Shown here one piece after another: positions 1 to 64,000 of a stretch of DNA of 64,000 nt. The notes beneath the pieces were generated by a model that saw only the letters and a list, made by a program, of their open reading frames with translations, was not told the origin of the DNA and searched no databases. The stretch covers positions 1 through 64,000 of the forward strand of contig NZ_SIHJ01000003.1 of the NCBI RefSeq assembly GCF_007859765.1, given 5' to 3'. Numbering within the stretch: position 1 is the first letter of the stretch; every line of letters begins with the position of its first letter. The DNA is from Posidoniimonas corsicana (GTDB taxonomy: Bacteria > Planctomycetota > Planctomycetia > Pirellulales > Lacipirellulaceae). The translations under genes and the position numbers were made by a program.

Positions 1-121
1 GCTGAGGGAGCGTGAACTTCTTCGGGGCACGGTGATGCCAGTAACGACGCACCGTCCGACGACCCAGCTCGTGGGCGGCAAGCAGCAACGCGATGGGAGA
101 CTTCGTCGTTCGCACCCACAC
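1..121 (-). CDS. Possible N-terminal fragment of an IS transposase (cut by window edge)
   Basis: Reading leftward from a GTG at 121 (a second GTG lies at 115) gives an open frame to the window edge, with about 40 residues including LLLAAHELGRRTVRRYW and then HHRAPKKFTLPQ. The RYxxHRxPKxFTxPQ pattern resembles the N-terminal segment of DDE transposases of IS4/IS5-like elements as I remember them. The rest of the gene is outside the window, so the call cannot be completed. No terminal inverted repeat is visible to its right, although a hairpin repeat lies 60 bp away. Confidence 0.35.
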   Translation of the reverse strand, partial: MWVRTTKSPIALLLAAHELGRRTVRRYWHHRAPKKFTLPQ

Positions 122-180
122 CGTACGAAAACAACACTACCTACGGTTTAGCTAGCAACGATAAGATTTCTACAGAGCTA

Positions 181-224
181 GTTTTGTCCCCTTCGCTCGT
201 GTTTTTGGACAAAACGAATCGGAC
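181..224 (-). repeat. 44-bp hairpin repeat, copy 1
   Basis: The segment has outer arms GTTTTGTCC and GGACAAAAC around a loop ending in TCGTGTTTTT, followed by GAATCGGAC. Its reverse complement recurs at 5202-5245 with one mismatch in 44 bases. It lies between the left-edge transposase fragment and the Rho-N-like gene. Only the 44 bp are shared; flanks differ. It may be a REP-like dispersed element or a conserved transcription-termination hairpin. Confidence 0.75.
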
Positions 225-371
225 AGTATGGCGCCAAGCGGAGCCGCTTAGGCTGTCTCTCAGTTCACGGGACAGCGCCCTGCGGCGTTGGGTCGAAACT
301 GCGCCAATTGGCATAGCGGTTGCTCCCTCTGCGGATCGTCCGATTGGTTTCCGCGAACTAAGGAGCCCAGC

Positions 372-671
372 ATGCCCCCCGCCTGGAGTGACAAAGACGA
401 ACGCCAGTACGAGCACATCAAGCAGAATGCTCAGCAGCGCGGCAAGAGCGAGGAACGTGCCGAAGAGATTGCCGCCCGCACGGTGAACAAGCAGCGGCGC
501 AGTGAGGGCCGGACGCCGAACAAGACGACCCAAGGTACCGGCAACCCTAACACGGGGCTTGAGGACCGGACCGTCGACGAGCTCCGCAACCGCGCTGCTG
601 AGCTGCAGATCGAGGGGCGGAGCAAGATGAACAAGCAGGAGCTGGTCGACGCGATCCGCAGTAAGAATTAG
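372..671 (+). CDS. Small Rho-N / SAP-like domain protein
   Basis: A 99-residue protein, strongly charged. The N-terminal half (SDKDERQYEHIKQN, then RAEEIAARTVNK) matches the small family often annotated as 'plasmid stabilization protein' or Rho-termination-factor N-terminal domain protein. The C-terminal 35 residues (LEDRTVDELRNRAAEL...MNKQELVDAIR) have the helix-extended loop-helix pattern of Rho-N/SAP nucleic-acid binding domains. The ATG at 372 was chosen because AAGGAGC sits 8-10 bases upstream and the conserved MPPAWSDKDE start begins there; the longer frame from 288 adds unrelated residues. The true role is unknown; binding of DNA or RNA is inferred. Confidence 0.8.
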   Translation: MPPAWSDKDERQYEHIKQNAQQRGKSEERAEEIAARTVNKQRRSEGRTPNKTTQGTGNPNTGLEDRTVDELRNRAAELQIEGRSKMNKQELVDAIRSKN

Positions 672-707
672 GGCCGCAGCGATTGCCGTGCTTCATGGGC
701 AACGTGG

Positions 708-1397
708 CTAGGGGACCGCCTCGACCCAGACCATCAGCCCGTCGGTGGGGTTCATCTCAACCGTGCTGCCGCCGGGGACTTGCTTGCTCTTGCGGTGGCG
801 CAGCAGCACGAGCGGCTGATCGGGTTCGACCGTGACGGTGCCGTCCGAACCGGCGACCCGGCCGCCCCAGCCGACGTCGGTCTTGCCCTCGAGCCACCCG
901 GGAGGGTCAGTAAGGTAGCGCGTGGTGATCTGCCTGCCGGGCCCGTAGGTCAGCGCCCAGCGGTCCTGGCTCGCCTTGGCAAGCGCGAAGTTGAAGATGA
1001 AGGGCTCGCCGCCGGGCAGCGGCTGGCCACTGTTGTCGCGGAAGGGTTCGGCGTAGTGGACCCCGCCGGTTGGCATGCCCGACTCGGGGATCTCCGACGA
1101 GAGCGCCCAGGCGATCCGGTAGCGGCCGGTCGCGGGGAGCTGCAGCCGCCACCGCCAGACCATCGAGTCGTAGGCGGGCAGCTCGACCGCGTAGAGGTGG
1201 TCGTTGTCGGGGGCGTCGATGTAGTGCAGTTCGTTGCGGGCGGTGGTTAGTTCGGTCCGCACGCAACGGAGTTCGTGTGACGTCCGCCAGTGGGAGAGCG
1301 CAATCGCAACGATGGCCGTAACGAGCAGCAGGCCGCGGAGCGAGAAGCGGGGCGGGCCTCGGCGGACCGGGGGCGGGGTCGGTTCGGTTGGCTGCAC
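708..1397 (-). CDS. Conserved planctomycete single-pass membrane protein
   Basis: 229 residues. After a proline-rich N-terminus comes RFSLRGLLLVTAIVAIAL, the RFSLRxLL-type membrane anchor that recurs in many planctomycete proteins of unknown role. A short coiled segment follows (ELRCVRTELTTARNEL) and then a soluble domain of about 160 residues rich in aromatic and proline residues (VELPAYDSMVWRWRLQLP, PLVLLRHRK). The domain is probably outside the membrane. No catalytic motif is recognised. It stands alone on this strand. Confidence 0.7.
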   Translation of the reverse strand: MQPTEPTPPPVRRGPPRFSLRGLLLVTAIVAIALSHWRTSHELRCVRTELTTARNELHYIDAPDNDHLYAVELPAYDSMVWRWRLQLPATGRYRIAWALSSEIPESGMPTGGVHYAEPFRDNSGQPLPGGEPFIFNFALAKASQDRWALTYGPGRQITTRYLTDPPGWLEGKTDVGWGGRVAGSDGTVTVEPDQPLVLLRHRKSKQVPGGSTVEMNPTDGLMVWVEAVP

Positions 1398-1666
1398 GGC
1401 TTTCGGTCTGGCTGGGGATTAACCGCCAAGCTGGTGGTGGGCGGGGCAGGGGGGATGCCCCATAGTGTATGCGGGCGGAAGAGGCGGCGGGTACTCCGGG
1501 AGGGCGCCAGCACGGCGCAATATTTGCCTAGCTGTTGGCGTCTTGATACGATGATACGCTGGGGTTTTTGCGGCGGATGCGCGTCCCGTGGCCCAGCCCG
1601 GCGAGCCGTGAACACCACCTTGCCTTCCTAACTTCCCGGCGCGAAACGCGGTCCCTGGAGCGAGTG

Positions 1667-2701
1667 ATGTTTGGTGAGTCCACCGAACGATGGAGTCTGC
1701 CGCTGGGCAGCTGGCGCGGGATCCCGTTGCGGCTGCACCTGTCGCTCTTGGTGGTGGCGGTGGTGGTGACCGCCACGACGGCCACCAGCAACCCGGTGGG
1801 CGGAGCGATCCTGTTTGGCGTGGTGCTGCTGAGCGCGATGCTGCATGAGGCCGCGCACCGCGTCGCGGCCTACCGCCTGCACGGCGCCACCCAGCCGTTG
1901 ACGCTGACGCCCATCGGCGGGCTGCGGCTGCCGAGCGTGGCGTCCGACCCCGAGGCGCAGCTGCTGGTGGCGATGGTCGGCCCGCTGGTCAACCTGACGC
2001 TAGTAGTGATCTCCGCCGGCGCGTTGGCCTACACCACGAACAACCTGGCCGAGGTGTTCTCGCTCACGCTCCCGGCCGGGATGCTGACAGGCCCCCCAGC
2101 GGCCACGGCGCTCAAGTCCGCGCTGTGGGTCAACTGGCTGATGTTCCTGTCCAGCCTGATCCCCTGCTTCCCGTTCGATGCGGGCCCCGCGCTGCGGGCG
2201 CTGCTGTGGCCCATGCTGGGCCGCACGTCGGCCGATGTGTTCGTCGCCCAACTGGCGCGGGTGATCGGCTGGTCGCTGGTGGCGGCCGCGGTCATTGTGC
2301 TGCAGGCCGCCCCCGACTTGGCGGCGTTGGCTAGCACGCTGCTTGGCACGCTCGGCCTGCTGGTGGTCTGCAGTTCGCAGCACGAGCTGGCTCACGCTTC
2401 GCGAACGCCGGGAGTCGCGCTGAGCGGGTTGCTCGAGGGCGCCCCCCGCCCGGTTGGCGCTAAGCACGCGCCGTCGCGTCAGGCAGGCATCGCACTTGAA
2501 TCCGCGCCGGACGAACAGTGGCGGCCGCAGGGCCTGCTGGCGGCCGACGAGGAGCTCGACCCGCTCGAGGGCCCCGAGGAAGACGAGGTGGTCGACGACA
2601 TCCTCGCCAGGCTGCACACTCAGGGCGCCGAGGCGCTTTCCGAAGAGGACCGGCGGATCCTCCAGCGCGCCAGCCGACGGTACCGCCAGCGGCGGGGCTA
2701 A
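1667..2701 (+). CDS. Site-2-protease-like (M50) membrane metalloprotease
   Basis: 344 residues from ATG 1667, chosen because GGAG lies just upstream and because MFGESTERWSLPLGSWRGIP is a usual M50B start; the open frame from 1568 adds 33 unlikely residues. The zinc motif HEAAH is at residues 60-64, with a membrane helix before it, and the third ligand is likely Asp171 in IPCFPFDAGP. Family members cut membrane-bound substrates within the bilayer. The last 100 residues are soluble and acidic (DPLEGPEEDEVVDDILARL) and end in a basic tail. The substrate is unknown, and no anti-sigma factor gene is nearby. Confidence 0.85.
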   Translation: MFGESTERWSLPLGSWRGIPLRLHLSLLVVAVVVTATTATSNPVGGAILFGVVLLSAMLHEAAHRVAAYRLHGATQPLTLTPIGGLRLPSVASDPEAQLLVAMVGPLVNLTLVVISAGALAYTTNNLAEVFSLTLPAGMLTGPPAATALKSALWVNWLMFLSSLIPCFPFDAGPALRALLWPMLGRTSADVFVAQLARVIGWSLVAAAVIVLQAAPDLAALASTLLGTLGLLVVCSSQHELAHASRTPGVALSGLLEGAPRPVGAKHAPSRQAGIALESAPDEQWRPQGLLAADEELDPLEGPEEDEVVDDILARLHTQGAEALSEEDRRILQRASRRYRQRRG

Positions 2702-2879
2702 AAGGGTTGAGCCCGGACGCCGCCGGCCGCAGCACCGTCACCCCCCTCCCAACCGACAGGCCGAGCCGTCCGAAAGCGGTTCGGATGCCCGCCCGGCCCG
2801 GTGCCGCACACGCCGCGGTGTAGGCTTCTGATGGGTCCCACGGACGCGGACCCCGCCCCACCCCGCCACTTGTGCCGTC

Positions 2880-4580
2880 GTGCCTCGCTCTATTGCACCT
2901 CCCGCCGACCCCGCGCTCCCGGCCAGCAAGCCGCCGGGCACGCCCACGCCGTGGGCCGAGTCGCCGGACGTCGAGCCGCTGGTGCGGCGGCTGGAGAAGG
3001 CGTTCGGGCAGTCGTTCTTTGTGCTCGACACCGCCAACGACACCGTGCACCACACGTCGCCGGGCGATTTGCTGTTTGACGTGCACGCGCGGCTGCCGCT
3101 GTTCGACCAAGTGGCGCGGTCCGGCGTGCCGGAACTGGTCGAAGACTTCGCGCCGCTGATCACCCTGGCGGTCCCGCTCTACCTGAACGACACGCCGTCG
3201 GAGCGGGTGGCGGTCTCGACCTTCCTGACCACCACCGACTACGACGACCAGCAACTCGCCGCCGCCGCCCAGGCGCTCGGCGCCGCGCCGACCCAGGCCG
3301 CGGAGTGGGCTCTCGCCCGCGAGGCGTGGAACCCGCGGGGCGTGATCGAGCTCGCCAAGGCGCTCACCGTCGCCGCGGTGCAGAACGCGGTGGCCGCCGA
3401 ACAGCGGGAGCGGATGGCGGAGGTCTCGTCGCACCTGCTGAGCACGTTCGACGAGCTGAACATGCTGCACCGGCTGACCGAGCGGCTGTCGATCGCCAGC
3501 TCCGAGGCCGAGCTCGGCAGCCAGGCCATCCAGTGGCTGGCCGACGTCGTGCCCGTCGAGGGCATCGTCATCGCCAACCTCCCCCGCGAATCGCACCGCG
3601 CCGACGCCGACGAGCAAACCCCGCCGCTCACCATCGCGCAGAGCTTCGGCCCCGCCCGGCTGTCGGCGGAGGACCTGCCCCCGCTGCTCGACCGCCTCGG
3701 GCCGCAGGCCCGGCACACGTGCGTCGTGCTGAACGCGACCGACACCGCCAGCGGCGACTGGCCGGCGCCTGGCGTGCGCCAGCTGATCTGCGTGCCGGTC
3801 CGCAACGGCGACCACACCCTCGGCTGGGTGCTGGCGTTCAACCACACCGGCGCCGACTCCGACCGGGCCTTCGGCACCGTCGAGGCCAGCCTGGTCTCGA
3901 GCGTGGCCGCCATCCTCGGCGTCCACGCGGGCAACTGCCGGCTGTTCGAGGAGCAGAAGGAGTTCTTCTCCGCGATGGTCCGCGCGCTCAGCTCCGCGAT
4001 CGACGCCAAGGACCCCTACACGTCGGGCCACAGCGAGCGCGTCGCCGAGCTGTCCGTCTGCCTGGCCGAGGAGCTGGGCTGCGGCAAGGCCGAGGTCCAA
4101 ACCCTCTACCTGGCCGGCCTGCTGCACGACATCGGCAAGATCGGCATCGAGGACCAGGTGCTCCGCAAAGTGGGCCGGCTCACCGAGGCCGAGTACGAAC
4201 ACATCAAAACCCACCCCGAGCTGGGACACCGGATCCTGCGGGGCATCAAGCAACTCGACGAGGTGCTGCCGATCGTGCTGCACCACCACGAGGCCTGGGA
4301 CGGAACCGGCTACCCCGCCGGTCTGACCGGCGAGGAGTGCCCCCGCCTGGCCCGCATCCTGGCCGTGGCCGACTCGATCGACGCCATGGGCAGCGACCGG
4401 CCCTACCGCGCGGGGATGCCCGACGAGAAGCTCGACGAGATCCTCCACAGCGGTGCCGGCCGGCAGTGGGACGCCGAGGTGATCGACGCCGTGTTCCGCG
4501 TCCGCAATCAGGTCCGCGCCATCTGCCGGTCCGGCCATCCGCCCGCCACGCCCGCCTTCGCGCAGGCGTGGCACATCTAG
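2880..4580 (+). CDS. GAF-HD-GYP cyclic-di-GMP phosphodiesterase
   Basis: 566 residues from a GTG start. The N-terminal 140 residues have no family I can name. A GAF-like domain follows at about 180-350 (HRLTERLSIASSEAELGSQA... to VSSVAAILGVHAGN). The C-terminal HD-GYP domain has all expected signatures: His384 (HSERV), HD 416-417 in HDIGK, the HHHE cluster and GTGYP with GYP at 477-479. Such proteins hydrolyse c-di-GMP, here presumably under control of the GAF domain. No membrane segment is seen, so it should be cytoplasmic. It belongs to the same signalling theme as the two HD-GYP genes at 58.9 and 60.5 kb but is not closely similar to them outside the catalytic domain. Confidence 0.9.
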   Translation: MPRSIAPPADPALPASKPPGTPTPWAESPDVEPLVRRLEKAFGQSFFVLDTANDTVHHTSPGDLLFDVHARLPLFDQVARSGVPELVEDFAPLITLAVPLYLNDTPSERVAVSTFLTTTDYDDQQLAAAAQALGAAPTQAAEWALAREAWNPRGVIELAKALTVAAVQNAVAAEQRERMAEVSSHLLSTFDELNMLHRLTERLSIASSEAELGSQAIQWLADVVPVEGIVIANLPRESHRADADEQTPPLTIAQSFGPARLSAEDLPPLLDRLGPQARHTCVVLNATDTASGDWPAPGVRQLICVPVRNGDHTLGWVLAFNHTGADSDRAFGTVEASLVSSVAAILGVHAGNCRLFEEQKEFFSAMVRALSSAIDAKDPYTSGHSERVAELSVCLAEELGCGKAEVQTLYLAGLLHDIGKIGIEDQVLRKVGRLTEAEYEHIKTHPELGHRILRGIKQLDEVLPIVLHHHEAWDGTGYPAGLTGEECPRLARILAVADSIDAMGSDRPYRAGMPDEKLDEILHSGAGRQWDAEVIDAVFRVRNQVRAICRSGHPPATPAFAQAWHI

Positions 4581-4627
4581 GCCACGGCCGATTCCGCCGC
4601 CACGCGGCATCCGCCATACTCTACAGT

Positions 4628-5116
4628 ATGGCCCGCCAAGAGATCCCCCGCGAAGACCTGCTGCGCGACGCACGGGCGTTGGTCGTGCGCGGCGAGCTGC
4701 GTGTGCAGGACCTCGCCGAGCACGTGGTGATCGGGTTCCGCGCGAACGGAGCGGCGAGCGTCTACTTCGGCGAGGACCCGGCGCTGCACTTCACCTCCGA
4801 CTGCCGCCTGCGCCGCGCGTTCATCGACAACGACCTCTACAAGGCGGTCGACGCACGCCTGGTCCGCATGCGGCGGGTCCGCACCAAGGGCGAGGTGCAG
4901 CTGCAGAGCCGGCCGCTGACCGATACCGAGCAGCAGGAACTGCTCGACCAACTCAGGGCGCAGCTCACGCGGCTCGAGCAGTCGCTCGCCTCCCGCGCGT
5001 ACACGCTGGTCGGCCAGATCCCCTCCGACGGCGACCTCCCCGCCCGCGCGCAGGGCTGGCTCAGCGCCGCCACTGCCCGACCGATCGCCGTCGCCGACAA
5101 CCCCAACGCAGCCTAG
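4628..5116 (+). CDS. Conserved hypothetical protein, 162 aa
   Basis: A soluble protein of 162 residues starting MARQEIPREDLLRDARAL. The frame is open further upstream but that part is the shadow of the HD-GYP gene, which ends 47 bp earlier; ATG 4628 is the sensible start. It is arginine- and leucine-rich, with a long helical section near residues 95-125 (TDTEQQELLDQLRAQLTRLE) that may form a coiled coil. No motif allows a function. Same strand and close spacing suggest co-transcription with the phosphodiesterase gene. Confidence 0.7.
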   Translation: MARQEIPREDLLRDARALVVRGELRVQDLAEHVVIGFRANGAASVYFGEDPALHFTSDCRLRRAFIDNDLYKAVDARLVRMRRVRTKGEVQLQSRPLTDTEQQELLDQLRAQLTRLEQSLASRAYTLVGQIPSDGDLPARAQGWLSAATARPIAVADNPNAA

Positions 5117-5201
5117 CCGCGGCCCGACCGTGCCCAGGCCCGACCCCTCCTGGGATAGCTACTCCATCCGGCTCTCCTTTCGATTGTGCTGAATCGGTTC
5201 C

Positions 5202-5245
5202 GTCCGATTCGTTTTGTCCAAAAACACGAGCGAAGCGGACAAAAC
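5202..5245 (+). repeat. 44-bp hairpin repeat, copy 2 (inverted relative to copy 1)
   Basis: It starts GTCCGATTC and contains GTTTTGTCC ... GGACAAAAC arms around AAAAACACGAGCGAAGC. It is the reverse complement of 181-224 with one change (C for G in the lower arm). Just upstream, GAATCGG at 5191-5197 can pair with CCGATTC at 5204-5210, giving a second nested dyad that copy 1 lacks. It lies 85 bp after the stop of the hypothetical gene and could serve as a terminator hairpin there. Confidence 0.75.
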
Positions 5246-5729
5246 TCGGGGCCTATCTCTCCCTGGATTGTCGTAAGTGCTTTTCAGTTCATCAGTTGCT
5301 CGAAGCGCCCCCCAAAAGGCCGCCAGAGTTGTGTCCGATCGCGTCCGCACCAGGGGACCAATCGGACAACACGCCGCCGCCCGCCGCCACGCAAACCAAC
5401 CGCGCAGCAGCCACCACAGGCGCCGCCCGCATTGAGCCCGCCCGCTGAAAGAGCACACCGCCGACCACCCCTCATTGGATCACAGCAGGTGGCCGGTTTC
5501 TACAAGAATCCGCGCCTGAGTTGGAACCATACAGCACCATTGCCGCGGAGCGACTAGCTGAGCCTCCGCCTAGACCCCGCGCAGGACGATGAAGCCGGTG
5601 CACTTTCGGGCGTCCCGAATCTGACCGAGATTGTGACAACCTCAGCGAGTTCGCTGCCGCCCTCCGGCGCCGCGGCCGATGCATCCTCAGCCCGATACAG
5701 CAGGCTCTTCGCTACCCACCACTATCCGA
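5246..5729. other. Gene-free stretch before the lower-GC block
   Basis: No frame here has a plausible start, composition or motif. The one long frame (5186-5557, plus) runs through the hairpin repeat and codes a proline/arginine-rich string typical of shadow frames. The 3' side is the downstream flank of the TetR gene, whose stop is at 5730. No clear intrinsic terminator was found. Confidence 0.5.
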
Positions 5730-6287
5730 CTACTCAACTGCAATCGAGTCGATAAAGGTGGCAGCAGCCTTCTTGAACGCCCGAGGTTCGCCTTTGGCCC
5801 GGCAGAGAGACTGCAAGCCTTGCAGCATGGCAAAAAATGTCATCGCGGCGTGCTTGGCATCTCCTTCGAAGTCGAGAGAACCTTCCTCTAGTCCTTGAGC
5901 GAAGATCATCTCGAAGCGCCCGATTGCTCCCTCGGCCGCTTTTCGCAATTCACCCGCCGCATCCTCTGAAAGCGAGTCCATCCCACCTCCCAGGGCCGCC
6001 ATGAGGCAGGGTCGTCCTTCCTTCAGGCCGTCTTCAAAAATCTTGGCCACCGCTCGCAGTTTCTCGGGTGCACGAGCGTCTCTCTCGACGACTGCAGCGT
6101 ACCTAGGCCCGTGTTTCGTGCTACAGCGGTCAATCAGCGCCAGAGTCAACTCCTCCTTGTTCTTGACGTGGTGGAAAAGACTCGGCTTTCGCAGGCCAAC
6201 AGCGTCCGCCAGGTCCTGGAACGTCACGGCGTTTAGGCCGCGGCTCTGGACCAAGGATTCAGCTGCTTCGAGGATTTTTTCTTTCAC
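5730..6287 (-). CDS. TetR/AcrR-family transcriptional regulator
   Basis: 185 residues. The N-terminal helix-turn-helix is clear: ILEAAESLVQSRGLNAVTFQDLADAVGLRKPSLFHHVKNKEEL at residues 5-47. The C-terminal ligand domain (RPCLMAALGGGMDSL, FAQGLEEGSLDFEGD) is of the TetR_C type found in regulators near aldehyde or xenobiotic genes. It is divergent from the aldehyde dehydrogenase gene, and two related palindromes lie between them, so it very likely represses itself and the rightward operon until an effector binds. Codon use is less GC-rich than in the flanking genes. Confidence 0.93.
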   Translation of the reverse strand: MKEKILEAAESLVQSRGLNAVTFQDLADAVGLRKPSLFHHVKNKEELTLALIDRCSTKHGPRYAAVVERDARAPEKLRAVAKIFEDGLKEGRPCLMAALGGGMDSLSEDAAGELRKAAEGAIGRFEMIFAQGLEEGSLDFEGDAKHAAMTFFAMLQGLQSLCRAKGEPRAFKKAAATFIDSIAVE

Positions 6288-6298
6288 GCAACAATCCT

Positions 6299-6312
6299 AC
6301 CAACTGGTTGGT
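6299..6312. promoter_or_regulatory. Probable TetR operator 1
   Basis: ACCAAC-TG-GTTGGT is a perfect 6-bp dyad with a 2-bp centre, 11 bp upstream of the TetR start codon. The 12-base core CTACCAACTGGT (from 6297) recurs in operator 2 on the opposite strand. Binding by the neighbouring TetR protein is inferred from position and symmetry. Confidence 0.75.
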
Positions 6313-6342
6313 TGACAGGCAAGCGGCAAATGCGCATTCTAC

Positions 6343-6356
6343 CTACCAGTTGGTAG
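6343..6356. promoter_or_regulatory. Probable TetR operator 2
   Basis: CTACCA-GT-TGGTAG is a perfect 6-bp dyad with a 2-bp centre, 56 bp upstream of the aldehyde dehydrogenase start. Its complement, CTACCAACTGGTAG, shares CTACCAACTGGT with operator 1. The centres are 44 bp apart, about four helical turns, which would place two dimers on one face of the DNA. Confidence 0.75.
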
Positions 6357-6412
6357 ACTCGGTGGGCTCGATGCCCGAAAGCCTTTGTATTCCCACGAAA
6401 AAGGAGGTCCCA

Positions 6413-7816
6413 ATGGCCGCGACAGCAACTGCAGCAAGCCCGACGCTCAAGTCCGTGAATCCGTACAACGGCGAGGTCCTGAAGACTTACGACGAGATGT
6501 CACCTGAAGAAGTTGATGCCGCGATTGCGAAGGCCGATGAGGCGTTTCGCGAATGGCGCGAGACCAGCTTCGAGCATCGTGCTGGCGTTCTCCGTCGCGT
6601 CGCTGAGCTGCTTCGCGAGCGTCGCGAGGAACTGGCGACCATCATGACGCTGGAGATGGGCAAGAAGATTGAAGACGCACGCCCGGAGATCGACCTCTGT
6701 GCCACGATCTTCGACTACTACGCGGACAATGGTGAGAGAATTCTCGCTCCAAAGGAATACGACACGGCGGAAGGCAAAGGGACTCTCGTCAACCAGCCTC
6801 TGGGCATCGTTTACGGCATTCAGCCGTGGAATTTCCCATTCTATCAGCCGTCGCGCGTGGCTGCTCCGCAGTTGATGGCAGGCAACGTCGTTCTCACTAA
6901 GCACGCCTCGAACGTGCCGCAGTCTGCCGAGGCGTTTGACCAGTTGCTCAAGGATGCCGGAGTACCCGAGGGGGTGCATACGAATCTGCAACTCTCGGCT
7001 CGCAACGCCGGAAGCATTATTGACGACGACCGCGTCGTGGGCGTCGCCTTCACGGGGAGCAATAAGGGCGGCGCCGCGGTTGCCGAACAGGCCGGCCGCA
7101 ACGTCAAGAAGACGGTGATGGAACTCGGCGGTGTTGATCCCTTCATTGTGCTTGACGACGCCGATATGGACGCCACCATCGAAAGATTTATGATCGGCAA
7201 ACTGCTGTGCGCAGGCCAAATCTGCATCGCTGCTAAGCGGATAATCCTCGACGAATCAATCGCTGAAGAGTTCCTCAACCGCGCGACGAAGCGGTTCGCT
7301 GAATTGAAGCCCGGCGATCCATTGGATCAAGCTACCGGCTACGGCCCGGTCTGCAATGAGAAGGCCGCGATTCAGCTCGAAAAGCAGATCAACGATTCGG
7401 TCGCAGCAGGCGCCAAGATTCTCGTCGGTGGCAATCGTGACGGCGCGTTCATCGAGCCGACCATCATGACCGACATTCCGAAGGGATCTCCCGCAGACTG
7501 CGAAGAGCTGTTTGGTCCTGTCGCCATCATCCACATCGCCAAGGACGAGGAGGATGCAATCCGGATCGCGAACGACAGCGACTTCGGTTTGGGCGGCTCA
7601 GTCCACACCAACGACCTCGAACGCGGACGCCGTGTTGCGGAGCGGATTGAGTCGGGCACGTGCTTTGTCAATCAGATTTCGTGGACCTATGCCAGCATGC
7701 CGATGGGCGGCGTGAAGATGTCCGGTTACGGCCGTGAACTCGCAGACCTCGGCATCATGGAATTCGTGAACCAGAAGCTGATCAGCGTCTTCGACAAGGA
7801 CCACACTTCTCTGTGA
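6413..7816 (+). CDS. NAD(P)-dependent aldehyde dehydrogenase (succinate-semialdehyde dehydrogenase-like, YneI type)
   Basis: 467 residues from ATG 6413, chosen for the strong AAGGAGG six bases upstream; the longer frame from 6308 would run through the operators. The family landmarks are present: GIQPWNFP, the cofactor motif FTGSNKGG, catalytic Glu237 in MELGGVDPF and catalytic Cys271 in AGQICIAAKR. The ELGG-x-DPFIVLDDAD pattern is that of the Sad/YneI branch, but with Val where I expect Ser. It oxidises an aldehyde to an acid; the substrate is not certain. It is the first gene of a rightward operon under the TetR palindromes, followed by an alcohol dehydrogenase. Confidence 0.9.
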   Translation: MAATATAASPTLKSVNPYNGEVLKTYDEMSPEEVDAAIAKADEAFREWRETSFEHRAGVLRRVAELLRERREELATIMTLEMGKKIEDARPEIDLCATIFDYYADNGERILAPKEYDTAEGKGTLVNQPLGIVYGIQPWNFPFYQPSRVAAPQLMAGNVVLTKHASNVPQSAEAFDQLLKDAGVPEGVHTNLQLSARNAGSIIDDDRVVGVAFTGSNKGGAAVAEQAGRNVKKTVMELGGVDPFIVLDDADMDATIERFMIGKLLCAGQICIAAKRIILDESIAEEFLNRATKRFAELKPGDPLDQATGYGPVCNEKAAIQLEKQINDSVAAGAKILVGGNRDGAFIEPTIMTDIPKGSPADCEELFGPVAIIHIAKDEEDAIRIANDSDFGLGGSVHTNDLERGRRVAERIESGTCFVNQISWTYASMPMGGVKMSGYGRELADLGIMEFVNQKLISVFDKDHTSL

Positions 7817-7938
7817 GCCGACTCAGCAGTTCGTAGCTCCAAGCTTGGCGGTCCACTGGCCGCCGAGCTTGGCAAGCTACCGAATCGTGGTACTGTCGCC
7901 TGAATCACCAGTCACCGATATCGCACAGGAGCAAACAA

Positions 7939-8946
7939 ATGTCCGTCAAAGCCTATGCCGTCACGAGAGCCAAGGGAGTTTTTGAACCATTTGAGTTTGA
8001 ACTTGGCGACATCGATCCTTACGAAGTGGACATCAGCGTCGAATCATGCGGCATCTGCCACAGCGATCTGAGCATGGTGGACGATGAGTGGGGTATGGCC
8101 CAATTTCCGCTCGTTCCCGGTCACGAGGTGATCGGGAAAGTGTCAGCCGTGGGCGATCATGTGACCCACGTGAAAGTCGGCGATCGTGTTGGCCTTGGCT
8201 GGCATGCCGGCTACTGCATGATGTGCGATGAGTGCATGGGTGGCGACCACAACCTCTGCTCTGACGCCAAGCCGACGATCGCTGGACGACATGGCGGCTT
8301 CGCCGATACTGTTCGTGCGAAAGCTCCCAGTGTCATCAAGATTCCGGACGCGCTTGATGCAGGCGAAGCGGGACCGCTGCTGTGTGGCGGGATCGCTGTC
8401 TTCAATCCTATGGTCCAAGCTGGGCTGTCTCCAACCGACAGCGTCGGCGTGATCGGTATCGGCGGACTTGGCCACATGGGCCTGAAGTTCGCTGCCGCGT
8501 GGGGTTGCCACGTCACCGCATTCACTTCCGAGTCCAAGCGTCAGGAAGCGCTCGACATGGGAGCACACGACACCATCAACTCACGCGACCCCGAAGCGAT
8601 CAAAGCCGCAGCGGGCAGATTCGATCTCGTGTTGTCCACGGTCAATGTTCCCCTCGACTGGAACTCGGTCCTCGCAACCTTGAAGCCACGCGGTCGTCTG
8701 ATGATGCCTGGTGCGGTCACCGAACCGCTCGATATCAATGTCCTGCCAGACATGATGTTCAAGCAGCTCTCGGTTGGCTCGTCGCCTGTCGGAGCACCAG
8801 TCGTCATCCGGCAGATGCTTGACTTCGCCGCTCGACACAACGTCGCCCCGGTCAACGAACACTTCCCAATGAGCAAAGTCAATGATGCATTTGAACGTCT
8901 ACGAAGCGGCAAGGCACGCTATCGAATCGTCCTGGATCGCGAATAA
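7939..8946 (+). CDS. Zinc-dependent alcohol dehydrogenase (YahK/CAD-like aldehyde reductase)
   Basis: 335 residues with CAGGAGC upstream of the ATG. Catalytic zinc ligands are Cys37 (CGICHSD) and His62 (GHEVIG); structural zinc ligands are Cys93, 96, 99 and 107 ([15 protein letters not shown]). The cofactor fold shows [13 protein letters not shown]. The pattern is that of the YahK/cinnamyl-alcohol type, which mostly reduces aldehydes with NADPH. Next to the aldehyde dehydrogenase it suggests a two-way detoxification of reactive aldehydes. Spacing of 122 bp from the previous gene and 18 bp to the next supports an operon. Confidence 0.9.
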
Positions 8947-8964
8947 AGCAAAAGAGAGATAACC

Positions 8965-9597
8965 ATGAAGATTCTTGTTGCCGGATCGCGGGGAGCAGTC
9001 GGTCGATTCCTAGTCGACAAGCTAATCGTGAGCGGGCATGAAGTGACCGGGATCGTTCGTTCTGAATACCAGCGGGATGACCTGACGCAAACCGGCGCCC
9101 GCGCGGTCTTGGCAGACGTGACACGTACAGAAACTCTCGACGCCGCGGTGGCAGGACAAGATGCGGTCGTGTTCGCAGCGGGCTCCAAAGGAAAGGCGGT
9201 GGAAGCAGTCGATCGAGACGGCGCGATCCATCTCTGCAATGCTGCGAACAGCGCTGGAGTCCGTCGCTTCGTATTGCTCAGTTCCATCAACGCAGGACGG
9301 CCGGAGCAGGGACCGGAGAACCTGCGACGATATCTGCACGCCAAGCATGAAGCGGATGTGTATGTGGCAGCCAGCGGGCTCGACTACACCATCCTGCGTC
9401 CGGGCCATCTCAATGATGAGCCGGGCACAGCCAAGATCCAGACCGGCGACACTCTCAACGCCACCGATGCCCAAATCAGTCGCGAAGACGTAGCGGAAGT
9501 CATCGCCGCGTCGCTTTCGGAAGCAAGAACGGTCGCTTCGACGTTCGAGTTCATCAATGGTGAAACGCCAATCACCGACGCTTTGAAGAATTTATGA
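8965..9597 (+). CDS. NAD(P)-binding atypical SDR (NmrA-like)
   Basis: 210 residues. The N-terminal nucleotide motif is GSRGAVGRFLVDKL, a form of GxxGxxG, and the middle has DAVVFAAGSKG and RFVLLSSINAG, as in the SDR_a5/YwnB-type family. The equivalent of the catalytic YxxxK may be YLHAKHEAD. These proteins act as small oxidoreductases or NADPH sensors; the substrate is unknown. The gene follows the alcohol dehydrogenase by 18 bp with GAGAGATAACC before the ATG. Confidence 0.85.
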   Translation: MKILVAGSRGAVGRFLVDKLIVSGHEVTGIVRSEYQRDDLTQTGARAVLADVTRTETLDAAVAGQDAVVFAAGSKGKAVEAVDRDGAIHLCNAANSAGVRRFVLLSSINAGRPEQGPENLRRYLHAKHEADVYVAASGLDYTILRPGHLNDEPGTAKIQTGDTLNATDAQISREDVAEVIAASLSEARTVASTFEFINGETPITDALKNL

Positions 9598-9623
9598 AAC
9601 ATTAAATCACCACAGGAAAAGTA

Positions 9624-10133
9624 ATGCTTAAACCACAAGCAAAGGTCCCTGAGCTGACCGTTAAGACCGTCGGTGGTTCCGACTGGACGCTCAGCGAACA
9701 GTCACCGGAACACTTCACTTTCGTGTTCTTCTATCGCGGCTATCACTGCCCGATCTGCCGCAAGTATCTGGGAAGCATCGATCAACACCTCGACGAACTG
9801 TCGGCACTCGGCATTAACGCGGTCGCGATCAGCAGCGATTCCGAAGAACGCGCGACGCGCAGCAAAGAAGAATGGAGAATCGGTAACCTGCCGATCGGAT
9901 ACGGTCTCTCCATAGAAGATGCTCGCAAGTGGGGACTTTACGTTTCCAAGAGCATCAAGCCGGACGAACCCGAACTCTTCAGCGAACCGGGCCTTTTCAT
10001 CGTGCGACCCGACGGCGAACTGTACGCCGCCTCGATTCAGACCATGCCGTTTACGAGGCCGAGTATCGAGGAGCTGATCGCGGGCTTCAAATACATCATC
10101 CCGAATAACTATCCAGGACGAGGGGAAGCGTAA
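9624..10133 (+). CDS. Peroxiredoxin-like (AhpC/TSA fold) protein
   Basis: 169 residues with a thioredoxin fold. The active-site segment YRGYHCPICRKYLG places cysteines at 42 and 45, a CPxC pair more like a thiol oxidoreductase than a classical one-Cys peroxidase. Conserved features follow: AVAISSDSEERA and EPGLFIVRPDGELY. It probably reduces a peroxide or protects thiols in the cytoplasm. It is third from the end of the aldehyde-stress operon, 26 bp after the SDR gene. Confidence 0.87.
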   Translation: MLKPQAKVPELTVKTVGGSDWTLSEQSPEHFTFVFFYRGYHCPICRKYLGSIDQHLDELSALGINAVAISSDSEERATRSKEEWRIGNLPIGYGLSIEDARKWGLYVSKSIKPDEPELFSEPGLFIVRPDGELYAASIQTMPFTRPSIEELIAGFKYIIPNNYPGRGEA

Positions 10134-10182
10134 TCAAGAGGTTCATTCGCGAGGAACGATACCCGATGCTTTGGTAATATCG

Positions 10183-11028
10183 ATGAACATCACGCAGATC
10201 CGAAATGCCACCGTTCTCTTGGAGATCGGCGATCATCGCATCCTCGTTGACCCGATGCTCTCGTCCCCTTCGTCGCTGGCGGGCTTCCGCTTGTTCCGCG
10301 GTCAGCGACGCAAGAATCCGCTCACCGCCTTGCCGGATGATGTAAACCAATTGATTGAATCGGCAACAGCGGTGCTCATCACGCACGAACACCCGGACCA
10401 TTTGGACAAGTCGGGCATCGAGTGGATCAAGTCTCGCGGATTGAAGGTTTGGTGCAGCAGCGTTGATGCCCCGAATCTCCGACGCAAGGGATTGGATGCC
10501 AGAATCATCACAGAAGACTCCTGCGATCTATCGGTTGAAGTCGTTCCAGCCATTCATGGACATGGCATGATCGGATGGCTGATGGGCCCGGTCGCCGGTT
10601 ACTACCTGGCTCACCCAAATGAACCAACGGTCTACATCACTGGAGACACGGTGTTGACAGACACGGTCAAGTCCGCCATCGAGAGACTCAGGCCCCAGGT
10701 GATCATCGCTCCGGCCGGGACGGCCAATTTTGGCATCGGCAAAGATTTGATGTTCAGCGAAGCCGAACTCATCGAGCTGGCGAAAATGGCTTCGGGACAG
10801 GTCGTCTTCAATCATTTGGAGGCCATCGATCATTGTCTTATGACTCGACTCAGGCTCAGGCAGATCATGGACGATGCAGGTTCCGGACAGCAGGTCTTCA
10901 TTCCCGAGGACGGTGAACGATTAGAATTTGACTGTTCGTCAGACGCGCCGCCGGTTGAATTGCGAACATCATCGCAATCGACTCCGGGAATCCAGAAATG
11001 GCTGACAGCCAAGTTTGCTGGGACATAG
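10183..11028 (+). CDS. MBL-fold metal-dependent hydrolase (UlaG-like)
   Basis: 281 residues from ATG 10183; a TTG at 10171 is an in-frame alternative and neither has a good ribosome site. The metal motif THEHPDHLD is present, followed by AIHGHG, YITGDTV and NHLEAIDHC, as in the UlaG/YtnP-like branch of the metallo-beta-lactamase fold. The substrate is unknown. It is the last gene of the lower-GC block. Confidence 0.87.
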   Translation: MNITQIRNATVLLEIGDHRILVDPMLSSPSSLAGFRLFRGQRRKNPLTALPDDVNQLIESATAVLITHEHPDHLDKSGIEWIKSRGLKVWCSSVDAPNLRRKGLDARIITEDSCDLSVEVVPAIHGHGMIGWLMGPVAGYYLAHPNEPTVYITGDTVLTDTVKSAIERLRPQVIIAPAGTANFGIGKDLMFSEAELIELAKMASGQVVFNHLEAIDHCLMTRLRLRQIMDDAGSGQQVFIPEDGERLEFDCSSDAPPVELRTSSQSTPGIQKWLTAKFAGT

Positions 11029-11348
<320 letters not shown>

Positions 11349-11876
11349 ATGAACCGGCGCCCCGATACTCCCGTGGTAACGCTCCAGAAGCCCGCGCTGC
11401 GACATGAGGCGCCATTCCTGCAGGCGGTACGCAGGAGCCGGACGCTGCACCGCGGGTTCGCTTCGCCGCCGGCCAGCTCGGACGCGTACCGGCAGTACCT
11501 CAAGTCGCTGCGGAGGGAGAACCGCCTCGGCTTCCTCGTCACGTTGGAGGATGCAGGCGAACTCGTCGGCGTGGTCAACGTCAACGAGATTGTCCGCGGC
11601 GTGTTTCAGTCCGCCTACCTGGGGTACTACGCGTTCGTGCCGCACGCCGGCCAAGGCCTGATGCGACAAGGGCTCAGGCGCGTCATCGGGCGCTGCTTCC
11701 GAGACGAGAAGCTGCACCGACTGGAGGCCAACATCCAGCCCGAGAACGAGCGGTCCCTCGCGTTGGTCGCGGCGCTCGGCTTCGCGAAGGAGGGGTACTC
11801 TCCCCGGTACCTGAAGATCGGCGGCAAGTGGCGAGACCACGAGCGTTGGGCGATCCGCAGCGAGCAGTGGCGGTAG
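11349..11876 (+). CDS. GNAT N-acetyltransferase (RimJ/RimL type)
   Basis: 175 residues. The RimJ-like architecture is visible: a VTLEDAGELVGVVNVNEI strand pair, LGYYAFVPHAGQGLMRQGLRRV as the acetyl-CoA loop (QGLMRQG in place of QxxGxG), and HRLEANIQPENERSLALVAALGF near the end. Members acetylate N-termini of ribosomal proteins or small amines. The second ATG at 11349 was used; an ATG four bases earlier is out of frame. It is isolated. Confidence 0.87.
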   Translation: MNRRPDTPVVTLQKPALRHEAPFLQAVRRSRTLHRGFASPPASSDAYRQYLKSLRRENRLGFLVTLEDAGELVGVVNVNEIVRGVFQSAYLGYYAFVPHAGQGLMRQGLRRVIGRCFRDEKLHRLEANIQPENERSLALVAALGFAKEGYSPRYLKIGGKWRDHERWAIRSEQWR

Positions 11877-12068
11877 CCTGAGCGGGAACGACCTCGGCCG
11901 CGTCGTCGGTGGCTCGCTTGAATCACCACCCGCCCGCTGGCAATCGCCGACGCGCGCGGAGTCGGCGACTCGGCGTCAGACGCGCACGCGGCGTTTTTGA
12001 CTTCCTCCGGCGAACTCGCTAGGCTCCGGAATGCTGCCTGGGGCGCCCACGTCCTCCGGAGGCTCATC

Positions 12069-14915
12069 ATGAACCCGCTCGAGAGAGCCGCCCGCGGGCC
12101 GCGCGCGGCGCTGATGGCCGGGGCTTTACTGTCCGCTCTGTGGCCTCAACCATCCGTTGGGCTCGACTTCTCCTGGAGCGCCACGGCCGACACGCTCGAC
12201 TGGTTTGGCGTCGACAACCCGGTCACCGGGAACAGCGGCTGGATCCTCCAACCCAACTTCCTCACGCCGCAGGCCCCCGACGGCGCCGACGACCGGGCGT
12301 TCATCAGCCTGGCCGGGAAGACGGTCACGCTCAGCCAGGCGAACACGGTGGGCGAGGTCACCCTCGGCGCCCAGCAGCTCAGCGCGCGGCTCAGGCTGCT
12401 GATCGGCGGGGCGGTCCTGACCGCGGTCGACGCGTTCACCATCGGTCCCGGCGGCGAGCTCGGCTTCCAGGGGGGCACGGTGGTTGTCGGCGGCGGCGCG
12501 CTCGACTCGCAGGGGCTGATCCACGGGGTCAGCAACATCGGCGTCATCGACGCCAGTGTGCTGAACCGGGCCACGGGCGTGGTGCGGGTGGACAACAGCG
12601 CCACGCTCCAGTTCGCCGGCCCCGGGACGACGGTCACCAATAGCGGCACGCTCGAGACCGTCGCGGGCGGGCTCATGACGTTCGCCGACGGCGTGGGCCT
12701 GGTGCTGGACGGCGGCACGGTCGACAACCAGGGCGCCGTTGAGATCGGCGACGGGCAGGTCGCGTTCGACGCGGGAGACAACACCGGCAACCCGCTGTCG
12801 CTCGTGGGCAGCACGCTCAGCATTGCCCCGACGGCGGGGCAGGGGGCGTTCGCGTTCAGCGGCGGCGTGCTGGTGGGCGACATCGCCGCCGGCCAGCTCG
12901 TGTCCCAGCAGGGTTCGCAGCCGCTGGTCACGCCCGACTCGTTCTCCAACGCGGGCGAGCTGCAACTGCGCGGCGACACCTTCGTGGAGTCCACGTTGAC
13001 GGTGATGGGCGGGGGGGAGGTGCACAACACGGGCACGGTGCGGGCGGTCATGGCGCCGCCCCAGGGGAACCAGCGCCGGGTCAACGGCAGGATCGTCAAC
13101 CAGTCGCAGCTGATCGTTGACCCGGGCGTGACGCTCACCGCGACGGCGGTCGCCAACTCGGCGGGCGTCACGGTCGGCGCGGGCGGCGCACTCGACCTTG
13201 CTTCGGAGGGGTCGAACGATGGGACCATGCTGTTCGTCGCTGGTTCCCAGATGCTGGTCGCCGCCAACGGCGCGTTCCACCACACGGCCGGCGCCACCAC
13301 GCTGCACGGCGAGTGGCAGTTCGGCAACAACGCGACGCTCGACCACACAGGAGGGACCATCACGGGCGGGGGCGTCGTGCGGTTCGAGAACGCGCGGCTG
13401 AACCTGGCTCCCGGCGCGGGCGCGATGACGTTCGACTTCGAGGGCGGGACCTTCTCGGGCGACCTCGAGAGCGGGCAGACGCTGCGGCACTCGGGCGACT
13501 TCTTCCAACTCACCGCGCCCGACTCGCTGTTGAACGAGGGCGTGATCGAACTGGTCGGGTCGCGGCTCGCCGACACGCGGCTGGTGCTGCAGGGGGGCGC
13601 GACGCTGACCAACGCCGGGACTCTCCGCGTCGTGCCGGGCGGTTCCAACGGGCTGCGGTCGCGCGTCACTGGGACCATCGAGAACCAGGGCGCGCTGATC
13701 GTCGAACCGGGCGTGATGCTCACGACCACCGGGCTGGTGAACACCGGGTCGATGGAGCTGGGCGCCGGCGCCCAGCTGACCGTGAGCGGCGGCGTGTTCA
13801 CCCAGCAGGCGGGGAGCATCGTCAACGGGGGCGTGACCGTGGTCGACTCCACCGTCAACTACGCGGGCGGCGACATCGTTGGCTCGGCGGTCCAGGTGGC
13901 CGGCGCGTCGTCGTTGAACCTCGACCCCGCCGCGACCGGCGTCGCCTCGTTCATTCACGGCGGCGCCAACATCTCGGGGGGCGTCGGCGCTAACACCAGC
14001 GTCACGCTCCAGGCGAACGTCATCGGCGTGCGGACCATCGTCTCGGCCGGTTCGTTCACCAACCACGGTGAACTGCGGTTCGACAACTCGCCGGGGGGCG
14101 AGGTCAACCTGCGGGTCGACGGGCTGGAGTTTGTGAACGAGCAAGGGGGAGTCGTCGCCGGCAACGGGACCATCACCCTCGCCGCGCCCGGCGGCCGGTA
14201 CATCAACCGCGGAGTGCACAGCGCTGGCGCGTCGGCCGGTCAGATCGACGTGGCGGGCGATTTCGAGAACGACGCCACGGGGGTCTTCGCGGTCGAGATC
14301 GGCGGGCCCAACGCCGCCGACTACGACGTCACGATCGCGACGGGCGTGGCGACGCTGGCCGGCACGCTCGAAGTGAGCCTGATCAACGGGTTCACGCCGG
14401 ACCCGACAGATGTCTTCACGCTGCTGGCAGCCGGGGCGATCAGCGGTGAGTTCGACAACGCCGCCAACGGCGCGCGGGTGGGGCTGTCGGGCGCCGCCGG
14501 GTCGTTTGTCGTCGAGTACGACGCCAGCACCGTGAGGCTGGTCGACTACCTCTCCGGCGCCATCACGTCCGGGCTGAGCGGAGACTACAACAACGACGGC
14601 GTTGTCGACGCCGCCGACTACACGCGGTGGCGAGACAACCTCGGGCAGCCCGCCGGCGCCCTGCCCAACGACTCCGACGGCGGCCCGATCGGACCGGCCC
14701 AGTACGCCACCTGGCGGGCGAACTACGGCGCCGCGGTCCCGACGCCGGTCGCCGCGTCCGCGCCCGAGCCCGCCGCGCTGCTGCTCGGCGCCGCCTGCGG
14801 GGTCCTCGTCGTGAGGTTGCGCTTCGCAACGGACGACGGGCGGAGGGTGATGCCGCGGCTGCTACCCGTCGATGGCGACCGCCGGTCCCGCCAACACCTC
14901 GGCTTCGCCCGCTGA
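12069..14915 (+). CDS. Large PEP-CTERM surface protein with beta-repeat domain and half-dockerin
   Basis: 948 residues from ATG 12069, chosen for CGGAGG seven bases upstream and for the signal peptide that starts there (RAALMAGALLSALWPQPSVG). The long middle is repetitive and beta-rich (repeated GTLETVAGG, NQGAVEIGDG-like units), similar to autotransporter passenger domains. Near the end come one EF-hand-like dockerin unit (DYNNDGVVDAADYTRW), a degenerate second unit (YATWRANYG), and PEPAALLLGAACGVLVV, a PEP-CTERM sorting signal recognised by an exosortase. Unusually, about 30 residues follow the basic end of the anchor, and this tail overlaps the convergent ygfZ-like gene by 54 bp. Confidence 0.85.
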   Translation: MNPLERAARGPRAALMAGALLSALWPQPSVGLDFSWSATADTLDWFGVDNPVTGNSGWILQPNFLTPQAPDGADDRAFISLAGKTVTLSQANTVGEVTLGAQQLSARLRLLIGGAVLTAVDAFTIGPGGELGFQGGTVVVGGGALDSQGLIHGVSNIGVIDASVLNRATGVVRVDNSATLQFAGPGTTVTNSGTLETVAGGLMTFADGVGLVLDGGTVDNQGAVEIGDGQVAFDAGDNTGNPLSLVGSTLSIAPTAGQGAFAFSGGVLVGDIAAGQLVSQQGSQPLVTPDSFSNAGELQLRGDTFVESTLTVMGGGEVHNTGTVRAVMAPPQGNQRRVNGRIVNQSQLIVDPGVTLTATAVANSAGVTVGAGGALDLASEGSNDGTMLFVAGSQMLVAANGAFHHTAGATTLHGEWQFGNNATLDHTGGTITGGGVVRFENARLNLAPGAGAMTFDFEGGTFSGDLESGQTLRHSGDFFQLTAPDSLLNEGVIELVGSRLADTRLVLQGGATLTNAGTLRVVPGGSNGLRSRVTGTIENQGALIVEPGVMLTTTGLVNTGSMELGAGAQLTVSGGVFTQQAGSIVNGGVTVVDSTVNYAGGDIVGSAVQVAGASSLNLDPAATGVASFIHGGANISGGVGANTSVTLQANVIGVRTIVSAGSFTNHGELRFDNSPGGEVNLRVDGLEFVNEQGGVVAGNGTITLAAPGGRYINRGVHSAGASAGQIDVAGDFENDATGVFAVEIGGPNAADYDVTIATGVATLAGTLEVSLINGFTPDPTDVFTLLAAGAISGEFDNAANGARVGLSGAAGSFVVEYDASTVRLVDYLSGAITSGLSGDYNNDGVVDAADYTRWRDNLGQPAGALPNDSDGGPIGPAQYATWRANYGAAVPTPVAASAPEPAALLLGAACGVLVVRLRFATDDGRRVMPRLLPVDGDRRSRQHLGFAR

Positions 14916-15677
14916 AGAGCGGAGCCGCGTGCCCGGGTCGCATTGCTCGCGGCGGACGTACGCGAGCGCCAGCGGGGCCGCGAGGCGGTCGGAGTTGCAC
15001 GCGGAGGTCACCACGCCGACCGGCTTCTCGTCGGCCGTCAGCTCGGCGCCGACGCCGGGCGGCGTAGAGCTTGAGAACTTCAGGCTCACCAGCTTGCGGT
15101 TCACGTGCCCCAGGGCGTCGATCCGCGCGACGGTCTCCTGGCCGAGGTAGCACCCCGTGGTGAAGCTGATCGCCTGGGCGTCGCGGTTCACCTCCTGCGG
15201 CAGCCGGCTGCTGTCCACGTCCACCCGGTCGAGTGGGAAGCCGCGCTCGATCCGCCACACCTCGAAGGCGGGCGCCGAGAGCCGCACCATGGTGTCCAGG
15301 CACGAGTCGTCCAAGCAGAGCCGCGCGCCGAGCGTGGGCGCCTCGAATAGCTCGCTGTCGGGGGGCGCCCCTTCGAGGAACAGCGTGGGGTAGGCCTCGC
15401 TGACCGCCAGCTCCAGGTCCTCGCGGATGTGGTACCGCTCGAGGTGGGCGGCCAGGTCCGCGGCGTGCGGCGAGGTGACGACCACATGCAGCGCGTCCGC
15501 GCCGCGGCAGACCAGGGTCGACGCCAGGATCTTGCCCTTCACGTCGGTGAAGAACGCCTCGCAGCACGCGCCCTCGGGCAGCTTCTTGATGTCGTTGGTG
15601 CACAGGTTGTGCAGGAACGAGGCGGCGTCGGGCCCCGTCACGCGCAGCGAGCTCCAGTCGGGCGTGTGGGACTGCAT
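14862..15677 (-). CDS. ygfZ: Folate-binding protein YgfZ-like (Fe-S cluster repair)
   Basis: 271 residues. The YgfZ signature is present as TTGCYLGQETVARI, along with LHNLCTNDIKKL and ALAYVRRE typical of GcvT-like folds. Known members bind tetrahydrofolate and help build or repair certain Fe-S enzymes in the cytoplasm. The start ATG (15677-15675) shares one base with the TGA stop of the upstream LarA-like gene, so the two are translationally coupled. Its 3' end overlaps the convergent PEP-CTERM gene by 54 bp. Confidence 0.88.
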   Translation of the reverse strand: MQSHTPDWSSLRVTGPDAASFLHNLCTNDIKKLPEGACCEAFFTDVKGKILASTLVCRGADALHVVVTSPHAADLAAHLERYHIREDLELAVSEAYPTLFLEGAPPDSELFEAPTLGARLCLDDSCLDTMVRLSAPAFEVWRIERGFPLDRVDVDSSRLPQEVNRDAQAISFTTGCYLGQETVARIDALGHVNRKLVSLKFSSSTPPGVGAELTADEKPVGVVTSACNSDRLAAPLALAYVRREQCDPGTRLRSSAGEAEVLAGPAVAIDG

Positions 15678-16882
15678 CAGGCCTCCTCGCGGTCGGTGAT
15701 CTCGATATGCTGCGCGTGCTCCAGCAGCATCACGCGGTCGAACCGGTCGGCCAGCCGCTGCAGCTCGGCCGCGCCGCCGATCGGCGCCATGCCGAGGTCC
15801 TCGACCAGGTCGTCCCCGAGGCGGCTCATCAGGAACACCGGGCCCCGCGTCAGCGCGTCGGCGATCGCCCGCGCGGCGTGCGTGTCGGGGTGCGCGTCCT
15901 TGGCCAGACGGCGGAGCGTCTGGTCCATGTCGCCGGCGCCGCGGAGCCGCGCGAGCGACTTGCCGATCTTCTGGCCGAGCGCCGTGCAGATGGCCACCGG
16001 CGCGCCGGGGGCGGCGACCCGGTCGGCCGCGTGCAGCGCGCGGGCCACGTCGTCCCAGGTCTGGCGGTCCGGGTCGCCGGTCACGGTGGCGATGACCAGG
16101 TCGGCGTCCTGCTCGACGATGCGGACCCAGGCGCGGCGGGCGGCCTGGCTCGACTCGTGCTCGACCGCCTCGGGCTCGCCGGCGTACACGCCCGCCACGC
16201 GGTCGCCCTCGCCCGGCGCGACGCGGACCACCAGCGGCGCGCCGATGACCCAGCCCGCCTCGTTGGTGCGGTTGCGCCACCACTCGGGCCGCTCGTCGCC
16301 GCTGCCGCGCAGGGCGCGGACCGAGTCGATGTGGAAGAAAGCCGGGTACAGACCGTCGTAGGGGCCGCGGTTGGCCGGGTCGTCGGGCGTTGACGCCCGG
16401 GACACCGGGATCGTCAGGTCCGCCTCGAACAGCGCCCGGTTCAGCAGCAGCGAGACGTCGTCCTCGCGGGTGACGCCGGCGTAGCAGAGCTCGTTCTCGT
16501 CGGTCGGGTCGTGCCGCACCACGGCGACCGCCTCGTCGACCGCCTGGCGGACCCGCTTTGCGTCGGACTTGGCGGCGGCGACCAGCGTGATGCGCGCCGG
16601 CTCGACGCCCGCCTGCACGATCGCGTCGAGCATGCCCGACGCCACCGACGCCACGTCCGGGATGCCCTCGCCGAGCGCGACCGCCACGGTGTCGCCGGGC
16701 ACGATCGAGTCGGCGATCGGCGGGAACTCCAGCGGCTGCTGCAGCGCCTTCGTCACGGCGGCGCGGGCGCGGTCGCCGGCCAGCGGACGGAGCGTCTCGT
16801 CCAGGCGGCGGGGGACGACGCACTCGCGGTCGAGCTCGATCGGCTCTCCGCCGGGGGCCTCGATCTGCAGGACGGTGGGCAT
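15677..16882 (-). CDS. LarA-like (DUF2088) lactate-racemase-domain protein
   Basis: 401 residues from ATG 16882; the open frame from 16948 adds 22 residues of low credibility. The N-terminal half has a LarA-style section: VPGDTVAVALGEGIPDVASVASGMLD and then RITLVAAAKSDAKRV. The nickel-pincer family racemises lactate or related 2-hydroxyacids, but some members lack full activity and I cannot confirm the key His and Lys residues by eye. It is coupled by a one-base overlap to the YgfZ-like gene. The pairing of these two is unexplained. Confidence 0.75.
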   Translation of the reverse strand: MPTVLQIEAPGGEPIELDRECVVPRRLDETLRPLAGDRARAAVTKALQQPLEFPPIADSIVPGDTVAVALGEGIPDVASVASGMLDAIVQAGVEPARITLVAAAKSDAKRVRQAVDEAVAVVRHDPTDENELCYAGVTREDDVSLLLNRALFEADLTIPVSRASTPDDPANRGPYDGLYPAFFHIDSVRALRGSGDERPEWWRNRTNEAGWVIGAPLVVRVAPGEGDRVAGVYAGEPEAVEHESSQAARRAWVRIVEQDADLVIATVTGDPDRQTWDDVARALHAADRVAAPGAPVAICTALGQKIGKSLARLRGAGDMDQTLRRLAKDAHPDTHAARAIADALTRGPVFLMSRLGDDLVEDLGMAPIGGAAELQRLADRFDRVMLLEHAQHIEITDREEA

Positions 16883-17138
16883 GGTGGGGTGGCGTTGGCT
16901 GGGGTCGCGGGGACGGGCCGCGCCGCCGGCTGGGGCGCAGCCCGTCAATTTTCCCGCCCCCGGCGCCGCGGGTCAACGGGCCCCGCCGAGACGCTAGTCG
17001 AACCGGCCCGCGGTGTGCTAGGTTGTCCTGCCCTGCCTGGCGCCCACCAACGGCCCCCGGCGCCGCCCCCCGCAGGGGCGCCTGCGGGCCGATTCCGCAC
17101 ACCCCAACCGCACGTCTCCCGACCCCGAGGTACCCGCC

Positions 17139-18527
17139 ATGTCCACCGTTTCTACCGACCAGATGAAGGCCTGGTGCGAGAAGATCGTCAAAGGCCGCGA
17201 GGCCGCGCCCGACCTGACGCTGGGCGACTACCTGGCGGCGGCGCCCTCGCTCGACTCGCTGGCCGATGTGCCCGCCGGCACGGTGGTGCTGGTCCGCGGT
17301 GACGTGGACGCCAAGCCGGGCGACAAGGTGGGCGAGGGCGACATCCGCCTCCGCTCGATGGTCGACACGCTCAAGCACGGCGTTGAGAAGGGGTGGAAGC
17401 AGGTGGTCTTCGGCCACATCGGCCGCAAGCCCGAGGGCTCGCTGGAGAAGGTCGCCGCCCGGCTGGGCGAGCTGCTCGGCCAGAACGTGCCGCTGATCAA
17501 GGACTGGGTCGACACCGACACGAACGAGATCAAGCTGTCCGCCGCCGAGGCGGTCAAGGCCGCCGACCCCGGGTCGGTGATGGTGCTGGAGAACACCCGC
17601 GCGTACGACATCGAGCGCGTGCTGTGGAAGGCCAAGGTCGAGGACCTGGACGCGCTGGCGCCCAAGCTGGCGGCCTTCGCCAACAGCATCGCCGAGCACC
17701 TCTCAACCGTCTACGTGAACGAGGCGTTCAGCGCCGGCAGCCTGGACGCGTCGAGCGTGGTCGTGCCGGCCGCGATGGACCGCGTGGCGCTGGGCAAGTA
17801 CGCCGCCGGCGAGTTCAACGGCCCGATGCAGAAGTGCCTCAAGACCGACCTGGCCGTGTTCAGCGGCATCAAGATCGACAAGCTAGACGACATGGAGGCC
17901 ATGATCGCCCGCGGCACGATCAAGCAGATCTTCGCGTCCGGATCGCTGGCGATGGCCATCCGCAAGGCGATCGGCGAACTCGACGGCAAGCCGGTCTCGC
18001 TGGGAGCGGCCGAGGACCCCGCCAACAGCAGCGAGCCGTGGTACATCCCGCCAGCCCGCGTGGCGCAGGCCAAGGAGATCGTGGCCGACGGACGCGAGAA
18101 GGGGATCACCTTCACCGTGCCGTGCGACTCGGTGGTCGAGGACGGCTCGGTCAAGGACGAGCTGTCGCCGACCGACCAGCAGCTGGACATCGGCCCCAAG
18201 TCGATCGAGGCGTTCAGCCAGGCGGTCGGCGCGTTCATCGAGCGGACCGGCGGCAAGGCCGTGGCGTTCCACAACGGCGTGTTCGGCGTGTTCGAGGACC
18301 CCAAGTTCGAGGCCGGCACCAAAGCCTGGATCCCCGAGCTGAAGCGGATGAAGGAGGCCGGCGTGGAGGTCTACGTCGGCGGCGGCGAGGGCGGCAAGGC
18401 GCTCGAGAAGTACGGCGAGGACGACTGGGTCACCCACTGCTTCACCGCCGGCGGCACCGTGCTCAACGCGCTGGGCAGCGAGCCCGTGCCCTACCTGGTG
18501 GCGCTGAAGCTGGCCGCCGATAAGTAG
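17139..18527 (+). CDS. pgk: Divergent phosphoglycerate kinase
   Basis: 462 residues, against about 390-400 for typical bacterial enzymes. The layout is PGK-like: VLVRGDVDAKPGD for the RxDxNVP segment, FGHIGRKPEGSLEKVAARLGELLG for SHLGRP, VLENTRAYDIE, YVNEAFSAG for YVNDAFG, FHNGVFGVFEDPKFEAGT for WNGPMGVFE, and VGGGEGGKALEK near the C-terminus for the GGGDS loop. Many residues that normally hold the 3-phosphoglycerate and ATP are changed. It may be the glycolytic enzyme of this lineage or a paralogue with another role. ACCCCGAGG precedes the ATG, and a strong terminator follows. Confidence 0.8.
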   Translation: MSTVSTDQMKAWCEKIVKGREAAPDLTLGDYLAAAPSLDSLADVPAGTVVLVRGDVDAKPGDKVGEGDIRLRSMVDTLKHGVEKGWKQVVFGHIGRKPEGSLEKVAARLGELLGQNVPLIKDWVDTDTNEIKLSAAEAVKAADPGSVMVLENTRAYDIERVLWKAKVEDLDALAPKLAAFANSIAEHLSTVYVNEAFSAGSLDASSVVVPAAMDRVALGKYAAGEFNGPMQKCLKTDLAVFSGIKIDKLDDMEAMIARGTIKQIFASGSLAMAIRKAIGELDGKPVSLGAAEDPANSSEPWYIPPARVAQAKEIVADGREKGITFTVPCDSVVEDGSVKDELSPTDQQLDIGPKSIEAFSQAVGAFIERTGGKAVAFHNGVFGVFEDPKFEAGTKAWIPELKRMKEAGVEVYVGGGEGGKALEKYGEDDWVTHCFTAGGTVLNALGSEPVPYLVALKLAADK

Positions 18528-18586
18528 GCGAACCGCCAGCCGGCGAGCACAATCTCGCCAGTGCTGGGCACACTACGACGACACCT

Positions 18587-18616
18587 AAAGCCCCGGCAGC
18601 CATGCCGGGGCTTTTT
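18587..18616 (+). terminator. Intrinsic terminator after the PGK gene
   Basis: AAAGCCCCGGC pairs perfectly with GCCGGGGCTTT around the loop AGCCAT, and the run continues TTTTT. It lies 60 bp after the stop. Because the arms start with AAA it may also work for the leftward GNAT gene, which ends at 18665. Confidence 0.85.
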
Positions 18617-18664
18617 CGTTGGCATTGCCAACAAGCGAGATCCCACCACTGCAGTCGCACACTC

Positions 18665-19234
18665 TTAGTAGCCGGGACCGCCCAGATCGAGGTCGCCCTC
18701 AGGCCAGTCGTTCCCGCCGGCGTACACCATCGCCACGTCGGCCCAGAACGGGTTGGCCTGCGGGTCCTCTGCCAGCGAGTTGTAGATGCGGTTGTCGATG
18801 ACACGGGCGCCCAGCTTCTCGTAGAACGGCTGGTAGTCGCGGTAGTTCTGGAACAGCACGTAGGGGAATACGCCCTCATCCACCAACGCGAACGACGCCT
18901 GCACCACCGCAACGCCCAGGCCCTGACCCCGCCGGTCGGGCCGCGCACACACGCCGCCCAGGGCGCCAACCGTCACGGCATGGCCGGGCGCCCGGACCTC
19001 TCGGGGGACGAGCCCCGCGTGCGCGATCGGCTGCCCCTCCTCCAGCACGACAAACGCGCGGGGAAACTGCTGCGCGGGCCCGGCGTAAGACTTCCAGTCG
19101 TGCAGCAGCCCGGCGACACGTTCGTCGAACGTCTGGCTGGAGTCGGGCCACACGGAGCTGAGCAACCCGGCGAGCGACTCCGCCAGCGGCGGCTCCACGG
19201 ATCGTAGATCAACGACTTGCAGGTCCGCGGGCAT
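18665..19234 (-). CDS. GNAT N-acetyltransferase
   Basis: 189 residues. The acetyl-CoA motif is GGVCARPDRRGQGLGVAVV, with RRGQGLG as the Q/RxxGxG/A loop, and it is preceded by IAHAGLVPREVRAPGHAV, a core beta strand pair. FYEKLGARVID is the typical C-terminal segment. The acceptor substrate is unknown. The gene is convergent with the PGK gene and divergent from the SCO5389-like gene. Confidence 0.85.
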   Translation of the reverse strand: MPADLQVVDLRSVEPPLAESLAGLLSSVWPDSSQTFDERVAGLLHDWKSYAGPAQQFPRAFVVLEEGQPIAHAGLVPREVRAPGHAVTVGALGGVCARPDRRGQGLGVAVVQASFALVDEGVFPYVLFQNYRDYQPFYEKLGARVIDNRIYNSLAEDPQANPFWADVAMVYAGGNDWPEGDLDLGGPGY

Positions 19235-19380
19235 GTCTGGTCTCGACTCATCTCTTCGGGGAACAAGCCGCGCGGGGATTGACGGCCCCGAGCGGCTCGC
19301 CCAGTATTAGGCTCGCCGTGGGGGTTTGACAACCACGCGCCGCACAGGCTCTGCCCATCACTCAGGACGAGGAGTTATGT

Positions 19381-19773
19381 ATGTCGCTAACCGTTCCCGC
19401 CCCCATGGTCCAGCAGGCGATCGAGGGCGAAGTCAGCGAGCAGGACTTTGTGGCCGTGATCCGCGAGTCGCTCCCCAACGCGTGGCGCATCGTGGAGTCG
19501 CTGGTTGAGCGGCGCAACGAAACCGGCTCCTCCCTCGAGGCGTTTGGCGCCGAGCCGATGGACGAGCCGACCCGCGGCGAGCTGCTGCGGATGCTCGCCG
19601 GCACCGCGATCCGGCGCGCCGTGGAGCGGCACTTCGGCGTCGAGCTGTTGTTCCAGAACTGCACCAACGTGGCGGTGTGCGAGCGCGGCCAGTCCGACTC
19701 GGCAGACGCGGCGGAGTTCACCTCGATCCGCAGTCAGATCCTCAATCAGAAGCCCGACCTGGTGATGTGCTGA
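19381..19773 (+). CDS. SCO5389-like conserved protein
   Basis: 130 residues. The order of conserved elements (LPNAWRIVESLV, RGELLRMLAGTAIRRAVERHFGV, FQNCTNVAVCERG, FTSIRSQILNQKP) closely matches my memory of the SCO5389 family described in actinobacteria. The function is not known. It has a good ribosome site (GAGGAG) before the ATG. The next gene, a DUF202 protein, starts 35 bp later on the same strand. Confidence 0.75.
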   Translation: MSLTVPAPMVQQAIEGEVSEQDFVAVIRESLPNAWRIVESLVERRNETGSSLEAFGAEPMDEPTRGELLRMLAGTAIRRAVERHFGVELLFQNCTNVAVCERGQSDSADAAEFTSIRSQILNQKPDLVMC

Positions 19774-19808
19774 GCGGCGGGCAGTCTGAGCCAGCACAGG
19801 AGGCCGCC

Positions 19809-20066
19809 ATGGACCAACCCGCCACTCCGCTGCGCGACTCGCTGGCGGTAGAGAGGACCCGGCTGGCGAACGAACGGACGCTGCTGGCCTACCTGCGCAC
19901 CGCCATCATGCTGGCGGCCACCGGGGCGACGCTGATCACCCTGTACGGCGATCTGGCCGTGCGGGTGGCGGCAGGTTGGACGCTGATCGCCGCGGCGGGT
20001 CTGACCGCCGCCACCGGGGTTTCCCGCTTCCGACGGGTCGCCCGCCGGTTGACCGGCGAGGGCTGA
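19809..20066 (+). CDS. DUF202 (YidH-like) small membrane protein
   Basis: 85 residues from ATG 19809; the longer frame from 19677 overlaps the preceding gene. The N-terminus has the DUF202 hallmark ERTRLANERTLLAYLRTA, followed by two hydrophobic helices (AIMLAATGATLITLY and AAGWTLIAAAGLTAATGV). The family is widespread and its role is unclear. AGGAGG precedes the start. Co-transcription with the SCO5389-like gene is likely. Confidence 0.87.
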   Translation: MDQPATPLRDSLAVERTRLANERTLLAYLRTAIMLAATGATLITLYGDLAVRVAAGWTLIAAAGLTAATGVSRFRRVARRLTGEG

Positions 20067-20201
20067 TCGACGCAATCCGGGCGCCAAGACAACTCCGGCC
20101 GCGCGGCCCGCTGGTACACTAAGGGAGCGGCGCCACCCGGCTGCTCTTCTGCGTGACGGCCGCGCCCCGCCGTCCGTTTCTCCGCACCGCCCGCCACGAC
20201 C

Positions 20202-21737
20202 ATGCTGCACCCCCAACGGCTAGCGGCGCTGACACTGCTGCTGAACCTGCTCGGCTTCGCAGCCGCTTGCCCGGCTGCCGAGTACTACGTCGCCCCCACC
20301 GGCAGCGACGGCGCCCCCGGCTCGCTCGCCGCGCCGTTTGGCAGCCTGGCCCGCGCCCAGCAGGCGGCCGCGCCGGGCGACACGGTCTGGATCCGCGGCG
20401 GAGAGTACAACTTTGTAGCGGGGCAGGGCGCCAGCCAGAACGCGGTGCTGTTCAACAAGAGCGGCGCGCCCCGCCAACGCATCAACTACTGGGCCTACCC
20501 GGGCGAGACGCCCGTCTTCGACTTCAGCCAGTACCTGCCCACCGAACGCATCCGCGGCTTCAGCGTGCAGGCCGACTACCTGCACTTCCGCGGGCTGGAG
20601 CTCCGCGGGGTGCAGCAGACCATCACCAACGTGAACGAGTCGTGGGCGATCCGCGTGGAGGGGTCGGGCGGCGACTTCAACATCTTCGAGCGGCTCAATC
20701 TGCACCACAACGAGGGCCCCGGGCTGTTCATCGTCAACGGCGGCAACAACCTGGTGCTCAACACCGACTCGCACCACAACTACGACCCGGACCGCGGCGG
20801 CGAGAACGCCGACGGATTCGGCAGCCACAGCAACGACGACGGCAACGTGTTCATCGGGAACCGCGCCTGGGAGAACAGCGACGACGGCTACGACTTCATC
20901 AACTCCGAGGGCCGCGTGGAGCTGATCGACTCGTGGGCCTGGCGAAACGGCTACATCCCCGACACCAACACGCCCGCAGGGAACGGCGCCGGCATCAAGG
21001 CGGGCGGTTTCCTGCTGGACTCCAGCCGCTTCCCCGACCCCGAGGACGTGCCGACCAACCTGGTGCAGGGGAGCGTGGCGTTCGACAACCGCGTGCAGGG
21101 GTTCTACGCCAACCACCACCCGGGCGGCATCGACTGGGTGAACAACACCGCGTTCGACAACCCGCGCGGGTTCGACCTGCTGAACGATGTCGACGTCGAG
21201 AACTGGCCGGCCGACCACTACCTCCGCAACAACATCGCGTACGCCAACGGGACCAACCTGGCCAACGCCAACCAAGACCTGATCGACGACGAGGCCAACA
21301 CCTGGAACCTGCGGATGGCTATCTCGCCGGCCGACTTCCTCAGCCTCGACCCGACCGGCGTCGACGGGCCCAGGCAGCCCGACGGCAGCCTGCCCGAGAT
21401 CGACTTCCTCCGCCTGGCGCCCGGCAGCCGCCTGATCGACGCCGGCGAGGACGCAGGGCTCGACTTCTACGGCCTGGCGCCCGACCTGGGCGCCTTCGAG
21501 AGCGGCTCGCCCGGCGACTTCAACAACGACGGCCTCGTCGACGCGGCGGACTACACCGTGTGGCGGGACAACCTCGGCACGGTCTTCGGCCTGAGCGACT
21601 ACCAGGTCTGGCTCGCCAACTACGGCGCCGGCGCCGATGGGGCATCTGGCGCGGCGCCCGAACCGACGGCGGCAGCGGTGCTGCTGGTGGCCGCCGCCTG
21701 CTGCGGCCGGCGCGCCACGCTTCGCCGCCGCAAGTAG
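20202..21737 (+). CDS. Exported PL9-like pectate lyase with half-dockerin and PEP-CTERM
   Basis: 511 residues. Signal peptide at 1-26, then YYVAPTGSDGAPGSLAAPFGSL, the standard opening of right-handed parallel beta-helix proteins. The signature of family 9 lyases is seen as ENADGFGSHSNDDGN and WENSDDGYDFI, which hold the catalytic-site Asp and Lys neighbourhood. Known PL9 enzymes cleave polygalacturonate by beta-elimination; the polymer here could be an algal uronate. The end carries DFNNDGLVDAADYTVW, YQVWLANYG, and a PEPTAAAVLL sorting anchor, so the protein is probably sorted by an exosortase to the surface. Confidence 0.85.
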   Translation: MLHPQRLAALTLLLNLLGFAAACPAAEYYVAPTGSDGAPGSLAAPFGSLARAQQAAAPGDTVWIRGGEYNFVAGQGASQNAVLFNKSGAPRQRINYWAYPGETPVFDFSQYLPTERIRGFSVQADYLHFRGLELRGVQQTITNVNESWAIRVEGSGGDFNIFERLNLHHNEGPGLFIVNGGNNLVLNTDSHHNYDPDRGGENADGFGSHSNDDGNVFIGNRAWENSDDGYDFINSEGRVELIDSWAWRNGYIPDTNTPAGNGAGIKAGGFLLDSSRFPDPEDVPTNLVQGSVAFDNRVQGFYANHHPGGIDWVNNTAFDNPRGFDLLNDVDVENWPADHYLRNNIAYANGTNLANANQDLIDDEANTWNLRMAISPADFLSLDPTGVDGPRQPDGSLPEIDFLRLAPGSRLIDAGEDAGLDFYGLAPDLGAFESGSPGDFNNDGLVDAADYTVWRDNLGTVFGLSDYQVWLANYGAGADGASGAAPEPTAAAVLLVAAACCGRRATLRRRK

Positions 21738-21756
21738 GCCGATCCCACGACGCCGC

Positions 21757-23043
21757 TCACTCGTGCTCCGCCGCAGTGGCTGTCGCGTCCCGGCGGCGGA
21801 ACAAGCCCCACCGCGGCCCCGCGCCGTTTGCCTCGGGGTCGGCCCGCATCTGCCGCTTGAGCAGCTTGGCCTGATCGGCGGAGACCTGGGCGAAGTCGAC
21901 CGACCGGTCCGCCATCCACTGCATCACCGAGCTGATCACCAGCTCTTTGAGGTACGCAAACGAGAAGCCGCCGGTCAGCTCGGCCAGGGCGTCCAGCTCT
22001 TCGGCAGGCCAGCGGGTCTCTTCCGCGAGCCGCGCCTGCCAACCGGCAAGGAAGGTCCGCCGCTCGGCCTCGCTCGGCAAAGAGAAGTGGTACTTGCGGT
22101 CGAAGCGGCTGGGGCGGTTGATGATCGCCTGGTCGATCCGCTCGGGGTAGTTCGTCGTGGCGAGCACGATCAGGCCGTGGTTCCGCTCGAAGCCGTCGAG
22201 CTGGTTGAGGAAGAATGAGCGGTTCTCGGGGTTCACCAGCGCGTCCAGGTCCTCGAGCACCAGCACGCAGGGCCGCAGGCCGCGGGCGCGGTCGAAGATG
22301 TGCTTCCAGAGCTGCTCGGGCGTCCAGTAGTGGTGGGCCAGGCTCTGCACGTACAGGCTGGGCACGTCGAGCTCCTTGACCAGCGCCCGCACGCAGTGGG
22401 TCTTGCCGTTGCCCGGCGGCCCCACCAACAGGGCGCCGCGGCGCCATGCGATGCCGAGCCGGTTGTACTCTTCCTCCGACTCGAGGAACCGCCGGAAGTC
22501 GTCCCGGATGGTCTGCTTGAGGTCCTCGGCCAGCACCAGGTCGTCAAACGAGGCCGACTGCGTCGCGCGGTACAGCCCGCGGCTCCGCTGCCAATGGCCG
22601 TCGGAGAAAACGAGGATCGACTCGCCCGGGTGGTGCGTCTTCCGCTCCACGTCCAGGATGAACGCCCGCGCAAGGTCGGCGGTGTTGGCCACCACCCAGT
22701 CGCGGCTCTCATTGCCGCACCCGGTAGCCCACTCGACGTGCACCACGCGGAGCGTCTGATCGTTCCACAACACCCGCCAGACCGCCTGGTCGTAGGTGTT
22801 CTCTAGCTGGTCGTGGTCCTCGCCGCCCCAGATGCAGTAGCTGTCCGGGCGGGGCTGCGGCTCAACCTCCAGCTCGCAGTGCCCCAGCTCGGCGTACTCC
22901 TCGAAGTCGAGCCGGTTGGCCACCACCACCGCCCGCGGCGCGCCGTCGGCGACCAGCCGCTCGGTGATGCGGACCGGCAGCGCGGCCGGGTTGTCACCCA
23001 GCACATCGGTGAAGAAGTTCTTCTTGAGCAGCGGGTCGGACAC
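21757..23043 (-). CDS. AAA-family ATPase with unusual N-terminal domain
   Basis: 428 residues. The AAA core is complete: Walker A GPPGNGKT at 208-215, Walker B VLVLEDLDAL near 260-268, sensor-1 VLATTNYPERID and the arginine finger region RPSRFDRKY. The first 190 residues are a separate domain (TYDQAVWRVLWNDQTLRVV, WVVANTADLARAF) unlike the usual ClpX, FtsH or Vps4 N-domains. It resembles the BCS1-like layout, with a substrate domain in front of one AAA module. Its target is unknown. The gene is convergent with the lyase gene, 19 bp apart. Confidence 0.85.
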   Translation of the reverse strand: MSDPLLKKNFFTDVLGDNPAALPVRITERLVADGAPRAVVVANRLDFEEYAELGHCELEVEPQPRPDSYCIWGGEDHDQLENTYDQAVWRVLWNDQTLRVVHVEWATGCGNESRDWVVANTADLARAFILDVERKTHHPGESILVFSDGHWQRSRGLYRATQSASFDDLVLAEDLKQTIRDDFRRFLESEEEYNRLGIAWRRGALLVGPPGNGKTHCVRALVKELDVPSLYVQSLAHHYWTPEQLWKHIFDRARGLRPCVLVLEDLDALVNPENRSFFLNQLDGFERNHGLIVLATTNYPERIDQAIINRPSRFDRKYHFSLPSEAERRTFLAGWQARLAEETRWPAEELDALAELTGGFSFAYLKELVISSVMQWMADRSVDFAQVSADQAKLLKRQMRADPEANGAGPRWGLFRRRDATATAAEHE

Positions 23044-23129
23044 GGGCGCGCGCCTCAGGGTGAGTAGGGGACCGACTGTCAGACACTGTTTCCGCGGACG
23101 GGTTCGGTATTATTGCCTGGCGAGGCCGG

Positions 23130-23762
23130 CTACCGCATCAGATGGTTGGTAAAGCCCGCCTCCACGAGCCGGCGCCACGCGGCGGTGATCTCGGGCGGGA
23201 ATTCGTGTGGCGCCTGGTAGCCCAGGTCCGGGTACTTGAGGATGCGGTCGTAGTCGCCCGCCATCTCGTCGATCGTGCCGAGCACACCGACCGCCTGGGA
23301 CGCGTCCTCCGGGAAGGACAGCGGCGGGGCGTCGACCATGGCCTCGACCTCGGGCCACTGCGCCGCCGCGGTGAGCTGCACCCGCAGCACCGAGTTTGGC
23401 TTGGTGACGAACGTGACCCGTCGCAGCTCGGGCATCATCCGGCGGACGAACTTGATGTTCTGGCCGAAGTTGGTCGCCTCGCGCTCCAGGCGGATCTGAG
23501 CCGGGTCAACGCCGGCCGCGACCGCCCGCTGGAGGAATACCTCGGCCTCCGGCTGCGACCACAGGTGGCGGGTCCAGTTGCCGGTGTTCCCCGACAGCAC
23601 CAACAGCGGCGCCAGGCCCTCTTTGATCAGCCCGCACGCGTAGTCGCAGACCCGTAGGTCGTACGAGCAGCAGACCACCACCGCATCACTTGGGCCGCGT
23701 GCGCGGCCTGCGGAGAAGTGGTCCCAGAGCTGCTGGGCGGCGGTGATGGTGGGGGAGTGCAT
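23130..23762 (-). CDS. YdcF-like DUF218 protein
   Basis: 210 residues from ATG 23762; the frame to 23819 would run into a REPIN. The family pattern is visible: SDAVVVCCSYDLRVCDYAC, LLVLSGNTGNW, EREATNFGQNIKFV and VTFVTKPNSVLRVQLTAA, the last three being the DUF218 core loops. YdcF of Escherichia coli binds S-adenosylmethionine-like ligands; a role here is uncertain. REPIN copy A lies 16 bp upstream of the start. Confidence 0.83.
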   Translation of the reverse strand: MHSPTITAAQQLWDHFSAGRARGPSDAVVVCCSYDLRVCDYACGLIKEGLAPLLVLSGNTGNWTRHLWSQPEAEVFLQRAVAAGVDPAQIRLEREATNFGQNIKFVRRMMPELRRVTFVTKPNSVLRVQLTAAAQWPEVEAMVDAPPLSFPEDASQAVGVLGTIDEMAGDYDRILKYPDLGYQAPHEFPPEITAAWRRLVEAGFTNHLMR

Positions 23763-23778
23763 TGGTGTGGTTGAGGCA

Positions 23779-23843
23779 GTAGGGTGCGGCCGATAGGCCC
23801 ACCATCGTTCGGTTCGCAATCTCGAATACGGTGGGCGTCCGCT
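23779..23843 (+). repeat. REPIN copy A (right arm truncated)
   Basis: Begins GTAGGGTGCGGCC-GATA-GGCCCACC, a hairpin with GGCC arms flanked by GGTG/CACC, and continues with GCAATCTCGAATACG and GGTGGGCG. It lacks the closing CGCCCACC-CTAC arm. It shares 28 identical bases (from GCAATCTC to CGTCCGCT) with copy B. Confidence 0.8.
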
Positions 23844-23898
23844 ACAATTCTATCCGTAGTTACATCTCCCTAGGCCATTCGGTACCCATTTCGTGTCA

Positions 23899-24306
23899 AT
23901 GTCCCGTTTCCCTAGAGACCGCTATCAACCAGAGGAGTTTGTGACTGCCTTTGAGAACTTCTCAGCGGTCGCTGACTCAGACCCTCCGTATTATTCACTT
24001 GCGATAGGCGACGAGGCCATTGAGGTACACTTTCCGAATCGCTTCATGGAACCTCTAACACCGAGCGACATCTCTTTAGCACGGCGAGCGTTGGAGCATG
24101 TGCGACACATGGACAACCAGGTTCAGGACTTGTGTGAGAAAGATTCGAGGAGCCTTGACATCACGCAGTTCCTCTTCCGGATCGCGTACTTCTCTGTAAG
24201 GGAGGATCAAGTGTCGATCACTTATTGGGGAACCGAGGTAAACACCGAGTGGGACGCGATCTTTGAGAGAGGTGCCGATGGATCGTGGAGCCTACTCCAC
24301 GGTTGA
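23899..24306 (+). CDS. Hypothetical protein between REPIN copies
   Basis: 135 residues from ATG 23899 (GTG 23893 is an alternative). Composition is less GC-rich than the genome background. It is acidic, with YYSLAIGDEAIEVHFPNRF and FVDGx-like end WSLLHG. The segment VSITYWGTEVNTEWDAIFE resembles small orphan or immunity-type proteins, but I cannot name a family. It lies exactly between REPIN copies A and B. No promoter or ribosome site stands out. Confidence 0.6.
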   Translation: MSRFPRDRYQPEEFVTAFENFSAVADSDPPYYSLAIGDEAIEVHFPNRFMEPLTPSDISLARRALEHVRHMDNQVQDLCEKDSRSLDITQFLFRIAYFSVREDQVSITYWGTEVNTEWDAIFERGADGSWSLLHG

Positions 24307-24316
24307 CCAGCCGCAA

Positions 24317-24394
24317 TGAGGGTCGGTAGACCAACGCCGTTCGATTGGCAATCTCGAATACGGTGGGCGTCCGCTTCGCTCCCGCCCACCCTAC
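24317..24394 (+). repeat. REPIN copy B (left hairpin degraded)
   Basis: The left part (GAGGGTCGGTAGACCAACG) has lost most of the hairpin seen in the other copies. The right part is intact: GGTGGGCG-TCCGCTTCGCTCC-CGCCCACC followed by CTAC. It lies 15 bp after the stop codon of the RAYT gene. Confidence 0.8.
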
Positions 24395-24409
24395 ATTTTC
24401 CTTTGCTTG

Positions 24410-24961
24410 CTATTCAAATCTGCTCCACTCATCTCCGTACCACTCGGCGGCGTTGCCCCAATACTTGGAGTACTCACCAGCCCGAACATACCGATGAAAA
24501 GATGACCAGGGCCAGTCAATCACGCGGTCGACAAGGCCGTGCTTCAACGGGTTCACATGAACGTAGTCGATGCACCGTTTGAGATCCTCCTCATCTCGGC
24601 AGGAGTGCTCGTACCCGCGGCGTTGCCAAACACCACGTTCCCGCTTCGACTCTCGGCTGGCTGAGCGTGGTCCCTCTGCCCCTCCGGCGGCGAGCCAGCC
24701 GCGCGTGAAGCCGCCCTTGATCTGATTCCATCGAGTGGAAAAGTCGGCGTCTCCCGCCGGGAGCGTCATGACGCAGTGCAGGTGATCCGGAAGCAGTACG
24801 ATTGCCTCGACCGCGAACGGAAAGCGTGCCCGCACAAGTCGGAACGAGTTCCTGAGAATCTGCCGCGCCGCGGGCTCCGTCAAGAAGCAACGCCTGTGGT
24901 GCGTGACAATCGTGAAGAAGAAGGTCCCTCCCGGCACGAATGCACGACGATAGTTGGGCAT
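24410..24961 (-). CDS. REP-associated tyrosine transposase (RAYT)
   Basis: 183 residues from ATG 24961; the longer frame with GTG 24991 runs into REPIN C. It is an IS200-like Y1/HUH protein: the metal-binding HUH motif is DHLHCVM (His60 and His62), and the catalytic Tyr is Tyr133 in CIDYVHVNPLKHG, the YxHxNP box of RAYTs. WQRRGYEHSC and DWPWSSFHRY are also typical. Known RAYTs bind and cut REP hairpins at a GTAG tetranucleotide. The gene is framed by REPIN B (15 bp downstream) and REPIN C (6 bp upstream), both carrying GTAG/CTAC ends where intact. Expected host: single-copy domesticated transposase. Confidence 0.92.
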   Translation of the reverse strand: MPNYRRAFVPGGTFFFTIVTHHRRCFLTEPAARQILRNSFRLVRARFPFAVEAIVLLPDHLHCVMTLPAGDADFSTRWNQIKGGFTRGWLAAGGAEGPRSASRESKRERGVWQRRGYEHSCRDEEDLKRCIDYVHVNPLKHGLVDRVIDWPWSSFHRYVRAGEYSKYWGNAAEWYGDEWSRFE

Positions 24962-24967
24962 CGAATG

Positions 24968-25051
24968 GTAGGGGGTGGCCGATAGGCCCACCGCAGGTTG
25001 ATTGGCAATCTAAAGTGTGGTGGGCGTTCGCTGCGCTGCCGCCGAACCTAC
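24968..25051 (+). repeat. REPIN copy C
   Basis: 84 bp from GTAG to CTAC. Left hairpin: GGTGGCC-GATA-GGCCCACC. Right hairpin: GGTGGGCG-TTCGCTGCGCTGC-CGCCGAACC, with two changes from the consensus arm. It fills the whole space between the RAYT start and the small gene at 25055-25294. Confidence 0.85.
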
Positions 25052-25054
25052 GTT

Positions 25055-25294
25055 CTATTCCCACCAACGAGTTCCGCCAAGTATTCTCGACCTCAGGTGC
25101 TCACACGCGTCTGACTCTGAGTCAAACTCGCGTACCGTATTCTCTTCCCCACGTTCAAAGAAGTACGTTCTCCATCGCCCGCCTGCGCTTCGACTCAGAC
25201 AGTAGGCTTCATCGGCATTAACGCCGTAGAGGCTAAAACACTGCGACGGCACGCCTGCCAATTCTAGTTCACGCCGCAGTTCGTCTCGTGTCAT
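25055..25294 (-). CDS. Small hypothetical protein between REPIN copies C and D
   Basis: 79 residues starting MTRDELRRELELAGVP, with SLYGVNADEAYCLS, WRTYFFERGEEN and REFDSESDACEHLRSRIL. I have a vague memory of similar small proteins in actinobacteria and others, possibly immunity-type, but cannot name a family. Lower GC than neighbours. REPIN C ends 3 bp after its stop and REPIN D begins 7 bp before its start. Confidence 0.6.
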   Translation of the reverse strand: MTRDELRRELELAGVPSQCFSLYGVNADEAYCLSRSAGGRWRTYFFERGEENTVREFDSESDACEHLRSRILGGTRWWE

Positions 25295-25301
25295 CGGTGC
25301 T

Positions 25302-25385
25302 GTAGGGTGCGGCCAATAGGCCCACCGATTCTGGATTCACAAGCCTGGGCGAGGTGGGCGTTCGCAGCGCTGCCGCCCACCCCAC
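25302..25385 (+). repeat. REPIN copy D
   Basis: 84 bp from GTAG to CCAC. Left hairpin GGTGCGGCC-AATA-GGCCCACC; right hairpin GGTGGGCG-TTCGCAGCGCTGC-CGCCCACC. The last four bases are CCAC rather than CTAC, so the outer right box is lost. It sits 13 bp from the stop of the phosphosugar mutase gene. Confidence 0.85.
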
Positions 25386-25398
25386 ATAGTTTTGGTCG

Positions 25399-26742
25399 CT
25401 ACCCCATCACCCGCGCCGCCTCTTCCGCCACAGCCTGAGCTTCCTTCGCCGTGGCCGCCTCGCAGAAGATCCGTACGATCGGCTCGGTGTTGCTGGCCCG
25501 GACCAGCAGCCACTTGCGTTGGTCTTCCCAGTCGAGCCGCAGGCCGTCGGTGTGGTCGGGGGCGGCGTCGGTGAAGTGCTTCTCTAAGGCGGACAGCGCA
25601 GCGGGGATCTGCTCGCGCGCGACGGTGACCTTCGCCTTGTGGATCGCGTAGCGGGGCAGTTCGTCGATCAGCTTGCTGAGCGGCTCGTCACGCGCGGCGA
25701 GCGCCTCGAGCACCAGCGCCATGCCGATGAAGCTGTCCCGCACCGGGCCGATGCGGGGGTCGATCACGCCGCCGTTCCCCTCGCCGCCCAGCACGGCCTC
25801 GGTCTGGTGCATCTTGTTGACCACGTTCGCCTCGCCGACCGCCGAGCGGTGGAACGGCACGGCGTGCTTCTCGGCGATGTCCTGCGTCATCCGGCTGGTG
25901 GAGCAGTTGGTCACTACTGGGCCCGGGTCCTGGGTCAGCACATGCTCGGCGCAGAGTGCCAGCGTGTACTCCTCGCCCACGTACCGGCCCTGCTCGTCGA
26001 TCAACGCCAGGCGGTCGGCGTCCGGGTCCTGGCAGAAGCCGACCGCGGCGCCCAGCTCCGGGACTTTCGGCAGCACGCTGGCCAGGTTCTCGGCGGTCGG
26101 CTCGGGCGTGTGGGCGAACTGGCCGTCCGGCGTTTCGCCGAGCACGGTCACCTCGCAGCCGAGCACCTCCAGCAGCGGCCGCCCCAGCACCGCGCCGGTG
26201 CCGTGGTTGGCGTCCAGCAGCACGCGGAACTTTTTGGAATGGATCAGCGCGATGTCGACCGCGTCCTCGATCGCCACCAGGTGCGCGCTGACGGTGTTGT
26301 GGAGCCGCTCGACCTTGCCCGGCTCGGCCGCCGGCTTCGGCAGGTCGACCTTGTCCAGGAAGCGGCGGCGGACTTCTTCGCCCGCCTCGGCGGGGATCAC
26401 GCGGCCCTCCTCGCTGAACAGCTTGATGCCGTTGTACTCCGGCGGGTTGTGGCTGGCGGAGATCTGGATGCCGCCGGCGCACTGCTCGCTGCGGACCAGG
26501 ATGCCGGTGGTGGGCGTGGCCGCCGGCCCGGCGTCCAGCACCGGGCGCCCGACCGCGGTCAGCGCCGCGGCGATCGCCTCGGCGAGTTCCGGGCCGTGGC
26601 TGCGGCCGTCGCGGGTGATGACAATCGCCCCCGGCTCCAGGGTGCTAGCGAACGCGGCCGCGTACCGCGCGGCGATCTCCGGCGTGAGCGACTGCCCCAC
26701 CACTCCGCGGAGGCCGGAAACACTGATGATCAACTCGTCCAT
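25399..26742 (-). CDS. glmM: Phosphoglucosamine mutase / phosphohexomutase
   Basis: 447 residues from ATG 26742. All signatures of alpha-D-phosphohexomutases are present: catalytic Ser97 in ISASHNP, metal-binding DPDADR with Asp239, 241 and 243, GGEGNGG for the sugar loop, and RASNTEPIVRI for the phosphate loop. GlmM converts glucosamine-6-phosphate to glucosamine-1-phosphate for cell-wall and lipopolysaccharide precursors; a phosphomannomutase role is possible. The frame to 26883 is a weaker start. The gene is followed by REPIN copy D. Confidence 0.87.
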   Translation of the reverse strand: MDELIISVSGLRGVVGQSLTPEIAARYAAAFASTLEPGAIVITRDGRSHGPELAEAIAAALTAVGRPVLDAGPAATPTTGILVRSEQCAGGIQISASHNPPEYNGIKLFSEEGRVIPAEAGEEVRRRFLDKVDLPKPAAEPGKVERLHNTVSAHLVAIEDAVDIALIHSKKFRVLLDANHGTGAVLGRPLLEVLGCEVTVLGETPDGQFAHTPEPTAENLASVLPKVPELGAAVGFCQDPDADRLALIDEQGRYVGEEYTLALCAEHVLTQDPGPVVTNCSTSRMTQDIAEKHAVPFHRSAVGEANVVNKMHQTEAVLGGEGNGGVIDPRIGPVRDSFIGMALVLEALAARDEPLSKLIDELPRYAIHKAKVTVAREQIPAALSALEKHFTDAAPDHTDGLRLDWEDQRKWLLVRASNTEPIVRIFCEAATAKEAQAVAEEAARVMG

Positions 26743-27155
26743 GGGGGTCCTGTCGGGATGGCAAGGTAGGGCGATTGGGTCCTGATTGTCGCCCAGCGGG
26801 CCAGGCGGTTCAATCGTCGCTGGCGGGTCGGCGCCGGTCCTCCCTGTCCGCTGGCGTAGCGCGCGGACGCTCAATCCGCACAATCGGCGTGGTGGCTTCT
26901 ACGCTGCCGGCGCGGCGAGTAAGGGCATTGTTACACGCCCGATTGGTAACATCTTCGCCGCCGTGGAAACAATTACAGCGGGGCTTGCCCGCAAACTCCG
27001 CCCAGCCGGCCAGGTCGGCTTGCCAATACCGTGCGGCGAGATTGTTGTTGGTTTTGGCGCCGCATTCGCATTAGCTGACATCAAGACCTCAGGATGAGGC
27101 CGATCAACTACCGCGAACGATCGCGACTGACTCGAATCCAAAGGACGGAACAATC
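26743..27155. other. Upstream region without a convincing gene
   Basis: A 103-codon frame at 26786-27097 (plus) has no recognisable domain and starts with a weak codon context. GC falls around 26900-27150. The stretch probably carries the promoter of the mutase gene and of the tiny frame at 27156, but no -10/-35 pair can be named with confidence. Confidence 0.4.
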
Positions 27156-27230
27156 ATGGATGCCGGAATCCTCAGCTGCCTGTCAATGCTCGCCTTCCTG
27201 CTGGTAGACACCTACCGCAACGGCGCTTAA
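27156..27230 (+). CDS. Possible 24-residue membrane microprotein
   Basis: A short frame MDAGILSCLSMLAFLLVDTY plus four residues, with AAGGACGG 8 bases upstream of the ATG. The middle is hydrophobic enough for one membrane pass. A strong hairpin follows about 100 bp later. The spacing and ribosome site are suggestive, but so short a frame could occur by chance. Confidence 0.3.
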   Translation: MDAGILSCLSMLAFLLVDTYRNGA

Positions 27231-27337
27231 TACACCGCGTTACCCCGCTCGCTCCACCCGCTCTCGCGACTCCAATTCCCTTCGCTGCGTCTCGCTTCGC
27301 TTCGGTCCACTTCGAAGCTCTTGCTGCTCCTTCCTTC

Positions 27338-27380
27338 GCGCACGCGGCCCCGCCCTTGTTGGCGGGGCCTGTGCGTGCGC
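27338..27380. terminator. Strong GC hairpin between converging transcripts
   Basis: GCGCACGC pairs with GCGTGCGC, and inside it GGCCCCGCC pairs with GGCGGGGCC around CTTGTT, with a three-base bulge. There is no T-run on either strand, so it may be a Rho-independent terminator without one or simply a stable RNA end. It lies 13 bp from the stop of the PEP-CTERM gene at 27394. Confidence 0.55.
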
Positions 27381-27393
27381 GGACCAAGGTTTC

Positions 27394-28332
27394 TCAGCCC
27401 GCGGGTCGTCTTCTTCCCAGCAGCAGGGCCGCTACGGCTGCAAGCACGGCCGATGCCGGCTCGGGCGCCGTTCCCGCCGCGCTGGCCGCTTCGTCAACGG
27501 CGTTGTCCCGCCACACGGTGTAGTCCGCCGCGTCCACGACGCCATCGCGGTTGCCATCGGCGCCGACGCCCGCCAATGATGGCTGCTCCCCGTGCTGCTG
27601 CCGCCAGAACGCATAGTCGGCGGCGTCGACCAACCCGCTGTGGTCGTAGTCGCCCGGGTACGCCGAAGCCCACAGCGCCTCGGACGCGGGCGCAAGATCG
27701 TCGTACGCAACGCCGAGGTTGAAGAGGACGAGGAACGCTTCGCTCGGTTCGTACGCGTCGGACCGGAAGCGACCGAAGAACCCGTACAAGCCCGCGGGCG
27801 GGACCGGCGAGTAGGGCATGGCAAAGTTCACCAGCCCGTGGTTGTGGAAACCGGTCTCGCCGGCGACGGTGTCGGCGAGCGTGGCCTCGGCCGGCGGCGC
27901 GGTCGCGGCGCCGGGGAGGGCGGTGTACGAAGCGTCGGCCAGCAGCAGACCCAGCTCCGCGTCGGCGGGCGGCAGCTGGACCGTCCGGCTGGCGGCCGAC
28001 CAGTAGCGGAGCGGCCGCGCGAGGTCGTCGTCCGCGCCCGGCGCGAGCACCTCCAGCGACAGGCTCGCGTCGTCCTGCATGCCGGTAATGTCGATGCCTG
28101 GCAGGCCCCACAGCAGGGTCAGGCCGAGACTGGGGTGCGAAAACGGCCCCTGCGGGTCGCTCTCCTCTTGCTGCTGGCCGAACACGAACGCTGGGTACCC
28201 ATCCACATGGTGCGACACGTGCAGAGCGCCGTCGCCGACGGTCAGCTCGATCGGCGTGCCGTGCCCCGTCGCCCGGAGAGCGCCGACACCGAGGCACATC
28301 ACCGCCGCAATGGTGACTTTCAATTCGAACAT
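27394..28332 (-). CDS. PEP-CTERM surface protein with dockerin pair
   Basis: 312 residues. A signal peptide ends near ATG-HGTPIEL, so the mature protein could begin with His. The body is a 200-residue beta-type domain with no name (HVSHHVDGYPAFVFGQ, LGLTLLWGLPGIDI). Then two dockerin-like units: DYDHSGLVDAADYAFW and DGNRDGVVDAADYTVW, here a fuller pair than in the other genes. It ends with PEPASAVLAAVAALLLGRRR, a PEP-CTERM anchor. It is the last gene of a leftward cluster with a pseudopilin and a second PEP-CTERM gene. Confidence 0.8.
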   Translation of the reverse strand: MFELKVTIAAVMCLGVGALRATGHGTPIELTVGDGALHVSHHVDGYPAFVFGQQQEESDPQGPFSHPSLGLTLLWGLPGIDITGMQDDASLSLEVLAPGADDDLARPLRYWSAASRTVQLPPADAELGLLLADASYTALPGAATAPPAEATLADTVAGETGFHNHGLVNFAMPYSPVPPAGLYGFFGRFRSDAYEPSEAFLVLFNLGVAYDDLAPASEALWASAYPGDYDHSGLVDAADYAFWRQQHGEQPSLAGVGADGNRDGVVDAADYTVWRDNAVDEAASAAGTAPEPASAVLAAVAALLLGRRRPAG

Positions 28333-28353
28333 GCTGTGCTCTTTGCGGTTGCG

Positions 28354-29016
28354 TCAACGCGGCTGTGCGAAGTCGAACCCCTCGTCGATCCACTGCTGGA
28401 TCGTGGCGTCGGGGATCGCCTCGACATGCCCGTCGACGTATAGGTAGTTGGAGGTCTGCTGGTGGTAGTCGGTCTGGATGTCCGCCCGCACGGCCTGCTC
28501 CACGAGACCCCACTGTCGGTTGAGTTCAGAGAACCACTGCGAAGCGTGCGCGTGGTCGTAGGCCGGGTCCGCTTTGCGGGCGCCGGCGCCCTCGAACGCG
28601 GCGAACGTCTTGCTGGTGGAGGGCACCTGGCGTAGGAACCGCGCCGCGCCCGGGACTTCCCGCGCGGTGAGGTAGTCGCTGAGCACGTAGGTGGTGGCGC
28701 GGGCGGCCAGCCGCTCGGTGGCCCGGGGGTCCTCCGGGCAGACCCGCACCGCGTCGACGTGTTCCATGTGGTCGGCGAGCGTGTCGACCCACGAACGACC
28801 GGCGCCGGCGTGGCTCCACTCCGGGAACTCGCCCTTGTGCAGGTCGCAGTGCTGCAGCACGGCAAGGCCGATCTGCCGCAGCTGGCTCTTGCAGGCGGCA
28901 GAGCGCGCGGTCGCCCGCGCGCTCTGCACTGCCGGCAACAGCAGAGCGATGAGAGCCGCGATGATGGCGATCACCACCAGCAGCTCAACCAGAGTGAACG
29001 CTCGCCTGGCGGGCAT
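28354..29016 (-). CDS. Pseudopilin-like protein with prepilin methylation motif
   Basis: 220 residues. The N-terminus [27 protein letters not shown] is the classic prepilin/DUF1559-style segment: cleavage before Phe, a conserved Glu, then a hydrophobic helix. [16 protein letters not shown] segment and [14 protein letters not shown] near the end are typical of planctomycete DUF1559-type proteins. It lies 21 bp after the PEP-CTERM gene (in the leftward direction) and 3 bp from the next. Its part in secretion or surface assembly is inferred. Confidence 0.83.
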
Positions 29017-29019
29017 GGC

Positions 29020-29805
29020 CTAGCCCCGCCTGCGCCAGACCGGCGCGAGCAGCGTGATCGCCGCCAGCGCCGCCGTGGTGGGCTCGGGCACGGTGAAGTA
29101 CTGCACCGCCCCCGCCGGAAGCCCGAGCGACGCCACGGCCTGGCCGACCTGATCGTTGGCGTTCTTGCTGAGCAGCAGGTAAATCGGGTCGGACGCCGCG
29201 ATGGACGCGTCGCTCGAAGCGATCTGCAGCTTGGCGCGGTACAACCCGTCGGCCACGGCCGCGGCCGGGTCGACGCCGTCGCCGAGCAGCACGTGCGTCA
29301 CGGACGCGTGCGCGCCGGTGCTGTACGCGTCCCCGATCGCAACCTCTGCGTCCCAGTCGGGCCCGCCGGTAACAGCGGCGTTGCCCGTGAGGCTGCCGGC
29401 GTTGGGGTTGCTGGTCCGCAGCGCCGCCAGCTCGACATCGCCGGCCGAGACAAACGCCCCGCCGTCCCACAGCATCAGTTCCTCCAGGAAGCTGATTGTC
29501 AGCGTCGAGTTGGTCGGGAAGGTCGCGCCCAGTCCATACGCCAGGCCCGGGCCGAACGGGTAGGCGCCGGAGTCGTCGGCCGTGGCCCGCCAGGAGGTGG
29601 GGAAGTCGGTGTCCAGCACGCTCGTCACCGGGATCACGTAGGCGGACTTCTCATCCGAGAGCGCCGAGTAGTCGTTCACCAGCACGCTGCGGGTCACGAT
29701 CTGGCCGCCGTCGTTGGTGATCTGCAGCTGCGGGCCGTGGGCGGAAGCAGCCGCAGGGAGAGTCAGAATCGCTAGCGCAGCGCGCAGCAAGGTACGGATC
29801 TTCAT
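29020..29805 (-). CDS. PEP-CTERM surface protein with N-terminal His
   Basis: 261 residues. Signal peptide LLRAALAILTLPAAASA with an AxA site, then HGPQLQITNDGG, so the mature protein would begin with His. The body is beta-rich (VTSVLDTDFPTSWRA, GATFPTNSTLTISF). The end has VPEPTTAALAAITLLAPVWRRRG, a PEP-CTERM anchor. No dockerin unit is present. It shares its operon with a pseudopilin and another His-first PEP-CTERM protein. Confidence 0.82.
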   Translation of the reverse strand: MKIRTLLRAALAILTLPAAASAHGPQLQITNDGGQIVTRSVLVNDYSALSDEKSAYVIPVTSVLDTDFPTSWRATADDSGAYPFGPGLAYGLGATFPTNSTLTISFLEELMLWDGGAFVSAGDVELAALRTSNPNAGSLTGNAAVTGGPDWDAEVAIGDAYSTGAHASVTHVLLGDGVDPAAAVADGLYRAKLQIASSDASIAASDPIYLLLSKNANDQVGQAVASLGLPAGAVQYFTVPEPTTAALAAITLLAPVWRRRG

Positions 29806-29928
29806 GGGGTACTAATCTCAAAGAAGTGGCTTTATCGAAGGGCGGCGCCGCCGCGGTCACGCCAGCAAGCAGCGGCGCACGCGTACGCGGGTTCGCGCGA
29901 AGGCGCCCGCAGCGGCAACAAGAACGGA

Positions 29929-30594
29929 CTAGACTCGCGGGTCCGGCCCTTCGGGCGGCGGGGTAGCCGGCGGCTCAGACAGGCCGCAGAACAGGGGCGC
30001 CGGCGGCGCGTCGGTTGGCCGGGTCGGCAACGCAGGTTCCTCGCCGGCCGGAGCGGGCGGCAGCGCTACGCTCAGCGACACCCACAGCGACAGCACGCCG
30101 TGGCACGCCAACGATCGCCAGCCGCGGGAATCATCGGCCGGCGTTTGGGGTTCCGGCTCCGCGGCCGGCGTTTTCTGGCAGCAGCAGCACTTCTTGGCCG
30201 GCGCCGCCTGCGGTTGGTCGGCCAGAGAGGGCAGGGCGGCCAGCACGGCGCCGTCCACGTCGGGCAGCCAGCGGCGGACGTCCAAGCCGGCGCACTGGGC
30301 CTGGTTCAGCACGTGCTCCGGCGGGCGGACATCCTCGCGATCGGCCCAGGCGATCCGCTCGGCGAGCGTGTGGCAGCAGCAGTTCGACCAGCAGACCGCG
30401 GCCGAGCGGCATCCGCAGCCGCACTCCTCGCACGGGAAGCGTTCGCCGGCGGCCCGGGGGAGCTGGGGTCCCCGCAGCGGCAGCCCCGTGGCCGCGACCG
30501 CGTAGGCGGCCAGCAGCAACGCGGCGGCAATCCGGCGGCAGCGGGGCGTGAGCATCGGGAGGGAACAACAGGCAGGGGAAACAGAACCGACCAT
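29929..30594 (-). CDS. Cysteine-rich exported protein
   Basis: 221 residues from ATG 30594; ATG 30555 (MLTPRCRRIAAAL) is an equally good start and gives a plain signal peptide. The mature part has PCEECGCGCRSAAVCWSNCCCHTLAERIAWA, then KKCCCCQKT, about 16 cysteines in all in the front half. This composition fits metal binding, and I recall relatives near zinc-related genes in planctomycetes, which I cannot verify. The back half is proline-rich. It is upstream of the PEP-CTERM/pseudopilin cluster on the same strand. Confidence 0.7.
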   Translation of the reverse strand: MVGSVSPACCSLPMLTPRCRRIAAALLLAAYAVAATGLPLRGPQLPRAAGERFPCEECGCGCRSAAVCWSNCCCHTLAERIAWADREDVRPPEHVLNQAQCAGLDVRRWLPDVDGAVLAALPSLADQPQAAPAKKCCCCQKTPAAEPEPQTPADDSRGWRSLACHGVLSLWVSLSVALPPAPAGEEPALPTRPTDAPPAPLFCGLSEPPATPPPEGPDPRV

Positions 30595-30667
30595 TTTGCC
30601 TGATCCATTGGCCGGACGCGAGCCGGACCGCCGCGGCAGATTGTCACGCTTCGGGAGAAATCGCCAC

Positions 30668-31354
30668 CTACCACGCGGACGCCAGCATTAGCACCGCCGG
30701 GCAGAGCAGGAGCAGCCACCCGCCGATCGCCACGAAATCGCCGGGCGTCTCCTGGGTGACGGTGGGGCGCGCGGCGCCGAATGAAACCCCAGTCAGCCGC
30801 CCCATCCCATCGCACCACCAGATGCACGCGATCGGGAACACGAGGAACCCAACGAGCCCGAAGACCGTCCGGCCATCGCCACTCAACCCGGCGATCAATA
30901 GGTATGCCCCCGCCACCAGGCCCGATAGCAGACGCGACCGCAAGAGATCACGTATCCAACGCCAACGGTTCGTCCGGCCAAGGTCGAGCGCCATCGCCTG
31001 CGCCAACGACTCCTCCGCGGCCGAAATCCCCCGACAGGCGACGATCTGCTCCAGCTGACCCGCCTCCAACCACACGCCACGGCATGCGCCGCACCGGTTG
31101 ATGCGCACGCCGGAGTCGTGGGCGTAGTCGATCGACGCCATCTCGTCGCCGCACCGCGGGCAGGCAAGTTGCGGCTGCGCCTCTCGGGCGGGGCGTTCTT
31201 CTACGGACTCGATCCGCCGGATCAATGGACCCAGATCGCCGTCTGACAGCCAGAGGCCTCCGCAATGGATGCAACGGTGCACCTGCTGGCCGTGCAGGCG
31301 CTCTTCGCCGAGAGGGCAGTCGCAGGCGGGGCAATTCATCGTCGGTCGCCGCAT
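30668..31354 (-). CDS. Zinc-ribbon (TFIIB-type) membrane protein
   Basis: 228 residues (ATG 31339 is a second possible start). Two zinc ribbons are seen: CPACDCPLG ... CIHCGGLWLSDGDL and CPRCGDEM ... CGACRGVWLEAGQL, each with paired cysteines followed by a GxWLxxxxL tail typical of the zf-TFIIB family. Three hydrophobic stretches follow (LVAGAYLLIAGLS, FGLVGFLVFPIACIWW, GGWLLLLCPAVLMLAS). The role is unknown. It heads the leftward cluster that includes the Cys-rich exported protein. Confidence 0.85.
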   Translation of the reverse strand: MRRPTMNCPACDCPLGEERLHGQQVHRCIHCGGLWLSDGDLGPLIRRIESVEERPAREAQPQLACPRCGDEMASIDYAHDSGVRINRCGACRGVWLEAGQLEQIVACRGISAAEESLAQAMALDLGRTNRWRWIRDLLRSRLLSGLVAGAYLLIAGLSGDGRTVFGLVGFLVFPIACIWWCDGMGRLTGVSFGAARPTVTQETPGDFVAIGGWLLLLCPAVLMLASAW

Positions 31355-31555
31355 TGGGGGAAGGCTAGAGCAAGTGTGTGGGCTCCATCGTCGGAGTCGC
31401 TTCTGAGCCGCGGGTGGTCGGAACGCTTCGCGGAAACAAACGCTCCTACGCAGGCTATCCGCACCTCCGCTGTAACAGTTGCCCGGATTCGCCGTTAGAG
31501 CATTGTCGGCCGGGGGGTCCGGCCGCTTCTAGGGCAGTTTTTACACGGGAGAGTA

Positions 31556-32752
31556 ATGATGCAACGGGCAATTAGTTCTGTGTTCGTGCTGTGGTGCGCC
31601 ATCGGGTTGGCTTCGGCGGTCGGCGGCGAGGAGCTGCGGACGGTGGGGTCGATGAGCACCCAGCGCGAGGTCGACGCGGTGGACCTTGAGCGCTACTTGG
31701 CGCCAGAAAAGCAACGCACGCCGTCCAAGACGCCGGTCTACAACCTGGAGCTCGTCGAAGACGACCCGCTCTCGGCAGTCGAGCCGGAATCCGAGTCGCA
31801 GGGCTCTCCGGCGCTGCTCTACTTCAACCCCTACGACAACGGCGACTCGATCATCAATGGCTTCCTCTGCGCCTACCTCAGCGACGAGATCTACGCCGAC
31901 GGGCTCGGCTACAGCCAAGAATGGGAGGATGACTTCCGGCTGCGGCTGATGGCCGAGGGCGCCGAGGACGTTACCTTCGAGCACAACGCCACCTACGGCG
32001 CCGAGCTGGCCGCCGTCTGGCTGCCGGACGCGGTGATCATCGTCTGCCGCGGCAGCCACATGAACGGCTCCACATCGCAGCCGTGGCGGGACTGGATCGT
32101 TGACGCCGATGACGACGCCATCCAGCGGGAGATCGGCGGGTTCAAGTGCCACGTGCACGAGGGCGTGTGGAACGCCACCAGCAGCGTGTACACCTGGATC
32201 CGCGCCACCGCGCTCGTCGCGGCTTCGGATGGCAGGCGGGTCTGGCTCACGGGCCACAGCCTGGGGGCGGCCACCGCCACCATCGCCTCCGCCCGGCTGC
32301 ACTACGACGACGGCGTCCCCGTGCAGGGCCTGCAGACCTACGGGTCGTTCAAGGTGGGCGACCGTGATTTCAAGAAAGTGGTGGAGATGCCGGGCGCCGA
32401 CGGCGGCGGCATCAGCGAGTTCATCCAGCGGTGGGCGGTCAACGGCGACTTCGCCACCACGCTGTTCTTCCGCGACTTCGTCCCCTACAAGACCCGGCTG
32501 GGCGGTACCTACCGGTACTACGAGCACGTCGGACGCACGCACCAGATCACCCGCAGCGGCACCTTCGGCGCCGTCGACTGGGACGTGGACTTCGACACCG
32601 AGGAGAACACGAACATGTTCGCCCTGCCGGACTCGGTGCTGCCGCTCGGCGAGCACGGCGACTACTTCCCCGCCCTCCGCATGGAGATCCAGCGGCAGCT
32701 GTCCGCCCCCGCCGAGCAGGAGGTGCTGGACGACCTGTTGCGGCTCGAGTAG
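31556..32752 (+). CDS. Exported class-3-type lipase
   Basis: 398 residues from ATG 31556 (31559 is another). The N-terminal signal (ISSVFVLWCAIGLASA) is followed by a variable region and a lipase_3 domain: DAVIIVCRGSH, WRDWIVDAD, and the serine nucleophile Ser235 in WLTGHSLGAA. VQGLQTYGSFKVGD and RFFRDFVPY-like segments fit the family; Asp and His of the triad are not fixed by eye. It would hydrolyse esters or lipids outside the cytoplasmic membrane. A GAGAG site precedes the start, and a hairpin terminator follows. Confidence 0.83.
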   Translation: MMQRAISSVFVLWCAIGLASAVGGEELRTVGSMSTQREVDAVDLERYLAPEKQRTPSKTPVYNLELVEDDPLSAVEPESESQGSPALLYFNPYDNGDSIINGFLCAYLSDEIYADGLGYSQEWEDDFRLRLMAEGAEDVTFEHNATYGAELAAVWLPDAVIIVCRGSHMNGSTSQPWRDWIVDADDDAIQREIGGFKCHVHEGVWNATSSVYTWIRATALVAASDGRRVWLTGHSLGAATATIASARLHYDDGVPVQGLQTYGSFKVGDRDFKKVVEMPGADGGGISEFIQRWAVNGDFATTLFFRDFVPYKTRLGGTYRYYEHVGRTHQITRSGTFGAVDWDVDFDTEENTNMFALPDSVLPLGEHGDYFPALRMEIQRQLSAPAEQEVLDDLLRLE

Positions 32753-32779
32753 CCCACCCGTCAAACACGTGTAACGACG

Positions 32780-32810
32780 AGCCGGGGGCCGCGTTTCGCG
32801 ACCCCCGGCT
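32780..32810 (+). terminator. Hairpin terminator after the lipase gene
   Basis: AGCCGGGGG pairs with CCCCCGGCT, with an inner CGCG-TTT-CGCG stem, and the downstream TCACTTT is weakly T-rich. It is 27 bp after the stop and could also end the leftward membrane-protein gene (stop 32854). Confidence 0.6.
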
Positions 32811-32853
32811 TCACTTTGCGCATGCCGACCGCCCTGATCTCTATCACGGCCGC

Positions 32854-33591
32854 CTACATGGGCGGGAAGTGGATCCGAGGGTGCCCCGGTGCGATCACTA
32901 GCAGCAGCGCGACCACGGGGACTGACGCGGCGACCGGCGCCAGGACCACGACCGGCCAGAACCACCACCGCACGGGGCGTCGGTGCTCGATCGGCACAAA
33001 GAGGTGCGCCGGCAGATAGACCAGCAGCCCGTACACCAGCGTCCACTGCGCGTACTGCAACGGGTTCGGTCCGGAGAACAGCGCCTCGTTGACAAACCCG
33101 GCGGCGCCGTAGCAGAAGAACGCGGCTAAGGGGGTGATCGCGTACCGCTTCATCAGCAGGCCCAGCATCACAAACTGGGGCACGAACACCACCACGCTGT
33201 GGTAGAGCACCACGTCGAGGTAGTCCGCCGACGCGGTGATGTAGACCTCGCCCAGCTTGGCGCCGAACAGCGGGGCGCAGTTGGTCATGGCGGTGGTGAC
33301 CGCCTCCTCGACCAGCGCCAGGCCGACAGCGCCGGCGACAAACCACGCGACCACCAACGGCCGGGCGGCGGCGCCCCAGGCGGTGACGCGATCGCGGAAC
33401 CGGATCGAGAGAAACCCCGCCCCCAGAATCCAGAGCAGGTTCAGCCCCCAGAGCATCTTAGCCAGGACGCCCAGCTTCGCGTTCTCGCCGCCGGCCAGCG
33501 TCAGGAGAGCCGTCACCCCGAACTGCCAGACCAGCAGCCCCACGACCACCGTCAGGCCAACCCGCCCGTGATGCTTGTAATTCTCTCCCAT
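32854..33591 (-). CDS. Polytopic membrane protein of unknown family
   Basis: 245 residues with about seven hydrophobic segments (VGLLVWQFGVTALL, LLWILGAGFLSI, VAWFVAGAVGLALV, VVLYHSVVVFVPQFVML, LVYGLLVYLPAHLF, VVVLAPVAASVPVVALLL). The EEAVTTA, YHS and NEALFS pieces may be remnants of a CPBP-type intramembrane protease, but the standard EExxxR/FxxxH/HxxxN set is not clear. The role is left open. The gene is divergent from the DUF1592-type gene. Confidence 0.6.
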   Translation of the reverse strand: MGENYKHHGRVGLTVVVGLLVWQFGVTALLTLAGGENAKLGVLAKMLWGLNLLWILGAGFLSIRFRDRVTAWGAAARPLVVAWFVAGAVGLALVEEAVTTAMTNCAPLFGAKLGEVYITASADYLDVVLYHSVVVFVPQFVMLGLLMKRYAITPLAAFFCYGAAGFVNEALFSGPNPLQYAQWTLVYGLLVYLPAHLFVPIEHRRPVRWWFWPVVVLAPVAASVPVVALLLVIAPGHPRIHFPPM

Positions 33592-33871
33592 CCACCGCTC
33601 CGGAGGGGTAACGCAGCGTCCCCCGCGGAAACGCCCACTCTATCGGGTTGGCCAACCGATCACTGCGTCTACTATACGCACGACGGGCGGGCCCGCTACG
33701 CTGCCGCCAGACCGCCCCGAATGGCGGCGCCAGATCCGATTGGCGGCGGGGGCGTCCTGTTTGGTACAATCACAAGTGCCCATTTCGGGCGACAGACGCA
33801 GACCCCTACGGGGGCTCGCCGCGTCGTCGGCCGCGAGGCGCCCGCCCCTTATCTCTCTCCTCAGGCGTAAG

Positions 33872-36451
33872 ATGGCATCCGGTACCTGTGTCCCCCGCTT
33901 GTTCCTCGCTTGTCTGGTGCGTTCGGCAGCCGGCGTCGCTGCGCTCGCCGCGACGGTCGCGGTCGCGGAAGAGGACGCTGCCGACCGGTTCCGCACACGC
34001 GTGCTGCCGGTGCTGCAAGAGAACTGCTTCGACTGCCACGGCTGGGGCGCGGAAGAGGGCGGACTCGCGCTCGACGTCGACCCGGCCGCCGGGGCCTTCC
34101 TCACCGACACGGAAACCTGGTGGAAGGTGCTCAAGAACGTCCGTGCGGGCGTGATGCCGCCGGAGGGCTACACCGCGCTCCCTGACGAGGCGAAGCAGAG
34201 CCTCGCCACCTGGGTGAAGTCGGACGTGTTCGGCATCGACCCCCACAACGTCGACCCCGGCCCGTCCGCCGTGCGGAGGCTCAACCGCTACGAATACGGC
34301 AACACCATCCGCGACCTGATGGGCATCGACTACAACGTGGAGATCGAGTTCCCGCCGGACGACTCCGGCTTCGGGTTCGACAACGTGGGCGACGGGCAGA
34401 GCCTCTCGCCGATGCTGGTGGAGAAGTACCTGCGCGCCGCCCAGTCGATCGTGGACCAGGCGGTGCCCACCGTCACGCGGGTGATCCAGCACCAGGAGTA
34501 TCGGGGCCGCGACTTCCGCAGCGACGACGGATCGCGGCGGGGCGAACGGATGTCCGTCGACGACGAGGCGACCGTCACGCGGGCGTTCACCCTGGACGAG
34601 CCCGGCGCACATCGGGTGGTCGTCAACGCGATGGTGGACGGCTCATTCGAGTTCCACCCCCGCCGCTGTGTGGTGACGTTCTCCGTCGACGGACAGCAGC
34701 GGAGCCAGGCGGAGTACGGCTGGCAGGAGAAGCTGAAGATCGAACACGTGTTCGACGAGGAGTTCGAGGCGGGCGAGCACACGCTGACGTTCAGCGTCCG
34801 GCCGCTGCCGCTCGCCGAGGGCGATCAGGAAGAAGACGACTTCTCCAACGAGCCGCACCACGCCCACTACTTCGTGCGGTCGGTCAAGGTCGAAGGCCCG
34901 CTCGACCCGCCGAAGTGGCAGCGCCCGCCGAACTACCAGCGGTTCTTCACACGTGACCAGCCGCCGTCGGCGCCCGACGAGCGACGCGCCTACGCCGAGG
35001 AGCTGCTCGAGCGTTTCGCGGGCCGCGCGTTCCGCCGGCCGGTGGACGCGGCCACGGTCGACCGCCTGGCGGCGCTCGCCGAAAGCGTGTATTCACAGCC
35101 CGACAAGACGTTTGAGGCTGGCGTCGCGCACGCGATGGTGGCGGTGCTGGCCTCGCCCCGCTTCTTGCTGCGGGCCGACTTCCCGGCCGGGCAGCGGGTC
35201 GACAGCACCTACCCCCTCGTCGACGAGTACTCGCTCGCTTCGCGGCTGTCGTACTTCTTCTGGTCGACCATGCCGGACCAGGAGCTCACCGACCTGGCGG
35301 CCCGCGGGCAGCTGCGGGAGAGCCTGGACGCCCAGGTGGAGCGGATGCTCGCCGACGACCGCTCGCGGCGGATGGTCCGCGAATTCGTCGGCCAGTGGCT
35401 GCGGTCCCGCGACGTGGAGAACGTGTCGATCGACGCCCTGGCGGCGTTGGGGTTGAAAGAGGAGTACGACGAGATCCTGGAGGAGTTCCGCCGTAGTTTC
35501 CGCGGCCGCCGGCCACGGAACCGCGGCGCAAACGCCCAGTCACCAGAGGAGCAGGCCCGCGCGCGGGAGGTCCGCGAACGGTTCCGCGAGCTGCGCGAGG
35601 TGCGCGACACGTTTGACGGCGGCATCCGCCGCGCGATGCGCGACGAGACCGACATGACCTTCGAGCACATCGTCCGGGAAGACCGCAGCGTGCTGGAGCT
35701 GATCGACAGCGACTACACCTTTCTTAACGAGGACCTGGCGGATTTCTACGGCATCGACGGCGTGCAGGGGCGGCGGATGCGGAAGGTAACGCTCCCCCAG
35801 GACAGCCAGCGGGGCGGCGTCCTCACGCAGGGGACGATGCTCACGGTCACCTCGAACCCAACCCGCACGTCGCCCGTGAAACGCGGCCTGTTCATCCTCG
35901 ACAACCTGCTCGGCGCCCCGCCCCCGCCGGCGCCGCCGGGGGTTCCCGAGCTGGAAGAGGCGGCGGAGAAGCTAGGCGAACAGCAGCCGACGCTCCGCGA
36001 AGTGCTGGCGCTGCACCGCGAGTCGGCCCTGTGCTCCTCGTGCCACGCCCGCATGGACCCGCTGGGCCTGGCCCTGGAGAATTTTGACGCCATGGGCAGG
36101 TGGCGCGATTTTGACAACGGTCGCCCGATCGATTCCTCCGGGAATCTTGTTTCCGGCGAAACCTTCGCGTCCGTGCAGGATTTAAAGACTATTCTGGCCA
36201 CCTCCCACCGCCGCAGTTTCTACCGCTGCCTGACTGAAAAGCTGTTCACCTACGCGTTGGGCCGGGGGCTGGACTACTACGACGTGCACGCGGTCGACAC
36301 GATTGTCGATGAGCTCGACGAGAACAACGGCAGGGTGGGCGTGCTGATCCGGGGGGTCGTCCGATCGGACCCGTTCCTCCGGCACCGGGGCGACCCCGCG
36401 GCGCGGGTATCCGCCCGCGACGACGATCAGCCTCCCGCAGCGACACGGTAA
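33872..36451 (+). CDS. DUF1592-type 'planctomycete cytochrome C' protein
   Basis: 859 residues from ATG 33872, chosen over the earlier open frame because a signal peptide begins there (LFLACLVRSAAGVAALAATVAVA). It shows the standard planctomycete domain order: PSCyt1-like CFDCHGWG with CxxCH at about 50, DUF1587 (RLNRYEYGNTIRDLMG), DUF1595, DUF1592 (LASRLSYFFWSTMPD), DUF1588 (HIVREDRSVLELIDSDYTFLNEDLA) and DUF1585 (RSFYRCLTEKLFTYALGR), with a second CSSCHARMDPLG motif. These proteins are secreted and always sit beside a DUF1552 partner. Their role is unknown; polymer or redox functions have been guessed. Confidence 0.93.
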   Translation: MASGTCVPRLFLACLVRSAAGVAALAATVAVAEEDAADRFRTRVLPVLQENCFDCHGWGAEEGGLALDVDPAAGAFLTDTETWWKVLKNVRAGVMPPEGYTALPDEAKQSLATWVKSDVFGIDPHNVDPGPSAVRRLNRYEYGNTIRDLMGIDYNVEIEFPPDDSGFGFDNVGDGQSLSPMLVEKYLRAAQSIVDQAVPTVTRVIQHQEYRGRDFRSDDGSRRGERMSVDDEATVTRAFTLDEPGAHRVVVNAMVDGSFEFHPRRCVVTFSVDGQQRSQAEYGWQEKLKIEHVFDEEFEAGEHTLTFSVRPLPLAEGDQEEDDFSNEPHHAHYFVRSVKVEGPLDPPKWQRPPNYQRFFTRDQPPSAPDERRAYAEELLERFAGRAFRRPVDAATVDRLAALAESVYSQPDKTFEAGVAHAMVAVLASPRFLLRADFPAGQRVDSTYPLVDEYSLASRLSYFFWSTMPDQELTDLAARGQLRESLDAQVERMLADDRSRRMVREFVGQWLRSRDVENVSIDALAALGLKEEYDEILEEFRRSFRGRRPRNRGANAQSPEEQARAREVRERFRELREVRDTFDGGIRRAMRDETDMTFEHIVREDRSVLELIDSDYTFLNEDLADFYGIDGVQGRRMRKVTLPQDSQRGGVLTQGTMLTVTSNPTRTSPVKRGLFILDNLLGAPPPPAPPGVPELEEAAEKLGEQQPTLREVLALHRESALCSSCHARMDPLGLALENFDAMGRWRDFDNGRPIDSSGNLVSGETFASVQDLKTILATSHRRSFYRCLTEKLFTYALGRGLDYYDVHAVDTIVDELDENNGRVGVLIRGVVRSDPFLRHRGDPAARVSARDDDQPPAATR

Positions 36452-36480
36452 CCAGCGAACCCGATTCAGGGGACGGAGCG

Positions 36481-37875
36481 ATGAACAGGCCCCACGCACC
36501 CAACAGCAACGCGGCACCGACGATCGGCCGCCGCCGGTTCCTGCAGGGCGTCGGCGCGTGCGTCGGCCTCCCGCTGTTCGAGTCCCTGGCGGCGCGATCC
36601 GCAGTGGCAGCAGAAGCCACCGCTACGCCGGCGCTCGCGACAACCGCCAGCGGGGCGCCGCTCCGCATGGCGTTCATGTCGATCCCCAATGGCGTGCAGC
36701 AGGAGCACTGGTTCCCAACCGGCCAGGGGTCGGACTTCTCGTTCAACTCAACCATGAAGCCCCTCGAGGCGGTCAAGCAGCACGTGCAGGTGCTTACCGG
36801 CCTCGACCACGAACACGCCACGCCCGGGCCCGACGGCGCGGGGGACCACGCCCGCGCAAACGCCACCTTCCTCACCGGCCAGCGGGCGCGGAAGACCGCC
36901 GGCAAGGACATCTACGTCGGCGTGTCGGTCGACCAACTCGCCGCGCAGCACGTAGGGCACACGACCCGGTTCCGGTCCCTGGAGCTGAGCTGCGACGCGG
37001 TCCGCAACTCCGGCAGCTGCGACTCGGGCTACGCCTGCGCCTACCAGTACAACCTGTCGTGGAGCACGCCCACAACGCCGGTCACGCCCGAGCCGAACCC
37101 GCGGCTGGCGTTCGAGCGGCTGTTCGGCGGGGGCGCCCAGGGCCAGCGGGCGCGGAACTACCAGCAGCGGCTCGAGACCCAGCGGTCGCTGCTCGACTTT
37201 GTGCTGGAGGACGCGCGGTCCTTGAACCGCGAGCTGAGCGGGCACGACCGCCGCAAGCTCGACGAGTACCTCGCCGGCGTGCGCAGCATCGAGCGGCGGA
37301 TCCAGAACTCCGAGCAGTTCGAATCGGTCGCCGACCCCGCCGTCGACACGCCGCCGGGCATCCCCCGCGACTTCGGCGCCCACATGGACATGATGTACGA
37401 CCTGCTGGCGATGGCGTTCCAGACCGACTCGACGCGGGTCGGGACGCTGCTGCTGGCCTACGACGGGAGCAACCGCTCGTTCCCCGACCTCGGCATCAGC
37501 GAGGGGCACCACTACCTCACGCACCACCAGCGCAACGAGAAGTACGTCGAGTACATCGCCAAGATCGATCAGTTCTACATGCAGCGTTTCGCCCGCTTCC
37601 TGGAGAAGCTGGCGGCCACCGAGGACGTGGACGGCGCCTCACTGCTCGACAACTCGATGATCGTCTACGGCGGGGCTATCGCCAACGGCAACCGGCACAC
37701 GCACGACAACCTGCCGGTGGTGCTCGCCGGCGGCGGCGGGGGCAGCCTCCGCCCGGGCCGCTACGTCGAACTCGACAGCCAGCCCATGAGCAACCTGTTC
37801 GTCAGCATGCTGAACAGCATGGGGGTCGGGGTCGACCGGTTCGGCGACTCCACCGCACAGCTGGCGGGCCTGTAG
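36481..37875 (+). CDS. DUF1552 Tat-exported protein
   Basis: 464 residues. Twin-arginine signal RRRFLQGVGACVGLPL near residues 17-32, then the DUF1552 core: MAFMSIPNGVQQEHWFP, HVQVLTGLDHEH, DHARANATFLTGQ, SLELSCDAVRNSG, ENPRLAFERLFGG-like. It starts 29 bp after the DUF1592-type gene, the usual pairing in planctomycetes. The pair is exported by different routes (Sec and Tat), which suggests the DUF1552 member binds a cofactor before export. Function unknown. Confidence 0.92.
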   Translation: MNRPHAPNSNAAPTIGRRRFLQGVGACVGLPLFESLAARSAVAAEATATPALATTASGAPLRMAFMSIPNGVQQEHWFPTGQGSDFSFNSTMKPLEAVKQHVQVLTGLDHEHATPGPDGAGDHARANATFLTGQRARKTAGKDIYVGVSVDQLAAQHVGHTTRFRSLELSCDAVRNSGSCDSGYACAYQYNLSWSTPTTPVTPEPNPRLAFERLFGGGAQGQRARNYQQRLETQRSLLDFVLEDARSLNRELSGHDRRKLDEYLAGVRSIERRIQNSEQFESVADPAVDTPPGIPRDFGAHMDMMYDLLAMAFQTDSTRVGTLLLAYDGSNRSFPDLGISEGHHYLTHHQRNEKYVEYIAKIDQFYMQRFARFLEKLAATEDVDGASLLDNSMIVYGGAIANGNRHTHDNLPVVLAGGGGGSLRPGRYVELDSQPMSNLFVSMLNSMGVGVDRFGDSTAQLAGL

Positions 37876-37901
37876 GACCGCCCAGGCGAGGGGTGCTCTC
37901 C

Positions 37902-38747
37902 CTACTCGGTCGGCTTGGCAGGCTCTGCGGGCTCGATCACGCTGGCGCGGATGCCGCCGGTGAAGTGGCCAAACACCGCGCCCCCCAGCGCCCACAGCCC
38001 GCGGCCCGGCGCGACGCTGCCGATGTCGCCGCCGATCTGGGCGCCCAGACGCGGCTCCAGCACGCGGCGGGCCTCCTTCCGCTCGGACAGGTCGCCGTTG
38101 GCGTCGACGTAGCGGTAGACCTCGTCCTTGGTGCGGGTGTCTTGCAGGAGCCCGACGATCGGCAGCGCGTTGGTCGACGCGTACACGCCCGGCGTCTCGC
38201 GTTGGCGGACGTCCTTCGCGTAGGCGGCCTGCTCCATGGCGAGCGCGGGGATGTCGGAGTACAGGTGCATGCTGTTGGTGAACGGGTTGTACCAGTCGCC
38301 GCCGAACACGCGGCCGGGGAACAGTGTGTAGCCCAGCGTGTAGACGCTGCCCACCGTGTACCGCCAGCCGGCGCCCAGCTCGTCGTTCTCGCGCAGGCGG
38401 CGCCACTCGCCCAGCGGGTCGTACTGGTTGACGCGGACCATCACCTCGTCGACGTCGTGCGCCTCGAGGAACTCGACCGCCTTCTCCTCGGTCTGCGGCG
38501 ACACCTCGTGGCTGTCGACGCGGCGGTCCCAGAAGACCACCTTGGCCGGGATGCTCAGCACCCGTCCGACGCCGTCGATCACCGGCCGCGGCCGTCCCCG
38601 CTCGACCTGCACGGCCTGCTGCGGGGGTGGTTCCGGGGGCTCGACACTCGCGAACGGCGACGGCGCTTGAGCCGCGGCCTGCGCCGCGGACACGGCGACC
38701 AGCGCAACCGGGGCGAGCGTCCAGCAAGGCTTGAACGGATTCTTCAC
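37902..38747 (-). CDS. Exported conserved planctomycete protein
   Basis: 281 residues. A signal peptide (CWTLAPVALVAVSAAQAAAQA) is followed by a proline-rich linker and a domain with VVFWDRRVDSHEVSP, EVMVRVNQYDPLGEW, LGYTLFPGRVFGGDWYNPFTNSMHLYSD and LWALGGAVFGHFTGG. It resembles proteins seen in other Pirellulales and has no known family. A membrane link near the C-terminus (ALGGAVFGHFTGG) is possible. The gene is alone on this strand and convergent with the DUF1552 gene. Confidence 0.65.
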   Translation of the reverse strand: MKNPFKPCWTLAPVALVAVSAAQAAAQAPSPFASVEPPEPPPQQAVQVERGRPRPVIDGVGRVLSIPAKVVFWDRRVDSHEVSPQTEEKAVEFLEAHDVDEVMVRVNQYDPLGEWRRLRENDELGAGWRYTVGSVYTLGYTLFPGRVFGGDWYNPFTNSMHLYSDIPALAMEQAAYAKDVRQRETPGVYASTNALPIVGLLQDTRTKDEVYRYVDANGDLSERKEARRVLEPRLGAQIGGDIGSVAPGRGLWALGGAVFGHFTGGIRASVIEPAEPAKPTE

Positions 38748-39042
38748 GGCTTCACCCTCCCGTGGCGAATGCGAGTCTGTGGGGGCGCAGGCCCGACCCG
38801 GAAGTCAGGCCGCGCGGGTTGGCGTGGCGCCGCGTGCTAGCAGTGCGCCCGCCGACTGGCAGGCCCGGCCGACGCACGGGGCGGCGTAGTGGAGATCGTT
38901 GGCAGGGACGCGTGCCCTCCCCGGGCGGGGCGGGCGGCTAGGTGGGCTTATAGCGGGATCGCGCCCGCGCGTCGACGCCAGTCGGCCGGCCGACAGAGTA
39001 GGCCGGACTCAAGCGGGACGCCACGCAAGCAGCCTGCTGGCG

Positions 39043-40323
39043 TCACCACTTCTCTTGGCCGGTGGTCGCCAGCACGGCGGACCACAGGTCGCGCTGCGGC
39101 TCCATCCGCTTCACCTGCCCCACCGACACCTTCAGCGGCACGTGCACCGGGCGGTTGTTCCACAGGCCGATGAACAGGTCGGTCTTGCCGGCCATGGCGG
39201 CGTGGACTGCGCAGCGGGCGAACATCTCGCACAGCAGGCTGTCGGCCGCGTTGGCGGTCACGCTGCGGATGTGGTAGCTGGGGTCGAGGTACTTGACCGA
39301 CGCCGGCTTGCCCAGCTCCTTGAAGTGGTCGGTGATCGCGTGCTTGAGGAAGTGGCCGATGTCGCCCAGCCGGCGGTTGCCGGACTTGTCGAGCCCCTGC
39401 TCGTGCTCCAACAGGTCCTGCCCCGCGCCCTCGGCCACCACGATCACCGCGTGCCCGCGGGCTTCGAGCCGGCGCTCGAGCTTCGGCAGCAGCTCCTCCA
39501 GCGTGAACGGCACCTCGGGGATGAGCGCGAAGTTGACCTCGCCGCTGGCGATGGTGGCCGCCGCGGCGATGAAGCCCGCCTCGCGGCCCATCAGCTTGAC
39601 CAGCCCCACGCCGCGGGGGGTGCTCTTGGCCTCGACGTGGGCGCGGTCGATCACCACCTCGGCCTCGGAAGCTGCCGACACAAAGCCGAACGAGCGGTAG
39701 CAGAACTTGATGTCGTTGTCGATCGTCTTGGGGACGCCCACCACGGCGATCTTCGCCCCGCGCCGCTCGACCTCCTGGGCGATCAGGTGCGCGCCCTTCT
39801 GCGTGCCGTCGCCGCCGATGGGGAAGAACAGGTTGACCCCCAGCTCCTGCAGGTAGTCGACCATCACGGCCGGGTCCTGCGGCCCCCGCGACGTGCCCAG
39901 GATGGTGCCGCCCTGGTGGTGGATCTGCGTGACCATCTGGTCGGTCAGCTCGATGGGCGGCTCGCCCAGCTCGGGGTTGAGCCCGAGGTAGCCGTCGCGG
40001 ATGCCGAGGATCGACGGCACGCCGTAGTCGCTGTGCAGCTTGTAGTACAGGTTGCGGATGACGTTGTTCAGGCCGGGGCAGAGCCCGCCACAGGTGACGA
40101 TCGCCGCGCGGCACTCGGCCGGGTCGAAGTAGAGCTGCTCGCGGGGCCCGGCCTTCTCGAATCCCAGCGGGTTGATCACCTCGTCGTGGCAGTACTCGAT
40201 GTGGTACATCACGCGGCGGTCGTCGGGGACGAACGACCGTGGCCCCTCGTGCAGGTGCCGCAGCGGCGAGAGCCGCCTGCGGGGTCCGAGGGTCGAGATC
40301 CGCAGGTCTTCTTGCGTCAGCAT
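39043..40323 (-). CDS. Group II (plant-type) 6-phosphofructokinase
   Basis: 426 residues from ATG 40323 (MLTQEDLRIS); ATG 40335 is a close alternative. Key motifs: GGLCPGLNNVIRNLYY for nucleotide binding, GGDGTQKGA and PKTIDNDI for the active site, MGREAGFIA and HAVIVVAEGAGQ. Gly in GGDGT points to ATP, while Lys in PKTIDND is the residue linked with pyrophosphate or with plant-type ATP enzymes. The set fits the plant-like ATP-PFK branch. It phosphorylates fructose-6-phosphate in glycolysis and would share the pathway with the PGK gene in this window. Confidence 0.87.
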   Translation of the reverse strand: MLTQEDLRISTLGPRRRLSPLRHLHEGPRSFVPDDRRVMYHIEYCHDEVINPLGFEKAGPREQLYFDPAECRAAIVTCGGLCPGLNNVIRNLYYKLHSDYGVPSILGIRDGYLGLNPELGEPPIELTDQMVTQIHHQGGTILGTSRGPQDPAVMVDYLQELGVNLFFPIGGDGTQKGAHLIAQEVERRGAKIAVVGVPKTIDNDIKFCYRSFGFVSAASEAEVVIDRAHVEAKSTPRGVGLVKLMGREAGFIAAAATIASGEVNFALIPEVPFTLEELLPKLERRLEARGHAVIVVAEGAGQDLLEHEQGLDKSGNRRLGDIGHFLKHAITDHFKELGKPASVKYLDPSYHIRSVTANAADSLLCEMFARCAVHAAMAGKTDLFIGLWNNRPVHVPLKVSVGQVKRMEPQRDLWSAVLATTGQEKW

Positions 40324-40573
40324 GGCGGGCGGCATGGGGCGGGGGGACTCGGGCGCCTGGGCAGGGGAGCGTCCGAAGCAACCGCCGGGGCCGGCGCCCG
40401 CTCCCATCTGGCCGCAGGATAGCAGAGTCCGGGGCGGCCGTCACGCAGCGGCCCGGGGCTAGGCATGGCCACTAAGAGGCCGCCAACGACAGCCGCCGGT
40501 TTACTCCGGCCGGAGGCGCCGGGAGCAGCTACAATCGGGCTTCTCGACCAGTACCTCTGCCCGTGGAGTTGCC

Positions 40574-41110
40574 GTGCGATTCTCGCTGAAGGAACTTCTC
40601 CTGCTGGCCGGCGTGGTCGCCGTGGCGGCCGCGTCGTTGCCGGCCGCTTCGCGGATGGTCGCCAGCTGCTGGGTGACCGCGACCCTGATCGTCAGCGTTG
40701 CGGCGCTGGTCCGGGGCGTTGTGCTGACGGGCGACCGACGCGTCTTTGGGCTCGGCTTCTTCCTCTTCGCCGCCGCCTACGCGGTCGTGCTGACGACGGG
40801 GCAGAGCGGCGAGAGCACCCGGCACCTGATTTCGAACCGGGAACTCAGACCGGACACGGGGTTGCTGCTAACCACCCGTGCGGTCGAGCCCCTGAGGAAC
40901 GCGCTGCAGTCGCGCCAGTGGTACGACGCCAACAACAACCTACTCGAATCGACCGACGATCCAGCACTGCGGGCCAGCTCGAACCTGGTTCCCCACACCG
41001 TCGACCTGATGATGGTCGCGCAGTGCCTGTGGACGCTGCTGCTGGGCTACCTGGGCGGCAAGTACGCGGTGTGGGTGTACTCGCGGCACGGTGGGCAGCA
41101 GGCGGCGTAG
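40574..41110 (+). CDS. Planctomycete membrane protein with RFSL(K) anchor
   Basis: 178 residues from a GTG start with GTGGAG upstream. The opening MRFSLKELLLLAGVVAVAAAS is the same style of anchor as in the gene at 708. Two more hydrophobic stretches follow (LIVSVAALVRGVVLT, GFFLFAAAYAVVL), then a loop and a C-terminal helix (LLLGYLGGKYAVWVY). No known domain. The role is unknown. Confidence 0.65.
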   Translation: MRFSLKELLLLAGVVAVAAASLPAASRMVASCWVTATLIVSVAALVRGVVLTGDRRVFGLGFFLFAAAYAVVLTTGQSGESTRHLISNRELRPDTGLLLTTRAVEPLRNALQSRQWYDANNNLLESTDDPALRASSNLVPHTVDLMMVAQCLWTLLLGYLGGKYAVWVYSRHGGQQAA

Positions 41111-41175
41111 GACGCTGGGCCTTCTGGCTGCGGCGGGTTGCGGAAGCATCGCGGCTACGCCGCGCGTCCCACTCG

Positions 41176-42915
41176 CTACCGACGCCGGAGCGCCACGCAC
41201 ACGCCCGCGGCCAGCAGGCAGACCAGGCCCGATGGGCTGGGTGCGGCGGTCGGCGACGCGACGCCCGAGTTGGCGGTCGCGCCGTAGTTGGCCCGCCAGA
41301 TGTCGTAGTCACCGGGGCCAAAGGTCGTGCCCAGGCCGTCCCGCCAGACGGTATAGTCGGCGGCGTCCACGACGCCGTCGAAGTTGAAGTCGCCGTCGAG
41401 CAGGTTGTTCGGGTCAACCGTGACGTCGAGGGTCAGGCTGTTGGCGCCGTAGTTGAGGCCGAAGTCGACGCCCTGCACGGTGGGGAACACCGGCGGGACG
41501 AACGCGCCGGAGATGCCGCCGTCGGCGTAGAGCAGCTCGATCGACTGGCTGACGCCGTAGTCGAAGCCGGGCTCGAAGTTGAGCATCAGCTCGCCGGCCA
41601 GGGTGGCGGCGCCGGCGACCTCGACCTGGGCGGCCGCGGCGGAGCCCTCGTCGGTGGAAAGGCCGAGCGCCAGCTGGCTGGCCGAGGTGAACGTAAGGTC
41701 GGAGAGGAACAGGGCGTTGCCGCGGGCGAGCACCGTGGTCGTGCCGTTGTCGGTGTAGGCGTCGTTGAACACGGCGACCGTCTCGCTGGCGACCACCACG
41801 TTGCCGTTATTGGTGACCTCGCCGTGGATGTTGTTGACGCCGTCGGCCGAGGCGATGACGCCGTCGTTGGTCAGGTTGGCGGCGAAGCGGACCGTGCCGT
41901 ACTCGAGGGTGTAACGCCCGGTTGCGGCGTTGGAGTTGGCGCCCAGCAGGCGGAGCTCGCCGCCGGTGACGGTCACCGCGCCGGCGTTATTGAACGTGTT
42001 GTTGAAGTCGAGCCGCTGCCCCGGGTTCACCTCGACATCGCCGGTCGTGGCGACGTCCACCTGGCCGCGGACCACCCCGTGGCCACCCAAGTAGCCCGCC
42101 ACATCCAGGTCGCGCACGTCGAGCGTGCCGTCGGACAGGTACAGGCGGCCCAGCACGCCGACCGTGGCCTGGGCGGTGCTCGTGTTGTCGGCGTCCACCA
42201 GGCCGCCGTTCGAGATGTGCAGTTCGCCCACGCCCGACCCGCCAACGTTGAAGTGGTGGCCGGACTGGAAGGTGGTGAACTGGCCGTCGACAATCATCAG
42301 CCCCGAGCTGCCGGCGCTGACGCCCAGCGTGACCACGCTGCCGGAGCGGGTGGTGCGCATCAGCGCGCCGCCAGAGACCGTCAGCTTGCCGTCGCCAGAG
42401 ACGCCCACCAGCACGTCCTCGCCAAGCGTGGCGAAGGTGTCGGCGCCGTCGATCAGCACCTCGCCGATCGAGCCCGAGTTGCGGCCGATGGCCATGTCGC
42501 TGGAGGTGCTGGAGAGGTTGAGGGTGGCGCCCTCGGTCAGCGCGAAGTAGCCGTTGCCACGCCGGCCGACCTCGACCGCGACGTCGGAGTTGGCGCCGCC
42601 GTCGTTGAACTCAACCGCGGTGCCGGCGCCGCTCACCAGCAGCCGGCCGAAGAAGCCCTCGTCGTAGCCGACGAATACCTGGTCGTACTCCAGCACGCTG
42701 CCGCCGTCGACGGTGACCCGCGCCCGCGGGTCCACGTCTTCGGGGTCGTTGCCGACGCCGATGCGGAGCTCGGAGGACGGGTTGTTGGCGGTGACCGGGT
42801 CGGGCGTCACCTCGCCGGAGGAGGTGATCGCGGCCGCCGCGTCACGCGGCGCGGACCACAGGGCCAAACAGAGCAAAACCAGCCCGGCACGAGCGGACAA
42901 CCAACCACCTGACAT
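41176..42915 (-). CDS. PEP-CTERM-like beta-repeat surface protein with half-dockerin
   Basis: 579 residues. Signal peptide (GLVLLCLALWSAPRDAAA), then repeated strand-rich segments with GxLLVSGAGT, GNGYFALTEGATLNLS, GELHISNGGLVDADN, a beta-helix-type series found in autotransporter-like proteins. Toward the end lie DFNFDGVVDAADYTVW, YDIWRANYG, and PSPSGLVCLLAAGVCVALRRR. The sorting signal has PSP in place of PEP, which may still be recognised or may be worn. It is the longest gene on this strand in the section and is divergent from the RFSL membrane-protein gene. Confidence 0.82.
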   Translation of the reverse strand: MSGGWLSARAGLVLLCLALWSAPRDAAAAITSSGEVTPDPVTANNPSSELRIGVGNDPEDVDPRARVTVDGGSVLEYDQVFVGYDEGFFGRLLVSGAGTAVEFNDGGANSDVAVEVGRRGNGYFALTEGATLNLSSTSSDMAIGRNSGSIGEVLIDGADTFATLGEDVLVGVSGDGKLTVSGGALMRTTRSGSVVTLGVSAGSSGLMIVDGQFTTFQSGHHFNVGGSGVGELHISNGGLVDADNTSTAQATVGVLGRLYLSDGTLDVRDLDVAGYLGGHGVVRGQVDVATTGDVEVNPGQRLDFNNTFNNAGAVTVTGGELRLLGANSNAATGRYTLEYGTVRFAANLTNDGVIASADGVNNIHGEVTNNGNVVVASETVAVFNDAYTDNGTTTVLARGNALFLSDLTFTSASQLALGLSTDEGSAAAAQVEVAGAATLAGELMLNFEPGFDYGVSQSIELLYADGGISGAFVPPVFPTVQGVDFGLNYGANSLTLDVTVDPNNLLDGDFNFDGVVDAADYTVWRDGLGTTFGPGDYDIWRANYGATANSGVASPTAAPSPSGLVCLLAAGVCVALRRR

Positions 42916-43054
42916 ACGACTTCTCCTCCGGGCTAACAGGCCGCGCGCAAACAGATCCCCGCTTCCTCTCAGGGAAAACGCACAACCTTGATTGTAGCCT
43001 ACATGACGATTGCCGCACTACCTTGGTTTCCGCGTCGGCGGAAACGCCACGGGG

Positions 43055-44377
43055 CTACTGCTTGCGGCCGTCCACCATCGGGCGGCCGATGCTGTGGTAG
43101 CAGTAGCCGCGGCGGGCCATCCGCTCGGGCTCATACAGGTTGCGGCCGTCGAACACGGCGGGGTCGCCCATCAGCTGGTACATCTCGGCGAAGTCGGGCG
43201 AGTGGTAGTCCTTCCACTCGGTCATGATGCACAGCGCGTCGGCGCCCTTAAGCGCGTCCATGCGGCCCTCGGCGAACTCGATCTTGTCGCCCAGTTCGGC
43301 GCGGACGTTGTCCATCGCCTCGGGGTCGTGGGCCACGACCTTCGCTCCTTTGGAGAGCAGCCAGTCGATCAGCACCAGCGCCGGCGCCTCGCGGATGTCG
43401 TCGGTGCGGGGCTTGAACGCCAGGCCCCAGACGGCGATCTTCTTGCCCGCCAGGTCGCCGCCGAAGTGCGCGTCGAGCTTCTGCGACACCACGTGCTTCT
43501 GCCGCTCGTTCACCTCGTCCACGGCTCGGAGCATCGCGGGGGTCAGCTCCTTGTCGACGGTCATCGACTCCAGGGCGCGGACGTCCTTCGGGAAGCAGCT
43601 CCCGCCGTAGCCCACGCCGGGGAACAGGAACGCGAAGCCGATGCGGCTGTCGTGGCCGATGCCGCGGCGGACGTCGTTGATGTCGCCGCCCATCTTCTCG
43701 CACAGGTTGGCCATCTCGTTGATGAAGCTGATCTTTGTGGCCAAGAGCGCGTTTGCGACGTACTTGGTCATCTCCGCGCTCTCGGGCGACATGACCAGGA
43801 ACGGCTTCTCGGTCCGCAGGAACGGCTTGTAGAGCTGGTGCAGCACGTCGCCGACCTCGGGCCGGCGGACGCCCACCACCACCCGGTCGGGCTTCATGAA
43901 GTCCTCGATCGCGGCGCCCTCCTTGAGGAACTCGGGGTTGCTCGCCACGTCGCACTCCCGCCCGGTGAACTCCTTGAGCATGCCGAAGATGCGGGCGTTG
44001 GTGCCGACAGGGACCGTGCTCTTGGTCACGACCACGGCGTCCTCGCGGAGGCTCGGCGCGATCGCCTTAACGACCGCCCACATGGCGGACAGGTCGGCGG
44101 CGCCGTCGTCGCCCTGGGGCGTGCCGACCGCCAGGTAGACCACCTCGGCCGGGGCCACGGCGGCGGCCGTGTCGGTGGTGAAGTGCAGCCGCCCGGCCTC
44201 GGAGTTGTGGATCACCAGCTCCGACAGCCCGGGCTCGTAGATCGGCACCTCACCCCGCTTCAGGCCCTCGATCTTGGCCTCGTTGATGTCGATGCAGGTG
44301 ACGTCGTTGCCGCTGTCGGCGAAGCAGGTTCCGGTGACCAGACCGACGTACCCGGTTCCAATGACCGCAATCTTCAT
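43055..44377 (-). CDS. ugd: UDP-glucose 6-dehydrogenase
   Basis: 440 residues. N-terminal nucleotide fold [10 protein letters not shown] at 7-16, the family sequence [25 protein letters not shown] and the catalytic Cys261 in [10 protein letters not shown]. The C-terminal fold [19 protein letters not shown] is complete. It oxidises UDP-glucose to UDP-glucuronate for exopolysaccharide or capsule synthesis. A GDP-mannose dehydrogenase role is possible but the residues fit UDP-glucose better. Start ATG 44377; the open frame beyond is a shadow. Confidence 0.9.
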
Positions 44378-44742
44378 AACTTGTCTCGAGGGCGCCAGGA
44401 GGGGGGTGAACTGGGGTGGGGGAAACCTCCAGTATTGCCAGCGGGCCCAGGTACGTCGAGCATCGACGGCCGCCGCCAGGGCCCCCGGAGGCCCCGCGGG
44501 ACGCGTTGCGCCGGACGTAGGGGTCCCCCTAGTGGAAGTCCACCGCCCGCTTCGCGGCAAACCCTTATGCCGCGGCGGCGGGGTCCAACCCATCTTTCCG
44601 TGACGCCGGCGGCCGATTCGAAACGCCCGCTCGGTCCGCCCATCCGGGGCGGCCGGGCGGGGCCCCCGCCCATCGGCGCCCGCCGCGGCAGAACCGCTGC
44701 CGACCGAGCCGCCAGACACACCAAGTTCCAGGAGTCGATGCA
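44378..44742. other. Divergent intergenic region between ugd and chemoreceptor 1
   Basis: 365 bp with no gene. It has GC-rich runs and a purine-rich section (AGGAGGGGGGTGAACTGGGGTGGGGG) near the ugd side. No clear dyad or promoter was identified by eye. It must hold the promoters of both flanking genes. Confidence 0.45.
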
Positions 44743-46080
44743 ATGCCTTCCAGCCTGTTCAAGAGCCGCCCCGAAAAAGCCACCCCCGACCCAACCGGCG
44801 GCCACGCCCAGGGCGACGCCACGGCCGTGCTGGAGGCCTTCGGCCGTTCGCAGGCCATCATTGAGTTCGAGCCGGACGGCACGATCGTCACCGCCAACGA
44901 CAACTTCCTGGCGGTGCTGGGCTACTCGCTCAGCGAGATCCAGGGCCGGCACCACCGCATGTTTGTCGATCAAGCCGAGGCACAGACCGACGACTACCGC
45001 CAGTTCTGGCGCGACCTGGCCGCCGGACGCACCGCGGCGGGCGAGTTCAAGCGGTTCACCAAGACCGGCGAGACCATCTGGATCTCCGCCTCGTACAACC
45101 CGGTGCTCGACGATCAGGGCCAGGTCTGCAAGGTCGTGAAGATCGCCAGCGACATCACCAGCACCAAGCTGGCGAGCGACGACGCGAGCCGCCTGGCCAA
45201 CATGGTCGCCAACATGCCGATCAACGTGATGTTCGCCGACCGCGACCTGGTCGTGCGGTACATGAACCCGGCTTCGCTCAAGACGCTCAAGCAGGTGGAG
45301 CACTTGCTGCCGGTGTCGGCCGACAACATCGTCGGGGCGAACATCGACATCTTCCACAAGAACCCGTCGCACCAGCGGGGCCTGCTAGCCAACCCGGCGA
45401 ACCTGCCGGTGCACACCCAGATCAAGCTGGGCGAGGAGATCCTCGACCTGCTGGTGAGCGCCATCACCGACAAGGCCGGCGACTACATCGGCGCGATGGC
45501 CACCTGGAGCATCGTGACCGAGCAGGTCCGCACCCGGGCCGAGGCCGCCAGCGTCGGTCAGACGGTCGCCTCGAGCACCACCGAGATGGCCGCCACGATC
45601 GACGAGATCAGCAAGAGCGTCAGCCGCACGGCGTCGCTCGCCGCCGAGACCGAGAGCCACGTCCGCGATTCGTCGTCAGCCGCGGAGATGCTGCAGGAGA
45701 GCAGCAAGGCGATCGGCAAGGTGGTCGGCGTCATCCAAGAACTGGCCGACCAGACCAACCTGCTGGCGCTCAACGCCACCATCGAGGCCGCCCGCGCCGG
45801 CGAGTCCGGACGCAGCTTCGCCGTGGTCGCCAACGAGGTCAAGGAGCTCGCCCAGGAGACCGGCAACGCGACCCAGAGCATCGAGAAGAGCGTCGAGGAA
45901 ATGCGGCAGCGGATCGAGCAGGTCACCCTCTCGACCCAGCAGATCACCGAGAGCATCGCCGAGGTCAGCGGCAACACCAACACGGTCGCCGCCGCCATCG
46001 AAGAGCAGTCCATCACCATGGGCGAGCTCAGCAAGACCGCCGAGGGGCTGGTTAAGCTGGCCGACCAGGCAAACAGCTAG
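44743..46080 (+). CDS. Soluble PAS chemoreceptor 1
   Basis: 445 residues without a membrane helix. A PAS domain is at about 28-140 ([50 protein letters not shown]-like), a second PAS-like domain at about 145-260 ([21 protein letters not shown]), then an MCP signalling hairpin with [37 protein letters not shown]. There is no HAMP domain and no obvious methylation pentapeptide. It should sense a cytoplasmic or soluble signal (redox or ligand) and control a CheA kinase. First of three tandem paralogues; a strong terminator follows, so each may be expressed alone. Confidence 0.92.
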
Positions 46081-46113
46081 CCAACCGCTCACGACGACAA
46101 CCTCATCCCACCA

Positions 46114-46146
46114 GACCACCCCGGCCGCGAGGCCGGGGTGGTCTTT
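46114..46146 (+). terminator. Intrinsic terminator after chemoreceptor 1
   Basis: GACCACCCCGGCC pairs perfectly with GGCCGGGGTGGTC around GCGA, followed by TTTCTGTT. It lies 33 bp after the stop codon. It separates the first receptor gene from the second. Confidence 0.88.
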
Positions 46147-46412
46147 CTGTTGCGCACGGCTTGCATGGAGGTTGCGCAATCCGCAAGAGCTCACCCCAGT
46201 GGCGCCGGTTGTACGGCCGTTGACGGACGGGCCGCCGCACGAGGTCCGCAATGCCCGGCGGCTTACCGAAGCGCCGCCGCCGCCGACAGGCGGTAACCCA
46301 CAATTGCGTCAACCGGCGATCGAGGACGGAAACCCTCACGCAGCCCAGAGACGCCATTGTGGCGTCCAGCGTACGGGACCCGACGCCACAGTATTGGGAG
46401 AGCGTACCCACC

Positions 46413-47747
46413 ATGGCCACCAACCTGCTGATGAAGCGCAAGGCCGGGCGCCCAGAGCCCGTCGCCGCCGCCCCCAATAGCGACTCCCAGGCGGTCCTCG
46501 ACGCGTTCAGCCTGTCGCAGGCGATCATCGAGTTTCAGCCGGACGGCACAATCGTCACCGCCAACGACAACTTCCTCGCCGTTCTCGGCTATTCGCTCAG
46601 CGAGATCCAGGGCCAGCACCACCGCATGTTCGTCGAGCCGGGCGAGGCCCAAACCGACGCCTACCAACAGTTCTGGCGTGACCTGGCCGAGGGTCGACCG
46701 AACGCGGGCCAGTTCAAGCGGTTCGCCAAAGACGGCAGCGAAATCTGGATCTCGGCCTCGTACAACCCGGTGTTCGACGAAGCCGGCAAAGTGGCCAAGA
46801 TCGTCAAGATCGCCGGCGACATCACCGAGCTGAAGCTGGCCGGCGAGGAGGCCAGGCGGCTCGCCAACATGATCCGGCTGATGCCGTTCAACATCATGTA
46901 CGCGGACGCCGGCAACGTCATCCGCTACATGAACCCCGCTTCGGAGCGGGGTTTGAAGGTCGTCGAAGACCTGCTCCCAATGTCGGTCGACCAGGTCGTC
47001 GGGTCGAGCATCGACGCGTTCCACAAAGACCCCTCCCACCAGCAGCGGCTGCTGGCCGACGAGTCGAAGCTGCCGATCTCGACCCAGATCAAGCTCGGCG
47101 AGTACGTCTTCGAGCTGATGGCCGTTGCGATCTCTGACGAGCAGGGCGCCCGGCTGGGATCGATGGCCGCCTGGCGCGACATCACCGAACAGGTCCGCAC
47201 CCGTGAAGAGGCGGCCAGCATCGGCCAGACGGTGGCCGCAAGCGCCACGGAGATGGCCGCCACGATCGAGGAAATCAGCAAGAGCGTTGGACGCACCGCT
47301 TCATTAGCGTCCAACACCGAAGACCACGTGCGCGATTCTTCCGCCGCCGCCCAAATGCTGCAGGAGAGCAGCAAGGCGATCGACAAGGTGGTCGGCGTCA
47401 TCCAAGAACTGGCCGACCAGACCAACCTGCTGGCCCTCAACGCCACCATCGAGGCCGCCCGCGCCGGCGAGTCCGGACGCAGCTTCGCCGTGGTCGCCAA
47501 CGAGGTCAAGGAACTCGCCCAAGAGACCGGCGCCGCCACCCAGAGCATCGAGAAGAGCGTCGAGGAGATGCGGCAGCGGATCGAGCAGGTCACCCTCTCG
47601 ACCCGGCAGATCACCGAGAGCATCGCCGAAGTCAGCGGCAACACCAGTACGGTCGCCGCCGCCATCGAAGAGCAGTCCATCACCATGGGCGAGCTCAGCA
47701 AGAACGCCGAAGGGCTGGTGAAACTGGCCGACAGGGCGAACGCCTAG
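46413..47747 (+). CDS. Soluble PAS chemoreceptor 2
   Basis: 444 residues from ATG 46413; the open frame from 46251 has no support. Same domain order as receptor 1: PAS ([17 protein letters not shown]), second PAS-like section (LMPFNIMYADAGNVIRYMNPASERGL), MCP hairpin with [24 protein letters not shown]. The second PAS differs in sequence from receptor 1, while the hairpin section is nearly the same at the DNA level. No membrane segment is present. Confidence 0.92.
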   Translation: MATNLLMKRKAGRPEPVAAAPNSDSQAVLDAFSLSQAIIEFQPDGTIVTANDNFLAVLGYSLSEIQGQHHRMFVEPGEAQTDAYQQFWRDLAEGRPNAGQFKRFAKDGSEIWISASYNPVFDEAGKVAKIVKIAGDITELKLAGEEARRLANMIRLMPFNIMYADAGNVIRYMNPASERGLKVVEDLLPMSVDQVVGSSIDAFHKDPSHQQRLLADESKLPISTQIKLGEYVFELMAVAISDEQGARLGSMAAWRDITEQVRTREEAASIGQTVAASATEMAATIEEISKSVGRTASLASNTEDHVRDSSAAAQMLQESSKAIDKVVGVIQELADQTNLLALNATIEAARAGESGRSFAVVANEVKELAQETGAATQSIEKSVEEMRQRIEQVTLSTRQITESIAEVSGNTSTVAAAIEEQSITMGELSKNAEGLVKLADRANA

Positions 47748-48004
47748 TCAATCGCCCCGACATACCGATCGCCCCTCGAACCCTTCCCGCCGACCGGCTG
47801 GACGGGTTCTAGGGCGTAGCGCTACTACTCCGATTACTCCTGGGGGCAGGCCGTAAACTGTCGGTTTACTGCTGGTCAACCTGCCTCGTGCTGTCGTGCG
47901 CGACCCATCTTTGTGCGAGCCCTACCCCCCGCGGGAGTGGGTTGGGCTAGTCACTCAGGCGGACCGCGGCATCATGCCGCCCAGCACAACCGGAGTCGCA
48001 ATCT

Positions 48005-49348
48005 ATGTCTTTCGGCCTTCTCACAACCAATCCCTCTCACACCGAGTCACAAGTCGTCGCGAACGGGGCGCAAGCCACAATCGACGCGTTTAGCCGTTCG
48101 CAGGCGATTATCGAATTCGAGCCCGACGGCTCGATCCTCACCGCCAACGACAACTTTCTGGCGGTGCTCGGGTTCTCGCTGAGCGAGATCCAGGGGCACC
48201 ACCACCGGATGTTCGTCGATCCGGCAGAAGCCGAGTCCGACGGTTACCGTCAATTCTGGCGTGACCTGGCAAACGGCAAGTCGGTCGCGGGCGAGTTCAA
48301 GCGCTATGCCAAAGACGGCAGCGAGGTATGGATCTCCGCCTCCTACAACCCGGTGCTCGACGACCAGGGTCAGGTCACGAAGGTCGTCAAGATCGCCAGT
48401 GACATCACCGAAACCAAGCGGTCCGCCCTCGACCAGCTAGCCGTGCTTGACGCGTTGGGCCGATCTCAGGCGTGCATCGAGTTCACGCCCGATGGCACCA
48501 TCCTGAAAGCGAACGACAACTTCCTGGCCGCGTTGGGCTACCGGCTGGAAGAGATCCGCGGCAACCACCACCGCATGTTCTGCGACCCAGTGTATGCGCA
48601 GAGCCCTGAGTACGCCGACTTCTGGCGTGACCTGGCGTCGGGCAAGACCTCGGCCGGCAGGTACCCGCGGGTGACACAGGACGGCCGCACAATCTGGATC
48701 CAGGCGTCCTACAACCCGGTGCTGAACTGCTCGGGAGAGGTCGTCAAAGTCGTGAAGTTCGCGGCGGACATCACGCGAGAGGTTGAGGCCGAGATCCGGA
48801 CCAAGCAGGACGCGGCCGACGTGGGCCGCAGCCTGGCGTCCAGCAGCACCGAGATGGCCGCCACGATCGAAGAGATCAGCAAGAGCGTGAGCCGCACCGC
48901 GTCGCTCGCGACCGAAACCGAAGGCCACGTGAAGGACTCGTCAGCGGCCGCCCAGATGCTGCAGGAGAGCAGCAAGGCGATCGATAAGGTGGTCGGCGTC
49001 ATCCAGGAGCTGGCCGACCAGACCAACCTGCTGGCCCTCAACGCCACCATCGAGGCCGCCCGCGCCGGCGAGTCCGGACGCAGCTTCTCCGTGGTCGCCA
49101 ACGAGGTCAAGGAGCTCGCCCGGGAAACGGGGGCCGCCACCCAGAGCATCGAGAAGAGCGTCGAAGAGATGCGTCAACGCATCGATCAGGTCACCCTCTC
49201 GACCAGGCAGATCACCGACAGCATCGCCGAGGTGCGCGGCAACACCAACACGGTCGCCGCCGCCATCGAAGAGCAGTCCATCACCATGGGCGAGCTTAGC
49301 CGCACCGCTGAAAGCTTGGTGAAACTCTCCAGCAACCCCGACGCCTAA
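48005..49348 (+). CDS. Soluble double-PAS chemoreceptor 3
   Basis: 447 residues, with CCGGAGTCG upstream of the ATG. Two PAS domains of the same type stand in series: [27 protein letters not shown] and then [27 protein letters not shown], each ending in YNPVLxxxG and KVVKxAxDI. The MCP hairpin matches receptors 1 and 2. The second PAS here is a copy of the first-PAS type, unlike in 1 and 2, so this receptor has a different sensor history. No membrane segment or HAMP is present. Confidence 0.92.
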
Positions 49349-49381
49349 CGGCGCCTGGCAACCCACAGGCATCCACGGACC

Positions 49382-49410
49382 GAGGGCCCCCGACGATGTC
49401 GGGGGCCCTC
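49382..49410. terminator. Hairpin between chemoreceptor 3 and the symporter gene
   Basis: GAGGGCCCCCGAC pairs perfectly with GTCGGGGGCCCTC around GAT. There is no T-run on the plus side, so it may act as a bidirectional end between converging transcripts. Confidence 0.65.
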
Positions 49411-49449
49411 AGGATGCCTGGGGTCTGCCGGCCAGCGCGGCAAGCGAAA

Positions 49450-50826
49450 TCAGTCGCCGCCAGCCTGTTCCGGTGGATAGTGGTCATCCCACTTGCGCTC
49501 GTGCGGCGGGGAGAGCTTGCCGGCCTTCTTGGCGACCAGCATCGCGACCGTTGCGTCGCTGGTGACGTTCACCACGGTGCGGCACATGTCCAGCACGCGG
49601 TCCACCGGCAGGATCAGCGCGATGCCCTCAACCGGCACGCCCACCGCCCGCAGCACGGCGACCAGCATCACGATGCCGGCGCTCGGCACGGCTGCCGTTC
49701 CGACCGACGCAAGGATGGCCGTGAGCGCAACGGTGATCAGCTCGTTAAAGCTGAGGTCGACCGCGTACGCCTGAGCGATAAACACCGCCGCCACCGCCTG
49801 GTACAGGCTGGTGCCGTCCATGTTGATCGTGGCGCCGATCGGCAGCACAAAGCTCGCCACCTCCTCGTCCACGCCCAGGTGCTCCTCGGTCCGCTCCATC
49901 GTGACCGGAAGCGTGGCGGCGCTGGAGCTGGTGGAGAACGCCAGCAGCTGCGCCGGCGAGATCCCCCGGAAGAACGCCCCGTACGGCACGCCGGTAAAGA
50001 ACCGCACCACCAGCGGGTAGAACAGGGTCACCATCGCCGTCAGGCCCACGAACACGCACAGGCAGTACTTCATCAGGGCGATGAAGATCGACCAGCTCTG
50101 CGTCTCGGCGACCATCGCGGCCATCAGCGCCAGCACGCCGATCGGCGCGTACAGCATGATCAGATCGATCAGCTTCAGCACCACCTCGTTGACCCCGTCG
50201 AAGAAGTCCTTAACCGGCTTCGCCTTGTCGGGCGGCGAAAGCAGCAGGCCCACGCTGAAGAACAGCACGAACACGATCACCTGCAGCATACTGCCGTTGT
50301 CCGCGGCGGCGGCCAGCAGGTTGGAGGGCACCAGGTCGACCAGCGGCTGGAGCGGGCCCATCTCGCTCTGCTGATTGGCCAGGTCGAGCTTGCTCTGAGC
50401 GGCGCCCTCGGCAGACGCGGCCAGCGACTCGCGGGTTTCCTGGCTGAGCCCCCGCGCCGGACCGACCACCGTGGCCAGCGTGAGCCCCAGGGTCACCGCG
50501 ACCGCAGTGGTTAGCAGGTACAGCGCGATGGTGCGGCCGCCCATCGACGACAGCTTCGACAGGTCCTTCAGGTCGGTCACGCCCTTAATCAGCGAGGCCA
50601 CAATCAGCGGCACCGCCACCAGCTTGAGCGCGTTGATGAAAATCGTCCCGAAGGGCTTAATCCAGTTCACCACCAGCTGCGCCCAGGTCCATCCCTGCAG
50701 CTCACCCGTCTCGTCGAGCCGCTGCCCGTTCCAGCCCCACGCGTCGAATAACACGGCCGCCACGCCGAGGCCTACGCCCACGACCATGCCGAGTAGGATC
50801 CGCCAGTGCAGGGGTAGGTTCTTCAT
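49450..50826 (-). CDS. Dicarboxylate/amino acid:cation symporter (DAACS family)
   Basis: 458 residues from ATG 50826, with AAGGAGTT ten bases upstream. The family pattern is clear: LKLVAVPLIVASLIKGV, AFSTSSSAATLPVTM for the serine-rich reentrant loop, LPIGATINMDGTSLYQ for the helix-breaking NMDGT segment, and SVGTAAVPSAGIVML. It takes up C4-dicarboxylates or acidic amino acids with sodium or protons across the inner membrane. Its soluble loop near 130-170 is longer than in GltP. It is convergent with the receptor array. Confidence 0.92.
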   Translation of the reverse strand: MKNLPLHWRILLGMVVGVGLGVAAVLFDAWGWNGQRLDETGELQGWTWAQLVVNWIKPFGTIFINALKLVAVPLIVASLIKGVTDLKDLSKLSSMGGRTIALYLLTTAVAVTLGLTLATVVGPARGLSQETRESLAASAEGAAQSKLDLANQQSEMGPLQPLVDLVPSNLLAAAADNGSMLQVIVFVLFFSVGLLLSPPDKAKPVKDFFDGVNEVVLKLIDLIMLYAPIGVLALMAAMVAETQSWSIFIALMKYCLCVFVGLTAMVTLFYPLVVRFFTGVPYGAFFRGISPAQLLAFSTSSSAATLPVTMERTEEHLGVDEEVASFVLPIGATINMDGTSLYQAVAAVFIAQAYAVDLSFNELITVALTAILASVGTAAVPSAGIVMLVAVLRAVGVPVEGIALILPVDRVLDMCRTVVNVTSDATVAMLVAKKAGKLSPPHERKWDDHYPPEQAGGD

Positions 50827-51035
50827 CGCGAGCGTAACTCCTTTAGGAATACGGACCTGCCGCAGCCAGCATAGCGTGGGGAGCGGCACGTTTCACCGCC
50901 ACCCCAAAACCCTCGACCGCGCAACTCGCCGCTATTTTCTCAATTACCCCAAGATACGCACCCCCGACAACCGATGGACTCAACTACGCAGACCTCCCAT
51001 TCGCCGCCATCGTCCCCCGCCCAGCGCCGCCCCCG

Positions 51036-52298
51036 ATGCCAACCGACGACACGCACCTCGATCCGCCAACGATCCTGATGCCCGTGCAGCCGACCGTCCC
51101 CCAGCCGGACGCCATGCCGGGCCCGGGCCTGCCTAGCGGTATGCCGGCCACGGTGGCGTTCGCCGGCGAGACGACGTTGTTCGAGCAGCGGATCACCTCG
51201 GTGCTGGCCGGAACAACGCAGGGGCTCCGGTACGACCTGGCCGACTTCTTCGTCCTGGACGACCGCACCGCCGAACTGCGGACGCTCGCTTCGACCGCCA
51301 AACGGCACGCCCGGCCGCGGCCCATCGAGGAGGCGCCCGGCGACCTGACCGCGCTCGCCGGCGAGGCGGTCGTGCTGGAGGACGACGAGCTCATGCCCGA
51401 GTTCGGAACGCCCCGTAAGTGCGGCGCCGCCGTCTGCGTGCCGGTGGCCAGCGACACCACCATCCACGGGACGCTCTGGCTTTACTGCCGAGAGCCCCGC
51501 ACGATCAGCGACCCCGAGCTGCAGCTGGTGGAGATCGTCGCCGGCCGGCTGGCCGTCGAGCTCGAACGCCGCGAGCTGCTCAAGCCCAGGACAACGAGCG
51601 TGGCGAGCGTCACGCCGCCCGAGCCCGCCCGGCTGCTGCTTCCCACCGATGCGCTGCAGCTGGACGAGCTCGAGGTCGCCGGCCAGACCGACGCGACCCT
51701 CGCGCTGCACGACTGGCACACGCTGGCCGACGGCCGGGTGCTGGTCTACGCGGGCGCGTTTGTCGGTTCGCCCGGCGTGAAGGACGAGGAGTCCCACCTC
51801 ACGCTGCAGGCCGCGCGGATCGCCCTCCGGTCACACGCCGAGACCGCCGTCAACGCGGGGCGGTTGCTCAACCGCGTGACAGACACCCTCTCCGAAGCCA
51901 GCCCGGGCGGCGCCGGGGTGTCGATCGCCGCGGCCGTGGTCGACCCCAACACGGGCGAGGGCTCTTACGCACTAGCCGGCGCCGCGGTTGCCATGCGGGT
52001 GCGGGCGAGCCAGCAGCAGGCCGATTCCACCGACGACCCGCCGGTCGGCTGGGACTCGGAGCAGCGGCACCGCACGGCGGCGTTCGAGCTCGAAATCCGC
52101 GAGCGGCTGATCCTCGCGGTCGGCGACCCCCGTCAGCTCGACGCGCGGCGCGCACGGCGGATCGTCAAGGTGTTCGCTGACGTCACGGCCGACAACCACC
52201 GCCGGATGGACGCCTGGCGGGCGATGGACGCCGCGGTCCGTCGGGCGGAGGCCGCCGGCGCGCCGTTCGATTCGGTCATTGCGCTGCGGCGAAAGTAG
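51036..52298 (+). CDS. GAF protein with degenerate PP2C/SpoIIE-like domain
   Basis: 420 residues. A GAF-like domain is at about 45-180 (LRYDLADFFVLDDRTAELRTLA, CGAAVCVPVASDTTIHGTLWLY). The rest, about 200-415, follows the SpoIIE phosphatase outline: LHDWHTLADGRVLVYAGAFVGSPG stands where GDWYDV..DGR..GDVSGHG is expected, then VDPNTGEGSYALAG and ILAVGDP. Aspartates of the metal site at GDVSGHG are replaced by GAFVGSP, so it may bind but not dephosphorylate. It probably works in a partner-switching or stress circuit. Confidence 0.7.
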   Translation: MPTDDTHLDPPTILMPVQPTVPQPDAMPGPGLPSGMPATVAFAGETTLFEQRITSVLAGTTQGLRYDLADFFVLDDRTAELRTLASTAKRHARPRPIEEAPGDLTALAGEAVVLEDDELMPEFGTPRKCGAAVCVPVASDTTIHGTLWLYCREPRTISDPELQLVEIVAGRLAVELERRELLKPRTTSVASVTPPEPARLLLPTDALQLDELEVAGQTDATLALHDWHTLADGRVLVYAGAFVGSPGVKDEESHLTLQAARIALRSHAETAVNAGRLLNRVTDTLSEASPGGAGVSIAAAVVDPNTGEGSYALAGAAVAMRVRASQQQADSTDDPPVGWDSEQRHRTAAFELEIRERLILAVGDPRQLDARRARRIVKVFADVTADNHRRMDAWRAMDAAVRRAEAAGAPFDSVIALRRK

Positions 52299-52324
52299 CT
52301 CGGCGCCGCAACGCCAGGCGCTGC

Positions 52325-52816
52325 TCAGCGGTCGCGCCGCATGGCGCGGTCGATCTCGCGCTGGGCGTCGTGCTTCTTGAGGGCCTGGCGTTTGTCGTAG
52401 TTCTTCTTTCCGCGGCAGATGCCCATCAGCACCTTCGCGCGGCCGGACTTGAAGTACATCTTCAGCGGCACCAGCGTCAGGTTCTTCTCGTACGCCTGGT
52501 TGGCGAACTTGTTGATCTCCCGGCGGTGCATCAGCAGCTTGCGACGCCGGCGGGGGTCGTGGTTCTGCTGGCTGTCGAAGGTGTACTCCTGAATGTCGCA
52601 GCCCATGAGCCACACCTCGCCACGGTCGACGCGGCCGTAGGCTTCGTCGAGTGACATGCGGCCCTCACGGAGGCTCTTCACCTCGCAGCCGGTAAGCACG
52701 ATGCCGCACTCGAGGTGGTCCAGCACCTCGTACTCGTGCCGCGCCTTGCGGTTGTTGGCGATGAGCTTCTCGTTAGGATCATCGCCGGGCTTCGACTTTT
52801 TGTCTTTCTTGGCCGT
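52325..52816 (-). CDS. smpB: SsrA-binding protein SmpB, with a likely ACG start
   Basis: 163 residues if translation starts at the ACG at 52816-52814. The body is a normal SmpB (IVLTGCEVKSLREGR, WLMGCDIQEY, RRKLLMHRREIN, LVPLKMYFKSGRAKVLMGICRGKK, basic tail). The nearest in-frame GTG (52726) would cut off KLIANNRKARHEYE, a conserved SmpB start. No ATG, GTG or TTG lies upstream in frame before the stop. AGGAGG is eight bases before the ACG, and the residues after it (AKKDKKSKPG) are those usual after the first Met of SmpB. It works with tmRNA to free stalled ribosomes. Confidence 0.85.
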   Translation of the reverse strand, partial: TAKKDKKSKPGDDPNEKLIANNRKARHEYEVLDHLECGIVLTGCEVKSLREGRMSLDEAYGRVDRGEVWLMGCDIQEYTFDSQQNHDPRRRRKLLMHRREINKFANQAYEKNLTLVPLKMYFKSGRAKVLMGICRGKKNYDKRQALKKHDAQREIDRAMRRDR

Positions 52817-52840
52817 GGCTTGGCCCTCCTCAATAGAAAC

Positions 52841-52866
52841 CGGGCCGCGGGGATGCCCGCGGCCCG
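52841..52866 (-). terminator. Terminator of the DUF1559 gene, next to the smpB start
   Basis: CGGGCCGCGGG pairs perfectly with CCCGCGGCCCG around GATG; on the minus strand GTTTCTATT follows. It ends 10 bp before the AGGAGG of smpB, so it forms part of the smpB leader if the two genes are transcribed together. Confidence 0.75.
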
Positions 52867-52908
52867 GGGGTGATTCGTGCTGATCAGCGTATGATTACCG
52901 GCCTCTGA

Positions 52909-54012
52909 CTAGAAGCTGCCGTCCGCCAACGGCGGGGCCAGGCGGTAGTCGCTGATCGGCTGGGTGTTGTCGTTGTGGTTCGCGGGGTCGACGCACTTGC
53001 GGTTGTTCGGCGCCAGCAGCTGCTGGTACACGATCGGGTCGATCTGCGGGTTGATCGGCTGGGCGTGGCCGTCCGCAAACACGGTGTTGATCGTTCCGCT
53101 GGGGTGGCCGCTCGAGGGTCGAGCGTATGCCGGGGTGGTGGCCGGGAATTGAACCCCCACCTCCTCGCCGATCGGCGCCTGACGATTGATGTTCGACGGG
53201 TCGCTAAGGACCGACTCGTCGCGCGAGATCAGGTCGTTGGGTGCGGTTCCGCTACCGGTCATCCAGACCATGCCGAATTGCGCCTCGCCGAGTCCATTGG
53301 CGTCAACGCCCGCCCAGCAGTACTGGGGGTTCTTCTGGATGTTCTCGGCCAGCATGATCGTCATCGACGCGCCGTCCTGGATGTCGGTCGCTAGAACCTT
53401 CTCGTTCCCGAGAACGTGGTTCATGAAGAGTCCGTTGGCTTTGGTGTCGCCCGTGTTGGCGCCCGTAGTCGCGGGCCCGTAAAAGGTCTGCGACGAGTTG
53501 AAGTCCCACGCGCCGGTATTCGCGATGTAGCTAAGGCCCGCGTTGCCCTGCAGGGAGGTCAGCTCGGTGTCGGCGGGGCAGAGGAAAACGCTGACGGTGG
53601 GGATCTTGAAGCCGTTGCCCATTTCGGTGATCGCATCCCACATATCCTGCCGCTCCACATTGGGGGCGATCATCGCGGCCCAGCTGAACCGGGACTCTAA
53701 CTTGTCGTTGCCGCTGCCGGCGCTGTCGCGCAGGGTCGACTCCGACAGAGCCGTGCCGTTGAAGTTGATCGTGGCGTACAGCGCCGCGGTCCGCTTCACC
53801 GGCTGCAGGTAGCCGGGGTACTTCTGCTTCTCAGTCTCGTAACCCGTTACCGCGAGACCGACCTGCCGGAGGTTGTTGGCGCACTGGGCCGTGCGGGCCG
53901 CGGCGCGGGCCGCCTGCACGGCGGGCAGCAGCAGCGCGACCAGCATGCCGATGATCGTGATCACGACCAGCAGCTCGACCAGGGTGAAAGCGTGGCGTTG
54001 ACGGTGGTTCAT
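52909..54012 (-). CDS. DUF1559 pseudopilin-like protein
   Basis: 367 residues from ATG 54012 (the frame to 54180 is a shadow). Prepilin start [31 protein letters not shown], then the DUF1559 core: [41 protein letters not shown], and [18 protein letters not shown] near the C-terminus. These proteins occur in large numbers in planctomycetes, each with a variable middle; they are processed by a prepilin peptidase and are thought to sit at the cell surface or in a secretion machine. GC matches the background. Confidence 0.92.
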
Positions 54013-54331
54013 GCCTCGAGGCTCCCAATGAATAAGCCGCAGTAGGCGGTCCGGCAGCGCCGGCGCAAGCAGGGCGTGGGTTGTTCCTAGGGCGGCCGCG
54101 AACGGGCCCTGTCTACCAGTATCGCCGAATCCCGCGAAAAAAGCCAGCAAGCCCCGCATCTTCCCGGGGCCGGCCGCCATCGCGTATTATCGATGTTTCC
54201 CCGCTCTTCTTCGCGTCCGGGCCCTTCCGCTATTCCCCAACGGCCAGGTGGGCAACGGGGCCAGGCGGGCCGGCCGATGCTGGCGGGCCCCACCCGGCCA
54301 TTCGGCCGCTAGCTCAACCCCTCCGACCACT

Positions 54332-55123
54332 ATGCCCAATCAGCTGACCGCCCCCCGCTTCGCCGCCATGAAGGGCGGGGACCGCAAGATCACGGTCCTC
54401 ACCGCCTACGACTACACCATGGCCAAGCTGGTCGACGCTTGCGGGGTCGAGGGGATCCTGGTCGGCGACAGCCTGTCGATGGTGGTCCAGGGCCACCAGA
54501 ACACGCTGCCGGTCTCGATGGACGAGATGATATACCACGCCGGCATGGTCGGCAGAGCCGTCAAGAACGCCCTGGTGATCGTGGACCTGCCGTTCCCCAG
54601 CTACCACCTGGGCCGGCACAAGGCGATCGACAACGCGGGCCGGATCCTCAAGGAAACCCGCTGCCAGGCGGTCAAGCTGGAGGGGGGCGTCGAGCAGGCG
54701 GACACCATCGCCGCGTTGGTGCAGGCGGGCATCCCCGTGATGGCCCACGTTGGGCTGCGGCCGCAGAGTGTCCACCAGCTGGGCGGTTACCGAGTGCAGC
54801 GCGACCGCGAGCGGCTGCTGGCCGACGCCCAGGCGGCCGAGCACGCCGGCGCCTTCGCGATGGTGCTGGAGTGCGTGCCGACCTCAATCGCCAGGGAGAT
54901 CACCCAGAAGGTGTCGGTGCCGACCATTGGCATCGGCGCGGGCCCCGAGTGCGACGGGCAGGTGCTGGTCGTGAACGACGTGCTCGGCCTGACCAGCGAG
55001 TACGCGCCCAAATTCGTCAAGGCGTACGCCGACCTGAGCAGCTCCATCACCGACGCGGTCACGGCCTTCCGCGACGAGGTGCGGTCCGGGGCGTTTCCGA
55101 CCGCCGAACAGTCGTACGAGTGA
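54332..55123 (+). CDS. panB: 3-methyl-2-oxobutanoate hydroxymethyltransferase
   Basis: 263 residues from ATG 54332. Metal and substrate signatures: VLTAYDYTMAKLVDACGV, LVGDSLSMVVQGH for the metal-binding GDS loop, VKLEGG, MAHVGLRPQS and TIGIGAGPECDGQVLV. PanB makes ketopantoate from 3-methyl-2-oxobutanoate and a one-carbon unit on tetrahydrofolate, the first step of pantothenate synthesis. The open frame begins at 54248 but its first 28 residues are not PanB-like. gyrA starts 101 bp later on the same strand. Confidence 0.95.
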   Translation: MPNQLTAPRFAAMKGGDRKITVLTAYDYTMAKLVDACGVEGILVGDSLSMVVQGHQNTLPVSMDEMIYHAGMVGRAVKNALVIVDLPFPSYHLGRHKAIDNAGRILKETRCQAVKLEGGVEQADTIAALVQAGIPVMAHVGLRPQSVHQLGGYRVQRDRERLLADAQAAEHAGAFAMVLECVPTSIAREITQKVSVPTIGIGAGPECDGQVLVVNDVLGLTSEYAPKFVKAYADLSSSITDAVTAFRDEVRSGAFPTAEQSYE

Positions 55124-55224
55124 CCGCCAGGCCCCGTTCTTCGCCGCCCGCGGAGCATTGTGAACCAGCCCAAAAACACCTAAAATACTGGGCTAACCCA
55201 CTTCTCCCGCGAGGATGCTAGCGC

Positions 55225-57960
55225 GTGGCTGACGACGACCAAGAGACCCCAGCAGGCGGCCCCGGTGACGGATCATTGGAACCCGGGTTCGACCCGGTTG
55301 AGCAGGCGATCGCGCAGCGGCTGATCGACCTGCCCATCGAGGACGAGCTGAAGGACAGCTACCTGACGTACGCGATGAGCGTGATCGTCAGCCGTGCGCT
55401 GCCCGACGTGCGCGACGGCCTCAAGCCGTCGCAGCGGCGGATCCTGGTCGCGATGAACGACCTCAACCTCGGCCCCGGCGCGGCGCGGGTGAAGTGCGCC
55501 AAGATCTCCGGCGACACCAGCGGCAACTACCACCCGCACGGCGAGAGCGTGATCTACCCCACGCTGGTGCGCATGGCCCAGGAATGGAACATGCGCAACG
55601 TGCTGATCGACAAGCAGGGTAACTTCGGCAGCATCGCCGGCCTGCCGCCGGCCGCCATGCGGTACACCGAGGCCCGCATGTCGTCGGTGGCGTCGATGAT
55701 GCTCGAGGACCTGAAGCTCGACACGGTCGACTTCATCCCCACCTACGACGAGCGTCACACCGAGCCGACCGTCCTTCCGTCGAAGTTCCCCAACCTGCTG
55801 GTGAACGGCTCGGGCGGCATCGCCGTGGGCATGGCGACCAGCATCCCGCCGCACAACCTGGGCGAGGTCTGCCGCGGCGTGATCGCGCTGATCGACAACC
55901 CCGAGATCACCATCCCGGAGCTGATGGAGCACATCCCCGGGCCCGACTTCCCGACCGGCGGCATCATCTGCGGCCGCTCGGGGATCCTCCGCGGCTACCA
56001 GACCGGCCGGTCGACCATGACCGTCCGCGCCCGCACCAGCATCGATGAGAGCGGCAAGCGCACGCGGATCCTGATCCACGAGATCCCCTACCTGCAGGCG
56101 CGGGACCGGGTGGAAGAGCGGATCGCGGCGCTCGCCAACGAGGGCAAGATCGCCGGCATCGCTGACGTGCGGAACGAGTCCGACCTCAAGGAGCCGGTGC
56201 GTCTGATCATCGACCTGAAGCGCGACGCCGACCCGGACATAGTGCTCAACCAGCTCTACAAGTACTCGCCGCTGCAGGACACGTTCAGCCTGATTTTCTT
56301 GTCGCTGGTCGACGGCAAGCCCCGCGTGCTGACGCTCAAGGAGATGCTGCAGGAGTACCTGCGGCACCGCGTGACCGTCATCCGCCGGCGGACCCAATTC
56401 CTCCTCGCCAAGGCCCGCCGCCGCAAGCACACGGTGCAGGGCCTGCTGCTGGCGCACGCCAACATCGACGAGGTGATCCGCGTCATCCGGGCCAGCAAGA
56501 CGCAGCCCGAGGCCAAGCAGGCCCTGATGCAGATCAAGACGCCCGGTGCGCTGCTCAAGCGGGCGCTGGGCGACGAGGGCTTCGCGCAGTTCCAGGACGA
56601 GCGGGGCGTGGCCGAGGAGTACTCGCTCACGCCCGTGCAGGCCGACGCCATCCTCAAGATGACGCTCGGCCAGCTGGTGAACCTGGAGCAGGAGAAGCTG
56701 GCGGACGAGCACGCACAGCTGCTGACCGAGATCGGCGAGTACCTCGGCATCCTCGCCGACGAGGCCCGCATCTACGCGATCATCCGCGAGGACCTCGAGG
56801 CGCTCGCCAGCAGCAAGCACGCCGACGCCCGGCGCACGGAGATTTCGCACGCCGAGGTGGGCGACGTCGACATCGAGGACCTGATCGAGGAAGAGACGAT
56901 GGTCGTCTCGATCAGCACGAACGGCTACATCAAACGCACGCCCGCCAGCACCTACCGCGCGCAGCGGCGCGGCGGCAAGGGCATCAAGGGCGCGACGGTC
57001 GCCGACGACGACCCGATCGAGCACCTGTTTGTCACCAGCACGCACCACTACCTGCTATTCTTCACGAACCTCGGCAAGGTGTACTGGCAGAAGGTCTACA
57101 ACCTGCCGGAGCTGGCCCGCGACTCCAAGGGCCGCGCGGTGGTGAACCTGCTCAACCTGGCAGACGGCGAGCGGATCGCCGACTGCCGCGCGATCCGCGA
57201 CTTCGACCTGCCCGACCACTCGCTGATGATGGCCACCCGCAACGGCCTCGTGAAGAAGACCGAGCTCAAGGCCTACAGCCGGCCGATGAAGACCGGCATC
57301 ATCGCCATCAAGCTCAAAGAGGGCGACGAGCTGGTCGACGTGGTCGTGACCAAGCCGGGCGACGAGGTGCTGCTGGCGACCGCCGGCGGCATGGCGATCC
57401 GCTTCAACGAGGCCGACGCCCGCGCCATGGGCCGCAACTCCAGCGGCGTGAAGGGCGTGAACCTCGGCAAGGGCGACTCGCTGGTCGGCATGGTCGTGGC
57501 CGACCCCGACGCCACGCTGCTGACCGCCACCGAGCACGGCTACGGCAAGCGGACTCCGTTCGGCCCCAACGCCGCCGACGAAGAGCCGGAGGCGTCAGCC
57601 TCCGGAGGGGCCGCTCCCGAGGCTGACGCCCCGGGCTCGCCAGACGACGAGTCTTCTTCGTCGGCCCGCTACCGCACTCAGGGCCGCGGCGGCAAGGGCG
57701 TGCGGGACATCAAGACCACCGACCGCAATGGGCAGGTGATCGGCATCACGCGGGTCACCGACGATGACGAACTGCTGATGATGACCGCCCGCGGCAAGAT
57801 CCAGCGGATCAAGGCGTCGGACGTCAGCACCATTGGCCGCAACACGCAGGGCGTGCGGATCATGGGCCTGGACGAGGGCGACTCGCTGACCGCCGTCGTC
57901 CGCGTGCCGGCCGAGGAGAAGGAAGAGGATGCCGTCGAGGTGGACGCCCCCAGCGAGTAG
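55225..57960 (+). CDS. gyrA: DNA gyrase subunit A
   Basis: 911 residues from a GTG start. The breakage-reunion domain has its catalytic Tyr at 147 in AAMRYTEAR and the quinolone region [17 protein letters not shown], where Ser108 equals Ser83 of the Escherichia coli protein but Pro112 stands for Asp87. The C-terminal domain has the GyrA box QRRGGKG at its first blade, with a similar GRGGKG later, so it is gyrase rather than topoisomerase IV. An acidic insertion ([28 protein letters not shown]-like) precedes the last blade. It introduces negative supercoils with GyrB. Confidence 0.95.
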
Positions 57961-57982
57961 CCGCCCCGTCGGGAGCCGCGCC

Positions 57983-58495
57983 ATGCCGACACCCCCCGCG
58001 TCGATCCGCCTTGAGCGGCCGGGCGACCCCGAGTCGATCCACGCGGTCCACGCCGCCGCTTTCCCGACCGACGCCGAGGCCCGGCTGGTCGACTCGCTCC
58101 GCGCCCGCGGCGAGCTGCGGTTGTCGCTCGTCGCGACGTGCGACGACGCGGTTGTCGGCCACATCGCGTTCAGCCCCGTGACGCTGGACGGCGCCGACCG
58201 CGGCGGGGTAGGGCTGGCGCCGGTGGCCGTGCTGCCCGAACAGCAGTCAAAGGGCCTGGGCGCCGCGCTGGTTACGGCGGGGCTGGGAGAGTGCCGCGCG
58301 GCCGGCGCCGGGTTCGCCGTCGTGCTGGGCGAGCCGGGCTACTACCGGCGGTTCGGGTTCCGCCCCGCGTCCGACTTCGGGCTGAGCAGCGTCTACGACG
58401 CGGGCGACGCGTTTATGGCGATCGAGCTCCGCGCCCAAGCCCTGGCGGGCGTCGCCGGGTTGGTGCGCTACGGCGCCGCGTTTGACGCGCTGTAG
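57983..58495 (+). CDS. GNAT acetyltransferase (YhbS-like)
   Basis: 170 residues from ATG 57983, with GGGAG 8 bases upstream. Acetyl-CoA motif: APVAVLPEQQSKGLGAALVTAGL (QSKGLG in place of QxxGxG), and GEPGYYRRFGFRPASDF is the typical YhbS C-terminal strand and loop. The substrate is unknown. It starts 22 bp after the gyrA stop and may be transcribed with it. Confidence 0.87.
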   Translation: MPTPPASIRLERPGDPESIHAVHAAAFPTDAEARLVDSLRARGELRLSLVATCDDAVVGHIAFSPVTLDGADRGGVGLAPVAVLPEQQSKGLGAALVTAGLGECRAAGAGFAVVLGEPGYYRRFGFRPASDFGLSSVYDAGDAFMAIELRAQALAGVAGLVRYGAAFDAL

Positions 58496-58505
58496 CGGTT
58501 GGCCC

Positions 58506-58895
58506 CTACCACAGTCCGGGGCCGCCTTCTTCCTGGGTGTCGAAGTCGCAGCCCACGTGGTAGCACTGCTCCCCCAGCCGGCGGCACCACCGCACACGAA
58601 GGTCGTACCACTGCGACTCGGAGATGATCAGCCGCGCCTGCTGCAGCGGCAGGAACTGCCGCGGGCTCAGCAGGCCCATGCCGTTGCGCGAGATGTCCCG
58701 GCAGTAGGCGCCCAGCAGCACCGGCTCCACGTCGCCGACGCGCAGCACCGCGGGCGTGCGGTAGTAGAACCGCCGGTGGCGGCGCCGCTCGTCGTACGCG
58801 GTGGGCATGATGCCCGACCGCTTGAAGTAGCTGTTTTCTTCGCCGGGGGGCAGTTGCGTCTCTTCGACGACCGACTCCCACAGCTCGGAGATCAT
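58506..58895 (-). CDS. PilZ-domain protein 1
   Basis: 129 residues from ATG 58895 (MISELWES), whose A is the last base of the TGA stop of the HD-GYP gene. The PilZ signature is seen as RRRHRRF and CRDISRNGMGL, the RxxxR and D/NxSxxG c-di-GMP motifs. YHVGCDFDT is the end of the fold. It binds c-di-GMP and passes the signal to a partner. Translational coupling to the HD-GYP protein suggests that a local pool of c-di-GMP is sensed and destroyed by the pair. Confidence 0.87.
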   Translation of the reverse strand: MISELWESVVEETQLPPGEENSYFKRSGIMPTAYDERRRHRRFYYRTPAVLRVGDVEPVLLGAYCRDISRNGMGLLSPRQFLPLQQARLIISESQWYDLRVRWCRRLGEQCYHVGCDFDTQEEGGPGLW

Positions 58896-59899
58896 CACAG
58901 CTGAAGCAATTGGCGCCAGCACTGCACCACCTCCTTCTCGAACTGCGTCCCCGAGCGTTCCTCGAGGTGGTGCATGGCTTCCTCCGGCGAGAACGGGGGC
59001 CGGTAGGGCCGGCGGCCGGTGAGCGAGTCAAACACGTCCACTACCGCCAGCAGTCGCGACCAGGGGTGGATCTCGTCCCGCACGGCGCCCACCGGGTAGC
59101 CCCGGCCGTCGACGTGCTCGTGGTGCTGGTAGGCCATCAGCATCTGCGGCAGGCTCAGCGACGTGGTGCTCAGCAGCTCCTCGTAACCCAGCTGCGGGTG
59201 CTTGCGGACCACCTCCATCTCGCGCGGCGACAGCGCCCCCGGCTTCCGGAGGATCTCCGCGGGCACGTGCCGCATGCCGATGTCGTGCAGCAGCGCGCCC
59301 AGCGCGATCTCGTCGAGCTGGGCCCTGTCGGTCACGCCGAGCTCCTCTGCCAGGATCAGCGAGTAGCAGCAGACGTTCGTCGCGTGGGTGAACGCGCTCT
59401 GGTCGTGGCGGGCGATCGCAAACACGCTCGCCGGGCTGAGGCTGCTGGTCTCGGCGAGCCTGACAAAGTGGTCGCTGATCCGCCGCGACGCGTTCACGAA
59501 GCGGGCCGGGTTGACCAGCGGGATGGTCGACTCGAGCGCGGCGGCCGCCGCCGTCTGCAGGATCGCGAACCGGTCGGTGTCCGGCACGTGGCAGCCGTCT
59601 TGGATCGTCTCAAGCGAGGCCAGCAGCTGCTCCGACAGCGTGTAGTAGTCCTTCGTGCGGACCAGCACCCGCCGGTCGATGGTGCTCAGCAGGCGCTCGA
59701 CGCGGCTGTCCTGCACCGCCAGGCCCGACTCCCGGAACAGGAGCGGCGGCTCGCCGGGGGCGCCGAGCACAAACACGTCGACGTCCCAGCGGTTGAGCTG
59801 CCTCATCACCGCGGGGTGGATCGGCTCGTACCCGCTGGGGACGCGGGCCTGGGGATCGAGCAGCCCGCCTAACATGGAACTTGCACCGGCTGACGGCAT
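58895..59899 (-). CDS. HD-GYP phosphodiesterase of pair 1
   Basis: 334 residues. An N-terminal domain of about 150 residues (YEPIHPAVMRQLNRWDVDVFVLG) has no named family but recurs in the second pair. The HD-GYP domain has HATN at 172, HD at 205-206, HHEH and GRGYP (GYP 267-269). The usual HDxGK is HDIGM here: Lys to Met at 209. In other family members the Lys helps hold the substrate phosphate, so activity may differ from the second copy. The gene ends with a one-base overlap with PilZ protein 1. Confidence 0.85.
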   Translation of the reverse strand: MPSAGASSMLGGLLDPQARVPSGYEPIHPAVMRQLNRWDVDVFVLGAPGEPPLLFRESGLAVQDSRVERLLSTIDRRVLVRTKDYYTLSEQLLASLETIQDGCHVPDTDRFAILQTAAAAALESTIPLVNPARFVNASRRISDHFVRLAETSSLSPASVFAIARHDQSAFTHATNVCCYSLILAEELGVTDRAQLDEIALGALLHDIGMRHVPAEILRKPGALSPREMEVVRKHPQLGYEELLSTTSLSLPQMLMAYQHHEHVDGRGYPVGAVRDEIHPWSRLLAVVDVFDSLTGRRPYRPPFSPEEAMHHLEERSGTQFEKEVVQCWRQLLQL

Positions 59900-60077
59900 G
59901 CGTCTGTGTCGAGTAGGCGTGGAACGAGGGGCGTCGCGGCTTCCGGGCGCGGCTCAAGATAAGCCTACGCCGCGGTTGTCGGCGGGGCCCGCCGCGGGAC
60001 CCCAGATGCGCGGATCCCGACCCCCGGCCGGCCCCTGGCCGCTGCAACCGGCAAAGGCGGTCCCGGCGGCGTCGCTC

Positions 60078-60491
60078 TTAGACCGGGGCTGCGCCGCAGG
60101 CGGCCAGCGCGTCGCCGAACCCGCGGAGCGGGCCGCCGTCCGGTTCGGCGTCGAAGTCGCAGCCCCACAGGAAGCAGCCCGCCGACAAGCGGCGGCAGTG
60201 CCTCACCCGGAAGGCCAGCTCCCGCTGGTCCTTGAGCTGCAGCCGGCCCTGCTCGAGCGGCAGCGCGTGGCTCGGCGCGAGCAGCCCGACCCCGGTCTGC
60301 GACAGGTCGCGGCAGTACACGCCGAGCGTCTGGCCGGCGCGTCCGTCGAGCGCCGCGGCGGCCCGGCAGGCGAACTGCCGGCGGGGCCTGCGGCGCTGGT
60401 CCTCGCCGGCGACGCCGGCCGACCACGACTTGCTGGTCCGCTCGTCGATCTCGACCACCAGGTCGGCCCCGCCCCAGGGGTCGTCGCTCAT
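60078..60491 (-). CDS. PilZ-domain protein 2
   Basis: 137 residues from ATG 60491; the ATGA overlaps the TGA stop of the second HD-GYP gene by four bases. PilZ motifs RRRPRRQF and CRDLSQTGVGLL match the c-di-GMP site, and FLWGCDFDAE resembles the end of PilZ protein 1. It differs from the first copy at the N-terminus. Expected role: receptor for c-di-GMP handled by the adjacent enzyme. Confidence 0.85.
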   Translation of the reverse strand: MSDDPWGGADLVVEIDERTSKSWSAGVAGEDQRRRPRRQFACRAAAALDGRAGQTLGVYCRDLSQTGVGLLAPSHALPLEQGRLQLKDQRELAFRVRHCRRLSAGCFLWGCDFDAEPDGGPLRGFGDALAACGAAPV

Positions 60492-61486
60492 TCCGCCGCT
60501 ATGATCTTGCTCCAGCAATGGACCATCTCCTTGTCAAAGTGGGACCCCGCGTGGGCCTTCAGGTGCCGCAGCGCGACCTCCGAGGAGCAGGGGCGGCGGT
60601 AGGGGCGGCGGCCGGTCAGCGCGTCGAACACGTCGACCACCGCCAGCAGCCGCGCCCAGGGATGGATCTCTCCGCCGGTCAGACCCACCGGGTACCCGGC
60701 GCCGTCGACCCGCTCGTGGTGCTGGTAAACCATCATCAGCTGCCGCAGCGTGAGCGACGCGCCCCGCGCCAGGTCTTCGAACCCGTGCTGCGGGTGCATC
60801 CGCACGATCGCCAGCTCCGACTTGGTCAGCCGGCCCGGCTTGCGGACCAACGAGGGCGGGATGCGTCGCTTGCCGGAGTCGTGCAGCAACGCGCCGACCG
60901 CCAGCTCGTGCAGCTCGTCCGGGTCGGAGACGCCCAGCTCGGCCGCGAGCTGCAGCGCGTAGCAGCAGACGTTCGTCACGTGGGTGAATGTGTAGTGGTC
61001 GTGCCTGGCGACCGCGAACATCTCGGCGGGGGTCATGTCGCCGCACTGCAGCAGCTTGACCAGCACGCCGCCGACCCGCCGCGAGGCGCCGACAAACCGC
61101 TCCGGGTCGATCAGCGTCGACGCCAGCTCGACCTCGGCGAAGGCCGCGGTCTGCACCATCACAAACCGGTCGGCAGACGGGATCGACTCGTCCTCGACGA
61201 CGCCGTCCAGGCTGTCGAGCAGGTGCTCCGACAGCTTCTGGTAGTCCGAGCTGCGGACCAGCACCGGGGTCTCGAGCGACTCGACCAACGCGTCGATGCG
61301 CTGCCCGTCCACCTCCACGCCTGAGCCGCGCAGCAGCACCGGCTTCCCCCCGTTGGCCCCGGCCAGGAACAGGTCCATGTCCCACAGCCCGAGCCGCACC
61401 AGCACCACCGGGTGCACCGGCTCGAAGCCGTCGGGGCACTGCATCGGCATCGCGATTGGGGTTCGCTGCGGCGTGGTAGCAGACAT
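60488..61486 (-). CDS. HD-GYP phosphodiesterase of pair 2
   Basis: 332 residues from ATG 61486. It is a paralogue of the HD-GYP protein at 58895: the N-terminal part (FEPVHPVVLVRLGLWDMDLFLAG) and the HD-GYP part share the same order. HD at 202-203 in HDSGKRR with the Lys kept at 206, HHERVDGAGYP with GYP at 264-266. The gene is coupled to PilZ protein 2 by an ATGA overlap. Whether it is regulated by its N-terminal domain is unknown. Confidence 0.88.
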   Translation of the reverse strand: MSATTPQRTPIAMPMQCPDGFEPVHPVVLVRLGLWDMDLFLAGANGGKPVLLRGSGVEVDGQRIDALVESLETPVLVRSSDYQKLSEHLLDSLDGVVEDESIPSADRFVMVQTAAFAEVELASTLIDPERFVGASRRVGGVLVKLLQCGDMTPAEMFAVARHDHYTFTHVTNVCCYALQLAAELGVSDPDELHELAVGALLHDSGKRRIPPSLVRKPGRLTKSELAIVRMHPQHGFEDLARGASLTLRQLMMVYQHHERVDGAGYPVGLTGGEIHPWARLLAVVDVFDALTGRRPYRRPCSSEVALRHLKAHAGSHFDKEMVHCWSKIIAAE

Positions 61487-61639
61487 GGCGGGACCAGCGG
61501 CGGGAGGATTGATCGCCCGGCGGTCAGCTGGGCACTCAAACATACGCCTTGGCTGGCGGAAGACCGCCATCCGCACGTGACTCCTGCGGGATTTTGTGGC
61601 CGTCTGTAGCGGTCACGCCCCCCGAAACGGGCGGGTTCG

Positions 61640-62086
61640 CTACCTCGCGGCGCGCAGCATCACCCAACAGCACCAGCAAACCAGCCCGCCCCGGGCGGTC
61701 CACGCCACGGTGCGGATCCAGTTGGTCGCCACCAGGTACCGGTGCAGCCCCGGCTCGAACCCCGGCGACAGCCGCCCGTGGGTGGGTGCCTGCAGCGCGA
61801 ACGTAGACACCCAGGCAACCGCCACCAGCGCCAGGCCGAGGACCGCCACCCAACGCGGCGTGCCCGGCGGGCGGTAGGCGATCATCGCCACGGCGGTCGC
61901 CAACTCGACGAGCATCGGCGGGATCACCACGATCCCCGTGCGCTGCTGGTGCGACCGCTCGTACGCCGAGAACTCCTGCTCGCCGACCCGGCCGAACAGC
62001 GGGTAGTGCACCACCTGCACGAACCAGATCACGCCGACCATGATCAGCGTCGACGCGAGCTGGAGCACGAACAGGGTGATGGCCAT
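61640..62086 (-). CDS. Small four-helix membrane protein
   Basis: 148 residues with about four hydrophobic segments (LFVLQLASTLIMVGVIW, VVIPPMLVELATAVAMIAY, VAVLGLALVAVAWVSTFAL, VAWTARGGLVCWCCWVML). The first helix is followed by FVQVVHYPLF, then the Y-x3-H-x2-R pattern (YERSHQQRT). This layout resembles DUF1772-like proteins. Function unknown. It is upstream of the second HD-GYP gene and downstream of the SDR gene, on the same strand. Confidence 0.68.
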   Translation of the reverse strand: MAITLFVLQLASTLIMVGVIWFVQVVHYPLFGRVGEQEFSAYERSHQQRTGIVVIPPMLVELATAVAMIAYRPPGTPRWVAVLGLALVAVAWVSTFALQAPTHGRLSPGFEPGLHRYLVATNWIRTVAWTARGGLVCWCCWVMLRAAR

Positions 62087-62164
62087 CGGCGGGGCGTCGC
62101 TAGGGCAGGGGGGTCCTCACACGTCATAGCGGTCGGCGCCGCGATGACCAGCCCGCGCCCGATG

Positions 62165-62977
<813 letters not shown>

Positions 62978-63206
62978 AGATGAATGCTCCGTGTCGAATG
63001 TGCGAACGAGAACGTTAGGGACGAGGCAGACGCCAAACCGAGCCCGTATTCTGCTACGCTGGGTAGATGGGGTCGACCCCTTTTGCGCGATTCGGCGTCC
63101 GGCGATCAACCAAGGGCGTGACGAACAACCTTTTATTTAGGAATCCAGCCGACATCGACGCGCACGCCCCGCCGGCGCGCGCCGAGACGCGGTTCCGCGC
63201 CGCCAC

Positions 63207-64000
63207 GTGCCCACCCTCTCCCTGGACAACCTGAGCAAGACCTACCGCGGGGGCGTCGAGGCCCTGCGCGGCGTCACACTCCAGGCGCCCGACGGCCGGT
63301 ATGTCGTGCTGGTCGGCCCCAGCGGCTCGGGCAAGAGCACGCTGCTGCGGCTGGTGGCCGGGCTCGAGCGCCCCACCACAGGCGGGGTGCTGCTCGACGG
63401 CCAGTCGATCGACCGCCTGCCGCCCCACCGCCGCGACGTGGCGATGGTGTTCCAGCAGCCGACGCTCTACCCCTACCTGACCGTCCGCCAGAACCTGGGC
63501 CACGGCCTCAAGCGGCTCGGCCTGGACCGCGCCGCCATCGGCACGCGCGTCGGGCACGCGGCCGCCATGCTGGGCGTAGTGCCGCTGCTGGATCGCCGGC
63601 CCCAGCAGCTCTCCGGCGGCGAGGCCCAGCGGGTCGCGCTCGGCCGGGCGCTCGCCCGCCGGCCCGGCGTGCTGCTGCTGGACGAGCCGCTCTCGAGCCT
63701 CGACGCCGCGCTCCGCACGCAGCTCCGCGGCGAACTCCGCAAGCTCCACGGCCAGCTCGGCGCGACCACGCTGCACGTCACGCACGACCAGGCCGAGGCG
63801 CTCTCGCTCGCCGAGCTGCTGGTGGTTGTGCACGAGGGCCGCATGCTGCAGAGCGGCCCGCCGATGAACCTCTACCACCGCCCCGCCAACCAGTTTGTCG
63901 CCGGCTTCCTCGGCAACCCGGGCATGAACCTGTGGCCCGGCCGGATCGAGGGCGGGCGCTTCGCCGCGGACAACGCCCCGCTGACCGCGCACGCGGCCGC
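63207..64000 (+). CDS. ABC transporter ATPase, MalK/UgpC type (cut at window end)
   Basis: At least 264 residues from a GTG start (MPTLSLDNLSKTYRGGVEA); the gene runs out of the window. Walker A GPSGSGKST, Q-loop in MVFQQPTLYPYLT, ABC signature LSGGEAQRVALGR, Walker B VLLLDEPLSSLD and the switch His in HVTHD are present. GFLGNPGMNLWPG begins the TOBE-like tail that is typical of carbohydrate importers of this class. The sugar is unknown, but an adjacent uronate-type SDR would fit uronate or sugar uptake. Confidence 0.9.
   Translation, partial: MPTLSLDNLSKTYRGGVEALRGVTLQAPDGRYVVLVGPSGSGKSTLLRLVAGLERPTTGGVLLDGQSIDRLPPHRRDVAMVFQQPTLYPYLTVRQNLGHGLKRLGLDRAAIGTRVGHAAAMLGVVPLLDRRPQQLSGGEAQRVALGRALARRPGVLLLDEPLSSLDAALRTQLRGELRKLHGQLGATTLHVTHDQAEALSLAELLVVVHEGRMLQSGPPMNLYHRPANQFVAGFLGNPGMNLWPGRIEGGRFAADNAPLTAHAA

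Follow-up and report, generated by a model that had tools for sequence, protein, structure and literature searches.

REPs that carry a GTAG box beside a hairpin are partnered by RAYT genes in a class that is already described: the class itself, the RAYT-REP pairing, and planctomycete GTAG REPs have all been published (PMC2817692, PMC3116915, PMC3733652, PMC6006769), R. baltica being one of the planctomycetes in which they were reported (PMC3733652). For REPINs, a range of 91-323 copies was used in PMC8049555, and Table 1 of PMC2817692 puts low REP counts, of 1 to 21, on record for Salmonella Typhi and H. influenzae. In TnpAREP of Escherichia coli, the residues W94, Q95, E100, H101, and R104 are reported at the GTAG region (PMC6006769). 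Among the listed results of a literature search of open-licence papers, none dealt with the lineage considered here. The locus lies in Posidoniimonas corsicana, in the window (the whole 64,000-nt stretch analysed, from contig NZ_SIHJ01000003.1, here C3), and is very probably a GTAG-type REPIN-RAYT system (REPtron), small and largely old. This reading, which an initial annotation had proposed, is supported by the family of the RAYT, the box and hairpins, the dispersal of the element, and the matching between RAYT and hairpin.

Each REPIN is laid out as a short-loop REP followed by an inverted long-loop REP (Table 1). The short-loop REP consists of GTAG and a stem such as GGTGcGGCC-GATA-GGCCCACC, in which one base is bulged, and the long-loop REP consists of GGTGGGCG, a 13-nt loop, CGCCCACC, and CTAC; two inverted REPs, each with a box and a hairpin, are recognizable, only in part in copies A, B, and D. 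The four copies of ∼84 bp in one orientation, as the initial annotation had them, were recovered as ungapped 84-nt copies, all on the + strand, at exactly the positions first given for A, C, and D, whereas B, first put at 24317, begins at 24311 (the covariance model gives the boundaries in Table 1). The earlier description of intact copies as running from GTAG to CTAC holds for C, but A, B, and D each lack a box or a hairpin. In B, the GTAG end and most of the 5′ hairpin are missing, and the damaged 3′ stem of C reads GCCGAACC, so that all four window copies depart in some way from the canonical form; cleaner, near-canonical REPINs occur outside the window at C2:87308, C1:2877830, and C3:433051. 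Covariance-model E-values of 1e-6 to 1e-16 (464 kb scanned) set the window repeats far apart from chance, with B, C, and D among the sequences from which the model was built and A, matched over 23779-23850 at 41 bits, not among them. As single-stranded DNA, the window copies fold moderately better than shuffled sequences (z −0.9 to −2.2), and at minimum energy D forms its two hairpins, B forms two of which the 5′ one has a short stem, and A and C pair differently. Flanking sequences of 40 nt show no likeness among A-D, which indicates that the element, and not a larger block, was copied there.

Table 1. Features of the REPIN-RAYT locus in window coordinates.
Feature	Coordinates	Strand	Description
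REPIN copy A	23779..23862	+	GTAG and 5′ hairpin intact (23779-23803), then spacer; 3′ hairpin gone
137-aa ORF	23893..24306	+	Lies in the A-B interval; G041, of the same genus, has a homologue (61% aa) in the corresponding position
REPIN copy B	24312..24394	+	Eroded in the 5′ REP; retains CTAC and an intact 3′ hairpin (24362-24394)
RAYT (TnpAREP) gene	24410..24961	-	183 aa; H60/H62/Y133; NF047646 match; intact frame
REPIN copy C	24968..25051	+	GTAG and CTAC both there; 3′ stem damaged
79-aa ORF	25055..25294	-	Between C and D; may be a chance ORF
REPIN copy D	25302..25385	+	Both hairpins intact; 3′ box CCAC in place of CTAC

The RAYT gene lies between B and C, as first annotated, with B 15 nt past its stop codon and C 6 nt upstream of its start codon; it is thus flanked by inverted REPs, of which the outward-facing ones are eroded. 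The 137-aa ORF matched no Pfam family above its cut-off, and for the 79-aa ORF, Pfam and NCBIfam gave nothing at E ≤ 1. The G+C content between copies is 0.53 (A-B), 0.60 (B-C), and 0.55 (C-D), and the neighbouring genes stand at 0.69 and 0.71; the whole interval between REPINs A and D (23863-25301) is clearly below its neighbours. A DUF1559 prepilin-like gene is also present in the window; the DUF1559 family is linked to planctomycetes.

The 183-aa protein matches the NCBIfam model NF047646 (REP_Tyr_transpos) at 180.6 bits, against a curated cut-off of 80, and its sole match in the PDB at E ≤ 0.1 is E. coli TnpAREP (4er8, E 2.3e-37). The HLH at residues 60-62 and Tyr133 are in place as annotated; H60, H62, W112, and Y133 are present in all of the 16 aligned RAYTs and Q113 in at least 90%. 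In the alignment to 4er8, the five E. coli residues of the GTAG region correspond to W112, Q113, E118, H119, and R122, every one of them identical. By Table 1 of PMC6006769, its DHLH and YVHVNP most resemble the motifs of subclass 2.2 (Bertels group 2), but that table has WE at the place of WQ in the present RAYT. A protein search of the same genome (E ≤ 0.01) returned one other match, 31% identical and accompanied by a different repeat, and the family model added a third, weak match of 39.1 bits; each REP type therefore has a single RAYT copy. The second RAYT-family gene, C2:815915 (L030:4746-5575, C2 ∼815.7-816.6 kb; L029:5060), lies between palindromic repeats of ∼100 bp (GGTGCCGGGGGCGCTCC...), which lack GTAG and resemble the published TIR type. 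Elsewhere, five paired copies of these repeats were counted in 864 kb, paired ends being used since the end motif as a single-site count gave 44 in the reversed control vs. 31 in the real sequence, and one such repeat abuts, and seems to interrupt, a GTAG REPIN at C5:390989.

The element is dispersed through the genome (6.77 Mb, 13 contigs). With the consensus, blastn gave 19 matches at E ≤ 1, and R1, the covariance model made from 11 copies, gave 19 matches at E ≤ 0.1 and 16 distinct places at E ≤ 1.5e-4, having scored 150 of the 10,958 candidates, so that some weak copies on other contigs than C3 may have escaped it. The MAFFT alignment A2 misplaced the 5′ stem bulge in some copies, and R1 therefore models the 5′ hairpin imperfectly. 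The 16 places, 12 of them beyond the four in the window, form eight separate loci, and 12 lie on C3, the contig of the RAYT; a scan of 464 kb of C3 with R1 gave 12 places, two of which matched on the other strand too, and a 400-kb sample of C1 gave none. Counting clusters once, four of the eight loci are on C3, which makes up 7.0% of the genome (binomial p 0.0014), or three of seven without the RAYT locus (p 0.0098), these contig odds, like those for orientation below, having been chosen after the data were seen. Confinement to this one locus, which the initial annotation had named as grounds for rejecting its reading, is thereby contradicted; its forecast of dozens to hundreds of dispersed copies proved right as to dispersal, but the number found is smaller and falls short of the 91-323 range. 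Where ORFs were scanned, in the window and at five further loci, the REPINs are intergenic, sitting between ORFs or at ORF ends. The identity among copies is low, the best pair reaching 0.86 and the median being 0.57 when 17 places, half copies among them, are aligned.

Compensatory hairpin changes, also predicted at the outset, are found in the long-loop stem, where five of eight pairs changed on both sides (22 REPs), but in the short-loop stem they are no more frequent than in shuffles, with one of seven pairs changed on both sides (14 REPs), a value reached in 357/500 shuffles; both sets contain related sequences, which inflates the paired-change counts. Separate alignments served for these counts: A4, with 22 long-loop REPs chosen by eye and some eroded and identical ones left out, and A5, restricted to short-loop REPs of 25 nt (14 of 22). 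In the long-loop stem, 92.6% of cells are paired vs. 80.0% when shuffled and 29.5-50.6% when slid, and its pair types are not unusual (113/500 shuffles). The short-loop pair-type count is no higher than shuffled, and the short-loop stem taken alone is weak evidence.

The relation between RAYT and hairpin was followed across 97 RAYT loci, comprising the window, 16 loci from a family search, and 80 more; the 21 family-search matches had also contained L043, L048, L049, and L051, which were excluded as split or partial genes, and L099 was dropped for its short flank, leaving 96 loci that span several phyla. Within 250 nt and in outward-box orientation, a GTAG hairpin was found upstream at 82/96, downstream at 81/96, and on both sides at 73/96, compared with 181/2602 control windows taken from the same loci. 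The locus in the window itself counts as a miss on both sides because erosion has brought the outward REPs of both B and C below the threshold. Among the 73 two-hairpin loci, 70 were kept for comparison of the 8-nt arms, frames with a stop being dropped, and the window locus was added to these with its arms entered by hand. Upstream and downstream arms are identical in 49/70 loci, and arms of different loci in 1.1% of comparisons; arm distance also tracks RAYT distance (Mantel r 0.21, p 0.0005), shared ancestry being guarded against by the Mantel permutation alone. The absence of any hairpin-RAYT relation, the other outcome held in advance to count against the reading, was thus not what was observed.

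Within the family, the element was detected in 1/43 genomes (blastn, E ≤ 1e-4) and the RAYT in 13/43 (E ≤ 1e-20). Diverged REPINs of the same two-type build occur in five more genomes, from other genera of the family, with the stem GGTG in G016 and GATG in G020, G042, G018, and G019; among the GATG-type REPINs, five of eight aligned copies are changed in both arms of both REPs. In G016, G020, and G042, the REPINs have a stem type that fits the REPs next to one of the RAYTs of the genome, and the same is true, of necessity, in G000, where the REPINs themselves are the RAYT flanks. G018 and G019 combine a GATG stem in the REPIN with a GGTG stem at the RAYT flank, a mismatch that counts against the best explanation. 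A short-loop core pattern tried in ten genomes was set aside, its counts lying mostly near those of the reversed control (G000 48 vs. 30, G041 32 vs. 27, G040 24 vs. 25). G019 also holds two 123-bp units, each a REPIN with an adjoining REP of another type, 880 bp apart and 93% identical (L170:555-677 and 1435-1557), whose likeness extends beyond the REPIN itself.

The copies in the three clusters (4, 4, and 3 REPINs) have a single orientation inside each, for which the chance is 1 in 256. In 15 of the 17 aligned copies, two half copies being left out, likeness of the unpaired spacer is 0.54 within clusters vs. 0.38 between them (permutation p 0.00025), and that of the whole element 0.65 vs. 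0.61 (p 0.038). The shared orientation and spacer suggest local spread, and we infer that the RAYT copied the elements locally; the single-strand chemistry given in PMC8266576 would be in keeping with local transfer that preserves the strand. A more far-reaching proposal, in which the RAYT copies REPINs preferentially into neighbouring same-strand intergenic gaps, the clusters are private lineages, and the arrays serve as recombination seams that let small accessory genes, among them SUKH-type ones, enter and leave a few variable loci, is rather unlikely. At the two other clusters, comparison with G041 showed conserved flanks, no detectable similarity in the interval that they enclose, and no clean empty site. 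A SUKH (SMI1/KNR4) family gene (L023:6545-7051) lies between REPINs of the cluster at C3:432-434 kb, a variable spot among conserved genes.

The same-genus genome G041 has no match to the RAYT of the window at E ≤ 1e-20; it has five RAYT-family matches at E ≤ 0.001, one of them above the cut-off (92.5 bits, C3:191785) and accompanied by a different repeat. Eroded REPINs are present in G041 at C9:126522 (E 2e-5) and, more eroded, at C1:1038388 (E 5e-5). Between the same two neighbour genes as in the window, its homologue of the 137-aa gene has a REP-like relic on each side (3 and 4 mismatches), and 1/500 resampled intervals held even one relic match, the pattern having been chosen after the relics were seen. 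Because these relics flank the homologue at the same locus, REPINs were probably there before the two species parted. A recurring TAGCGTGGGCCGYCAGGCCCA-like REP-like motif in G041, mostly with CTAG for GTAG and the first stem base unpaired (L185-L188, L164, L165), speaks against strict RAYT dependence, as it recurs without a close RAYT, and the best explanation leaves it unaccounted for. Palindromic repeats of ∼80 bp and of a further type surround a RAYT-like gene of 55.5 bits in G041 (L215:1361-1445 and 2072-2149).

The RAYT is most likely what moves the elements. By analogy with the enzymes of E. coli and Stenotrophomonas, on which the expected binding, cutting at CT, and strand transfer are modelled, it would act as a single-strand HUH/Y1 nuclease that recognises the GTAG box and adjoining hairpin in single-stranded DNA, cuts nearby via Tyr133, and rejoins the ends. 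The REPIN would then be a non-autonomous element that is moved or copied for the most part into intergenic sites close by, and the RAYT gene would stay single-copy. REPIN C, so close before the start codon, may form a structure in the mRNA that lowers translation of the RAYT. Present activity of the RAYT on its REPINs is doubtful because of the low copy number and low identity. Indeed, the system may be a fossil, with the RAYT domesticated or idle and the hairpins kept between genes as transcription terminators or mRNA-stability elements, a possibility to be taken seriously if not favoured, which concerns present activity and is compatible with the REPIN-RAYT reading. The few and divergent copies, the want of a fully canonical one in the window, and the position of the copies outside ORFs or at their ends at the five scanned loci agree with it; the intact RAYT frame with its catalytic residues kept, and the survival of the element only as relics in the same-genus genome that has no close RAYT, argue against it. 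Stem pairs that change together point in the same direction, although an RNA function would explain them too.

Cassette-like arrays, comparable to integron attC, in which same-orientation REPINs bound small genes that are captured and shuffled by the RAYT or by inter-REPIN recombination, are very improbable. The orientation shared inside each cluster, the small ORFs between neighbouring REPINs (from ORF scans, not gene predictions), and the interiors without detectable similarity to G041 at two clusters would suit such arrays, but the orientation of the ORFs relative to the REPINs is mixed, unlike in integron arrays, and the 137-aa gene, found at the same locus in G041, looks resident and not captured. 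That the mobile unit is the whole 1.6-kb block, as an IS200/IS605-like transposon or MITE, is hardly credible despite its inverted ends and the Y1 transposase fold of its protein (Pfam Y1_Tnp 17.8 bits, below the cut-off of 23), since the NF033573 (IS200) score, 15.1, falls short of the cut-off of 55, the block is unrepeated in its own genome (blastn and protein search, the other protein match being the distant one above), and the dispersed unit is the REPIN.

As a REPIN-RAYT system, the locus is a compact planctomycete pair whose relatives carry GGTG and GATG stems, a natural set for how a RAYT picks its hairpin, and REPIN decay can be observed in a sister genome without a close RAYT; understanding of the class is unchanged by it. 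Of the known systems, the REPtron of E. coli (y, z1, and z2 REPs; Bertels group 2, subclass 2.2) is alike in its GTAG box, the bulged stem found in one of the REPs, the presence of two or more REP types, a single-copy RAYT beside REPs, and the kept residues of the GTAG region, as described in PMC8266576 and PMC6006769. It differs in copy number, since two of its REP types reach up to 126 and 46 copies (PMC2817692, Table 1) against the 16 places here, and the present system has a lineage-specific stem, GGTGGGC, and copies concentrated on the contig of its RAYT. The REPINs of Pseudomonas fluorescens SBW25 likewise comprise two inverted REPs with a variable spacer, lie beside a RAYT, and are clustered (PMC3116915), whereas here the copy number and identity are low and the two REPs of a REPIN are unlike. 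The GTAG REP families of Planctomycetes (R. baltica), in the same phylum, are likewise described with GTAG hairpins and tyrosine transposase genes (PMC3733652). In three marine gammaproteobacteria and Thauera, REPs are gathered near the rayt gene and not genome-wide, in regions of at most ∼200 kb according to PMC2817692, whereas here they extend over up to ∼410 kb of one contig.
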